In this document: one piece after another, positions 1 to 34,539 of the stretch | Numbering within the stretch: position 1 is the stretch's first letter | Layout of the letters: each line of letters begins with the position of its first letter | Assembly (NCBI GenBank): GCA_020853525.1 | Contig: JADYYS010000052.1 | Span: 1-34,539 of the forward strand | Direction of reading: 5' to 3' | DNA from: Ardenticatenales bacterium | Lineage (GTDB): Bacteria; Chloroflexota; Anaerolineae; Epilineales; Epilineaceae | Length of the DNA: 34,539 bases | Notes under the pieces: model-generated | Told to the model about the DNA's origin: nothing | Databases searched by the model: none | Seen by the model: only the letters and a program-made list of their open reading frames with translations | Translations under genes and position numbers: made by a program

Positions 1-418
1 AACACCGACCCCTCAGGCGATTCCTCGCCTCTGAGCGCCCGCTTCTGCTCTCTCTTCTAGTGTTAAGGTCCCCGCGCCTCAGCCTCTCGGCCCCCGACGC
101 TTCCTCCGGCTCGTTAGCCCAGCCCCCCGAAACAAATCCGCCGTGACCTCGCGGTCGCGGCGGAGACATCCGACCCAGTACTCGATCCGCGGTTTGCACC
201 GCCGAGACGCTTGCTGGTGTCCGATGTCCCTCCTTCTGACGGGTCAACGCTGGATTGTCTCGACGCTCCGTCCGAAAACGGAGCCTCGCTGCTCACGAGC
301 GGGGAAGGTTACCACCGGCCTGGGAGCGGTGTCAAGTCACAGCGCGGTGCCGCCCTCCCCGCGCCGTGACGGCGGTCACATGCGGTCTCCCGGGCCGCCG
401 CAACCTCCGTCGGGATCG
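1..418. other. non-coding stretch, nothing recognised
   Basis: This is the left edge of the window, up to the 3' end of the first gene on the minus strand. Open frames across it are short or are extensions of antisense shadows, and their translations (Arg/Ser-rich) resemble no family. I see no tRNA-like fold, riboswitch core or strong terminator with a T-run. It could hold the upstream region of a gene outside the window. Confidence 0.4.
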
Positions 419-1234
419 CTACGGACCCGCTTCGTCGTCCCGCACCCGCAGGCCGAGGATCAGTCCGATGACGGGCGCCAGGAAGAACAATGCCAGCCCG
501 GCATACCCGACCAGCGCCATCGGCGACCGCAGCGCCGCCGCGTCCACGTGCACCCGACACGCCTGCTCGAAGCGGATCCCCTGCGCCAGGAGCCCGCCGG
601 CCATCGTCACGACGAGCCCGATCAACGCCAGCGTGAGGATCGTCCGCTGTGTCTGGCTGGCCCATGCCCGCTCCGTCGTCTCGCCGCCGAGGCCCATCGG
701 CCGGGCACGCTGGACGTACTGGCCGATGAACCAGCGCAGGATTCCCGTCAGCCCGACGAGCGCCGCCGGACCGACGGTCAGGAGCGGCCACGTCGCGACG
801 TCGGGCAGGACGTGGAACCCGTCGCCTGCCGGGTGCACGAGGTCGGCCGCAACGTGCTGGAGGCCGGCGGCGATCGCGGCCAGGACGAACGCGTAGAGGA
901 GGCCGAAGATCAACACGACGGCGGCACCGGCAGCTGTCGAGAGCGCCCAGAAGCGTGCGCTGCCGATCATGTGCCGCAGCGACCACTCGCGGTAGCCGCG
1001 ATCGACCATCATGTAGAGCGCCACGTCCGGCGCGTAGTCCTCCGGCGAGCCGAGCCGTTCGAGGACGTCGAGCAGCGCGCCCACCGTCGCCTGGCCGCGG
1101 GCGGCGAGCGCGTCCTCGATGTGGGCGCGGATCTCCTGTTCGGTCTCGGCCGCCACATCCGGCGTGACGCGGTGGAGCACACGGCGCAGTCGACCGAGGT
1201 AGTCGTCGCGGACGCGGTCGAGTTCGGATGTCAT
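419..1234 (-). CDS. HAAS-domain multi-pass membrane protein
   Basis: A 271-residue protein. The N-terminal ~70 residues (YLGRLRRVL, then EIRAHIEDAL and LGSPEDYA) match the HAAS signalling domain / DUF1700-type fold, a helical domain found next to PadR regulators. Four or so hydrophobic segments follow: around ALSTAAGAAVVLIFGLLYAF, the VATWPLLTVGPAALVGLTGIL stretch, ILTLALIGLVVTMAGGLLA, and a C-terminal GYAGLALFFLAPVIGLILGL. I chose the ATG at 1234 because it gives an ATGA overlap with the PadR stop codon. A longer in-frame start at 1282 would run deep into padR and adds only Arg-rich residues. Family knowledge: PadR-HAAS pairs are usually co-transcribed, with the membrane partner proposed to modulate or be controlled by the regulator. 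The exact role is unknown. Confidence 0.85.
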   Translation of the reverse strand: MTSELDRVRDDYLGRLRRVLHRVTPDVAAETEQEIRAHIEDALAARGQATVGALLDVLERLGSPEDYAPDVALYMMVDRGYREWSLRHMIGSARFWALSTAAGAAVVLIFGLLYAFVLAAIAAGLQHVAADLVHPAGDGFHVLPDVATWPLLTVGPAALVGLTGILRWFIGQYVQRARPMGLGGETTERAWASQTQRTILTLALIGLVVTMAGGLLAQGIRFEQACRVHVDAAALRSPMALVGYAGLALFFLAPVIGLILGLRVRDDEAGP

Positions 1235-1578
1235 GCGTCGCCCTCGAGGATGCGCGCGATGTCGTCGGCGAAGATCCGCCACTGGTCGCGTACGGCCGAC
1301 AGGCGCGCCTCACCTTGGCGCGTCAGCGCGTAGTACTTGCGGTCCGGCCCCTGCGGCGACGGCTGCCACTCCGCGTCGACGAGTCCTTCCGAGCGGAGCC
1401 GGTTGAGGAGCGGGTAGATCGTCCCCTCTTTGATGACGAAGCCGTCCGCCCCCGAGAGAGCCTGCACGATGTCGTAGCCGTAGCGCCGACCACGCGCCAG
1501 GATCGCCAGGACGCACAGCTCGAGCGAGCCGCGCCGCATCTGGGCCATCCACTTGTCGTCGTCCGTCATGCTGGCCAC
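1231..1578 (-). CDS. PadR-family transcriptional regulator
   Basis: A 115-residue winged-helix protein. The motif series RRGSLELCVLAIL, YGYDIVQAL, IKEGTIYPLLNRLRSEGLV and GPDRKYYALTRQGEARL is the standard PadR DNA-binding fold (helix-turn-helix plus wing). A short C-terminal helix follows for dimerisation, at the normal length for the small PadR class. Two starts are possible: GTG at 1578 (used here, with GAGG 13 nt upstream) or ATG at 1569. It overlaps the downstream HAAS membrane gene by four bases (ATGA), so the two are probably translated together. PadR proteins are usually ligand-responsive repressors and often autoregulate. The AT-rich patch at 1689-1709 upstream is a plausible operator, but this is inference. 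Confidence 0.93.
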   Translation of the reverse strand: MASMTDDDKWMAQMRRGSLELCVLAILARGRRYGYDIVQALSGADGFVIKEGTIYPLLNRLRSEGLVDAEWQPSPQGPDRKYYALTRQGEARLSAVRDQWRIFADDIARILEGDA

Positions 1579-1688
1579 GAAGATCGCTTGACCTCTTGCT
1601 CGACCGGCCGTTCGACCGGCTGCCCGGCCGGGTGCGCGACCGGGTCATCCGTCGTCGACACGCCGCCGCGCACCGAAGGGGCGGCGCG

Positions 1689-1709
1689 AGTATACAACCG
1701 GATACAATC
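1689..1709. promoter_or_regulatory. divergent promoter/operator region between padR and the gamma-glutamyltransferase gene
   Basis: An isolated AT-rich island in very GC-rich sequence. On the plus strand TACAAT (1703-1708) is a good -10 hexamer only 7 nt from the ATG at 1716, which would give a nearly leaderless transcript. On the minus strand TATACT (1689-1694) is a good -10 for the padR-HAAS pair. ATACAA occurs twice 11 bp apart (1692-1697 and 1702-1707), which could be regulator half-sites. No good -35 boxes are seen. Confidence 0.45.
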
Positions 1710-1715
1710 CGACCG

Positions 1716-3422
1716 ATGTCCGTTCGCCCCGCCTTCCCGAGCCGCCGCAGCACCGTCCTCGGGACGCGCGGCGTCGTCGCCGCCAGCCAGCCGCTCGCGG
1801 CGATGGCCGGTGCGCGGACGCTCCTGGCCGGCGGGAACGCCGTCGATGCGTCCATCGCCACGGCCGCCGCGCTGGCCGTCGTGGAGCCGACGGGCTGCGG
1901 GATGGGCGGCGACGCGTTCGCGCTGGTGTACGACGCCGCCGCCAGCCGGGTCCTCGCCTATGACGGCAGCGGCGCCGCCCCACGCGCAGCCGACGCCGAC
2001 GCCCTCGTCGCGGCCGGCCACGCGGCTGTTCCGACGCGCGGTGCGTTCAGCGTCACCGTTCCCGGCGCGGTCGACACCTGGGCCGAGCTGGCAAGGGCGC
2101 GCGGCACGATGCCGCTGGGCACGCTGCTGGCGCCGGCGATCGAGCTGGCCGAGGGCGGGTTCGCGGTGAGCGAGCGCATCGCCGCCGGCTGGCGGGCAAG
2201 CGAGGCGCTGCTCGGAAGCGACGCCGCCGCGCGCCGACACCTACTCGTCGACGGCCGCGCGCCGCGCGAGGGCGAGGTCATGCGCCTGCCGGCGATGGGC
2301 CGCAGCCTGCGCGCCGTCGCCGAAGGCGGCCGCGCGGCACTGTACGGCGGCCCGATCGGCCGTGCGATCGCCGATGCGGTTGCCGCGGCGGGTGGCTGGC
2401 TGACGGCCGAAGACATCGCCCGCCACGCGGGCCGCTGGGTCGAGCCGATCCGCACGATGTTCGAGGGCGTGCGCGTTTGGGAGTGCCCGCCGCCGGGTCA
2501 GGGGCTGGCGGCGCTGATCGCGCTTGGCATCGCCGACGGGATCGACTTCCGGCGCCGCGTCGGCACGGCCAACCTGCATGCCGGCGGCGACGTATCGCCC
2601 CAAGTCGAGCCGTTCCAAGTCGAGTCGTCCCGAGACGTATCGCCCCAGAGCGAATGGGGAACCGCCGACCACCTCCATGGGCTCATCGAGGCGATGCGCC
2701 TCGGCTTCGCGGACGCGGCGGCGCACGTGGCGGATCCCGGTGCGTACGCGGCGCCCGTGGATCGGCTCCTCGATCCAAGGTACTTCGACCGGCGTCGGGC
2801 GCTCATCCGCGCCGATCGCGCGATGGCGATGCCGACGACCGGCATCCCGGGACCGGGCGGAACCGTCTGTCTGGCGGTCGTCGACGCGGCCGGCAACGCG
2901 TGCTCGTTCATCCAGTCCAACTACATGGGCTTCGGCAGCGGCCTCGCCGCGGGCGAGACCGGGATCCCGATCCAGAACCGCGGGGCCGGCTTCGTCCTGA
3001 CGGCCGGCCACCCGAACCGGCTGGCGGGCGGCAAGCGGCCGTTCCATACGATCATCCCCGGGCTGGCGACGCGCGCGGCGGACAGCTCGCTGTGCGCCGT
3101 CTTCGGCGTGATGGGCGGTCACATGCAGCCGCAAGGGCACCTGCAGGTGTTGTCGAACGTCGTGCGGTACCGCTTCGATGCCCAGCGCGCCCTCGATGCG
3201 CCGCGCTTCCAGATCACGCCGGGCGGCCGCGTGGCGCTCGAGCCGTGGTTCGACGACACCGTACGCCGTGGCCTGGCGGTCCGGGGTCACGATGTGATCG
3301 CCCGCGACGACACACCGCCGGAGAGCACGTTCGGCGGCGGTCAGGTGATCGTCGTCGACGACGCCGGCGTGCGGCACGGCGGGAGCGATCCGCGTAAGGA
3401 CGGGTGCGCGATCGCGACGTGA
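1716..3422 (+). CDS. gamma-glutamyltransferase family protein
   Basis: A 568-residue Ntn-hydrolase of the gamma-glutamyltranspeptidase family. It lacks a signal peptide, so a cytoplasmic YwrD-like or cephalosporin-acylase-like enzyme is more likely than a periplasmic glutathionase. Visible family blocks: GGNAVDASIATA near the N-terminus, EPTGCGMGGDAF, HLHGLIEAMRLGFADA before the processing site, and Thr383 in GGTVCLAVVDAAGN. Thr383 aligns with the autoprocessing/catalytic Thr of GGT. The small-subunit signatures NRGAGFVL, PFHTIIPGL, GVMGGHMQPQGHLQV, DAPRF and GGGQVIVVD are also present. An ATG at 1716 is used because the family starts there; upstream in-frame residues are low-quality. Oddity: about 30 extra residues just before HLHGLIEA are encoded by short nucleotide repeats at 2589-2647. 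Transfer of gamma-glutamyl groups is the family reaction; the substrate here is not predictable. Confidence 0.92.
   Translation: MSVRPAFPSRRSTVLGTRGVVAASQPLAAMAGARTLLAGGNAVDASIATAAALAVVEPTGCGMGGDAFALVYDAAASRVLAYDGSGAAPRAADADALVAAGHAAVPTRGAFSVTVPGAVDTWAELARARGTMPLGTLLAPAIELAEGGFAVSERIAAGWRASEALLGSDAAARRHLLVDGRAPREGEVMRLPAMGRSLRAVAEGGRAALYGGPIGRAIADAVAAAGGWLTAEDIARHAGRWVEPIRTMFEGVRVWECPPPGQGLAALIALGIADGIDFRRRVGTANLHAGGDVSPQVEPFQVESSRDVSPQSEWGTADHLHGLIEAMRLGFADAAAHVADPGAYAAPVDRLLDPRYFDRRRALIRADRAMAMPTTGIPGPGGTVCLAVVDAAGNACSFIQSNYMGFGSGLAAGETGIPIQNRGAGFVLTAGHPNRLAGGKRPFHTIIPGLATRAADSSLCAVFGVMGGHMQPQGHLQVLSNVVRYRFDAQRALDAPRFQITPGGRVALEPWFDDTVRRGLAVRGHDVIARDDTPPESTFGGGQVIVVDDAGVRHGGSDPRKDGCAIAT
2589..2647. 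repeat. repeat-derived insertion inside the gamma-glutamyltransferase gene
   Basis: The 14-mer GACGTATCGCCCCA occurs at 2589-2602 and again at 2634-2647. Between them AGTCGAG occurs twice (2603-2609, 2618-2624). It encodes residues such as DVSPQVEPFQVESSRDVSPQ, which sit in frame just before the conserved HLHGLIEAMRLGFAD block and have no counterpart that I recognise in the family. It looks like an intergenic-type short repeat captured in frame. Confidence 0.6.
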
Positions 3423-3459
3423 GGCCGCAAGCGCGCGGTCGTCCGAAGGCCGAAATCGC

Positions 3460-3487
3460 TTGACCGCGCTGTCAAGTTTACTTTACC
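3460..3487 (+). promoter_or_regulatory. candidate promoter of the secreted serine hydrolase gene
   Basis: TTGACC (3460-3465), a 16-nt spacer and TTTACC (3482-3487) lie in a locally AT-rich patch between the gamma-glutamyltransferase stop and the serine hydrolase ATG at 3529. The -35 is strong and the -10 is weak. An AGGAG ribosome binding site follows at 3516-3520. Confidence 0.4.
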
Positions 3488-3528
3488 CTAACGACGCAAC
3501 CGTGCCCCGACGCTCAGGAGTCCCGACG

Positions 3529-5691
3529 ATGTCGCCGAAGATCCGCTCGTCTGCCGCAGCGCTGCTGTTCATGGCCGCAGTGTTCGTGGTCCCATTTCTG
3601 ATTTCCCCCGTCCGCGCGGCACGCCCGCAGCCAACGGCCATCGACAACCCTTCGGTCCTCGCCGCAGCCGGGCTTCGCGCGGCGGCGCAGGACGAATCCT
3701 TCCTTTCGCGCCTGGCGCGAAGCGCGAACGCGCCGGATGTCCTCGAGCAGACGACGGCGCTCGAGGCGATCCAAGCCTATCGCGCATCCGACGGCGACCC
3801 CGCGACGACATCGGACGGGCTGGCCGGCGCGCAGCAGGCGGACCCGTACGCTGCGATCGACGCCTGCATGGCGGCCGAGATGCAGGCCAAGGGCGTGCCG
3901 GGCGCGCAGGTGGCGGTGATGATGGACGGGCGGCTGACGTACGCCAAGGGGTACGGTGTGAAGAACGCGGCCCAAGGCGGCGACGTGGACGCCGACACGC
4001 TGTTCCGGATCGGGTCCGTCACCAAGATGATGACCGCCGCCGGGCTCATGCAGCAGGTCGAGCAGGGCAAGATCGATCTCCAGCAGCCGCTGTCCGTCGC
4101 GCTGCCCGGCTTCGGGATCGGCGGCGCGTGGGACAGCCCCGGCGTGGACGGCGACGACCTCACGCCATGGCACCTCCTCACGCACTCGTCGGCCTACCCG
4201 GACAGCCTGTTCATCACGACCGGCGGCATCGCCGGCCCGACCGCGCCCGGCAGCCTGGCCGCGTGGGCCGTCGCCAATGTGACGACGACGCTCCACGCCC
4301 CGCCGGGGACGTTCTGGAATTACAGCAACCCCAACTTCTCGCTGGCCGGCGCCGCGATCGAGCGCCTGAGCGGCATGTCCTACAACGACTACATGCGCCA
4401 GAAGGTCTGGGGCCCGGCGGCGATGACGCGGACGATGCTCCTGGCGAGCGACGCGGCGGCGTACGGCAACACGACGTTCGGGCACTACGTCGACGGCGCG
4501 ACCGGGATGCTGAGGATCGACGGCGTGGACGCCTACGACAACTGGCCCGCGGCGCCGGCCGGCTACGCCTTCTCGACGACGACGGACCTCGTCAAGTGGG
4601 CCGATCTGCTCATGCGCGGCGGCGGCGCGGTGCTCTCGACCGCATCCGTGACGGCCATGACGAGCCGGCAGATGGAGCTCATGCTCGGCGATCAGGCGTA
4701 CGGCTACGGCATCTTCGTCGAACGCGACCTCGGCCTTGACCCGATCCTGAGCCATGGCGGCAACATCCCGGGTTGGGGCGCCTACGTCATCTGGGTGCCC
4801 GAGCGACGCATGGCGGTGGCCACGCTGGGCAACACGACCGCTTCGATGGACCGCACGGCCGGCTGCGCCGTTGTGAACGTCCTCGGCCTCGGCGCCCCGA
4901 CGCCTGCGGAAACGCCCACACCAGGCCCGTCGGCAACTCCGCAGCCGACGCCGACGCCCGACGTCGCCGCGCTCGCCCGCTACGCCGGGCGCTACGCCGG
5001 GTTGTTCGTGGACGGCAGCATCGTCACGACGACGCTCGCCGTGAGCGGCACGCAGCTCGCCGCGACGTTCATCGATGCCATCGCGCCGGGCGTGGATTAC
5101 GTGACCGCGCTGCCGCAGGTCGGGCCGAACATCTTCCTGCTCGATCTGAACGGCGACGGGGCGCCCGACGTGTCGCTCGACTTCCTCGACGCCGCCGGCG
5201 CACCGGCACTCGGCTCGGCCACGCCGCGCTGGCTGCGGTCGCGGGTCTACGTGGCCACGTACCAGGGTCCGGTCGGACCGGCGCTGACGGCCACGGCCAC
5301 TGCGACCGCCGGCGGCTCGACGCCCATCCCGACGGCGTCCGATGTGCCGCCGACCCCGACGCCGACCTACGTTCCGCCGACCCCGACCATCACACCGCAG
5401 GCCACGACGCCGGGGCCCACGGTCGCCCCGACGGCGTTGCCGACGGGCCGCCCGACCGTCCCGGCCGAGGGTCCGATCCTGTGCCCCCAAGTCGAGCCGA
5501 AGGTGCCGGCCGCGCTCCTCGCCGCGGCCATGGCCAACCCGCAGGCCATCGGCGGCTACGACCAGCCGTGCCGCCGCAACGTGCCGCTCGGCCCGTACAA
5601 CACGAAGCGCCGATCGCTCACGCTCCTGAACAACGCGCTGCCCTATCACCCGCTGTTCAACCCGCTGTCGTTCCAGTGCGGCTGCCGCTGA
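3529..5691 (+). CDS. secreted serine hydrolase (beta-lactamase / class C family) with Pro/Thr-rich C-terminal region
   Basis: A 720-residue exported protein. The start at 3529 has AGGAG 8 nt upstream and gives a clean signal peptide (basic KIR, hydrophobic ALLFMAAVFVVPFLI, cleavage around VRA-ARP). The beta-lactamase-type domain spans about residues 100-455. The catalytic set is Ser163-Val-Thr-Lys166 (SxxK), Tyr265-Ser-Asn267 (YxN) and His409-Gly-Gly411 in the KTG/HxG position. This is typical of esterases, D-aminopeptidases and penicillin-binding-like hydrolases. A PT-rich linker (about 457-478), a small ~110-residue module beginning ARYAGRYAG (about 482-590) and a second PT-rich linker follow. 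The last segment of ~70 residues contains four cysteines, including a CGC close to the end, and I do not recognise it. The substrate is unknown. The 3' end overlaps the next gene by 16 nt. Confidence 0.9.
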   Translation: MSPKIRSSAAALLFMAAVFVVPFLISPVRAARPQPTAIDNPSVLAAAGLRAAAQDESFLSRLARSANAPDVLEQTTALEAIQAYRASDGDPATTSDGLAGAQQADPYAAIDACMAAEMQAKGVPGAQVAVMMDGRLTYAKGYGVKNAAQGGDVDADTLFRIGSVTKMMTAAGLMQQVEQGKIDLQQPLSVALPGFGIGGAWDSPGVDGDDLTPWHLLTHSSAYPDSLFITTGGIAGPTAPGSLAAWAVANVTTTLHAPPGTFWNYSNPNFSLAGAAIERLSGMSYNDYMRQKVWGPAAMTRTMLLASDAAAYGNTTFGHYVDGATGMLRIDGVDAYDNWPAAPAGYAFSTTTDLVKWADLLMRGGGAVLSTASVTAMTSRQMELMLGDQAYGYGIFVERDLGLDPILSHGGNIPGWGAYVIWVPERRMAVATLGNTTASMDRTAGCAVVNVLGLGAPTPAETPTPGPSATPQPTPTPDVAALARYAGRYAGLFVDGSIVTTTLAVSGTQLAATFIDAIAPGVDYVTALPQVGPNIFLLDLNGDGAPDVSLDFLDAAGAPALGSATPRWLRSRVYVATYQGPVGPALTATATATAGGSTPIPTASDVPPTPTPTYVPPTPTITPQATTPGPTVAPTALPTGRPTVPAEGPILCPQVEPKVPAALLAAAMANPQAIGGYDQPCRRNVPLGPYNTKRRSLTLLNNALPYHPLFNPLSFQCGCR

Positions 5692-6503
5692 GCCGGCCGT
5701 CCGGGGTCCCGCTTCTTCGGTCCGCGCTCCTCGACGAATTCGACGGCCTGTTCCACGCCTTCACAACGCGCAACGGCGGGATCAGCGCCGCGCCGTACGC
5801 CACGCTGAATCTCGGCCTGCACGTCGGCGACGCCGCGGCGGCGGTCGTCGCGAATCGCGCGGCGGTCGCCGCGGCGCTCGGCGTGGACGGGCGAGCGTTC
5901 GTCCTCACCGACCAGGTCCACGGCGCGGACGTCGCCGTCGTCGGACGGGCCGATCGCGGCCGCGGCGCGGAGCGGCTCGCCACCGCCGTGCCCGGCTGCG
6001 ACGTCCTCGTGACGGCCGAACCCGGCGTCGCGCTCGTCGTCCTCGTGGCGGACTGCGTGCCGATCCTGCTGGCGGATCCGGTGGGCCGGATCGCCGCGGC
6101 CGTCCACGCCGGCTGGCGGGGCACCGTGGCCGGGGCCGCGGGCGCGGCGGTCCGCGCGATGGTCGCGCTCGGGAGCCGCCCGGGGGATGTGCGCGCCGCG
6201 ATCGGCCCGTGCATCGGCGTCGACCACTATGGGGTGGGCGAGAACGTGGCGGAGGCGGTCGCGGCGGCTTGGCCGGGCGATGCCGCGCGCTGGATCGTGC
6301 GGGCGGGCGGCGGGGCGGCGTTCGATCTGGCGGGGGCGAATCGGGATCAGCTGGTGGCCGCCGGCTTGGCGCGCGAGCACGTGGCGGCGTGCGGCAGTTC
6401 GACGGCCGGCGATGTCGGCACGTGGTTCTCGCATCGGGCGGAGGGCGGACGGACGGGACGACAGGCCGGGATCATCGGCTGGTCGGCGGGCGCGAACGGC
6501 TGA
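5676..6503 (+). CDS. pgeF: laccase-domain protein, YfiH/PgeF family
   Basis: A 275-residue protein of the multicopper-polyphenol-oxidase-like (DUF152/YfiH) family. Visible metal/active-site residues: His82 in TDQVHGADV, Cys127 in VADCVPILLAD and His144 in VHAGWRG, which form the conserved zinc-binding His-Cys-His site. FTTRNGG near the N-terminus and IGPCIG are also family hallmarks. Known members act as purine nucleoside phosphorylases/adenosine deaminases or as the peptidoglycan editing factor PgeF. The name laccase is historical. I used GTG at 5676 because it is the first in-frame start able to include the complete N-terminal strand; it overlaps the serine hydrolase gene by 16 nt. A longer frame open back to 4773 is antisense-like junk inside the upstream gene. 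Confidence 0.9.
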   Translation: MRLPLSRPSGVPLLRSALLDEFDGLFHAFTTRNGGISAAPYATLNLGLHVGDAAAAVVANRAAVAAALGVDGRAFVLTDQVHGADVAVVGRADRGRGAERLATAVPGCDVLVTAEPGVALVVLVADCVPILLADPVGRIAAAVHAGWRGTVAGAAGAAVRAMVALGSRPGDVRAAIGPCIGVDHYGVGENVAEAVAAAWPGDAARWIVRAGGGAAFDLAGANRDQLVAAGLAREHVAACGSSTAGDVGTWFSHRAEGGRTGRQAGIIGWSAGANG

Positions 6504-6512
6504 GGCGGCCAC

Positions 6513-6558
6513 TATAATCCGCAGCCGGCGATCGAACATCCGCGGCCGGCGATCGAAC
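6513..6558 (+). promoter_or_regulatory. TATAAT box and tandem 19-mer repeats ahead of pdxH
   Basis: A perfect TATAAT lies at 6513-6518, just after the pgeF stop; no convincing -35 is seen. Immediately downstream the 19-mer CCGCAGCCGGCGATCGAAC (6519-6537) recurs with one change at 6540-6558. The period of 21 bp is two helical turns, so this resembles a tandem operator. A GAC triplet run follows (about 6584-6613). Confidence 0.5.
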
Positions 6559-6668
6559 GACCGTCCACCGACCAATCAGCCGGCGACGACGACGACGACG
6601 CCGACGACGACGACGGTGCCGACCCCGCGCTCTCCGCTCTTCCTCCGCATCTCTCCGCAGGCGAGCAC

Positions 6669-7310
6669 ATGTCCCGACCCGATAACCTTGAACGCGCCCT
6701 CGACGAGGACAACGTCGCCGCGACGCCCGTGGACCAGTTCGACCGGTGGTGGGCGGAGTGGCTTGCGGCGGCGTCGTCGGCGTCGTCGCAGTCGCCGGAC
6801 GTGTCGGCCGTGGCGCTGGCGACGGCAACGCCCGACGGCCGGCCCTCGGTGCGCATGGTCCTCCTCAAGGGGCACGATGCGGACGGCTTCGTGTTCTTCA
6901 CGAACACCGAGAGCCGCAAGGGGCGGGAGCTGGCGGCGAACGACCGGGCGGCGCTGTTGTTCCACTGGCCGGCGCTGGGCCGCCAGGTGCGCGCCGAAGG
7001 GCGGGTCGCACCGATCGACGCCGCGGCCAGCGACGCCTACTTCGCGACGCGGGCGCGCGACAGCCGGATCGGCACGTGGGCATCGCGACAGAGCACCGTC
7101 CTGGCGGATCGGGCGGCGCTCGTCGCCCGCGTCGCCGAGACCGAGGCGCGCTTCGCGGGCGCCGACGTGCCCCGACCGCCGCACTGGGGCGGCTACCGCC
7201 TGACGCCGGATGCGGTGGAGTTCTGGCAGGCGCGCCCCCACCGCCTGCACGATCGCCTTCGCTATCGGCCGCACGGCGCGGGCTGGACGATCGAGCGGCT
7301 GGCGCCGTGA
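6669..7310 (+). CDS. pdxH: pyridoxamine 5'-phosphate oxidase
   Basis: A 213-residue FMN-dependent flavoprotein that oxidises pyridoxamine/pyridoxine 5'-phosphate to pyridoxal 5'-phosphate, the last step of B6 synthesis and salvage. Recognised blocks: [28 protein letters not shown] (FMN-binding strand), [65 protein letters not shown], and C-terminal RLHDRLRY. These cover the whole family from N- to C-terminus at normal length. ATG at 6669 has only a weak purine-rich upstream stretch. It is separated from pgeF by 165 bp that hold a TATAAT and direct repeats, so it probably has its own promoter. Confidence 0.96.
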
Positions 7311-7483
7311 CCGGCCGGCCGCGTCCACCGTACGACGACGATGGCCCTTCGCGACAACCGCCGGCAGAGGCGCGGGGCGTCCGTGCGCCCGTCGGCGGTT
7401 CGTGTCCGCACCCCATCGGCGTGACAAGGTGCCGGCCTGCCGCGTTCACCCACCCGCACTTCCGACGCGCACGAGGATGTCCC

Positions 7484-8839
7484 ATGCCCCCCACCCGCAC
7501 CGGCGCGACGACCGTCGTCGTGCTCACCGCCGTCACCGCGCTCGCCGCCGTCCTCGCCGTGCCGACCACCCGGCGGACACCCGCCGCGATCGCGGCCGAC
7601 AAGGCCCAACCCGACGTCCGCCTCTCCGACCGCCTCTCCGACCGCCTCTCCGACCGCATCGCCCAGCTGGACCCGATCATCTCGCTGTCCGTCGTCGGCC
7701 GGCTCGACGGCCGCTGGCTCGGCCTCGACGTCCGGGGCGACCGCGTGTACGGCGTCGACGCGGAGCAGCGCCTGCTCGTCGTCAGCGTCGCCGATCCGTC
7801 CGCACCGGCCGTTGTCGGTCAGGTCGACCTGCCGACGCAGGCCGAGGATGTCGCCGTGACCGATGGGACGGCGGTGCTGGCGATGGGCTCGAGCGGCTTG
7901 TGCGTGAGCGCGCTGGGCGATGGGACGCGGCCGGCGGCACCGGTGTGCGTCGGCTCGGACGGCTATGCCCAGGACGTCGCGGCGGCCGGCGCGTTCGCCT
8001 TCGCGGCCAGCGGCTCGATCGGGCTGCAGGTGGCCAACGTCGCCGGCCCGGCCCGGCCGACGTGGGTGAACCGGATCACGTATCCCAACGACGACGCGTC
8101 CGGCGTCACCATCGCCGGCAACGTGCTGTTCGAGGCGAACGGCGCGAACGGCATGTACGCCTACGACCTGACCCGTCCCGAGGCGCCGAGCGCGTTCGGC
8201 TCGCTGCCGCTGTCGCAGCCGGCGCGCCACATGAGCGCCGCCGGCGACCTGGCCGTCGTCGGCCTCGGCGTGTTCGCGCCCACCGAGAGCGGCGGTGTCA
8301 CCGTCCTCGACGTCACGAACCCGCGCGCGCCGGCGATCAAGGGCACGGTGACCGGCCTGCGGTTCGTCCGCCGCACCGCCCTTTCCGGCCGCGACTACGC
8401 CCTCGCCGTCGACGGCCCCGGCGGCCTGCACGTCATCGACGTCCGCCGCCCGGACGCGCCGCGCACCGTGGCCGCGTACTTCGCCCCGGACGCGCGCGAC
8501 GTGGCCGCGTCGGGCGGCTCGGCCACCGGCGGCCTCGTGTTCATCGCCGACCGCCAGACCGGCCTCACGATCCTCCGCCTGACCGCCGCCACCCCAACCC
8601 CGACGGCCACGTTCACCCGCACGCCGACGCCCACATCGACGTCGACGCCCACCCCGACGCGCACGCCGACCGCCACGCCGACGCCGGTGCGCTACGGCCT
8701 GTGGCTGCCGCGCCTGCTGCGCGGCGATGCGGATGCGCCGACACCGACGCCGCTGCCGACCGTGGAGCCGACGCCCGTCGACAGCACCACCGCCCACCGG
8801 CGGACGACATCCGTCGACCAGCGTACACCGACCGTGTAG
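7484..8839 (+). CDS. secreted LVIVD-repeat protein with PT-rich C-terminus
   Basis: A 451-residue exported protein. ATG at 7484 has GAGGA 6 nt upstream and opens a signal peptide (TTVVVLTAVTALAAVLAV). Repeated strands such as YGVDAEQRLLVVSVADPSAPAVVGQVDLP, GVTVLDVTNPRAPAIKGTV and GLHVIDVRRPDAP are LVIVD repeats, a beta-propeller-like surface module of unknown function. Near the N-terminus a 12-bp unit (CGCCTCTCCGAC) is repeated three times at about 7619-7656 and encodes repeated LSDR. After the repeats comes a Pro/Thr linker, then YGLWLPRLLRG (residues 404-414), which resembles the aromatic-Leu-Pro-x-Leu-Leu-Arg segment often seen at the end of Chloroflexota secreted proteins. A second PT-rich tail follows. 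Probably cell-surface; ligand unknown. Confidence 0.85.
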   Translation: MPPTRTGATTVVVLTAVTALAAVLAVPTTRRTPAAIAADKAQPDVRLSDRLSDRLSDRIAQLDPIISLSVVGRLDGRWLGLDVRGDRVYGVDAEQRLLVVSVADPSAPAVVGQVDLPTQAEDVAVTDGTAVLAMGSSGLCVSALGDGTRPAAPVCVGSDGYAQDVAAAGAFAFAASGSIGLQVANVAGPARPTWVNRITYPNDDASGVTIAGNVLFEANGANGMYAYDLTRPEAPSAFGSLPLSQPARHMSAAGDLAVVGLGVFAPTESGGVTVLDVTNPRAPAIKGTVTGLRFVRRTALSGRDYALAVDGPGGLHVIDVRRPDAPRTVAAYFAPDARDVAASGGSATGGLVFIADRQTGLTILRLTAATPTPTATFTRTPTPTSTSTPTPTRTPTATPTPVRYGLWLPRLLRGDADAPTPTPLPTVEPTPVDSTTAHRRTTSVDQRTPTV

Positions 8840-8859
8840 GGGCACGGCATGCCGTGCCC
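8840..8859. repeat. perfect 20-bp palindrome, REP-like
   Basis: GGGCACGGCATGCCGTGCCC is perfectly self-complementary and begins right after the TAG stop of the LVIVD gene. There is no T-run, so a classical terminator is not supported. It may be a REP-type intergenic repeat, or protect or terminate the transcript 3' end. Confidence 0.6.
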
Positions 8860-8904
8860 TGTCCGGCGATCACCCTCCGCGCCCGGCCATCCCGCACCGG
8901 GACA

Positions 8905-8926
8905 AGGGCGCCGCCGGCAGCGCCCT
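8905..8926. repeat. near-palindromic 22-bp repeat at the 3' end of the FAD-oxidoreductase gene
   Basis: AGGGCGC at the left and GCGCCCT at the right surround an imperfect centre; the right end overlaps the stop codon of the minus-strand gene. It may serve as a bidirectional 3' hairpin for the two convergent genes together with the 8840-8859 palindrome. Confidence 0.4.
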
Positions 8927-10265
8927 ACAAGTGCGCCAACACCGCCTCCGCCGCCACCCGCCCGCTCACCAGCGCCCCGTCGATCGACGCGTTCGTCCGA
9001 TGATCGCCCGCCACGAACAGCCCGCCGCCCAGAATGTGCGGCCGGATGGGCGGCACGAGGCGGCCGGGGGCCTGATCGGGCAGGGCTTCGGCAATACGGT
9101 ACGTCCGCAGGTGCCGCCAGTCGTCGACGACCGCGCCGAACCAGCCGCGCAACTGGGCGCGCACGGATGCTTCGAGGGCCGCGTCGTCCACTTGGGGCAG
9201 GCCGATGACGGTCGCCGAGACCAAGGCGCGCCCCGGCGGAGCGTAGGCGCTCGATACGGCGCTCATGACGGCCAGGTTCGTCACCGGACCTTCGCCCATG
9301 CCGTCGAGCGCCAGGACGGGGGCGGCGATGGGCGGCTCCGGCGCATCGAAGTAGAGGCACGTCAACCCGCGGCCGCGGCGCGGCGGGGTCGCGGACTCCA
9401 GCAGTCGCGCCGCGGCCAGCTCATCGGTCGCCACGACGATGGCGCGCGCCGAAAGGACGTCACCCGAGCGGAGCGTGACGTGGGCGAGCGCGGCGCGGCC
9501 GTCCGTCGGATCGAGCGCGGCGACGGCTTGGACCGGCGTGTCGAGCGCCACGGTGCCTTGCGGCAGCCGGCCGGCCAGTTGAAGAGCGATGGCCCCCATC
9601 CCGTGCTCCGGCACGGTGGTCGTGCCGGCGGCGAACATCCGCCAGACGAACGCGAACATCCGGGCGCTCGTCTGCAGGTCGAGATCGGCGAACACGCCGC
9701 CGAGGAAGGGCCGGAAGAAACGATCGATCATCCCCTCGCCGATGCCGGCCTGAGCGAGCGCGTCGGCCGTCGGAATGTCCGGCCATGTCCAACGCTCGTC
9801 GTCGTCGGGGGCGTTGATCGCGCCGGTCAGGCGCAGAAGCCGCAGCTTGTCCGCCCAGCTGCCGATCGGGGTGCGCGCGTGGCGGATGGCGTCGAGCAGG
9901 CGGCGGGTCGGGTCGGCCGCCAGGTGGAACCGGCCGTCCGCCCAAACCAGCGCGCCCGGATAGAACGGCTTGAGCACCAGCCGATCGTAGTCCAGCGCCG
10001 CGCGGGCTTCCGGATAGGCCGTCGGCAGCACCTGGAAGCCGCGGTCCAGCAGGAATCCGTCCACTTCGTCCGTCCGCACCCGGCCGCCGACGCCGTCGCC
10101 CGCCTCGAGCACGACGGTCCGTACGCCCGCCTCGGCCAGCAGCCCGGCGCAGCGCAGGCCGGCCAGGCCGGCGCCGATGACGAGGACGTCGGCGTCGTGG
10201 GGAGGCTGGGCAGGGGGCTCGGGCGGGAGAGGGGCGGCGTGCGGCACGGAATCGTCGACGTTCAC
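8925..10265 (-). CDS. NAD(P)/FAD-dependent oxidoreductase, amine-oxidase / phytoene-desaturase-like
   Basis: A 446-residue flavoprotein. After a Pro-rich lead of ~25 residues comes a Rossmann dinucleotide-binding motif (DVLVIGAGLAGLRCAGLLAE), followed by the acidic ribose-binding end VVLEAGDGVGGRVRTDEVDGF. The GGR(V/x)RT block is typical of the amine oxidase/protoporphyrinogen oxidase/carotenoid desaturase superfamily. The C-terminal LFVAGDHRTNASIDGALVSGRVAAEAVL is the second FAD-contact block. I used GTG at 10265 because it is the nearest start upstream of the Rossmann fold. A GGAAGG lies 12 nt upstream; the reading frame stays open far into the ccoI region but without homology. The substrate cannot be read from sequence. 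It is divergent from ccoI across a 186-bp gap. Confidence 0.88.
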   Translation of the reverse strand: MNVDDSVPHAAPLPPEPPAQPPHDADVLVIGAGLAGLRCAGLLAEAGVRTVVLEAGDGVGGRVRTDEVDGFLLDRGFQVLPTAYPEARAALDYDRLVLKPFYPGALVWADGRFHLAADPTRRLLDAIRHARTPIGSWADKLRLLRLTGAINAPDDDERWTWPDIPTADALAQAGIGEGMIDRFFRPFLGGVFADLDLQTSARMFAFVWRMFAAGTTTVPEHGMGAIALQLAGRLPQGTVALDTPVQAVAALDPTDGRAALAHVTLRSGDVLSARAIVVATDELAAARLLESATPPRRGRGLTCLYFDAPEPPIAAPVLALDGMGEGPVTNLAVMSAVSSAYAPPGRALVSATVIGLPQVDDAALEASVRAQLRGWFGAVVDDWRHLRTYRIAEALPDQAPGRLVPPIRPHILGGGLFVAGDHRTNASIDGALVSGRVAAEAVLAHL

Positions 10266-10398
10266 GCGGCGTTCTTGCCTTCCGGGCGGGGCGGGTGAGG
10301 CGAGGAGTGTAGCGCGGATGGGGTAGTGCTGGAAGCAGGCTGAGGAACGGCTGAAGCCGTTGACGTCCACGACGTCGCGCCCCGCCCCGCCCCAAACT

Positions 10399-10441
10399 AT
10401 GACGCCTGTCATGAACCGCAAGCGCCGTCCCCATTCATACT
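10399..10441 (+). promoter_or_regulatory. candidate Crp/Fnr-type operator and -10 box of the cbb3 operon
   Basis: ATGACGCCTGTCAT (10399-10412) is a perfect 5-bp-arm palindrome and fits the Crp/Fnr superfamily core TGA-N6-TCA. CATACT (10436-10441) is a -10-like hexamer just upstream of the ccoI ATG at 10452. With a start 7 nt after the -10, the palindrome is centred near -42, the class II activator position. The Crp/Fnr gene at 19526-20176 is the obvious candidate binder. Inference; no footprint data. Confidence 0.55.
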
Positions 10442-10451
10442 GCACCCCGTC

Positions 10452-12782
10452 ATGAGCCTGACCGCCCAAGCCCCTCCCCTGCCCGTCCGCCCGAGCGCAG
10501 GCGCTGCCGTCTGCCTGCACTGCGGAAACGCCGTCCCGCGCAGCCGCGGCGACGGGTACTGCTGCGCCGGCTGTCTGGCGGTGCACCGCCTGCTGTCGGA
10601 GGCCGGACTTGACGGCTACTACCAACTGCGCCCGAGACACATCCGGCCGCTGCTCGACTATTTCGAGCGCCGGGCGTCGCTGGACTGGCTCGACGCGCAC
10701 CCGGGTGCGCAGGCGGGCCAGCTGAACCTGGCGGTCGAGGGCATCCAGTGCGCGGCGTGCGTCTGGGCGATCGACAAGCTGGCACGGCGGGACGGGCTCG
10801 TCAGGCTGGGCGTGAACTCCGCCTTGGGCCAGCTGAGCCTGCGGTTCGATCCCGAACGGTTCGATGTGCGCGGCTACCTCGAGACCTTGGCGGACTTCGG
10901 CTACCGCGTCCGGCCGAGCGAGGACGGGGCGGGCGCCGATCCGAGCCGCGGCCTGCTGCTGCGGCTCGGCGTCTGCGCGGCCATCACGCTGAACACGATG
11001 TCGTTCTCGCTGCCGTTCTATCTGGGGCTCAGCGAGGCCGGCGGCGACCTGCAGGCATGGCTGCGCGGTCTGAGCCTCGTCCTCACCACCGTCGCCGTGG
11101 GGTATGGCGGCAGCTACTTCTTCGGCCGCGCCTGGCGCGCGCTGCGCCACGGCATCGCCCACTTCGACATCCCGGTGGCCATCGGCCTCGCGGCGGCCTA
11201 CGCCGGATCGCTGTGGGCGTTTGCGCATGGCCGCGCCGACGCGATGTACCTCGACTCGGTGAACGTCTTCCTGACGTTCATGCTCCTCGGCCGCTTCCTC
11301 CAGGAGCGCACACTCCTCGCGAATCGGCGACGGCTCCTCACGTCGGACGCATTCAGCCACGCGACCGTCACCGCCCTCGACCCGCAGCCGCGCGAAGTGC
11401 CTTGGGCCAAGGTGGGCGCGGGGCAGCGGCTGCTCCTCCAGCCGGGCAGCCTCTGCCCCGCCGAGGCCCGGCTCGACGGCGACCGCACGCTCGAGTTCGA
11501 CCTCGCGTCGCTGACCGGCGAGCGCCAGCCGAGCGCGGTAGGGGCCGGCGATACCGTGCGGGCCGGCGCGCGGCTGCTCAGCCGCGCACCGGCGCGCGTG
11601 ACGACGCTCCGCGGTTTCGATGCATCGGCGCTGGCGGCGCTTCTGCCGCAGGAGCGCGGCCACGAGGACCTGCCCGTGCTATGGCGCTGGAGCGTCAAAG
11701 TGTACGTGTTCGTCGTCCTCATCGCCGCGACGGCCGGCCTCATCGGCTGGTGGCCGCACGACCCGCAGCGGGCGGCGCAGGTCTTCATCTCCGTGCTCGT
11801 CGTCACGTGCCCGTGCGGCCTCGGCATCGCCGTGCCGCTCGCGCGCACCCTCGCCGACCAGCGGCTGGCGCGCAGCGGCGTCACACTTCGGCAGCCGGGC
11901 GTCCTCGATCGACTGCGCGCCGTGCGCCAGGTCTGGCTCGACAAGACCGGCACGCTGACGCTGGCCGATCTCGAGCTGGCCGACGGTCGCCAACTGGACG
12001 CCCTCGCGACGGGCGAGCGGCGGGCGCTGATGGGCGCTGCGGGTGCCAGCCGACACCCGGTCAGCCGGGCGCTGTACCACGAGCTCGCCGCGCGCGGCGA
12101 ACCGTATCCGGACGACGGTGCGGCCGAGGAGATCCCCGGCGAGGGTGTTCGCTACGTGGACGCTGCCGGGACGTGGTTCCTCGGCCGAAGCATGCATGCC
12201 GACGGCCGCGCTTGGGCCGCGCTCGGCCGCAACGGGCTGGCGGTCGCGACGTTCGGCCTCGTCGAGCGCGTGCTGATGGACGGCCCGCAGTCCGTGCAAC
12301 GACTGCGCGACCTCGGCCTCGGCGTCGGACTGCTGAGCGGCGACCGGAGCAGCCGGGTTGACGACATGGCGCGCGGGCTCGGGCTCACGCCGGACGAGGC
12401 GCGCGCGGCGTGCAGCCCGCAGGACAAGGCCGACCGCGTCGCCGACCGGCCGAGCCTGATGCTCGGCGACGGCCTGAACGATGCGCCGGCCCTCGGGCTG
12501 GCCGTCGTCAGCGGCAGCCCGGCCTGGGAGCGCAGCGCCGTGGCGGACCAGAGCGACCTCAGCTTCGCCAGCGGATCGCTCGCCTGGCTGCCGGAGCTGT
12601 TCGACACGGCGCGCGCGCTGCACCGGGCGCTGTGGGGGAACCTGATCTTCGCCTGGAGCTACAACATCGTCCTCGTCGGCCTGGCGCTGAGCGGGCGCTT
12701 CTCGCCCCTCCTGTGCGCCCTCACGATGCCGACGAGCTCGCTGATCGTCAGCGCCGCCACCACCCGGGCGCTCCGGCGATGA
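10452..12782 (+). CDS. ccoI: CcoI/FixI-type copper-transporting P1B ATPase
   Basis: A 776-residue heavy-metal P-type ATPase needed to supply copper to cbb3 oxidase. N-terminus: a Cys-rich domain (CLHCGNAVP then YCCAGC), then an HMA domain with the CAAC metal site (GIQCAACVWAI, about residues 100-106). The membrane core has Cys453-Pro-Cys455 in VVTCPCGLG. The actuator loop reads LTGER rather than the common LTGES. The phosphorylation site is Asp497 in DKTGT. The nucleotide-binding domain has the SRHPVSRAL His-Pro motif, and the hinge is LGDGLNDAPAL (about 670-680). The first gene of the operon, it overlaps ccoS by ATGA. No Shine-Dalgarno is visible before the ATG, which lies about 4 nt from the predicted transcription start, so the transcript may be close to leaderless. 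Confidence 0.95.
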   Translation: MSLTAQAPPLPVRPSAGAAVCLHCGNAVPRSRGDGYCCAGCLAVHRLLSEAGLDGYYQLRPRHIRPLLDYFERRASLDWLDAHPGAQAGQLNLAVEGIQCAACVWAIDKLARRDGLVRLGVNSALGQLSLRFDPERFDVRGYLETLADFGYRVRPSEDGAGADPSRGLLLRLGVCAAITLNTMSFSLPFYLGLSEAGGDLQAWLRGLSLVLTTVAVGYGGSYFFGRAWRALRHGIAHFDIPVAIGLAAAYAGSLWAFAHGRADAMYLDSVNVFLTFMLLGRFLQERTLLANRRRLLTSDAFSHATVTALDPQPREVPWAKVGAGQRLLLQPGSLCPAEARLDGDRTLEFDLASLTGERQPSAVGAGDTVRAGARLLSRAPARVTTLRGFDASALAALLPQERGHEDLPVLWRWSVKVYVFVVLIAATAGLIGWWPHDPQRAAQVFISVLVVTCPCGLGIAVPLARTLADQRLARSGVTLRQPGVLDRLRAVRQVWLDKTGTLTLADLELADGRQLDALATGERRALMGAAGASRHPVSRALYHELAARGEPYPDDGAAEEIPGEGVRYVDAAGTWFLGRSMHADGRAWAALGRNGLAVATFGLVERVLMDGPQSVQRLRDLGLGVGLLSGDRSSRVDDMARGLGLTPDEARAACSPQDKADRVADRPSLMLGDGLNDAPALGLAVVSGSPAWERSAVADQSDLSFASGSLAWLPELFDTARALHRALWGNLIFAWSYNIVLVGLALSGRFSPLLCALTMPTSSLIVSAATTRALRR

Positions 12783-12919
12783 ACGTGCTCATCGCCCTCA
12801 TCTTCCTCAGCGTCATCCTGGCGGCGCTGGCCGTCGCCTTCTTTGTCTACAGCGTGCGCAACGAGGACATGGACCACAGCCTGCAGCTCTCGCTCAAGCC
12901 CTTGGAGGACGATCCGTGA
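12779..12919 (+). CDS. ccoS: cbb3 oxidase assembly protein CcoS
   Basis: A 46-residue one-helix membrane protein. Residues 3-24 are hydrophobic (VLIALIFLSVILAALAVAFF). A short cytoplasmic tail follows with YSVRNEDMDHSL and a closing LEDDP, the usual CcoS pattern of a helix followed by an acidic tail. CcoS is required to load haem b and CuB into CcoN in proteobacterial systems. It overlaps ccoI (ATGA) and ccoNO (GTGA), so it is translationally coupled on both sides. Confidence 0.92.
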   Translation: MNVLIALIFLSVILAALAVAFFVYSVRNEDMDHSLQLSLKPLEDDP

Positions 12920-15252
12920 TCGAAGAACGCAATGTCACGTACGACGACGCATCGGTGCGCCGCTTTCTCTGGGCGTCCGTGCTCTGGGGCGCCGTCGGGA
13001 TGCTCTTCGGCTTCATCATCGCCTCGCAGCTGGCGTTCTGGCAGCTGAACGGCGGGGGCTCGCTGCCCTGGCTCCAGTTCGGGCGCCTCCGGCCGCTGCA
13101 CACGAATGCCGTGATCTTTGCGTTCGTCGGCAACATGATCTTCGCCGGCGTCTACTACAGCACGCAGCGACTGCTGAAAACCAGGATGGCGTCGGACTTC
13201 CTGTCGGCCATCCACTTCTGGGGCTGGCAGCTGATCATCGTGTCGGCGGCCATCACGCTGCCGCTCGGGTTCACGCAGGGCAAGGAGTACGCCGAGCTGG
13301 AGTGGATCATCGACATCGCCATCGCCCTGGTGTGGGTGGCGTTTGCGGTGAACTTCTTCTGGACGCTCGTCAAGCGCAACGAGAAGAACCTCTACGTCGC
13401 GCTCTGGTTCTACATCGCCAGCATCCTGACGGTGGCGGTCCTGCATATCGTGAACAGTCTGGCGCTGCCGAGCGACGTGCTCCACTCCTACAGCGTGTTC
13501 GGCGGCGTGCAGGATGCCCTCGTGCAGTGGTGGTACGGGCACAACGCCGTGGCGTTCTTCCTGACAACGCCCGTGCTCGGGATCATGTACTACTTCATGC
13601 CCAAGGCGATCGGCAAGCCGGTCTACAGCTACCGGCTGTCGATCATCCACTTCTGGTCGCTCGTGTTCCTCTACATCTGGGCCGGGCCGCACCACCTCCT
13701 GAACAGCGCCCTGCCGGACTGGGCGCAGAACCTCGGCACGGTCTTCAGCGTCATGCTCTGGGCCCCAAGCTGGGGCGGCATGATCAACGGCCTGCTGACG
13801 CTGCGCGGCGCGTGGGACAAGCTGCGCACGGATCCGGTGGTCAAGTTCTTCGCCGCCGCCGTCACGTTCTACGGCATGGCCACCTTCGAAGGGCCGATGA
13901 TGTCGATCCGCAGCGTGAACGCCCTGGCGCACAACACGGACTGGGTGATCAGCCACGTCCACGGCGGCGCGCTGGGCTGGAACGGCTTCATGGCGGCCGG
14001 TATGTTCTACTGGCTCGTGCCCCGGCTGTACCGCACGAAGCTCCACAGCGAGCGGCTGGCCAACCTCCACTTCTGGCTCGGCATGGTCGGGATCGTCCTC
14101 TACATGGCGTCGATGTACGTCAGCGGGATCACCCAGGGCCTGATGTGGCGGGCGCTCACGCCCGAGGGCACGCTCCTCTACCCGAACTTCCTCGAAAGCA
14201 TCTCGGCCAGCCGCACGATGTACATGGTGCGCATGGTCGGCGGCCTGCTCTACCTGTCGATGTTCCTGGTCATGGCCTGGAACCTGATCAAGACGGCCCG
14301 CTCCGGCCGGGCCGAGACGACGACGGTCACGGTCAGCGTGGTGGCCAAAGCCAAGGGGCCGAGCGCGATCCAACTCCTCCTCTCGCCGGTCATGGGCCTC
14401 GTCGTCGTCGGCTTCGTGCTGTCGATGGCGCTCGGCATCCGGAGCGTCCAGGTGGGCGCGGCCGTGCTCGTGGCGCTGCTGCTCTTCGCGGTCCTCGTCC
14501 GCACCGTGCGCGCCCGCGGCATCGGCGTGTACGACGGCACGTCGTGGCACGAGGTGATCGAGGGCAAGGCGCTGCTGTTCACCGTGCTCGTCCTCGTGGC
14601 GGTGCTCGTCGGCGGCATGGTGCAGATCCTACCGCTCGTCTTCTCGGACAAGGCGCTGGCGCTCGAGCGCACCGCCACGCCGTACGCGCCGCTCGAGCTG
14701 GCCGGGCGGGACATCTTCCGGCGCGAGGGCTGCTACGTCTGCCACACCCAGATGGTCCGGGCGCTCGCCTCCGAGTCCTTGCGCTACGGACCGCCGAGCG
14801 AGGCCTGGGAGTCCATGTACGACCACCCGTTCCAGTGGGGCAGCAAGCGCACCGGCCCGGACCTGGCGCGCGTCGGCGGCAAGTACCCCGACCTCTGGCA
14901 CTACCGCCACATGCTCGACCCGCGCTCGACCTCCCAGGGCTCGATCATGCCGAGCTACGCCTTCCTGGCCGACACCCGCCTGGACACCGCGCGGATCCCG
15001 CGCGTGATGGCGACGATGCGCAAGCTCGGCGTGCCGTACGACGCGGCGGCGATCCAGGGCGCGGTGGCCGCCGCCGAGACGCAGGCGGCAGGCATCGCGG
15101 ACGGCCTGAACAAGGAGGGCGAGAAGGCCGCGCCGGACACCGAGCTGATCGCCCTGATCGCCTACCTGCAGAAGCTCGGCAAGGACCGGGCGACGACCGC
15201 GACCACCGCGACAACGGCGACGACGTCGACGACGTCGACGACGACACCTTGA
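12916..15252 (+). CDS. ccoNO: cbb3-type cytochrome c oxidase, fused subunits I and II (CcoN-CcoO)
   Basis: A 778-residue fusion. The CcoN part (about 1-480) has the haem-copper ligands: His62 (HTNAVIFAF) and His349 for low-spin haem b, His209 (WYGHNAVAF), His259 and His260 (WAGPHHLLN) for CuB, and His347 (ISHVHGG) for haem b3. A Tyr in FLYIWAGPHH is placed like the cbb3 cross-linked tyrosine. After a hydrophobic bridge, the CcoO part starts near residue 542 (TSWHEVIEGKALL, membrane anchor). It carries one c-type haem site, Cys606-Tyr-Val-Cys-His610, then the CcoO signatures YDHPFQWGSKRTGPDLARVGG and MPSYAFL. The last ~20 residues are a low-complexity Ala/Thr tail encoded by an ACN/GCN triplet run. 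GTG start at 12916 with GGAGGA upstream. It catalyses O2 reduction to water with proton pumping. Confidence 0.96.
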   Translation: MIEERNVTYDDASVRRFLWASVLWGAVGMLFGFIIASQLAFWQLNGGGSLPWLQFGRLRPLHTNAVIFAFVGNMIFAGVYYSTQRLLKTRMASDFLSAIHFWGWQLIIVSAAITLPLGFTQGKEYAELEWIIDIAIALVWVAFAVNFFWTLVKRNEKNLYVALWFYIASILTVAVLHIVNSLALPSDVLHSYSVFGGVQDALVQWWYGHNAVAFFLTTPVLGIMYYFMPKAIGKPVYSYRLSIIHFWSLVFLYIWAGPHHLLNSALPDWAQNLGTVFSVMLWAPSWGGMINGLLTLRGAWDKLRTDPVVKFFAAAVTFYGMATFEGPMMSIRSVNALAHNTDWVISHVHGGALGWNGFMAAGMFYWLVPRLYRTKLHSERLANLHFWLGMVGIVLYMASMYVSGITQGLMWRALTPEGTLLYPNFLESISASRTMYMVRMVGGLLYLSMFLVMAWNLIKTARSGRAETTTVTVSVVAKAKGPSAIQLLLSPVMGLVVVGFVLSMALGIRSVQVGAAVLVALLLFAVLVRTVRARGIGVYDGTSWHEVIEGKALLFTVLVLVAVLVGGMVQILPLVFSDKALALERTATPYAPLELAGRDIFRREGCYVCHTQMVRALASESLRYGPPSEAWESMYDHPFQWGSKRTGPDLARVGGKYPDLWHYRHMLDPRSTSQGSIMPSYAFLADTRLDTARIPRVMATMRKLGVPYDAAAIQGAVAAAETQAAGIADGLNKEGEKAAPDTELIALIAYLQKLGKDRATTATTATTATTSTTSTTTP

Positions 15253-15262
15253 GGAAACCCAC

Positions 15263-15427
15263 ATGCGCGCGCTGATCACCGAGGGGCTGCCGGGCGATCC
15301 CGGCCTGCTCGCCTTCCTGCTGGCATTTGTCGTCATCTTCACCGCCGTCGCCCTCTGGCAATGGCGACCCGCCGCCCGCGCCGCCCAGGAACGCCTGGCG
15401 CTCATGCCGCTCGACGACCCGGAGTAG
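15263..15427 (+). CDS. ccoQ: CcoQ-like small subunit of cbb3 oxidase
   Basis: A 54-residue single-helix protein not captured by length-limited gene finders. ATG at 15263 has GAGGAA 5-10 nt upstream. Residues 15-33 are hydrophobic (LLAFLLAFVVIFTAVALW), followed by a basic stretch and an acidic end (MPLDDPE). The pattern matches CcoQ/FixQ, which stabilises the oxidase complex. It lies 10 nt after ccoNO, where ccoQ is expected. The assignment rests on size, topology and position; sequence conservation in this family is low. Confidence 0.8.
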   Translation: MRALITEGLPGDPGLLAFLLAFVVIFTAVALWQWRPAARAAQERLALMPLDDPE

Positions 15428-15444
15428 GACTTGTCTGCGAACGC

Positions 15445-15591
15445 AGCGCCGGCAGCTGAAGCTGGCCGGCTGGGGGCCTTCGGCCATGGTGCCCGCCTTC
15501 GCGGGCACCCCGATTCGGGCGCCCGCGAAGGCGGGCGCCACGGCGGCCCGTCAGGGACGCCTCCAGCCGGCCAGCTTCAGCTGCCGGCGCT
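15445..15591. repeat. long palindromic repeat element, copy A (ccoQ-ccoP gap)
   Basis: Perfect 29-bp terminal inverted arms at 15445-15473 and 15563-15591. Inside are two tetraloop hairpins, 15488-15509 (9-bp stem, CTTC loop) and 15518-15539 (9-bp stem, GAAG loop), whose cores are reverse complements of each other. The flanking core (CCTTCGGCC and the GCCCGCGAAGGCGGGC hairpin) is shared with copy B at 27815-27952. There is no open reading frame. It splits the cbb3 operon between ccoQ and ccoP. Confidence 0.85.
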
Positions 15592-15633
15592 TCCGGCGAA
15601 CCGAGCGTGCCGGCACATCCGAAGGAGCACACG

Positions 15634-16194
15634 ATGAAGAACGAACGCCGCGACGTCGTGAGGGACCATGACTTCGACGGCATCCAGGAGTTCGACAACG
15701 AGCTGCCGCGCTGGTGGCTCGGCACGTTCGCGCTGACGATCCTCGTCGCGCTCTTCTGGTGGACGACCCGCCAGACGTTCGGCACCGAGCCGACGCTGCG
15801 CGAGCAGCACGACCGGCAGTTCACGGCGCTGATGACGCTCCAGGAGGAGAAGCTCGGCAAGGCGCCGACGGCCGACGAGGTGCTGGCGGCGGTCGAGGCT
15901 CCTGCGGCGCTCGCCGACGGCAAGGCGACGTTCGACACGACGTGCTTTGCCTGTCATGGCAGCTTGGGCGAGGGCAAGATCGGCCCGAACCTCACGGACA
16001 ACCACTGGATCCACGGCGGCAAGCCGGGCCAGATCGCGGCCACCGTGTACGCGGGCGTGCCGGAAAAGGGGATGCCGACGTGGCGCGGCGTGCTGAAGCC
16101 GGAGCAGATCCGGAACGCCGCGGCCTACGTCGTGTCGCTGAAGGGCAGCAACCCGCCCGGCGCCAAGGTGCCGGAAGGAACACTCGAACCGTAG
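15634..16194 (+). CDS. ccoP: cbb3 oxidase subunit III CcoP, mono-haem form
   Basis: A 186-residue membrane-anchored c-type cytochrome. N-terminal DHDFDGIQEFDNELPRWWLGTF is the CcoP signature, followed by one membrane helix (ALTILVALFWW). A cytochrome c domain carries a single haem site, Cys104-Phe-Ala-Cys-His108, then GKIGPNLTDNHWIHGG and the axial Met in KGMPTW. Classical CcoP has about 300 residues and two CxxCH sites; here one whole haem domain is absent. The start is set at ATG 15634, with AAGGAG 7 nt upstream, instead of an earlier GTG at 15607. It carries electrons from soluble donors to CcoO. It is separated from ccoQ by 206 bp holding the palindromic repeat. Confidence 0.93.
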   Translation: MKNERRDVVRDHDFDGIQEFDNELPRWWLGTFALTILVALFWWTTRQTFGTEPTLREQHDRQFTALMTLQEEKLGKAPTADEVLAAVEAPAALADGKATFDTTCFACHGSLGEGKIGPNLTDNHWIHGGKPGQIAATVYAGVPEKGMPTWRGVLKPEQIRNAAAYVVSLKGSNPPGAKVPEGTLEP

Positions 16195-16270
16195 TTCCCC
16201 GCAGCCGGACACGCCCTGAACAGCGTCCAGACGGATGAATCCGGAGAGTCCACAGTGGTGCTGAACTAGC

Positions 16271-17719
16271 ATGGACAGCCAGCCGATCACCCTCCACCAG
16301 CGCCGCGGCTCGATCCGCTCGGACGGCCGTCGCGACAAGGTGCGCGTCGCCGACGTGCATGGGCGCTTCACCAAGTGGCGCAAGCGGGCGTTCCTCGCAC
16401 TGATCGTGATCTACGCCGCCGCGCCGATGGTGCGCGTCGGCGGCAAGCCGCTGATCTTCCTCGACATCCTGAACCGGCGCTTCTTCCTGTTCGGCCGGAC
16501 GTTCAATGCCCAGGACGCCTACCTGATCTTCTTCCTGCTGGCGGGCGGCGTGCTGGCGATCTTCCTCGTCACGTCGCTCCTCGGCCGGCTGTGGTGCGGC
16601 TGGGCGTGCCCGCAGACCGTGTTCCTCGAGGGCGTGTTCCGCCCGATCGAGCGCTGGCTGGAGGGCTCGAAGCACGAACAGGTCAGGCTGGCCAAGCAGC
16701 CGATGAACATGCGCAAGCTGCGGATCCTGGCCACGAAGCACGCGATGTACCTCGTGGCGGCGCTTGTCGTGTCGCACATCTTCATCAGCTACTTCGTCAG
16801 CCTCGAGCAGCTCCGCGAGTGGGTCTTCGTGTCCCCGCGCGAGCACTGGACGGCCTTCGTCTGGATGGCCGCCATCACCGGCGCGCTGTACTTCGACTTC
16901 GCCTGGTTCCGCGAGCAGACGTGCCTGGTCCTGTGCCCGTACGGCCGCCTGCAGTCCGCCCTCACCGACGAGGACACCGTCGTCATCGGCTACGACGCCG
17001 TTCGCGGCGAGCCGCGCGGCAGCGTGAACACGCCGGGCGCCGGCGACTGCGTCGACTGCTTCCGCTGTGTCGAGGTCTGCCCGACGGCGATCGACATCCG
17101 CGAGGGGCTGCAGATGGAGTGCATCGGCTGCGCGGCGTGCATCGATGCCTGCGACGACGTGATGGCCAGGATCGGCCGGCCCCTCGGGCTGGTGCGCTAC
17201 GACTCGCTGACGGGTCTGGCCGGCGGCAAGACGCGCATGGGGCGGGCCAAGATCTATCTGTACGCCGCGATCCTGGCCGTACTGGCCGGCACGGGCATCG
17301 TCTTCGCCTACCAACGCAAGCCGTTCGAGGCGACGCTCATCCGACAGACCGGCGCACCGTACGTGCTGGAGGACGGCGCGTACCGCAACCAGTACTTCGT
17401 CCACATCGTGAACAAGACGCCGCAGCGCAGCACGTTCGAGATCCGCGCCGTGCTGCCCGAAGGCGCGACCGCGATCCTCCCGATTCCGAGCGTCGAACTC
17501 GACAGCCTGACGGACCAGCGCGTGCCGGTGATCGTCAGCATGCCGGCGGATGCGTACGAGGAGGCGGGCGATCGGGAAGACGGCAGCGGCAACGGCAGTG
17601 ACGACGACACCGGCTACGACGCCGACGACAACGACGGCACGTTCGACGTCGTCGTCGAGACGCGCGACCGGAGCACGGGCCTGATCGTCACGTCGCAGCT
17701 GCAGTTCATCGGTCCATGA
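16271..17719 (+). CDS. ccoG: cbb3 oxidase accessory protein CcoG (FixG/RdxA), ferredoxin-like
   Basis: A 482-residue integral membrane iron-sulfur protein thought to reduce copper during cbb3 assembly. Five or so helices occupy the first half; WCGWACPQTVFLEG and CLVLCPYGRLQ are family motifs. Two [4Fe-4S] sites follow: CVDCFRCVEVCPTAID and CIGCAACIDACD (about residues 258-298). A helix (about 330-347) leads to a periplasmic Ig-like FixG C-terminal domain. Within that domain, ~30 residues rich in Asp/Gly (DREDGSGNGSDDDTG and following) are inserted, which is unusual. It overlaps the next gene by ATGA. No ccoH/fixH gene lies between it and the TauE/SafE gene, where one is often found. Confidence 0.95.
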   Translation: MDSQPITLHQRRGSIRSDGRRDKVRVADVHGRFTKWRKRAFLALIVIYAAAPMVRVGGKPLIFLDILNRRFFLFGRTFNAQDAYLIFFLLAGGVLAIFLVTSLLGRLWCGWACPQTVFLEGVFRPIERWLEGSKHEQVRLAKQPMNMRKLRILATKHAMYLVAALVVSHIFISYFVSLEQLREWVFVSPREHWTAFVWMAAITGALYFDFAWFREQTCLVLCPYGRLQSALTDEDTVVIGYDAVRGEPRGSVNTPGAGDCVDCFRCVEVCPTAIDIREGLQMECIGCAACIDACDDVMARIGRPLGLVRYDSLTGLAGGKTRMGRAKIYLYAAILAVLAGTGIVFAYQRKPFEATLIRQTGAPYVLEDGAYRNQYFVHIVNKTPQRSTFEIRAVLPEGATAILPIPSVELDSLTDQRVPVIVSMPADAYEEAGDREDGSGNGSDDDTGYDADDNDGTFDVVVETRDRSTGLIVTSQLQFIGP

Positions 17720-18387
17720 CGTCGCTGCTGGCCGCCCTCGAAGGGGCGCATGCCCACGCGCACAGCGCAGCGGGCGCGGCCGCGTTCTTCGCCCTCGGGC
17801 TGGCGGCCGGCGTGCACTGCCTCGGGATGTGCGGGCCGCTGGCCTGCCTCCTGGGCCGACCGGAGCGGACGCCCTTCGCCAGCCTTGGCCTCTACCACGG
17901 CGCCCGGATCACGGCGTACAGCGCCGTCGGTGCCGCGTTCGCGTCCATCGGCGCGCCGCTGCGGCCGGTGCTCAGCTGGCCGGTGCTGGCCGCGATCGGC
18001 ACGCTGCCGCTCCTGTGGTACGCGCTGCGGCCCGCGGCGAGCGCACCGCTGTTCATGACTCGCTGGCACGGCGCCGGCGCTCGGCGCCTGCGCGGCCTGC
18101 GGCCTTCGGCGCGCGCGCTCGGCCTCGGCCTGCTGACGCCCCTCCTGCCGTGCGGCATGCTGTACGCCGCCGCCGGTGCCGCCGCGGCCGCACCGAGCGT
18201 GCCTGCGGGCGCGGCGTGGATGGCGGCGTTCGCGGCCGGCACGCTGCCGCTGCTCGTGCTCGGCCAGGCAGGATTCACGTGGGCCGCCCGCACGCAGCGG
18301 GGCGCCTGGGTGCCGCTCGTCCGGCGGGGCACGGCGCTCCTTGCCGCGCTGACGCTGATCGGGTTCGCGCTCATGGGGCCGATGTGA
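17716..18387 (+). CDS. TauE/SafE-family membrane protein of the cbb3 cluster
   Basis: A 223-residue multi-pass membrane protein. The N-terminus has a His-rich AHAHAHS stretch, then GLAAGVHCLGMCGPLACLL, the typical Cys/Met-bearing first helix of the SafE-like proteins encoded next to ccoGIS genes. A second half repeats the topology with LGLGLLTPLLPCGMLYAAA. The conserved Cys (HCLGMCGP and LLPCGMLY), with His and Met, suggest metal, probably copper, handling during oxidase biogenesis. This is inferred from context, since TauE/SafE is named for sulfur-anion export. It overlaps ccoG (ATGA) and the following gene (GTGA). Confidence 0.85.
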   Translation: MTSLLAALEGAHAHAHSAAGAAAFFALGLAAGVHCLGMCGPLACLLGRPERTPFASLGLYHGARITAYSAVGAAFASIGAPLRPVLSWPVLAAIGTLPLLWYALRPAASAPLFMTRWHGAGARRLRGLRPSARALGLGLLTPLLPCGMLYAAAGAAAAAPSVPAGAAWMAAFAAGTLPLLVLGQAGFTWAARTQRGAWVPLVRRGTALLAALTLIGFALMGPM

Positions 18388-19238
18388 CGGCCGCCCCCGT
18401 GGCCACCGCCGTCGCCCGCCCGCCCGACGTCGCCGCCGGCCGGCCGCCCATCGACCGGCAGGCCTGGGTGAGCTTCGCGATCGCGTCCCTCGGCGGCGCA
18501 GTCGTCGCGTTTTACCCGCGGCTGCCGGACGCGGCGACGGTGGCGCTCGTGCTGTCGATGGCCGGGCTCGTCGTCGTCAGCGAGTGGATCTCCCACGTGA
18601 TGGGCCGCTTCCGCGAGGGGGCGGCGGCCGGGGCGGCGCACGGCGACGCGCGCGGCGCACTGATCGTCGCGGGTTGCGTGTTTCTGGTGTCGGCATTCCT
18701 GTCGCAGCTGCCCGTGCGCGAACGCGAGGCATGGATCGCCGTGCTGGCCACCCTGGCCGCCGGCGTCGGCGTCCTGTTCCTGCTGCGGCTGGAGTGGGTG
18801 CCGGTCGATCGGCGCCTGCTCGTCCTGACGCACGTCCTCCTCACCGTGCCGTGCCTGCTCCTCGGCTTCCGGGCGTGGGGCGTCGGCGCCGCGCGGGCCT
18901 TTGCCGTCTGGGCACCCCTGGCGCTGTTCCTCCCCGGCGTCGTCCTCGTCGAGCGCGCCTGGATGGACGGTCCGACGGGCGCGCGGAACGCGCTGACGGT
19001 CGGGCTGCTGCCGACGCTGCTCGGCGCGGCCGGGCTGGCGCTGGCGGACCAGCTGCTCGTGGCCGCGTACTTCGCGCTCTGGACCGTCCGCGCCGGGTTC
19101 CTCGTTCTCGCCCGTCAGGCCAGCCACTCGACGGCGATCCCGAGTTTCCGGAGCATTCGCGCGTTCGGGCGGGAGACGGGCTTGTGGGTGGGGGGATTCG
19201 TGGTGGTGTGGGTGGGGATGTGGTTGTGGGGAGGATGA
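18384..19238 (+). CDS. unrecognised multi-pass membrane protein at the end of the cbb3 operon
   Basis: A 284-residue protein starting at a GTG that overlaps the TauE/SafE stop (GTGA), so it is very likely the last gene of the operon. It has about eight to nine hydrophobic segments with short loops and ends in a helix very rich in Gly, Val and Trp (LWVGGFVVVWVGMWLWGG). The N-terminal ~30 residues are Pro/Ala-rich and predicted cytoplasmic. There is no metal-binding motif beyond scattered Cys in helices, and I do not recognise a family. A YwiC-like membrane protein is one possibility but the match is weak. Co-translation suggests a link to respiration or membrane assembly. Confidence 0.75.
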   Translation: MTAAPVATAVARPPDVAAGRPPIDRQAWVSFAIASLGGAVVAFYPRLPDAATVALVLSMAGLVVVSEWISHVMGRFREGAAAGAAHGDARGALIVAGCVFLVSAFLSQLPVREREAWIAVLATLAAGVGVLFLLRLEWVPVDRRLLVLTHVLLTVPCLLLGFRAWGVGAARAFAVWAPLALFLPGVVLVERAWMDGPTGARNALTVGLLPTLLGAAGLALADQLLVAAYFALWTVRAGFLVLARQASHSTAIPSFRSIRAFGRETGLWVGGFVVVWVGMWLWGG

Positions 19239-19278
19239 TGCGCGGCGAGACCCCTCCCGGCGCATTGGATGCGCCTGT

Positions 19279-19480
19279 CCTCCCCAGCTGTCGCTGGAGA
19301 GGACCAACGGATTGTGCCCGGCGGCCTGGCTTACGGATAGTGGGTATCACGACGACGGTCGTGATGTGCTGGCGCGCGAAGCCTGGACATCGAAACGTCA
19401 TGCACCGCGCCCCCCGTCGGCAAAGGTCGCATCCTTTCTCCAGCGACAGCTGGGGAAAGGTGGCAGCGCCGTAGGCGCTG
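19279..19480. repeat. inverted-repeat element with 19-bp arms
   Basis: CCCCAGCTGTCGCTGGAGA at 19282-19300 is perfectly inverted at 19437-19455. Each arm can also fold on itself (stems around TGTC or GACA loops), and the right arm extends to a hairpin at 19433-19460. A further hairpin, CAGCGCC-GTA-GGCGCTG, lies at 19464-19480. The enclosed 136 bp has no convincing frame. The element lies between the convergent 3' ends of the cbb3 operon and the Crp/Fnr gene, so it may also limit read-through. Confidence 0.7.
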
Positions 19481-19525
19481 ACGGATAGGGGTTTGGGTTC
19501 CGCCGGCGAGTGCTTGACCGGCTCT

Positions 19526-20176
19526 CTAGTCCGCCATCAATATCGCGTCCAACGCCCCCCGGTCCACCACCCGCACCTCGCCCCGTCCGCTCTCCAGCCA
19601 GCCCGCCTTCGTCCACGCGGACAACTTGCGGATGCAGCTCTCGACGGTCGTGTTCACCATCTGCGCCAGTTCCTGGCGGGTGAACGGGATCGCCTCGCCG
19701 CCGAAGTGGCCGTCGAGGCGCAGGAGCGTGTGGGCCAGCCGCTTGTCGACGCGCTCGACATTGAGCGCACAGTCGCAGTGCGCGTCGCAGAACCTAGGGG
19801 CCATCTCTTTCAGCAGGCGCTTGGCGAAGCCGGGCAACTGCTCGAACAGCTCGAGGAACTTGGCCGCCGGGATCCGGACGATCTCGACGTCCGAGGCGGC
19901 GCGGGCCGAGCACGGGAACGGCTGGCCGAGCAGCGTCGCCGCGACGCAGAACGTCTGCCCCGGGCCGTAGAACGCGATCAGGCTCTCCGCGCCACCGCTC
20001 GTTCCCTTGGCCAGGTGGACGCGCCCGCGCTTGATCCACCACAGCGAACGGGCGTCGTCGCCCTCGAGGTAGATGGCCTCGCCGCGGGCATGCCGCTCGG
20101 TGACGCCGTAGGCGAGGAGGGTCTGGAGGTCCTCGTCGCTGAGGGCGAAGGTCTGGTCGTGGACGGTCGGGATCAT
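19526..20176 (-). CDS. Crp/Fnr-family transcriptional regulator
   Basis: A 216-residue regulator. The cyclic-nucleotide-binding-like beta-roll occupies about 15-120 (GEAIYLEGDDARSLWWIKRGRVHLAK, FYGPGQTF). The dimerisation helix follows, then a winged HTH (FTRQELAQMVNTTVESCIRKL, about 165-185). Recognition-helix Glu179 and Arg183 occupy the positions that read TGA in Crp/Fnr proteins. It lacks the N-terminal Cys cluster of E. coli FNR and the cAMP-binding signature. It instead has Cys130-x3-Cys134-x-Cys136 at the dimerisation helix, plus Cys77, Cys89 and Cys181, which could bind Fe-S or metal or act as thiol sensors. It is convergent with the cbb3 operon, the likely target (TGA-N6-TCA site at 10399). 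Confidence 0.92.
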   Translation of the reverse strand: MIPTVHDQTFALSDEDLQTLLAYGVTERHARGEAIYLEGDDARSLWWIKRGRVHLAKGTSGGAESLIAFYGPGQTFCVAATLLGQPFPCSARAASDVEIVRIPAAKFLELFEQLPGFAKRLLKEMAPRFCDAHCDCALNVERVDKRLAHTLLRLDGHFGGEAIPFTRQELAQMVNTTVESCIRKLSAWTKAGWLESGRGEVRVVDRGALDAILMAD

Positions 20177-20463
20177 GGGTGATGAGGATACGCTCGCCCC
20201 GCGTCGGCGTCTATTCGTCCGACCCAGCCGGGCCAGCGCACACGTGCATCAGGCACACGCACCGCGATGGCGCGGGACACCGGCACGGCCGTCGCGGCTC
20301 GTCCACGATTGCCCATCCATGTTCGCGCCTTCATCCGGACATCACAGTACGCCGCTACGCTCAACCCCGTTGCGGGCCGGCATCCCATGTCCGACGCGCC
20401 GAACCGGCGTGGCCCGCAGAACGACTTCGCTGCCGTTGACGCTCCGGATCGACAGGAGGGGTC

Positions 20464-23103
20464 GTGAGCTCGCAAGACCTTCGTGCGCCTGAGGTCGATG
20501 TCACCGCCGGCCGCATGCGGCGCATCGACCTGCACTGCCACAGCAGCGCCAGCAACCGGTCCGACGAAGCGCTGCTCAACGCCATTCGCTGCCCCGAGAG
20601 CTACAGCGCGCCGGCCGACGTCTTCGCCCAGGCCAGGCGCCGCGGGATGGACGTCGTGACGATCACGGACCACGACACGATCGACGGGATCGCGTCGTTG
20701 GTTCAGGGTCGTGGGCGCCCCGTCGACGCCGCCGCCGACGACCTCCTCATCGGCGAGGAGCTGACATGCTGGTTCCCCGAGGATCGCTGCAAGATCCACC
20801 TGCTGCTCTGGGGCATCACGCCGGGCGACCACGAGGATCTGCAGGCCGTCGCGCACGACATCTATGCCGTGGCGGCGATCGTGGAGCAGCGCCGGATCGC
20901 CCATGCGGTCGCCCATCCGGTCTATCGCCAGAACGACGTGCTCGAACGCTGGCACCTCGAGCGGCTGATCCTCCTGTTCAAGGGGTTCGAGACGCTGAAC
21001 GGGGCGCACAGCGCGCTCCATCGCCGGTCCCTCGAGCCGGTGCTCGATCAGCTCACGCCCGACGGGATCGATGCGCTGGCCGACGTCCACGGCCTGCGGC
21101 CCTTGTGGCCCGAGCCCTGGATCAAGACCCGCACCGGCGGCAGCGACGACCACGGCCTGCTCAACATCGGCCTCACGTACACCGAGTTCGACGCGGACGC
21201 GCGTACGGTTCCCGACATCCTGGAGTGCCTGCGCACCGCCCGCTGCCGGCCGGGCGGCGAGGCCGGATCGAGCGTGAAGCTGGCGCACAACCTCATGAGC
21301 GTCGGCATCCACTACGCCGCCCGCCAGGTCCGACCGCGGTCGACGTCATCGATGTCATCTTCGTCGGCGTCGGCGACGTCGGGGATGATGCAGATGCTCG
21401 TCGGCGAGCACCCGCGATCGACGGGCCGTCGGCGCGCCGCGATCTCGATCGCGGTGAAGCGCACGGGCGGACGTCTGCGGCGCGCGTTCGTCCGGTCGAA
21501 GCCCGTCGGCGCGTCCGGCAGGACCGGCAGCACGCTCCTCGCCGACCTGATCGCCGCATCCTGCCAGACGCGCATCGCCGAGCATCCCGCCGTCCATCAC
21601 GCCGTGAAGAACGGAGTCGCACCGCTGTCCGAACACGCCGCGATGTTCGCGTTCATGGCCGCCGTCCACCGCGACGTGTCGGGCGGCATCGCCCAGTCCG
21701 TCGCCGACGCGCTGTCGGACGGCCGCATCGGGGCGATCTTCGACGCGTTCGCGGCCATCCTCATGCAGCAGTGCATCCAGCTGCCGTACTACTTCTCGCT
21801 GGCCCATCAGAACCGTGAACGCAATGACCTGGCGCGGATCACCGGCCAGGGCCGCGTGCCGACGCGCGAGAGCTTGCGCGTCGGTGTGTTCACGGACACG
21901 TTCGATGATGTGAACGGCGTGGTCCGCTTCGTCCGCGAGATGGGCGACGAGGCTACGGAGCGGCGGCTGGCGCTGACCGTACACACGTGCAGCAGCGCGC
22001 CGACGTACGAGGCGCCCTATCGCAAGAACTTCGCGCCGCTCGTCGAGCGCGCGCTGCCGTACTACCCGGACCTCGCGCTGACGCTGCCGCCCGTCGTGGA
22101 GATCCTGGAGTGGGCGGACCGCCAGCAGTTCGACGCCGTGCACGTCGACACACCCGGGCCGATGGGCCTGTGCGGCTGGCTCGTGGCCAAGCTGCTGCGC
22201 ATCCCCGTGATCGGGACGTACCACACGGACTTCCCGGCGTACGTTCGGTCGATGAGCGGTGGCGACTTTCGCATGACGGCCGCGACGAGCGGCTACGTCG
22301 GCTGGTTCTACGGCCAATTGGCGGCCGTCCTGTCCCGCAGCCAGGCCTACCACGGGCAGCTGGCCGATCTCGGAATACCGGACGACCGGATCCACGCCGC
22401 CCCGCCCTGCGTCGACGCCGCCGCGTTCAACCCTCGCCATCGCGACGTCCGCATCTGGGCCGGCCTCGGCGTTCACGAGCCGTTCCGCCTCTTCTTCTGC
22501 GCCCGCCTCAGCGAAGAGAAGAACATTTCATTCCTCACGTCGGTCTTCCGGGCGATCTGCGCCAAGCGGCGCGACGTGGCGCTCGTCATCGCGGGCGACG
22601 GCCCCTGCGCCGCGTCGCTCGGCGAGTCGCTCGCCGGTCTGCCCGCCTACATGCTCGGCCGCCAGGACGACGCCGCCCTCGCCCGGCTGTACGCCAGCGC
22701 CGACCTCTTCGTCTTCCCATCGCGCACGGACACGCTCGGCCAAGTCATCCTCGAGGCGCAAGCAAGCGGCCTGCCGACGCTGGTCAGCGACGAGGGCGGC
22801 CCGCGGGAGATCGTCAACGACAACCGCACGGGTCGAGTGCTGTCGGCGGCCGATCCGGCGCACGACGTTCCATTGTGGGTCGGTGTGATCGAAGACCTGC
22901 TCCGGGACGAGCCGCGCCGCCGCCGCCTCGGCCGCAACGCCGCCGACCGCATGGCTCGCTACACGGCGTCGGCGTCGTTCGATGCGTTCTGGGAGGTGCA
23001 TTGGCGGGCGGCGGTGGGGGTGGTTGGCGCGGAGTCGCCGGCATTGGCAGAGGCGGTGGGGGTGGTGGAGACCCGTTCGAAGTATCGGTATGGGAAGGTG
23101 TAG
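20464..23103 (+). CDS. PHP-domain phosphoesterase fused to a GT4 glycosyltransferase
   Basis: An 879-residue fusion. GTG at 20464 has a strong AGGAGGG upstream. The N-terminal PHP domain (about 20-270) shows the metal ligands: DLHCHSSAS (Asp22, His24, His26), ITDHDTIDG, EEL, HAVAHP and GGSDDH. A ~200-residue helical linker follows, beginning with a Ser-rich low-complexity stretch (about 293-312). The C-terminal half (about 470-860) is a GT-B glycosyltransferase: GVFTDTFDDVNGVVRFV (N-terminal acceptor side), VIGTYHTDFPAY, then RLSEEKN, AGDGP, and EAQASGLPTLVSDEGGPREIV with the ExxxxxxE catalytic/nucleotide block. It is similar in type to mannosyl/glucosyl transferases for glycolipids. Donor and acceptor are unknown; the PHP part could hydrolyse a phosphate on the product or a precursor. 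Confidence 0.9.
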   Translation: MSSQDLRAPEVDVTAGRMRRIDLHCHSSASNRSDEALLNAIRCPESYSAPADVFAQARRRGMDVVTITDHDTIDGIASLVQGRGRPVDAAADDLLIGEELTCWFPEDRCKIHLLLWGITPGDHEDLQAVAHDIYAVAAIVEQRRIAHAVAHPVYRQNDVLERWHLERLILLFKGFETLNGAHSALHRRSLEPVLDQLTPDGIDALADVHGLRPLWPEPWIKTRTGGSDDHGLLNIGLTYTEFDADARTVPDILECLRTARCRPGGEAGSSVKLAHNLMSVGIHYAARQVRPRSTSSMSSSSASATSGMMQMLVGEHPRSTGRRRAAISIAVKRTGGRLRRAFVRSKPVGASGRTGSTLLADLIAASCQTRIAEHPAVHHAVKNGVAPLSEHAAMFAFMAAVHRDVSGGIAQSVADALSDGRIGAIFDAFAAILMQQCIQLPYYFSLAHQNRERNDLARITGQGRVPTRESLRVGVFTDTFDDVNGVVRFVREMGDEATERRLALTVHTCSSAPTYEAPYRKNFAPLVERALPYYPDLALTLPPVVEILEWADRQQFDAVHVDTPGPMGLCGWLVAKLLRIPVIGTYHTDFPAYVRSMSGGDFRMTAATSGYVGWFYGQLAAVLSRSQAYHGQLADLGIPDDRIHAAPPCVDAAAFNPRHRDVRIWAGLGVHEPFRLFFCARLSEEKNISFLTSVFRAICAKRRDVALVIAGDGPCAASLGESLAGLPAYMLGRQDDAALARLYASADLFVFPSRTDTLGQVILEAQASGLPTLVSDEGGPREIVNDNRTGRVLSAADPAHDVPLWVGVIEDLLRDEPRRRRLGRNAADRMARYTASASFDAFWEVHWRAAVGVVGAESPALAEAVGVVETRSKYRYGKV

Positions 23104-23169
23104 ATCGCCGGCCCCGCCCGGCAATGCCGTCGGGCCGCTGCTATGATTGCCCGCACGCAGGAGCGCAGA

Positions 23170-23274
23170 GTGGCCACACCAACCGGTGCAACCCAAGAAG
23201 TCGACGCAAGCTTCCCGCCGCGCACGATCCACGATGAGAAGGGCGCGGTCGTGGGGGTCACTTCAGGCGGCTGA
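23170..23274 (+). CDS. possible tiny ORF / antitoxin-like fragment
   Basis: A 34-codon frame from GTG 23170, with AGGAG 6 nt upstream. The peptide includes ASFPPRTIHDEKGAVVGV, which resembles the DNA-binding end of small antitoxins that read ...DExGxxxAVVL.... In another frame after the stop the sequence reads HFRRLIEA, which could be its natural continuation, so this may be a frameshifted relic. It lies in a region of gene decay between the PHP-GT gene and vapBC. Weak; could be chance. Confidence 0.3.
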   Translation: MATPTGATQEVDASFPPRTIHDEKGAVVGVTSGG

Positions 23275-23406
23275 TCGAGGCCGTACCCGGCAGCGCATCG
23301 ACGCCGGCACGTCGGCAATCGACATCGCGCACCCGCTTGCACTCTGGTGGGAGGGGCTTAGACTGCCAGGCTCCGGCGGGGGGGGCGATTGAAATGCCTA
23401 TCCCCA

Positions 23407-23645
23407 TCATCCGTTGACCGAGTCCATGCTCTGGTAGCGGTCGCCCGCCGCAACGCCCGGCGGGAACGCTGCTTCCAGCCGCGCGACAGCACCCACGCCA
23501 GCGCCACCTGTGCGGGCTCCGCGCCGACGTCGGCGGCGATGCTCGTGAGCTGGTCGACCAGCAACCGGTTGGACTGCAGATTCTCGCCCGACAAGCGCGG
23601 CACTCCCTCGGCACGAAAGTCATCGCGCATCGCCGGACGGTGGCA
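23407..23645 (-). pseudogene. aldo/keto reductase remnant with internal deletion
   Basis: Read on the minus strand, one frame gives MRDDFRAEGVPRLSGENL, then LLVDQLTSIAADVGAEPAQVALAWVLSRG, the conserved C-terminal-third of aldo/keto reductases (the usual AQ/ALAWVLxxG block). A neighbouring frame then gives FPPGVAAGDRYQSMDSVNG and a stop at 23407, matching the family's usual last residues. The ~45 residues normally between (IPxPGxxRxEHLEEN and following) and all of the N-terminal TIM barrel are missing. A frameshift and deletion therefore separate the two parts. The rest of the 23104-23746 gap holds nothing convincing apart from the small ORF at 23170 and the vapBC promoter. Confidence 0.65.
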
Positions 23646-23697
23646 GGCACGCCGGGTGCGGGAACGCCAGCGACGACACACCACCGATACACCTTTC

Positions 23698-23726
23698 TTG
23701 CACCGTTACACCATCCGGCCTATGGT
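23698..23726 (+). promoter_or_regulatory. candidate vapBC promoter
   Basis: TTGCAC (23698-23703), a 17-nt spacer and TATGGT (23721-23726) precede vapB at 23747. GGAGG at 23734-23738 gives a short leader. The optimal spacing makes this one of the better sigma-70-like promoters in the window. Confidence 0.55.
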
Positions 23727-23746
23727 TGTGCCCGGAGGACGGAGCC

Positions 23747-24019
23747 ATGGCACTGAACATCAAGAACGAGCGCGTCGAGCGCCTCGTCGCCGAGGTCGCC
23801 GGCATGACGGGCGAGACGAAGGTCGAAGCGGTGCGGCGTGCCCTGGAAGAGCGCAAGGCCCGTTTGGTCCTCTACGCGCCGGCAGGCGACCCGTTTGCGC
23901 GGGCGATGCGGATCATGGAGCGCGAGATCTGGCCGGCGATCCCGGCGGCGCAGCTGGGTCGACGGTTGAGCCGCGACGAGGAGGACGCGATCCTCGGCTA
24001 CGGACCGGAGGGCGTGTGA
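23747..24019 (+). CDS. vapB: VapB-family antitoxin
   Basis: A 90-residue protein. The N-terminus MALNIKNERVERLVAEVAGMTGETKVEAVRRALEERKARL is the ribbon-helix-helix antitoxin type (Rv0623/PSK-operon-factor family), which dimerises and represses its own operon. The C-terminal half (FARAMRIMEREIWPAIP, RRLSRDEEDAILGYG) is the toxin-wrapping part; the final DEEDAILGYGPEG is typical for this family. ATG at 23747 follows GGAGG. The stop overlaps the vapC GTG (GTGA). Confidence 0.93.
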   Translation: MALNIKNERVERLVAEVAGMTGETKVEAVRRALEERKARLVLYAPAGDPFARAMRIMEREIWPAIPAAQLGRRLSRDEEDAILGYGPEGV

Positions 24020-24402
24020 TCCTCGACGCGTCGGCCATCCTCGCGATCCTGTTTCGGGAGGACGGTGCAACGGACCTCCTGGAACGGCTCTGGCGCGCAT
24101 CGCCGCGGGCCGTCGGGGCGCCGACGCTGGCCGAGGCGGGCATCGTGCTTGCGGCACGGGCCGGCGAGGCGTCGATCCCGCTGCTGTATCACTTCCTCGA
24201 CGCGTTCGGGATCGTCACGATCCCGTTCGACGGGCTGCATGGGCGGGAGGCGGTCGCCATCTACGACGCGTACGGCAAGGGTCGGCACCCCGCCGGCCTG
24301 AACTTCGGCGACTGCCTGTGCCTCGCCACGGCACGCCTGGCAGGGCTGCCGCTCCTGTGCGTCGGCGACGACTTCCCTCAGACGGACGCCGTTCTGGCCT
24401 GA
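24016..24402 (+). CDS. vapC: VapC-family PIN-domain ribonuclease toxin
   Basis: A 128-residue PIN-domain endoribonuclease. Acidic metal ligands are Asp4 (VILDASAIL), Glu40 (APTLAEAGIVL), Asp99 (LNFGDCLCLATARL) and Asp118/Asp119 (CVGDDFPQTD). The set is complete, so the enzyme is probably active. Start GTG at 24016 overlaps the vapB stop by four bases, which favours antitoxin-first coupled translation. Family members cut tRNA or rRNA; the target here is unknown. Confidence 0.94.
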   Translation: MILDASAILAILFREDGATDLLERLWRASPRAVGAPTLAEAGIVLAARAGEASIPLLYHFLDAFGIVTIPFDGLHGREAVAIYDAYGKGRHPAGLNFGDCLCLATARLAGLPLLCVGDDFPQTDAVLA

Positions 24403-24466
24403 TCGCCATCGCCGAAATGTGCAGGACGGCGTGGCAACCCGGCTATGCGGTCCGGGCGTGGCGTGC

Positions 24467-25045
24467 TCAAGGGGCTACGTCGACGAGGATCTCGTTGCGC
24501 CGCAGGAACCACGGCGTGATCGGCGGATTGTACCGCGCCCAGACGGGGGCGCCGGCGACGGCAACGCCGCGGCGGGCGAGCGTATCGTAGAGCTGACGGA
24601 GCTTCAGTTCGTACCGCCGCGTCGACCAGCCGCCCGAATAGCGCAGCGCCGCGACCCGTCGCGCCTGCTCGGCGCGGAGCCGAACGCGGGCGTCGATGGG
24701 CTCGGGCAACGCGTCGAGCGCATACGCGGCGGGCATCGTGAACTGAATCAGCCACGGGCCGGCGTCCGCCGACGCGTCGGCGCCGCCGGTCGCCTGTTGG
24801 AGCACGGGCGCGGACATCGCGATCCTCTGCCCCTTCGCCTGCAGCACCGGAGCCGTCATGGCGATCTTCCGGTCGCCGCGATTGCCGCCGAAGATGTAGC
24901 CCGCCAGCCGGCGGAATCCCTCGTTGGTCGCACCCGACCGGTCGCCTTCGACTTCGGTCTCGGCGACGACATAGCCGTCGTACTGGCGGATCTCGATGCC
25001 GTCGAACCGGTCGACGACGGTGTAAGCAAGCGTTTCGATAGCCAC
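24467..25045 (-). CDS. SOUL-family haem-binding protein
   Basis: A 192-residue SOUL/HEBP-family protein. Characteristic blocks: EIRQYDGYVVAETEVEGD, RRLAGYIFGGNRGDRKIAMTAPVL, QFTMPAAYALDALPEPID, RVAALRYSGGW and near-C-terminal ARYNPPITPWFLRRNEILVDV. All family blocks are present, with no signal peptide. An unusual near-duplicate follows the first MTAPVL: IAMSAPVLQQ, separated by AKGQR. GTG at 25045 has GGAG 8 nt upstream. Family members bind haem or other tetrapyrroles; function in bacteria is unknown. It is divergent from a GyrI-like gene across 94 bp. Confidence 0.93.
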   Translation of the reverse strand: MAIETLAYTVVDRFDGIEIRQYDGYVVAETEVEGDRSGATNEGFRRLAGYIFGGNRGDRKIAMTAPVLQAKGQRIAMSAPVLQQATGGADASADAGPWLIQFTMPAAYALDALPEPIDARVRLRAEQARRVAALRYSGGWSTRRYELKLRQLYDTLARRGVAVAGAPVWARYNPPITPWFLRRNEILVDVAP

Positions 25046-25139
25046 GGCGGAACTCCAGCTCGGTAGAATCGGTCGGTCATGGGCGACGGAGGCGGACCGA
25101 ATCCGTCAAGCCCATGACGTCGCCGAAACGCTGATCATA

Positions 25140-25616
25140 GTGGCGCGCGCAAACGTGTACGAAGTCACGTTGGCTGACCTTCCGGAACAGCGCACCGCCG
25201 TGGTCTGCGGACATGCCGACACCAGCGAGGGCATCGGCGACTTCCTCGGCGGCGCCTACGGTGAGGTCATGGGGCTCGTCGGGCGGCAGAACCTGCGGCC
25301 CGCCGGCATGCCGTTCGGCCGGTACCGGATCACCGCAGACGGCTTCGACATCGAGGCCGGGATCGGCGTCGAGGGCGACCTGCGGCCCGAAGGGCGCGTC
25401 GAGGCCTCCACACTCCCCGGCGGCCGGACCGCACGCACGATGCACATCGGAGCGTACAGCGGCGTGGCCGCGGCCTACGAAGCGGTCGCGAGCTGGCTGA
25501 AGGACAACGGACACGTCTCGACGGATGCGCCCTGGGAGTGCTACCTCGACGAGCCGAGCGTATCGGAGCCGAGGACCGAGGTCTTCTTCCCCTGCCGGGC
25601 AGCCTTGAACACCTGA
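25140..25616 (+). CDS. GyrI-like small-molecule-binding domain protein
   Basis: A 158-residue SHS2/GyrI-like protein (AraC effector-binding domain family) with no DNA-binding domain. Landmarks: YEVTLADLPEQRTAVV at the start, GMPFGRYRITADGFDIEAGIGV, TMHIGAYSGVAAAYEAVASWL, DAPWECYLDEPSV and RTEVFFPCR at the end. The stand-alone form can bind or hydrolyse small hydrophobic or cationic compounds. GTG at 25140 is used, without a clear ribosome binding site. The upstream region is shared with the divergent SOUL gene, so the two may be co-controlled. Confidence 0.88.
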   Translation: MARANVYEVTLADLPEQRTAVVCGHADTSEGIGDFLGGAYGEVMGLVGRQNLRPAGMPFGRYRITADGFDIEAGIGVEGDLRPEGRVEASTLPGGRTARTMHIGAYSGVAAAYEAVASWLKDNGHVSTDAPWECYLDEPSVSEPRTEVFFPCRAALNT

Positions 25617-25738
25617 CCGCGGCACCGGGGGTCCGGTCAGATCGACCCCACAGGCGACAAGTCAAGGCGAACCAACGATCCGCCGCCCAGCTCCGCCCGG
25701 CCGTTCACCGCCGGGTCCAACCCGGAGAGCCGCGATAT

Positions 25739-25813
25739 CTCGGTTAGATTGCCCGTCGATCTAACCGAGACAGGCGCCGTGTCTCGGTTAGATCGACGGG
25801 CAATCTAACCGAG
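25739..25813. repeat. nested palindrome with perfect 34-bp arms
   Basis: Two perfect 34-bp inverted arms (25739-25772 and 25780-25813) flank a 7-nt centre. Each arm is itself an inverted repeat: CTCGGTTAGAT and ATCTAACCGAG (11 bp) around a 9-nt centre. The unit therefore occurs four times in alternating orientation. It is less GC-rich than its surroundings and non-coding. The remainder of the 25617-25941 gap contains only the diverged repeat at 25869-25920. Confidence 0.9.
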
Positions 25814-25868
25814 GTTCGCACCGCACGTCGGTGAGGTCCCACGAACCGCCAACGCACCGCCATCCGCG

Positions 25869-25920
25869 TTGCCGGTCCGCCCCGCCGATGTCCGTCTGAG
25901 TCCCCCGGCCCACCCCGCCC
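25869..25920. repeat. diverged direct repeat of the hpd promoter region
   Basis: About 52 bp (TTGCCGGTCC... through CCGCCGATGTCCGTCTGA) is about 80% identical to 26547-26597 in the same orientation. The two copies flank the hypothetical gene at 25942-26427. This copy lies beyond that gene's 3' end and has lost the -10-like hexamer found in the other. Confidence 0.55.
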
Positions 25921-25941
25921 TCTCGTCCACCCGCCCCCCGA

Positions 25942-26427
25942 TCACGCCCCGCTCCGCCGCAGCCGCTCCAGCTCGACGAGTCGCCACCGCAGCACGTCCG
26001 CATCGTCCGCGACGTAGGGCGACACGTCGTGGCCGCTGGACGGCTTCCCGTGCGCGCCGAGATCCATCGTCGGTTCGCGGTTCCAGGCTGGGCCGACGCG
26101 GGGGATCGGAATCACCGCACGTTCGGGTGCCGAGCGTCCGTCGTTCCCGATCACCCGGGCGCGCACGATCCGATCCTCCGACCAGTCCACGCCGGACTTC
26201 TCTGATGTCGTGCACGCCGCGCGGTGCGGCACACCGGCCCGGTCCTCGTAGTCCACGGTGAACGTCCAGCGTCGGAAGGGCGTCCAACGGATGCGGCGGA
26301 CCAGGCCGCCATGTGCGGCGACGGCGGCTGCGATCCGCTCCCGGTCCTTCGCGTCGTCTGCGAGCACGCTGACGATGTAAACTCCGACCACGATGACGAC
26401 TTCGATGAACGATGCTTCGGACGACAT
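25942..26427 (-). CDS. hypothetical membrane-anchored protein
   Basis: A 161-residue protein I do not recognise. ATG at 26427 has GGGAGG about 9 nt upstream. Residues 7-22 (FIEVVIVVGVYIVSVL) form one N-terminal helix. Then a charged helix (ADDAKDRERIAAAVAAHGG) leads to a compact domain with strands VRRIRWTPF, WTFTVDYED, RAACTTSE and VDWSEDRIV. The C-terminal part is polar and ends with a helix (VLRWRLVELERLRRSGA). The domain composition suggests a small globular cytoplasmic or surface domain on a membrane anchor. It lies between two diverged direct repeats and is divergent from hpd. Confidence 0.7.
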   Translation of the reverse strand: MSSEASFIEVVIVVGVYIVSVLADDAKDRERIAAAVAAHGGLVRRIRWTPFRRWTFTVDYEDRAGVPHRAACTTSEKSGVDWSEDRIVRARVIGNDGRSAPERAVIPIPRVGPAWNREPTMDLGAHGKPSSGHDVSPYVADDADVLRWRLVELERLRRSGA

Positions 26428-26546
26428 CTGAGGAGACCTCCCGTCAACGGCGGGTTCGAACGCGCCGCCGTGACCCCTCTGTGTACGCGGCCCGCGCACA
26501 CGGGTTGCCCCGCCGCGACGGACCGATCCGACGCCCCCGATTCCCT

Positions 26547-26575
26547 TTGCCAAACCGTCCCGCCGATGTTAGTCT
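26547..26575 (+). promoter_or_regulatory. candidate hpd promoter
   Basis: TTGCCA (26547-26552), a 17-nt spacer and TAGTCT (26570-26575) lie 84 nt before the hpd ATG. The region is the better-preserved copy of the direct repeat also seen at 25869-25920. Confidence 0.45.
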
Positions 26576-26659
26576 GATCTCCCGGCCGACCCCGCCCCGC
26601 CGGGCCGGCACGAACATCCGAACACCCGCCGCTTGATCACAGCGATGGAGGGGATTCCC

Positions 26660-27802
26660 ATGACGATCGAAGCCGAGGTCCGGGCCGAACAGGACCGTCC
26701 GATCACCGCCGAGGCCGACTTCCTGACACTCAAGGACGTCGACCACATCGAGTTCTACGTCGGCAACGCCTACCAGGCGGCCTTCTTCTGGCAGCACGGC
26801 TTCGGGTTCGAGCCCGTGGCCTACAGCGGCCTGGAGACCGGCAACCGCGAGACGTGCAGCTACGTCCTCCAGCAGGGCAAGATCCGCTTCGTCTTCACGT
26901 CCAGCTACAAGCCGGACAGTGCCGTGGCCGCCCATCAGCTGATCCACGGCGACGGCGTGAAGGTCATGGCCTTCCAGGTGGACGATGCCGAGCAGGCGCA
27001 CAGCGCCACGACGACGCGCGGCGGCCAGAGCGTCGCCCCGCCCTTCGAGCGCCGCGACGAGCATGGCGTCGTCCGCATGTCGACCATCGCCACGTTCGGC
27101 GACACCGTCCACACGTTCGTCGACCGCTCGGACTATGCCGGCGCCTTCCTGCCGGGCTACAAGGCCTACACGTCACTCGCCCCCACCAAGCCCGTCGGCC
27201 TGGCGCACGTGGACCACGTGGTCGGCAACGTCCAGCTCGGCAAGATGAACCACTGGGTGAAGTGGTACCACCATGTCATGGGCTTCCGGATGCTCCAGCA
27301 CTTCGACGACGAGGCGATCAGCACCGAGTACTCGGCGCTGATGAGCAAGGTCATGCAGAACGGCACCGGCCGGATCAAGATGCCGATCAACGAGCCGGCC
27401 GAAGGGCGCAAGAAGAGCCAGATCGAGGAATACCTGGACTTCTATCGCGGCCCCGGCGTCCAGCACATCGCGATGAGCACAGGCGATATCCTGGGCGCCG
27501 TGCGCGAGCTGCGCAGTCGCGGCATCCGCTTCCTGCGCGTCCCGGACAGCTACTACGACCTTTTGCCCGAGCGCGTCGGCAAGATCGACGAAGACCTGGC
27601 GCTGATCCGCGAGCTCGGCATCCTCGTCGACCGCGACGAAGAGGGCTACCTCCTCCAGATCTTCAGCCAGCCCCTCCAGGACCGCCCGACCCTCTTCATC
27701 GAGCTCATCGAACGCCACGGCTCGCGCGGCTTCGGCATCGGCAACTTCAAGGCGCTGTTCGAGTCCATCGAGGTCGAGCAGAGCAAGCGAGGGAATCTGT
27801 AG
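26660..27802 (+). CDS. hpd: 4-hydroxyphenylpyruvate dioxygenase
   Basis: A 380-residue iron(II) enzyme converting 4-hydroxyphenylpyruvate to homogentisate, the second step of tyrosine breakdown. It has two vicinal-oxygen-chelate halves: VDHIEFYVGNAYQAAFFWQHGFGF (N-terminal) and LAHVDHVVGNVQLGKMNHWVKWYHHVMGF (C-terminal). Iron ligands are His186, His269 (GVQHIAMST) and Glu348 (LFIELIER). The C-terminal GFGIGNFKALFESIEVEQ closes the active site as in known HPPDs. ATG at 26660 is chosen because GGAGGGG is 6 nt upstream; 26633 and 26645 are poorer alternatives. It is followed, across a 198-bp repeat-bearing gap, by hmgA. Confidence 0.97.
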   Translation: MTIEAEVRAEQDRPITAEADFLTLKDVDHIEFYVGNAYQAAFFWQHGFGFEPVAYSGLETGNRETCSYVLQQGKIRFVFTSSYKPDSAVAAHQLIHGDGVKVMAFQVDDAEQAHSATTTRGGQSVAPPFERRDEHGVVRMSTIATFGDTVHTFVDRSDYAGAFLPGYKAYTSLAPTKPVGLAHVDHVVGNVQLGKMNHWVKWYHHVMGFRMLQHFDDEAISTEYSALMSKVMQNGTGRIKMPINEPAEGRKKSQIEEYLDFYRGPGVQHIAMSTGDILGAVRELRSRGIRFLRVPDSYYDLLPERVGKIDEDLALIRELGILVDRDEEGYLLQIFSQPLQDRPTLFIELIERHGSRGFGIGNFKALFESIEVEQSKRGNL

Positions 27803-27814
27803 GGGCGGATGACC

Positions 27815-27952
27815 GGCGGCTGAAGCCGACCGGCTGGATGCCTTCGGCCGTGCGCCTGCCTTCGCAGGCGCCAAGACAAGTCGGAGCGCCCGCGAAGGCG
27901 GGCGCTATGGCGGCCCACCAGGGCCGCCTCCAGCGGGCCGGCTTCAGCCGCC
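27815..27952. repeat. long palindromic repeat element, copy B (hpd-hmgA gap)
   Basis: Arms at 27815-27837 and 27930-27952 pair over 23 bp with two mismatches. Inner tetraloop hairpins are 27852-27871 (8-bp stem, CTTC loop) and 27885-27906 (9-bp stem, GAAG loop). Order, loop sequences, CCTTCGGCC and GGCGGCCC..CAGGG..CGCCTCCAG all match copy A at 15445-15591, so the two are homologous. Confidence 0.85.
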
Positions 27953-27995
27953 CGTGACTCGGACGCCCGTGACTCGGACGACCGTGACTCGGAGG
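27951..27995 (+). repeat. three 15-bp tandem repeats carrying the hmgA ribosome binding site
   Basis: CCCGTGACTCGGACG at 27951-27965 and 27966-27980, then ACCGTGACTCGGAGG at 27981-27995. Two point changes in the last unit turn CGGACG into the GGAGG ribosome binding site, 5 nt before the hmgA ATG at 28001. The first unit overlaps the end of repeat copy B. Confidence 0.85.
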
Positions 27996-28000
27996 TCACC

Positions 28001-29218
28001 ATGTTCTACCAACGCCTAGGCCACATCCCCCCCAAGCGCCACACCCAGTTCCGCCGCCCCGACGGCACCCTCTACCGCGAGGAGGTCATGGGCGTCGCCG
28101 GTTTCGCCGGCATCCAGAGCATCCTCTACCACCACCACCAGCCCACGCGCGTCCTGCGCGTCGCGGATCTGGGCGATGCGTCCGTGCGATACGCCGAATA
28201 CGGCGCCATCCGTCACCGCCAGTTCTCGACGGCCAACATCGCCCCCGGCGGGGACGGCGTCGCGGGCCGCACCGTCCTCATCGGCAACCAGGACATCACG
28301 ATGGCCATCGCCCGCCCGACGGAGTCGATGTCCTACTTCTACCGCAATGGCCAATCCTACGAGTGCCTCTTCGTCCACGAGGGCACCGGCACGCTGCGCT
28401 CCGTCTTCGGCTCCTTGCGCTTCGGGCCGGGCGACTACGTCGTCATCCCGTACTCGACGACCTACCAGCTGCACTACGACACGCCCGTGAACCGCCTCGT
28501 CGTCTTCGAATCGCGCGACCAGATCACGACGCCGCAACGCTACCGCAACTGGTACGGCCAGCTCCTCGAGCATTCCCCGTTCTGCGAGCGGGACTTCCGC
28601 GGACCCGACAGCCTCGAGACGTTCGACGAGTTCGGCGAGTTCGAGGTCCGCATCAAGGTCCGCGACCGCCTTTCGGCGAATTGGCTGGACCACCACCCAT
28701 TCGACGTGATCGGTTGGGACGGCTTCGTCTACCCGTTCGTGTTCAACATCGCCGACTTCGAGCCGATCACGGGCCGGGTCCACCAGCCGCCCCCCGTCCA
28801 TCAGACGTTCGAGGGCAGCGGCTACGTCATCTGCTCGTTCGTTCCGCGCCTGTTCGACTACCACCCCGACGCCATCCCGGCGCCCTACAACCACGCCAAC
28901 GTGAACTCGGACGAGGTCCTCTACTACGTCGACGGCGACTTCATGAGCCGCAAGGGCGTCGGGTTGTACGACATCACCCTCCACCCGTCGGGCCTGCCGC
29001 ACGGCCCGCACCCGGGCACGACGGAGGCTTCGATCGGCAGGGCGCGCACCGAGGAGACGGCGGTGATGATGGACACGTTCCACCCGCTGCACGTCACCGA
29101 GGCCGCGCTGGCGCTCGAGAACCCCGGCTACGCCACCAGCTGGCTGCCCGCCGTTCCGCACGGACCGACGGCCAACGGCGCGGCGCCGAAGGCGGTCGGC
29201 GAGGGCATCTCTGGATGA
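28001..29218 (+). CDS. hmgA: homogentisate 1,2-dioxygenase
   Basis: A 405-residue cupin-fold iron(II) ring-cleaving dioxygenase that opens homogentisate to maleylacetoacetate, the step after Hpd. Matches to the family: N-terminal YQRLGHIPPKRHTQFR, GSLRFGPGDYVVIPYSTTYQLHY, then NHANVNSDEVLYYVDGDF with candidate iron ligands His298 and Glu305, and LPHGPHPGTTEASIG near the C-terminus. This is the shorter bacterial type. ATG at 28001 has GGAGG 5 nt upstream within a tandem repeat. The stop overlaps the XRE gene start (ATGA). No fumarylacetoacetase or maleylacetoacetate isomerase gene is in the window. Confidence 0.95.
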   Translation: MFYQRLGHIPPKRHTQFRRPDGTLYREEVMGVAGFAGIQSILYHHHQPTRVLRVADLGDASVRYAEYGAIRHRQFSTANIAPGGDGVAGRTVLIGNQDITMAIARPTESMSYFYRNGQSYECLFVHEGTGTLRSVFGSLRFGPGDYVVIPYSTTYQLHYDTPVNRLVVFESRDQITTPQRYRNWYGQLLEHSPFCERDFRGPDSLETFDEFGEFEVRIKVRDRLSANWLDHHPFDVIGWDGFVYPFVFNIADFEPITGRVHQPPPVHQTFEGSGYVICSFVPRLFDYHPDAIPAPYNHANVNSDEVLYYVDGDFMSRKGVGLYDITLHPSGLPHGPHPGTTEASIGRARTEETAVMMDTFHPLHVTEAALALENPGYATSWLPAVPHGPTANGAAPKAVGEGISG

Positions 29219-29592
29219 GCAAGCTGGGCGATGAGATCGCGAAGGTTCTGTTCCGCAAGCGCCGCGGCTTCCGGTTCACCCAGGCCGACCTCGGCACGCG
29301 GATCGGCGTGTCCGGCAGCTACATCTCGAGCATCGAAGCCGGCAGGTCCAGCCCGCGGATCTCGGAACTCGAGGATCTGGCGACGCACTTCCGCACAACC
29401 GCCTTCGAGATGATCCAGGAAGCCTACCTGGCCGGCGAGCAGTACATCCCCGCCGTCAAGCTCGAAACCGGCGGCCCTAGCCTCGACGAACTCGCCGCCG
29501 AGCTCACCCCCGACCAGCGGGCCTTCGCCCGCGAGTTCCTCCTCTTCCTGCGCGAACGGGAGCGCGTGGACGCGGTGGAACGAGAGGGATAA
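29215..29592 (+). CDS. XRE-family helix-turn-helix regulator
   Basis: A 125-residue protein. The HTH occupies about residues 15-60: FRFTQADLGTRIGVSGSYISSIEAGRSSPRISELEDLA is the standard XRE/Cro-C1 five-helix domain. The C-terminal half (LTPDQRAFAREFLLFLRERERVDA) is helical and may dimerise; there is no recognised ligand domain. It is coupled to hmgA by an ATGA overlap, so it is a candidate regulator of the hpd/hmgA genes, acting perhaps through homogentisate levels. That is inference from position. Confidence 0.9.
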   Translation: MSKLGDEIAKVLFRKRRGFRFTQADLGTRIGVSGSYISSIEAGRSSPRISELEDLATHFRTTAFEMIQEAYLAGEQYIPAVKLETGGPSLDELAAELTPDQRAFAREFLLFLRERERVDAVEREG

Positions 29593-29625
29593 CCCGTCCC
29601 CGTTGCCGGCACCCCGGCCCACACA

Positions 29626-29645
29626 CCCCGCGCCCCTGCGCGGGG
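29626..29645. repeat. GC-rich hairpin between convergent genes
   Basis: CCCCGCGC (29626-29633), loop CCCT, GCGCGGGG (29638-29645): a perfect 8-bp stem 34 nt after the XRE stop. There is no T-run in either direction, so intrinsic termination is only possible, not shown. Confidence 0.4.
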
Positions 29646-29714
29646 GATGGGGACGCGGGCGACGGTTCGATCATGCGGGTGTCCGGGTGGACGCACGGGC
29701 GGATAGGCCGGCCT

Positions 29715-30926
29715 CTACCGCCGACCCCGCCGACCATGACCGCCCCAGTCGCTGAACGACCACGGGTTGCGGCGCAGTCGGACCTCGATCCCGTCCGTTT
29801 CGCGGGCCGGTTCGACGGTGATCGGCTCGGCCTGCTTCACGTTGAGCGTGTCCTTGTACCAGACACGCCATACCCACGGCGCAAGCTCGCCCACGGCCAG
29901 CTTGTAGCGGCCGGGGGCCAGCTCGTTGAGCACGAACGTGCCGTCCAACTGGGTGCGTAGGCTGACGCGGGAGCCCCAGCGCGTCTCCCCGTCTTCACGG
30001 AGCGGGTAGACCGAGACCATCGCGCCCGGCAGTCCGGAGCCCTCCTGGCCTATGACGATCCCGCTGATTCCGCCCGGGGCGCCGGGCAGAGCGGCCGTGG
30101 CGGCCACTACCGGAGGCGCGGCAGGCGGCGGTGTGTCGGTCCCCGCCGCGGCCGGCGTCTGGCTGCGGCGCGCCGTCGCCGTGGGCTGTGCGGTTTCACC
30201 GGCGGCGGCCGTCCCGGCTTGGCCGGCACGGAGCGTCGCCGCGGCATCGTCCGCCGCCGGCGGTGCAGCCTGCGTCCCGCCGTCTCCGACGACGACGACG
30301 CCCGGGTTGGGCAGCGAGCGGCGGCCCGCGGCAACCGGCGGGCCGGTCTGGGCGTCAGCGGCGGGCGGGGTGTTGCGCGCCCGCGTGGGGCGGTCGTGCG
30401 GCTCGATCACCGTCGAACCCGGCGCGAGCGCAGCGGTCGGTTCGGGCGTGGCAGAGGCCGGTTCATCGGGCACGGTTCGGATTGTCAGATAGTCGATCGC
30501 CCGCCCGATCGGCGGTGCCACGCGGTCCGCCGCGTCGTGGATCCGCTCGACGCCGCGGCGGATCGGATAGAGCACATCGCCCGGCCGGCTGTCCGCCGAG
30601 GCGACGGCCAGACCCGAGAACGCGACGACCCCGGCAGCCACCGCGGCAGCGGCCCGCAGCGCCCAGACGCGGGCCGACAGGCGTGGACGAAGGACGAGCG
30701 GTGTGCGGTCGAGCGGCGGCAGGGCGCTCAGGTGATGCTGCAACGACGCACGGAAGGCCGTCGACGGCGCCGGACGGTGCGTCCGCACGACCATGGCCGC
30801 TCGGATCAGCGCCTTGAGCTCGTCGGCCTGGTCCGGGTGATCTGCCAGTACGACCGGCAGCGCCTCGCCCGCCTCGATGCGGCTCAGGCAGCTCGCGAGG
30901 GCGTCGGCGATGGACGGCGGCGCCAT
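29715..30926 (-). CDS. probable anti-sigma-type membrane protein with extracytoplasmic beta-sandwich
   Basis: A 403-residue protein. The N-terminal cytoplasmic part (DALASCLSRIEAGEALPVVLADHPDQADELKALIRAA) resembles the N-termini of Chloroflexota/actinobacterial anti-sigma-type proteins. One membrane helix follows (about 88-110, ALRAAAAVAAGVVAFSGLAV), and then GDVLYPIRRGVERIHDA, which resembles DUF5667. After ~130 residues of Ala/Pro/Thr-rich linker comes a carboxypeptidase-regulatory-like domain (about 286-375; GISGIVIGQEGSGLPGAMVSVYP, LDGTFVLNELAPGRYKLAVGE). I chose ATG at 30926, which shares one base with the sigma stop (TGATG). Pairing with the ECF gene suggests it holds the sigma factor at the membrane until an external signal arrives. 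Not proven. Confidence 0.8.
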   Translation of the reverse strand: MAPPSIADALASCLSRIEAGEALPVVLADHPDQADELKALIRAAMVVRTHRPAPSTAFRASLQHHLSALPPLDRTPLVLRPRLSARVWALRAAAAVAAGVVAFSGLAVASADSRPGDVLYPIRRGVERIHDAADRVAPPIGRAIDYLTIRTVPDEPASATPEPTAALAPGSTVIEPHDRPTRARNTPPAADAQTGPPVAAGRRSLPNPGVVVVGDGGTQAAPPAADDAAATLRAGQAGTAAAGETAQPTATARRSQTPAAAGTDTPPPAAPPVVAATAALPGAPGGISGIVIGQEGSGLPGAMVSVYPLREDGETRWGSRVSLRTQLDGTFVLNELAPGRYKLAVGELAPWVWRVWYKDTLNVKQAEPITVEPARETDGIEVRLRRNPWSFSDWGGHGRRGRR

Positions 30927-31564
30927 CACAGGGCACGCTCGCTCGGCAAGTGGCGCCGCAGGTTGGCCAGCGCGTTGTGCTGCAGGTTCTTCACGGCGTT
31001 CTGGGTTCGCTGGAGCATGTCGGCCGTCTCGGCCAGGCTGAGGCCCGCACCGAAGCGCAGCGCGATGACCTGACGCTGCAGGTCCGTCAGTCGCTCCATC
31101 GCCCGGCTGAGATCGGCCGATCCGAGCCCGAGGCTCGCGTCGTCGCTCGGGGGTTCGGCGTCGGCAAACTCCGGTCGCGGGTCGTCCGGATCGTCGCCGC
31201 TCGGCAGCGAGACCTGCTCGGGCCGCCGACCCTGCGTGCGCCAGTGGTTGGCGATGCGGTTGTGCGCGATCCGCATGAGCCACGGCGCCAGGCTGCCCTG
31301 CCACTGGAATCCGGCCAAGCTTCGCCAGGCGCTGACGAAGACGTCCTGCGTCAGGTCGTCCGCCAGCGCGGAGTCACGGACGCGCAGCGCGATGTAGGCG
31401 TACACCGCGTCGACATGACGTTGGTACAGCTGGCCGAAGGCCTGACGGTCCCCGGCCTGGCCGCGCACGACGAGCGCGCGCTCGCCGCTCGCGTCGTCAC
31501 CGAAGGCGGCGGCGTCGCGCGCCGTCGACTCCGGGCGCGCGTCGGCCCGCTCGGAGCCGGTCAT
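30926..31564 (-). CDS. ECF (RpoE-like) RNA polymerase sigma factor
   Basis: A 212-residue sigma-70-family factor with only regions 2 and 4. Region 2: FGQLYQRHVDAVYAYIALRVRDSALADDLTQDVFVSAWRSL, then FQWQGSLAPWLMRIAHNRIANHWR. An acidic linker (GDDPDDPRPEFADAEPPSDD) leads to region 4: MERLTDLQRQVIALRFGAGLSLAETADMLQRTQNAVKNLQHNALANLRR. ATG at 31564 is used; an ATG at 31606 would add 14 residues and lacks a ribosome binding site. It is coupled to the membrane protein downstream. The upstream LVIVD gene, 95 bp away in the same direction, may be co-transcribed. Confidence 0.93.
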   Translation of the reverse strand: MTGSERADARPESTARDAAAFGDDASGERALVVRGQAGDRQAFGQLYQRHVDAVYAYIALRVRDSALADDLTQDVFVSAWRSLAGFQWQGSLAPWLMRIAHNRIANHWRTQGRRPEQVSLPSGDDPDDPRPEFADAEPPSDDASLGLGSADLSRAMERLTDLQRQVIALRFGAGLSLAETADMLQRTQNAVKNLQHNALANLRRHLPSERAL

Positions 31565-31659
31565 GCCCCTGCTTCCCAACACGGCGGTGCAGCCGAACGC
31601 AGACATAACTGATCAAACACCGCTAGCCGCCGACGGGTTAGTCGAACTGTCGCGAACAC

Positions 31660-33774
31660 TTAGGATCCGTCGGCCGGGGGCACGTCGGACCGCTGCCGCC
31701 GCCTGCGCGCGGCGCGCCCGACGGCGACGGCCGCGAGCGCGATCGCCAAGCCGCCGAGGACCGCCCCGCCGGTTCGCCACCGGCCGGGTGACCGCTCGGG
31801 CGCCTCCTGGACGATGCCGGAGTTGCCGTCCGGCGCCGGCGTCGATGGGGCGTCGGCGAGCGGTCCGCGCTCCGAGACGACCGTCCCCGGCGGCGGGATC
31901 GTCCCGAGCTCGAACGCCAGGACGCCCTCGTTGCCGGCCGCGGCAATGAGACGATCCTCACTCCACGTCAGCGACGACACGGCGGTCGACAGATCGTGCA
32001 GGCCGACGAAGCGGGGCTTGGCCGGGTCGGCAACGTCGAAGACGGCGATCCCGCGCGAGCGCCCGCCGGCGAACACGAGGCCGTCGCGCACCGTGAGGAC
32101 GGTGGGCACGAAGCGCGTGTTCAGGATGCCGACGACCGCCGGCGCAGTGCGGTCGCGGACATCGACCACGTACAGCCCTCCTTCGTCGGCGGCCACGACC
32201 ACGGTGTCCGGATCCAGAAACGCCACGTCGCGGGCCTCGGCCTGATCCGTGCCGAGTTCAACCCGGCCGACGACCGGCCACGCGCTCTCGGGGCGCGCGG
32301 CATAGACGATGAGACCGTTCTCGCGGTCCGCCACGAAGACGTGCGCGGCATCGGCGGTCAGGCCCCACATGAAGGCGGTGGTCGGGGTGCGCAGCCGGCG
32401 CTGCGGCTGGGCAGGGTCCGTCAGATCCCATGTGGCCAGGCCCTGCGTACCGCCCGTCGTGATCAGGGTTCGGGAATCCAGCAGGAGCACGTCACGCACC
32501 TGGGCCTCCAGGTGCACGAGCGGCTGCGGCGCACGCGGATCGGCCACGTCGAACAGGTCGAGTCCCGTCCGCACGTCGCCCACCGCCAGCCGGTCGTCCG
32601 CGACATCCACATAGACGTCCTGGGAAGCCGGCGGAAGCGGGGCCGACGCCACCTCGCGCATCGTGACCACGTCGATCACCGACACGCGGTCGTGGGCGAA
32701 CCCGACGAAGGCGTTGCCGCCGGCCTGGGCCAGTCCGAACGGAAACCCCGCCACGTCCGACACCTTGCCGATCGGCGGCGCATCCGCGGTCGCGACGTCG
32801 TACAGCGTCAACCCGGCCAGCCAGTCGACCACGAACAGCCGTGTCCCGACGCTCCGCATCCGCACGACGTCATTGAGCGTCGGCAGCGTCCGCAGCTGCG
32901 TCGGCGCAGCCGGCGTCGTGAAGTCGTACACACCCACGCCCTGCGTTCCGTGGCCCACGTAGAGCGTGCTCCCGACGACGGCGACCGTGCGGATGACCGT
33001 GCCATTCTGGACCGTGCCGACGAGCTTGGGCTCGCGCGGGTTCGCGACATCGTAGATCCCGAGCGCCGAACCCGCGGCCATGAGCGCCGTGGTACCGGCC
33101 ACCACGATGCTCTCCGCCTTGCCGTTCGGCGGAAGCTCCGCTTGTCCCAGATAGCGCGGGTCGGTGGGCGTCGAGATGTCGATGATCCCGAGGCCTTCGG
33201 TGGCGTAGGCCGCATAGACCAGATCGTCCTGTACGGCCAGGTAGGTCACGGCGCGGCGCGTATGCTCGACCGCCAGCGGTGCAGCGGGCACGTCGTCGCC
33301 CGTCACATCGTAGATCGCGACCCCCTCGCCGAACTCGGCGGTGACCAACCGCCCATCGTGCAGGACCATCTCCCGCACCTCATGGGTCACCGGGATGACC
33401 CCGACCTCGGTGGGCGCGGCAGGATCGGCGATGCTGAAGACGTGGATGCCCCGGCCCTCCGGTGCCACGAACAGGCGCGTCCCATCGAGCAGGAGCGCGC
33501 GCACCGTGGCGGGCAGGATGGGGGTGCGGCCGACCACCGTGGACGTACCGTCGGCGGCGACGTCGAGCACATATGCCCGCCGGCCGGCGCCCAAAACCGC
33601 GCGCGACGCTCCATCCGACGCCACGGCGTAGCTGACGCCGGCGGTCTGATCGACCAGCGTCAGCACCCCGGCGCTGGGCGCCTGTGCCTGCACCGCACCG
33701 GGCACGCCCGAACAGGCAAGCATGGCCGCGAGCACGGCGGCCAGTGCTGGCCGAAGGACGGAACGACAGAGCAT
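31660..33774 (-). CDS. LVIVD-repeat beta-propeller surface protein with C-terminal membrane anchor
   Basis: A 704-residue protein. The signal peptide is residues 1-30 (RPALAAVLAAMLACSGVPGAVQA). About a dozen LVIVD repeats follow, each ~45 residues with a D-[IV]-x-[DN]-P-x-x-P-turn (IHVFSIADPAAPTEVGVIPV, LGIIDISTPTDPRYLGQAEL, GVYDFTTPAAPTQLRTL, GLYVVDVRDRTAPAVVGIL). Then comes a Pro-rich stretch and a C-terminal helix (about 668-686, GGAVLGGLAIALAAVAVG) with a strongly basic tail (RAARRRRQR), typical of a type I stop-transfer anchor. The propeller thus faces outside. The same repeat family occurs in the protein at 7484-8839, which lacks this anchor. Position before the sigma/anti-sigma pair makes it a candidate input or output of that pair. 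Confidence 0.88.
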   Translation of the reverse strand: MLCRSVLRPALAAVLAAMLACSGVPGAVQAQAPSAGVLTLVDQTAGVSYAVASDGASRAVLGAGRRAYVLDVAADGTSTVVGRTPILPATVRALLLDGTRLFVAPEGRGIHVFSIADPAAPTEVGVIPVTHEVREMVLHDGRLVTAEFGEGVAIYDVTGDDVPAAPLAVEHTRRAVTYLAVQDDLVYAAYATEGLGIIDISTPTDPRYLGQAELPPNGKAESIVVAGTTALMAAGSALGIYDVANPREPKLVGTVQNGTVIRTVAVVGSTLYVGHGTQGVGVYDFTTPAAPTQLRTLPTLNDVVRMRSVGTRLFVVDWLAGLTLYDVATADAPPIGKVSDVAGFPFGLAQAGGNAFVGFAHDRVSVIDVVTMREVASAPLPPASQDVYVDVADDRLAVGDVRTGLDLFDVADPRAPQPLVHLEAQVRDVLLLDSRTLITTGGTQGLATWDLTDPAQPQRRLRTPTTAFMWGLTADAAHVFVADRENGLIVYAARPESAWPVVGRVELGTDQAEARDVAFLDPDTVVVAADEGGLYVVDVRDRTAPAVVGILNTRFVPTVLTVRDGLVFAGGRSRGIAVFDVADPAKPRFVGLHDLSTAVSSLTWSEDRLIAAAGNEGVLAFELGTIPPPGTVVSERGPLADAPSTPAPDGNSGIVQEAPERSPGRWRTGGAVLGGLAIALAAVAVGRAARRRRQRSDVPPADGS

Positions 33775-33833
33775 GGAGGCCTCCGATTACAGGATCCATG
33801 CGGCCGCCAGGATGGCGAGCCGACAACGGCGAG

Positions 33834-33868
33834 AGTTTAGCATCATGATTGCTTCGCATCATGATTGC
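33834..33868 (-). promoter_or_regulatory. putative promoter and tandem operator of the LVIVD gene
   Basis: GCATCATGATTGC occurs at 33840-33852 and 33856-33868, a perfect 13-mer with a 16-bp period; each contains the palindrome ATCATGAT. On the minus strand TAAACT (33839-33834) is a -10-like hexamer beside the repeats, about 60 nt from the ATG. No -35 hexamer is seen, so the repeats could be an activator or ECF-type recognition site. Confidence 0.45.
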
Positions 33869-33936
33869 CGGCGCGCCGGTCAGGAGGCAGGCGCCTCACG
33901 GATCGGCGGGTCCGAATGGACCGGGCGAACAACACG

Positions 33937-33975
33937 AAAAAGCAGCCGCCCCCGGGGAATCCCCGGGGGCGGCTG
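33937..33975 (-). terminator. intrinsic terminator of the gene at the right edge
   Basis: CAGCCGCCCCCGGGG (33943-33957), loop AAT, CCCCGGGGGCGGCTG (33961-33975): a perfect 15-bp stem. Read on the minus strand it is followed by TTTTT (33941-33937). It lies about 50 nt past the stop of the gene at 34026. This is the only hairpin plus T-run in the window that I would call a clear terminator. Confidence 0.85.
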
Positions 33976-34025
33976 TGGGCTGTCTTGGATCAGGTCGGGC
34001 GAACCCGACGCGATCGGGCGATCAG

Positions 34026-34539
34026 CTAGTTGAGGTCGATCTCGAAGTCCGCGCTACCGATCGACTGCGGCGGGGTCGTGTCGCAGTTGTTCTGCATCAT
34101 GAGCGTATACGCCCCTGGTGCATCCGGAATCTGGAACGTGTACGACGAGCCGGCGCCGAGACCCTGGAAGTCAGGCTTGTTGTTCTCGATGAAGTTGTCG
34201 CACTCGGAGTTCGGGTTGAACCCGTCCGGGCCGATGAACAACGCGAGGAGCAAGTCCTGGCCCGCAAGGCCACAGCTCGCACCGTTGAACGGCGCCAGCG
34301 TGACCGTGTTGATCGTGACCGTCATCTCGCTGGTGCCCGGGCAGACCGTGAAGTCGTGCGTGCCCCAGTTGCGGTCGTTCACGCCGGCGTTCGTGCAGTT
34401 GCCGCCGCCGATATCACCGCGCGGGTAGGCCGAGAACGGCGCGCCGCCCGGGATCTCGATCGTCGCCTCGCCGATGCCCGTCGCCGCGCAGTCGCCAGGA
34501 CCGACGCGGGTGTCCGGGAAGCCCGGGCAGAGGGGCGCG
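34026..34539 (-). CDS. probable secreted Cys-containing protein (5' end outside window)
   Basis: The frame is open from the TAG at 34026 to the window edge, giving at least the last 170 residues. The start lies outside; a GTG at 34382 is internal. The visible sequence has CPGFPDTRVGPGDC, ATIEIPGG, NWGTHDFTVCPGTSEMTVTINTVTLAPFNG, SSYTFQIPDAPGAYTLMMQNNCDTTP and ends with FEIDLN. Paired Cys, many Gly/Asn/Thr and alternating strands suggest an extracellular disulfide-bonded beta domain. I do not recognise a family. It has its own terminator at 33937-33975. Confidence 0.75.
   Translation of the reverse strand, partial: APLCPGFPDTRVGPGDCAATGIGEATIEIPGGAPFSAYPRGDIGGGNCTNAGVNDRNWGTHDFTVCPGTSEMTVTINTVTLAPFNGASCGLAGQDLLLALFIGPDGFNPNSECDNFIENNKPDFQGLGAGSSYTFQIPDAPGAYTLMMQNNCDTTPPQSIGSADFEIDLN

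What the first reader, a model, noticed from the sequence alone, without database searches (positions are those of the whole stretch)
25739..25813. Nested perfect palindrome: four alternating copies of an 11-mer in 34-bp arms
Perfect 34-bp arms around a 7-nt centre, with each arm itself an 11-bp inverted repeat, give a structure that can form one long hairpin or two side-by-side hairpins. Such perfection over 75 bp without coding capacity argues for recent origin or selection. It could be a recombination or integration site, a protein-binding cruciform, or a mobile-element tip.
Basis: seen in the sequence. Interest (0 to 1): 0.62.

Follow-up and report, generated by a model that had tools for sequence, protein, structure and literature searches.

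The report
Phased DNA array tied to HU-like protein
The 75-base perfect palindrome is one of five short arrays of regularly spaced (every 22 bases) mirror-symmetric DNA sites in this bacterium, and arrays of this kind sit beside genes for an unusual DNA-binding protein family (HU-HIG) in Chloroflexota and Bacteroidota, which suggests that these proteins read their own private DNA arrays.

Summary
The palindrome is real (arms 25739-25772 and 25780-25813, 34/34 complementary, 7-nt centre; about 6e-13 expected by chance). It is not an isolated hairpin. It is four alternating copies of a directional, dyad-like 11-mer (TCTCGGTTAGA) on an exact 22-bp lattice. The same genome has four more arrays of this kind (C25, C27, C33, C19), all on a 22-bp lattice with different spacers. 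A 3-unit lattice search found 27 further loci in Chloroflexota, Bacteroidota, Verrucomicrobia, Treponema, Acidobacteria and a cyanobacterium (about 0.01 expected). In four of five array-bearing Chloroflexota genomes one array lies beside an HU-HIG gene, twice directly on its promoter. Conversely, of 22 HU-HIG-type genes collected by protein similarity from four other species, 21 have an adjacent tandem array with 20-24-bp period, against 2 of 332 control windows (p about 3e-20); canonical HU genes have none (0/6). An orphan array with the same unit was found elsewhere in one of those genomes, as here. Best reading: an orphan binding array for an HU-HIG-family protein, made perfectly palindromic by a recent inverted duplication. 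Binding itself is untested. REP/RAYT, transposon-tip and assembly-artefact readings are not supported.

The parts
25738..25814 (.). whole array: four alternating units on a 22-bp lattice, forming the nested perfect palindrome
25738..25748 (+). unit 1 TCTCGGTTAGA
25749..25759 (.). spacer 1 TTGCCCGTCGA (11 bp)
25760..25770 (-). unit 2 TCTAACCGAGA (reverse orientation)
25771..25781 (.). spacer 2 CAGGCGCCGTG with the 7-nt palindrome centre 25773-25779
25782..25792 (+). unit 3 TCTCGGTTAGA
25793..25803 (.). spacer 3 TCGACGGGCAA, exact reverse complement of spacer 1 (trace of inverted duplication)
25804..25814 (-). unit 4 TCTAACCGAGG (reverse orientation, last base changed)
25140..25616 (+). neighbour: GyrI-like small-molecule-binding protein; array starts about 120 bp after its stop
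25942..26553 (-). neighbour: ORF of 203 aa without Pfam match (may not be a gene); its 3' end faces the array

Best explanation
The palindrome is an orphan array of 22-bp-phased dyad binding sites for a sequence-specific HU-superfamily protein of the HU-HIG family. Protein dimers would sit on one dyad each, about two helical turns apart and hence on one face of the DNA, building a small bent or wrapped nucleoprotein assembly. Next to the HU-HIG genes the array most likely serves autoregulation; orphan arrays such as this one would be further binding sites. The array's perfect symmetry arose by a recent inverted (fold-back) duplication of a two-unit half. Shown: lattice, paralogues, distribution, and the gene-array linkage. 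Inferred: binding, which HU-HIG protein reads this unit, and function.
For: Five arrays on exact 22-bp lattices in this genome with non-conserved spacers. With gaps of 1-30 allowed, all 11 dyad pairs in three other genomes have exactly 22-bp period. A 3-unit lattice was found in 27 loci of several phyla. Orthologous arrays in Hallella and Prevotella keep dyads and period while changing A..T to G..C across the dyad and diverging 22/88 against 12/252 in the left flank. HU-HIG genes beside arrays: own C25; G212 and G401, array directly upstream of the start codon; G199, array just downstream. Of 22 HU-HIG-type loci, 21 have a 20-24-bp-period array adjacent against 2/332 control windows, p 3e-20; Pfam HU-HIG in 17 of 21 scanned proteins. 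Canonical HU genes 0/6. An orphan array with the same TTATCA..TGATAA unit as an HU-HIG promoter array in Bacteroides finegoldii, and five dispersed copies of the HU-HIG promoter array in G401.
Against: No binding was measured. Arrays in Verrucomicrobia, Treponema, Acidobacteria, Prevotella and Oscillatoria were not seen beside an HU-HIG gene. Dyad symmetry is clear in only 8 of the 22 HU-HIG arrays; in the rest the tandem period is the main signal. The HU-HIG set comes from only four species.
Confidence: 0.66

Rival explanations
1. The array is a site cluster for an unrelated transcription factor or nucleoid protein; the nearby HU-HIG gene in C25 is incidental.
For: Own HU-HIG gene has a different repeat in its upstream region; four of five own arrays are not beside an HU-HIG gene.
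Against: Linkage of 22-bp arrays to HU-HIG genes in four of five Chloroflexota genomes and 21/22 loci elsewhere.
Confidence: 0.15
2. The array is the repeat-bearing middle of a small non-autonomous mobile element (like BOX or BrickBuilt), spread by a transposase.
For: In Anaerolineae Bin_81R six copies share conserved outer sequences and contain 2-5 units; BrickBuilt of P. gingivalis is a MITE with 23-nt tandem repeats (PMC4596501).
Against: In this genome and in Verrucomicrobia homology stops at or near the array edges; only one rve-type transposase and two Y1 transposases in the genome, none with the motif nearby.
Confidence: 0.11
3. Neutral minisatellite that became a perfect palindrome by template switching; no function.
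For: Spacers 1 and 3 show inverted duplication.
Against: Period fixed at 22 across unrelated genomes with unrelated spacers, compensatory half-site changes, HU-HIG linkage.
Confidence: 0.05
4. RNA hairpin: terminator or processing element.
For: Strong fold (-77.6 kcal/mol) near the 3' ends of a gene and an ORF.
Against: No U-run, no Rfam match; sister arrays are not hairpins of this kind and unit orientation is unrelated to neighbouring genes.
Confidence: 0.02
5. Assembly or fold-back artefact.
For: Assembled draft contigs; no reads available.
Against: Inverted repeat ends at unit borders; paralogous arrays on other contigs, C25 sharing the same centre.
Confidence: 0.01

Closest known systems
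HU-HIG family (Pfam PF18291; HU domain fused to wHTH, Ig or Gly-rich motif), with PF14848 HU-DNA_bdg and DUF4469 relatives
   Same: The gene family found beside the arrays; own C25 protein matches at 5.1e-08, above the curated cut-off
   Different: No tandem phased DNA array is described for it in any text found here; the main paper on the family (Burroughs et al. 2017, from memory) is not in the library
IHF and other sequence-reading HU-superfamily proteins
   Same: HU-fold dimers that bend DNA at defined sites (from memory)
   Different: IHF sites are single, asymmetric and not phased arrays (from memory); canonical HU genes tested here have no array
BrickBuilt MITE of Porphyromonas gingivalis (PMC4596501)
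   Same: Intergenic short tandem repeats with 23-nt period in a member of Bacteroidota, with several copies per genome
   Different: Carries leader, tail and IS5-like terminal repeats; dyad symmetry and HU-HIG linkage not tested
REP/REPIN elements with RAYT transposases
   Same: Intergenic palindromic repeats, dispersed
   Different: Here the genome's RAYT gene (C9) is flanked by another palindromic family, not by this one
Plasmid iterons and partition-site arrays
   Same: Sites about two helical turns apart beside the gene of their binding protein (from memory)
   Different: Chromosomal, dyad units, several orphan arrays per genome, no replication or ParA gene seen beside them

Membership tests
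Phased dyad array linked to HU-HIG genes (defined here) | at least 3 similar units with constant 20-24-bp period | tested here: met
   Four units, starts 25738/25760/25782/25804, period exactly 22
Phased dyad array linked to HU-HIG genes (defined here) | dyad symmetry of each unit | tested here: met
   TCTN5AGA, extended to ATCTN5AGAT or GTCTN5AGAC in part of the units; the centre of the unit is asymmetric
Phased dyad array linked to HU-HIG genes (defined here) | an array with the same unit beside an HU-HIG gene in the same genome | tested here: met
   C25 array 394 bp from HU-HIG gene C25:22788-23216; not at the promoter position seen in G212 and G401
Phased dyad array linked to HU-HIG genes (defined here) | binding by the HU-HIG protein | not testable with these tools
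   needs shift, footprint or ChIP
REP/REPIN | copies flank a RAYT (Y1_Tnp) gene | tested here: not met
   RAYT L309 is flanked by the 15445-15598 family; no TCTCGGT motif in L309 or L310
IS/transposon end of the rve type (IS21, Tn7, Mu-like multi-site ends) | motif at the ends of a transposase-bearing element | tested here: not met
   One rve gene in the genome (C49), no motif nearby
BrickBuilt-type MITE | shared leader/tail or terminal inverted repeats around the tandem repeat | tested here: not met
   Own copies share no sequence clearly beyond the array
Rfam RNA families | covariance-model match | tested here: not met
   0 matches in window

The most novel reading that the evidence does not exclude
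HU-HIG genes and their private phased arrays form a large, unrecognised class of two-part genome elements: each paralogue reads its own 21-23-bp-phased array, with orphan arrays scattered over the chromosome acting as anchoring (partition- or looping-like) or self-marking sites. The expanded HU-HIG families of Bacteroidota would then be many parallel systems per genome.
Probability: 0.3. Interest if true: 0.88.

Novelty: new variant of a known kind. Interest (0 to 1): 0.7.

Why it matters
HU-HIG proteins are a widespread HU-superfamily branch with no target that I could find described. The near-universal array beside their genes in the sample tested gives each protein a concrete DNA substrate that can be tested at the bench, and turns an odd palindrome into a marker for finding HU-HIG sites in other genomes. 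It also offers a possible reading for unexplained tandem repeats such as BrickBuilt.

Tried and rejected
REP/RAYT origin: rejected, the genome's RAYT uses another palindrome. Transposon multi-site ends: one rve gene only, no motif. RNA element: no Rfam hit, no orientation bias. Promoter operator of a fixed gene family: no shared neighbour among 57 flanking proteins, and array positions include convergent regions. Phage origin: the exact 3-unit lattice pattern had no match in viral contigs; a freer search found only dyads with mixed spacings. First exact two-unit pattern on genome contigs gave nothing. HU-HIG homologues in phages and viral contigs: none. Gemmatirosa hit (L315): weak, inside coding DNA, dropped. 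Sequence strings of the units in papers: nothing relevant. A consensus-based dyad test on the HU-HIG arrays was weak (6 of 21 at p<0.05).

Full report
Arms 25739-25772 and 25780-25813 are perfect reverse complements around a 7-nt centre. Chance expectation is about 6e-13 and shuffled windows reach only 9-12 bp arms. The site is intergenic. As RNA or DNA strand it would fold into one long hairpin, but this turned out not to be the point.

A similarity search in the same genome (G000, 4.27 Mb, 76 contigs; window = contig C52) found related clusters at C25:23610-23741, C27:107069-107145 and C33:84735-84833, and a pattern search added C19:92852-92950. Laid out in steps of 22 bp, every unit of every cluster falls on one lattice: 11-bp unit, 11-bp spacer, units in either orientation. 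Orders are + - + - (C52), + - + + (C25), + + - - (C27), + + + - - (C33), + + + - - (C19). Spacers differ between clusters, so the spacing and not the spacer sequence is kept. In C52 spacer 3 is the exact reverse complement of spacer 1, and C52 and C25 share the centre; this points to a recent inverted duplication as the source of the perfect palindrome (inference).

The lattice is not private to this genome. A generic two-unit pattern hit 5 of 396 genomes of the class, with no hit of the reversed control pattern. A three-unit pattern found 27 loci in Anaerolineae, Thermoflexia, Prevotella and Hallella, Treponema, Verrucomicrobia, Acidobacteria and Oscillatoria; about 0.01 were expected by my own estimate from base frequencies. 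The unit is genome-specific, for example CATCTCAGTGAGATG in Hallella, TTTCTTASTAAGAAA in Bin_81R and AGTCTGGGCAAGACT in a verrucomicrobium. When the gap was left free from 1 to 30, all 11 pairs in three genomes still had exactly 22-bp period, and among 400 Chloroflexota genomes the only 3-unit TCTCNNNGAGA array of any period tested was the 22-bp array of this genome. Dyads of the same sequence in viral contigs have mixed spacings, so the motif alone does not impose 22. An orthologous array in Hallella and a Prevotella keeps four units and the period while all four move to G..C across the dyad (three of them from A..T, one from G..T), and it diverges faster than its left flank (22/88 against 12/252).

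Neighbouring genes of the 27 loci share no family, and the arrays lie in convergent, divergent and tandem intergenic regions. But an HU-HIG protein (PF18291) appeared at C25 and at L124. A search of all held open frames with these two proteins found further homologues immediately beside the arrays of G401 and of G212, the latter an array I had set aside as chance. In both the array lies directly upstream of the start codon. So four of five array-bearing Chloroflexota genomes have an HU-HIG gene beside one array; Thermoflexia (L125) was the exception, and no other held locus showed one.

The test was then turned round. HU-HIG-type genes were collected by protein similarity from annotated PLSDB records (many look like chromosome pieces): 22 loci in Bacteroides finegoldii, Phocaeicola massiliensis, Parabacteroides distasonis and Treponema saccharophilum. 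Scanned for three-unit dyad arrays of period 15-40, eight loci had one near the gene, all with period 21-23, and 92 kb of control flank had none. With a simple self-similarity score, 21 of 22 loci had an adjacent tandem array of period 20-24, against 2 of 332 control windows, p about 3e-20. The arrays lie about 75-185 bp upstream of the HU-wHTH-type genes and just downstream of the genes of the DUF4469-like group, which matches the downstream position in G199/L124, also a DUF4469 type. Two of the 22 (L312, L314) served as queries after their arrays had been seen; without them it is 19 of 20. Six canonical HU genes had no such array. 17 of 21 scanned proteins match HU-HIG and 8 match HU-DNA_bdg.

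Orphan arrays also recur. In B. finegoldii the TTATCAC..GTGATAA array upstream of the HU-HIG gene in L328 has a relative with the same unit and 22-bp period elsewhere (L340), with no HU-HIG frame near it and an antiviral reverse transcriptase gene (drt3b) as neighbour. Two other HU-HIG arrays (L314, L318) had no second copy in the records searched. In Bin_81R five dispersed elements resemble the HU-HIG promoter array. The window's palindrome is the same situation: an array with the same unit as one near the HU-HIG gene, but itself away from it.

Alternatives were tested. The genome's RAYT gene (C9) is flanked on both sides by the palindromic family seen at window 15445-15598 and 27812-27965, not by this one. 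The single rve transposase has no motif nearby. No Rfam family matches. Own copies share nothing clear beyond the array, unlike the MITE-like copies of Bin_81R or the BrickBuilt MITE of P. gingivalis with its 23-nt repeats (PMC4596501).

Limits. Binding is not shown. Which HU-HIG protein reads the TCTCGGTTAGA unit is inferred from proximity, and the own gene has a different, 20-bp-period repeat in its upstream region. The HU-HIG sample is from four species. The literature library holds no text on HU-HIG targets, but subscription papers, including the main HU-superfamily survey, could not be read, so novelty is provisional.

Noticed in passing
window 15445-15598 and 27812-27965: A second palindromic repeat family (about 82% identical copies; more at C25 and C33) that flanks a RAYT/Y1 transposase gene at C9 on both sides: a classical REPIN/RAYT system in the same genome.
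   Followed up: partly
L157-L162 (Anaerolineae Bin_81R): Six copies of a mobile-looking element (matches of about 80-170 bp) with 2-5 internal 22-bp units and conserved outer sequences; one copy is the promoter region of an HU-HIG gene.
   Followed up: partly
L191-L307 (viral contigs): 117 viral stretches with three or more TCTCNNNGAGA dyads, often TCTCGTCGAGA/TCTCGACGAGA, at mixed spacings (31-33, 22-24, 35-37, 40 bp): an operator-like viral family of unknown meaning.
   Followed up: no
L133, L134: Acidobacterial arrays directly preceded by repeated CCTGTGGAAAAC, resembling DnaA-box-like sequence; two related contigs of one MAG.
   Followed up: no
L180, L184 (Hallella mizrahii): Arrays of 22-bp period in which one half-site triplet changes (GTCATCTCAGTGTTTTGAC beside GTCATCTCAGTGAGATGAC), so units need not stay symmetric.
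   Followed up: no
L340 3001-3110: Orphan 22-bp array of Bacteroides finegoldii about 1 kb from an antiviral reverse transcriptase gene (drt3b).
   Followed up: partly
G000:C25, about 80-180 bp upstream of the HU-HIG gene start at 22788: A different repeat, CGACAGTGTCG/CGACGGTTTCG/CGACGGCTGCG with 20-bp period, upstream of the own HU-HIG gene; may be its operator or chance in GC-rich DNA.
   Followed up: partly

Follow-up and report, generated by a model that had tools for sequence, protein, structure and literature searches.

Among the closest described systems, sigma-BldN/RsbN of Streptomyces (class III) has a membrane-anchored anti-sigma factor (PMC8103513). In Thermoanaerobacter tengcongensis, the gene of the anti-sigma factor Tt-TolB lies right after that of the sigma factor Tt-RpoE1; the N-terminal domain of Tt-TolB binds the sigma factor, and the large C-terminal part is annotated as TolB (PMC3397946). 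In the SigI/RsgI system of Clostridium thermocellum, different substrates are recognised by several anti-sigma factors, which relay the signal across the membrane (PMC12203970).

The window analysed here is the whole 34,539-nucleotide stretch of DNA from an Ardenticatenales bacterium of the Chloroflexota. As a sequence-only reading had noted, an LVIVD-repeat propeller protein (31660..33774), an ECF sigma factor (30926..31606), and an anti-sigma-like membrane protein (29715..30926) are encoded in this order and in one direction; the three ORFs were confirmed at these coordinates on the minus strand. The three genes are likely to form one transcription unit. No terminator was found between them in a scan, and an intrinsic-terminator-like site (33943..33975, minus strand; a 15-bp stem with a T-run) at the end of the preceding gene sets the start boundary of the trio. 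Since the scan found 2 sites as against 1.6 in shuffles, the terminator claim rests on the strength of the 15-bp stem and not on the count.

The sigma factor is 226 aa in length, although its start may be the ATG at 31563 instead of 31606. It matches Pfam Sigma70_r2 (4e-17) and Sigma70_r4 (7.4e-14) as well as TIGR02937 (96.2 bits, above the cut-off of 42.9). The score for TIGR02952, the BldN family (1.4e-37, 129.2 bits), is under the curated cut-off of 206.45, and thus the protein is called BldN-like here, not BldN. Among solved chains, the closest is 6dxo_A (2.9e-27), which is Streptomyces sigma-BldN with RsbN, and the next one follows at 1.7e-15. This likeness suggests that the window pair would work like the 6dxo pair, as a putative member of class III. 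Both systems have a membrane-anchored anti-sigma protein, but neither sequence nor fold searches connected the window domain with RsbN, and the window system has a large ectodomain and a propeller partner. A search of genome contigs with the sigma factor gave 80 loci of at most 39% identity, mostly from Hymenobacter, which were set aside.

The gene of the 403-aa membrane protein overlaps the sigma stop codon. Its start is either ATG 30926 (TGATG, 1-nt overlap) or GTG 30929 (GTGA, 4-nt overlap), and these replaced the GTG of the long ORF. On the minus strand, the gene encodes a predicted cytoplasmic anti-sigma-like domain of four helices (residues 6-68, 30723..30911; defined by alignment, with AF2 pLDDT blocks of 80-97 over residues 1-70), a single transmembrane helix (residues about 85-110, 30597..30674; AF2 and hydropathy), a short DUF5667-like segment, RPGDVLYPIRR, which aligns with relatives after the membrane (30519..30593), and a putative extracytoplasmic CarboxypepD_reg-like beta-sandwich (residues 287-345, 29892..30068) in a Pro/Ala/Thr-rich ectodomain. 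The motif RPGDVLYP alone is present; Pfam DUF5667 gives no score, and it was therefore rejected as a domain of the window protein. The HxxxCxxC of zinc anti-sigma factors (class I ZAS) is absent from the sequence. With the anti-sigma domain, the PDB profile search gave 2 rows without a real match (best E 1.5), Foldseek gave 7 rows without a confident fold match (best E 5.4), and VIA gave Z scores of at most 3.4, with RslA (3hug_C) at 2.5 and RsbN not among the matches listed. Of the two domains that had been read from the sequence alone, the CarboxypepD_reg match (1.5e-6 but 28.9 bits) stays under the 32.3-bit cut-off, and Pfam finds no anti-sigma domain, although the N-terminus belongs to an ECF-linked family.

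Is this pair peculiar to the window? The first relatives of the membrane protein were found using the window protein alone, and a profile, A1, was built from the window and 17 of the other 23 aligned fragments (L049, L051, L057, C26a, C26b, and C33 were left out). The A1 alignment, the profile, and gene linkage place the window N-terminus in an ECF-linked family. Matches to A1 occur in 125 of the 150 class genomes; these include the window's own, whose score of 1.1e-34 is not independent evidence, since A1 has the window as its first row. In all 60 regions analysed (57 genomes; 16 regions are A1 seeds and 44 are not), a sigma gene lies directly upstream of the A1-family gene. These regions comprise strong A1 matches and the nearest lineages among the matches listed; they are 3.5 to 13.9 kb long, with a median of 11.7 kb, and 13 of them are shorter than 8 kb. 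A contig end truncates 9 of the 60 proteins. When the start closest to the end of the sigma gene is taken, the two genes overlap in 51 of the 60 regions, and in 32 of these the overlap is 4 nt. Some relatives have tandem copies of the N-terminal domain. DUF5667 was found in 58 of 60 relatives, and at E <= 1 in 15 of the 18 A1 rows. The window protein shares with these membrane proteins the N-terminal domain, the transmembrane helix, and the PGD-LYP segment, but differs in lacking a DUF5667 score and in having the CarboxypepD_reg-like domain, which none of the 60 relatives has at 1e-3; this domain was thus ruled out as a class-wide ectodomain. The sequence-only reading knew of no standard description of the trio. 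This does not hold for the pair, which is of an already known type: a DUF5667-type system found across the class, here with a BldN-like sigma factor. In the literature searched, I found no work on DUF5667 and none linking an anti-sigma factor to an extracellular carboxypeptidase regulatory-like domain.

The LVIVD gene encodes a 704-aa protein with a signal peptide assigned by eye (residues about 1-31), a propeller region (residues about 36-625, 31900..33669, minus strand, from AF2 strands), and a C-terminal membrane anchor with an Arg-rich tail. The surface propeller with a C-terminal anchor, as it had been read, was upheld: LVIVD scored 1.6e-13 and 50.2 bits, above the cut-off of 20.2, and the anchor (residues 671-693, 31696..31764, minus strand; hydropathy 1.96 at 671-689) is a lone helix in a low-confidence stretch of the AF2 model. 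The 52 strands of this model (8 rows, mean pLDDT 72.8, pTM 0.69) fall into two blocks, at residues of about 36-360 and 386-625, which is consistent with two propellers. Foldseek matched it to 1864 PDB chains at E <= 0.001, and tandem WD40 proteins are among the best 50 of 1864. The protein has the LVIVD repeats of the LVIVD/choice-of-anchor B propeller proteins, although the choice_anch_B score (5.8e-9, 35.7 bits) is under the cut-off of 100; it differs from them in its C-terminal membrane anchor and in the location of its gene beside an ECF system. LVIVD propellers occur in 52 of 150 genomes of the class (at 1e-10), while an orthologue at 1e-40 was found in none of the other 149. I know of no role assigned to LVIVD propellers. 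In SigI/RsgI, the sigma type and the domains differ from those of the window system. TolB is a propeller as well. The anti-sigma gene directly follows the sigma gene both in the window and in the Tt-RpoE1/Tt-TolB system, but the anti-sigma factor of the latter is a single protein with a 39-residue N-terminus, and LVIVD is unmentioned in the available excerpt of PMC3397946.

A sigma tree was built from 55 of 85 sigma rows, and the window falls in a clade of 7 rows, all of family f1 (99/90). Within this clade, the window groups with G001:C341 (100/89), and G001:C112, G000:C69, and G002:C120 form another group (99/95). At G001:C112, genes for a sigma factor, an anti-sigma protein, and a secreted LVIVD protein are adjacent in this order, and a separate vWA protein is encoded upstream of the sigma gene. 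The N-terminus of the C112 anti-sigma protein matches A1 (1.9e-8), its CarboxypepD_reg score (2.3e-8) is above the cut-off, and the propeller has 27.6 bits for LVIVD against the cut-off of 20.2, a summed score with no single repeat passing 0.1. At G000:C69, the sigma gene is followed, with a 4-nt overlap, by the gene of a 1444-aa protein with a transmembrane helix, a fusion that includes a propeller (LVIVD 3.3e-5, 23.6 bits, over the cut-off) as well as a vWA-like end; its CarboxypepD_reg score (3.7e-6, 27.6 bits) is under the cut-off. The fused vWA-like end matches the separate C112 vWA protein at 1.8e-7, and an alignment of the C69 and C112 propellers covers 560 columns (30%, E 1e-22). At 1e-4, A1 does not match the N-terminus of the fused protein, so the placement of the C69 protein depends only on its position, its membrane helix, and its outer domains. 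The window and C69 propellers are distant (27-28% over about 211 aa), so the window LVIVD gene is a possible independent arrival. G001:C341, the nearest sister locus, has no propeller; a surface protein with five CarboxypepD_reg domains takes that slot, and the start of the C341 membrane protein is uncertain.

I tentatively favour an envelope-sensing switch of an ECF sigma factor and its anti-sigma protein, in which the membrane-anchored double propeller would be the extracytoplasmic partner and form part of the sensor. From family linkage and topology, the N-terminal helical domain of the anti-sigma protein is predicted to hold the sigma factor at the membrane. A signal on the outer side would act on the linker and the CarboxypepD_reg-like domain, and the sigma factor would then be released, probably by regulated proteolysis as in other anti-sigma factors. 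The propeller would bind a surface ligand or the anti-sigma ectodomain, and may also be produced under the control of the sigma factor. The recurrence at C112 and the fusion at C69 favour the propeller as this partner; being fused into the membrane protein after the sigma factor, it may be a part of the sensor. Thus, the envelope-sensing pathway with a propeller that had been proposed stands as to the type of the pair (60/60 linkage, topology) and the recurring propeller link, while the trio itself seems to be largely unconserved, with no propeller in the 60 regions or at C341 and no LVIVD orthologue at 1e-40 in the other 149 genomes.

It is possible, with some doubt, that the sensor is modular; propeller and vWA-like modules would be detachable ectodomains of ECF anti-sigma proteins, with the propeller reading a ligand at the surface and signalling via the membrane helix to the BldN-like sigma factor. 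As to layout, the propeller is encoded beside the anti-sigma protein in the window and at C112, and built into the protein after the sigma factor at C69. Because A1 does not match the C69 protein, both this reading and the co-sensor explanation were rated lower.

It is rather doubtful that the propeller is produced as an output: its gene, the first of the unit, would be switched on by the sigma factor, and this surface protein would have no sensing role. The LVIVD gene does seem to open its own unit after the terminator, upstream of the sigma gene, and another secreted protein in the propeller slot of C341 would fit an output, but the C69 fusion argues against it. So does the lack of a common promoter motif: the motif suggested upstream of 33774 did not materialise, as a two-block comparison with the sigma start found nothing beyond chance. 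The best match (12 of 13 positions) was equalled in 6 of 60 shuffles, even though these tried fewer spacers, and is therefore ascribed to chance. A sigma-70 scan found no promoter. Upstream of the LVIVD gene, the direct repeat GCATCATGATTGC occurs twice with a 16-bp period (33840..33868, plus strand) and is a possible operator; the genome has 3 exact copies, two of them being these.

Could an unrelated LVIVD gene simply precede an ordinary sigma/anti-sigma pair? Given 13 LVIVD-like and 30 sigma genes in this genome (28 among the matches listed of 33, some of primary-sigma type, and 2 others), 0.46 chance neighbours are expected within 2.5 kb, so the adjacency in the window alone is not significant. 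An LVIVD gene near an ECF gene at G000:C11, where the sigma factor is followed by an HxxxCxxC protein (by eye), was judged to be such a coincidence, and the sister locus C341 lacks LVIVD. However, the propeller recurs in another genus within the same sigma clade, and also as a fusion, so that relatives show one separate-gene case of the trio and one fused case; chance neighbourhood is unlikely. Of the 6 clade loci whose flanks are visible, 3 have the propeller (3 of 7 with G002:C120, whose contig ends just after the sigma gene), as against 0 of 60 regions elsewhere, which were searched with a window-repeat LVIVD profile and with phmmer using the window, C69, C112, and C11 propellers; this profile missed the Pfam-scored C69 propeller, so the zero may miss divergent propellers. 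Against 0 of 10 other family-f1 loci, the association gives p 0.036 with relatedness ignored; the 10 are part of the set, as three f1 genomes have 26 profile matches, and one, G002:C464, is also among the 60 regions. Finally, it is very improbable that the membrane protein is a surface protein merely co-transcribed with the sigma gene, for although it has no Pfam anti-sigma domain or PDB match, it has the conserved N-terminal helical domain encoded directly after an ECF sigma gene (60/60), a single transmembrane helix, and relatives with tandem domain copies.

What is new is the link of a common sigma/anti-sigma switch to a surface propeller in one small lineage, with a mechanism that I infer. 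Since LVIVD occurs in nature fused to the membrane protein that follows a sigma factor, a testable role is suggested for it, sensing at the cell surface, and in one lineage a class-wide sigma switch would have acquired new outer domains.

The LVIVD propeller gene, the ECF sigma factor gene and the membrane protein gene noticed by the sequence-only reading are real and were placed correctly in the window. They are transcribed on the minus strand in the order LVIVD (31660-33774, 704 aa), ECF sigma factor (30926-31606, start perhaps at 31563) and single-pass membrane protein (29715-30926, 403 aa), whose start overlaps the sigma stop codon (TGATG, or GTGA with GTG at 30929). LVIVD is preceded by a 15-bp stem resembling a terminator (33943-33975), and the terminator scan (2 sites in total versus 1.6 expected) found none between the three genes. 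The trio therefore looks like one unit, with its 3′ limit at a convergent plus-strand helix-turn-helix gene (29215-29592; HTH_31, 3.6e-10). Upstream of LVIVD, a near-palindromic direct repeat (two copies of GCATCATGATTGC with a 16-bp period, 33840-33868) is a possible operator; the genome has only one further exact copy, at C42:218.

The sigma factor has regions 2 and 4. It matches the BldN family model at 1.4e-37, yet under the model's cut-off, and its nearest solved chain is 6dxo_A (2.9e-27; next chain 1.7e-15); 6dxo is sigma-BldN with RsbN. In the AF2 model of membrane protein residues 1-140 (18 rows; mean pLDDT 84.4), helices span 6-18, 23-27, 31-50, 56-68 and 120-136, and the membrane helix spans 85-110. 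The ectodomain has a CarboxypepD_reg-like domain (287-345) under the Pfam cut-off. According to PMC8103513 and PMC7406223, RsbN is the founding member of the class III anti-sigma factors; the latter swaps the two names of the sigma-BldN/RsbN pair. Since sequence and fold searches gave no connection between the N-terminal domain and RsbN, it is claimed that the membrane protein works like an RsbN-type partner, not that it belongs to class III. The LVIVD protein (Pfam LVIVD, 1.6e-13) was modelled by AF2 as two blocks totalling 52 strands plus a C-terminal helix (mean pLDDT 72.8, pTM 0.69). The model matched 1864 PDB chains at E <= 0.001; the 50 matches listed include tandem WD40 proteins. A second LVIVD-like frame on the plus strand of the window (6692-8836, 715 aa), scored at 1.5e-15 by the window-repeat profile, lies 23 kb from the nearest sigma gene among the matches listed.

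Is the gene order conserved in the class? The anti-sigma profile was made from the N-terminal domain and hits 125 of 150 genomes, counting that of the window; among the 102 with at least 90% completeness and at most 5% contamination, it hits 84. In 60/60 extracted regions (57 genomes; 16 regions are profile seeds), the gene immediately upstream encodes a sigma factor and has the same orientation; the two genes overlap in 51 regions, by 4 nt in 32, when the start nearest the sigma end is chosen. DUF5667 occurs in 58 of these proteins, DUF5666 in 36 and CarboxypepD_reg, at 1e-3, in none. From the profile's breadth, the sigma linkage and the DUF5667 prevalence, the pair is an ordinary system in this class. 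LVIVD, C69-like or C112-like propellers were found in 0/60 regions by the searches used.

Some membrane proteins encoded after an ECF sigma gene carry tandem copies of the anti-sigma-like domain: six profile matches each in L228:495-2987 (G005:C353) and L231:2-1612 (G006:C187), four in L086 (G005:C534) and two in L083, L085, L087 and L089 (L089 below 0.01); L081 and L082 were judged by eye. Such proteins could accommodate more than one sigma molecule, or distinct sigmas, and are possibly more novel than the trio. Each of two loci (L075:6321-13449 and L072:4846-14819, in G000:C26 and G001:C103) has two sigma/anti-sigma-like pairs in tandem, which adjoin a ClpC-like gene, named by eye, and are followed by a protein lacking a Pfam match (43% identity between the genomes). 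Another ECF-linked protein of the window's genome (L104:6574-9684, 1036 aa) has a FecR domain (1.2e-13). A C-terminal [hydrophobic][Y/F/C][L/M]P-type motif, a possible sorting or anchoring signal, occurs within the last 25 residues of 19 of 861 closed frames of at least 350 aa versus 1.65 expected (L026, L097, L099, L101, L105, L073, L076, L079, L211 and others); it was picked after examples were seen, L026 and L042 are one protein, and some frames may not be genes.

The propeller is specific to the lineage, with no LVIVD match at 1e-40 in any of the other 149 of 150 genomes. In the sigma tree, seven rows, all from the window's family f1, form a clade (99/90), within which the window groups with G001:C341 (100/89), G001:C112 with G000:C69 and G002:C120 (99/95), and G001:C103 with G000:C26b. 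At C112, the order is sigma, anti-sigma-like protein (profile 1.9e-8; CarboxypepD_reg 2.3e-8) and a secreted LVIVD protein interrupted by the contig end (27.6 bits summed versus a cut-off of 20.2). At C69, in the window's own genome, the sigma gene overlaps by 4 nt the next gene, whose 1444-aa product combines a membrane helix, CarboxypepD_reg (3.7e-6, under cut-off), LVIVD (3.3e-5, over cut-off) and a vWA-like end. The C112 propeller aligns with the fused C69 propeller (560 columns, 30%, E 1e-22), and a vWA protein encoded separately upstream of the C112 sigma gene matches the C69 end (1.8e-7). Thus, judged by alignment, the same parts have been either fused at one locus or split at the other. 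The anti-sigma profile gave no match at 1e-4 to the C69 N-terminus, whose resemblance was judged by eye only; the gene position, the membrane helix and the outer domains are my reasons for regarding this protein as the anti-sigma counterpart.

The closest sister locus of the window, G001:C341, has no propeller. The LVIVD slot is occupied by a secreted protein with five CarboxypepD_reg domains (2e-41). The membrane protein of C341 matches the anti-sigma profile (2.5e-9) and also, with 46% identity over a 48-residue stretch around the membrane, the membrane protein of the window. The propeller of the window is only distantly like that of C69 (27-28%). The window's genome is rich in LVIVD genes: with 13 of them and 30 sigma genes (among the matches listed), 0.46 neighbours closer than 2.5 kb would be expected, so the adjacency in the window means little alone. 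Ignoring relatedness, the propeller is associated with 3/6 clade loci versus 0/60 regions (p 0.0004) and versus 0/10 other f1 loci (p 0.036), the latter covering part of the 26 profile matches in the three f1 genomes.

Outer domains on anti-sigma factors are already known, since RsgI factors of C. thermocellum sense differing substrates (PMC12203970) and Tt-TolB is an anti-sigma factor with a large C-terminal part annotated as TolB (PMC3397946). An LVIVD propeller that occurs, together with CarboxypepD_reg, both as an anti-sigma neighbour and as a fusion was not found in the literature searched. The sequence-only reading held the trio compatible with an envelope-sensing pathway in which an outer propeller is either sensor or regulated product. 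On the reasoning that natural fusions point to partners, the propeller is read here as a partner of the anti-sigma protein. On a rival reading, the propeller is a product of the sigma factor, a role which does not exclude sensing. The anti-sigma domain would hold the sigma factor until a signal from outside releases it, probably via proteolysis, and the propeller, anchored outside the membrane, would be part of the sensor.
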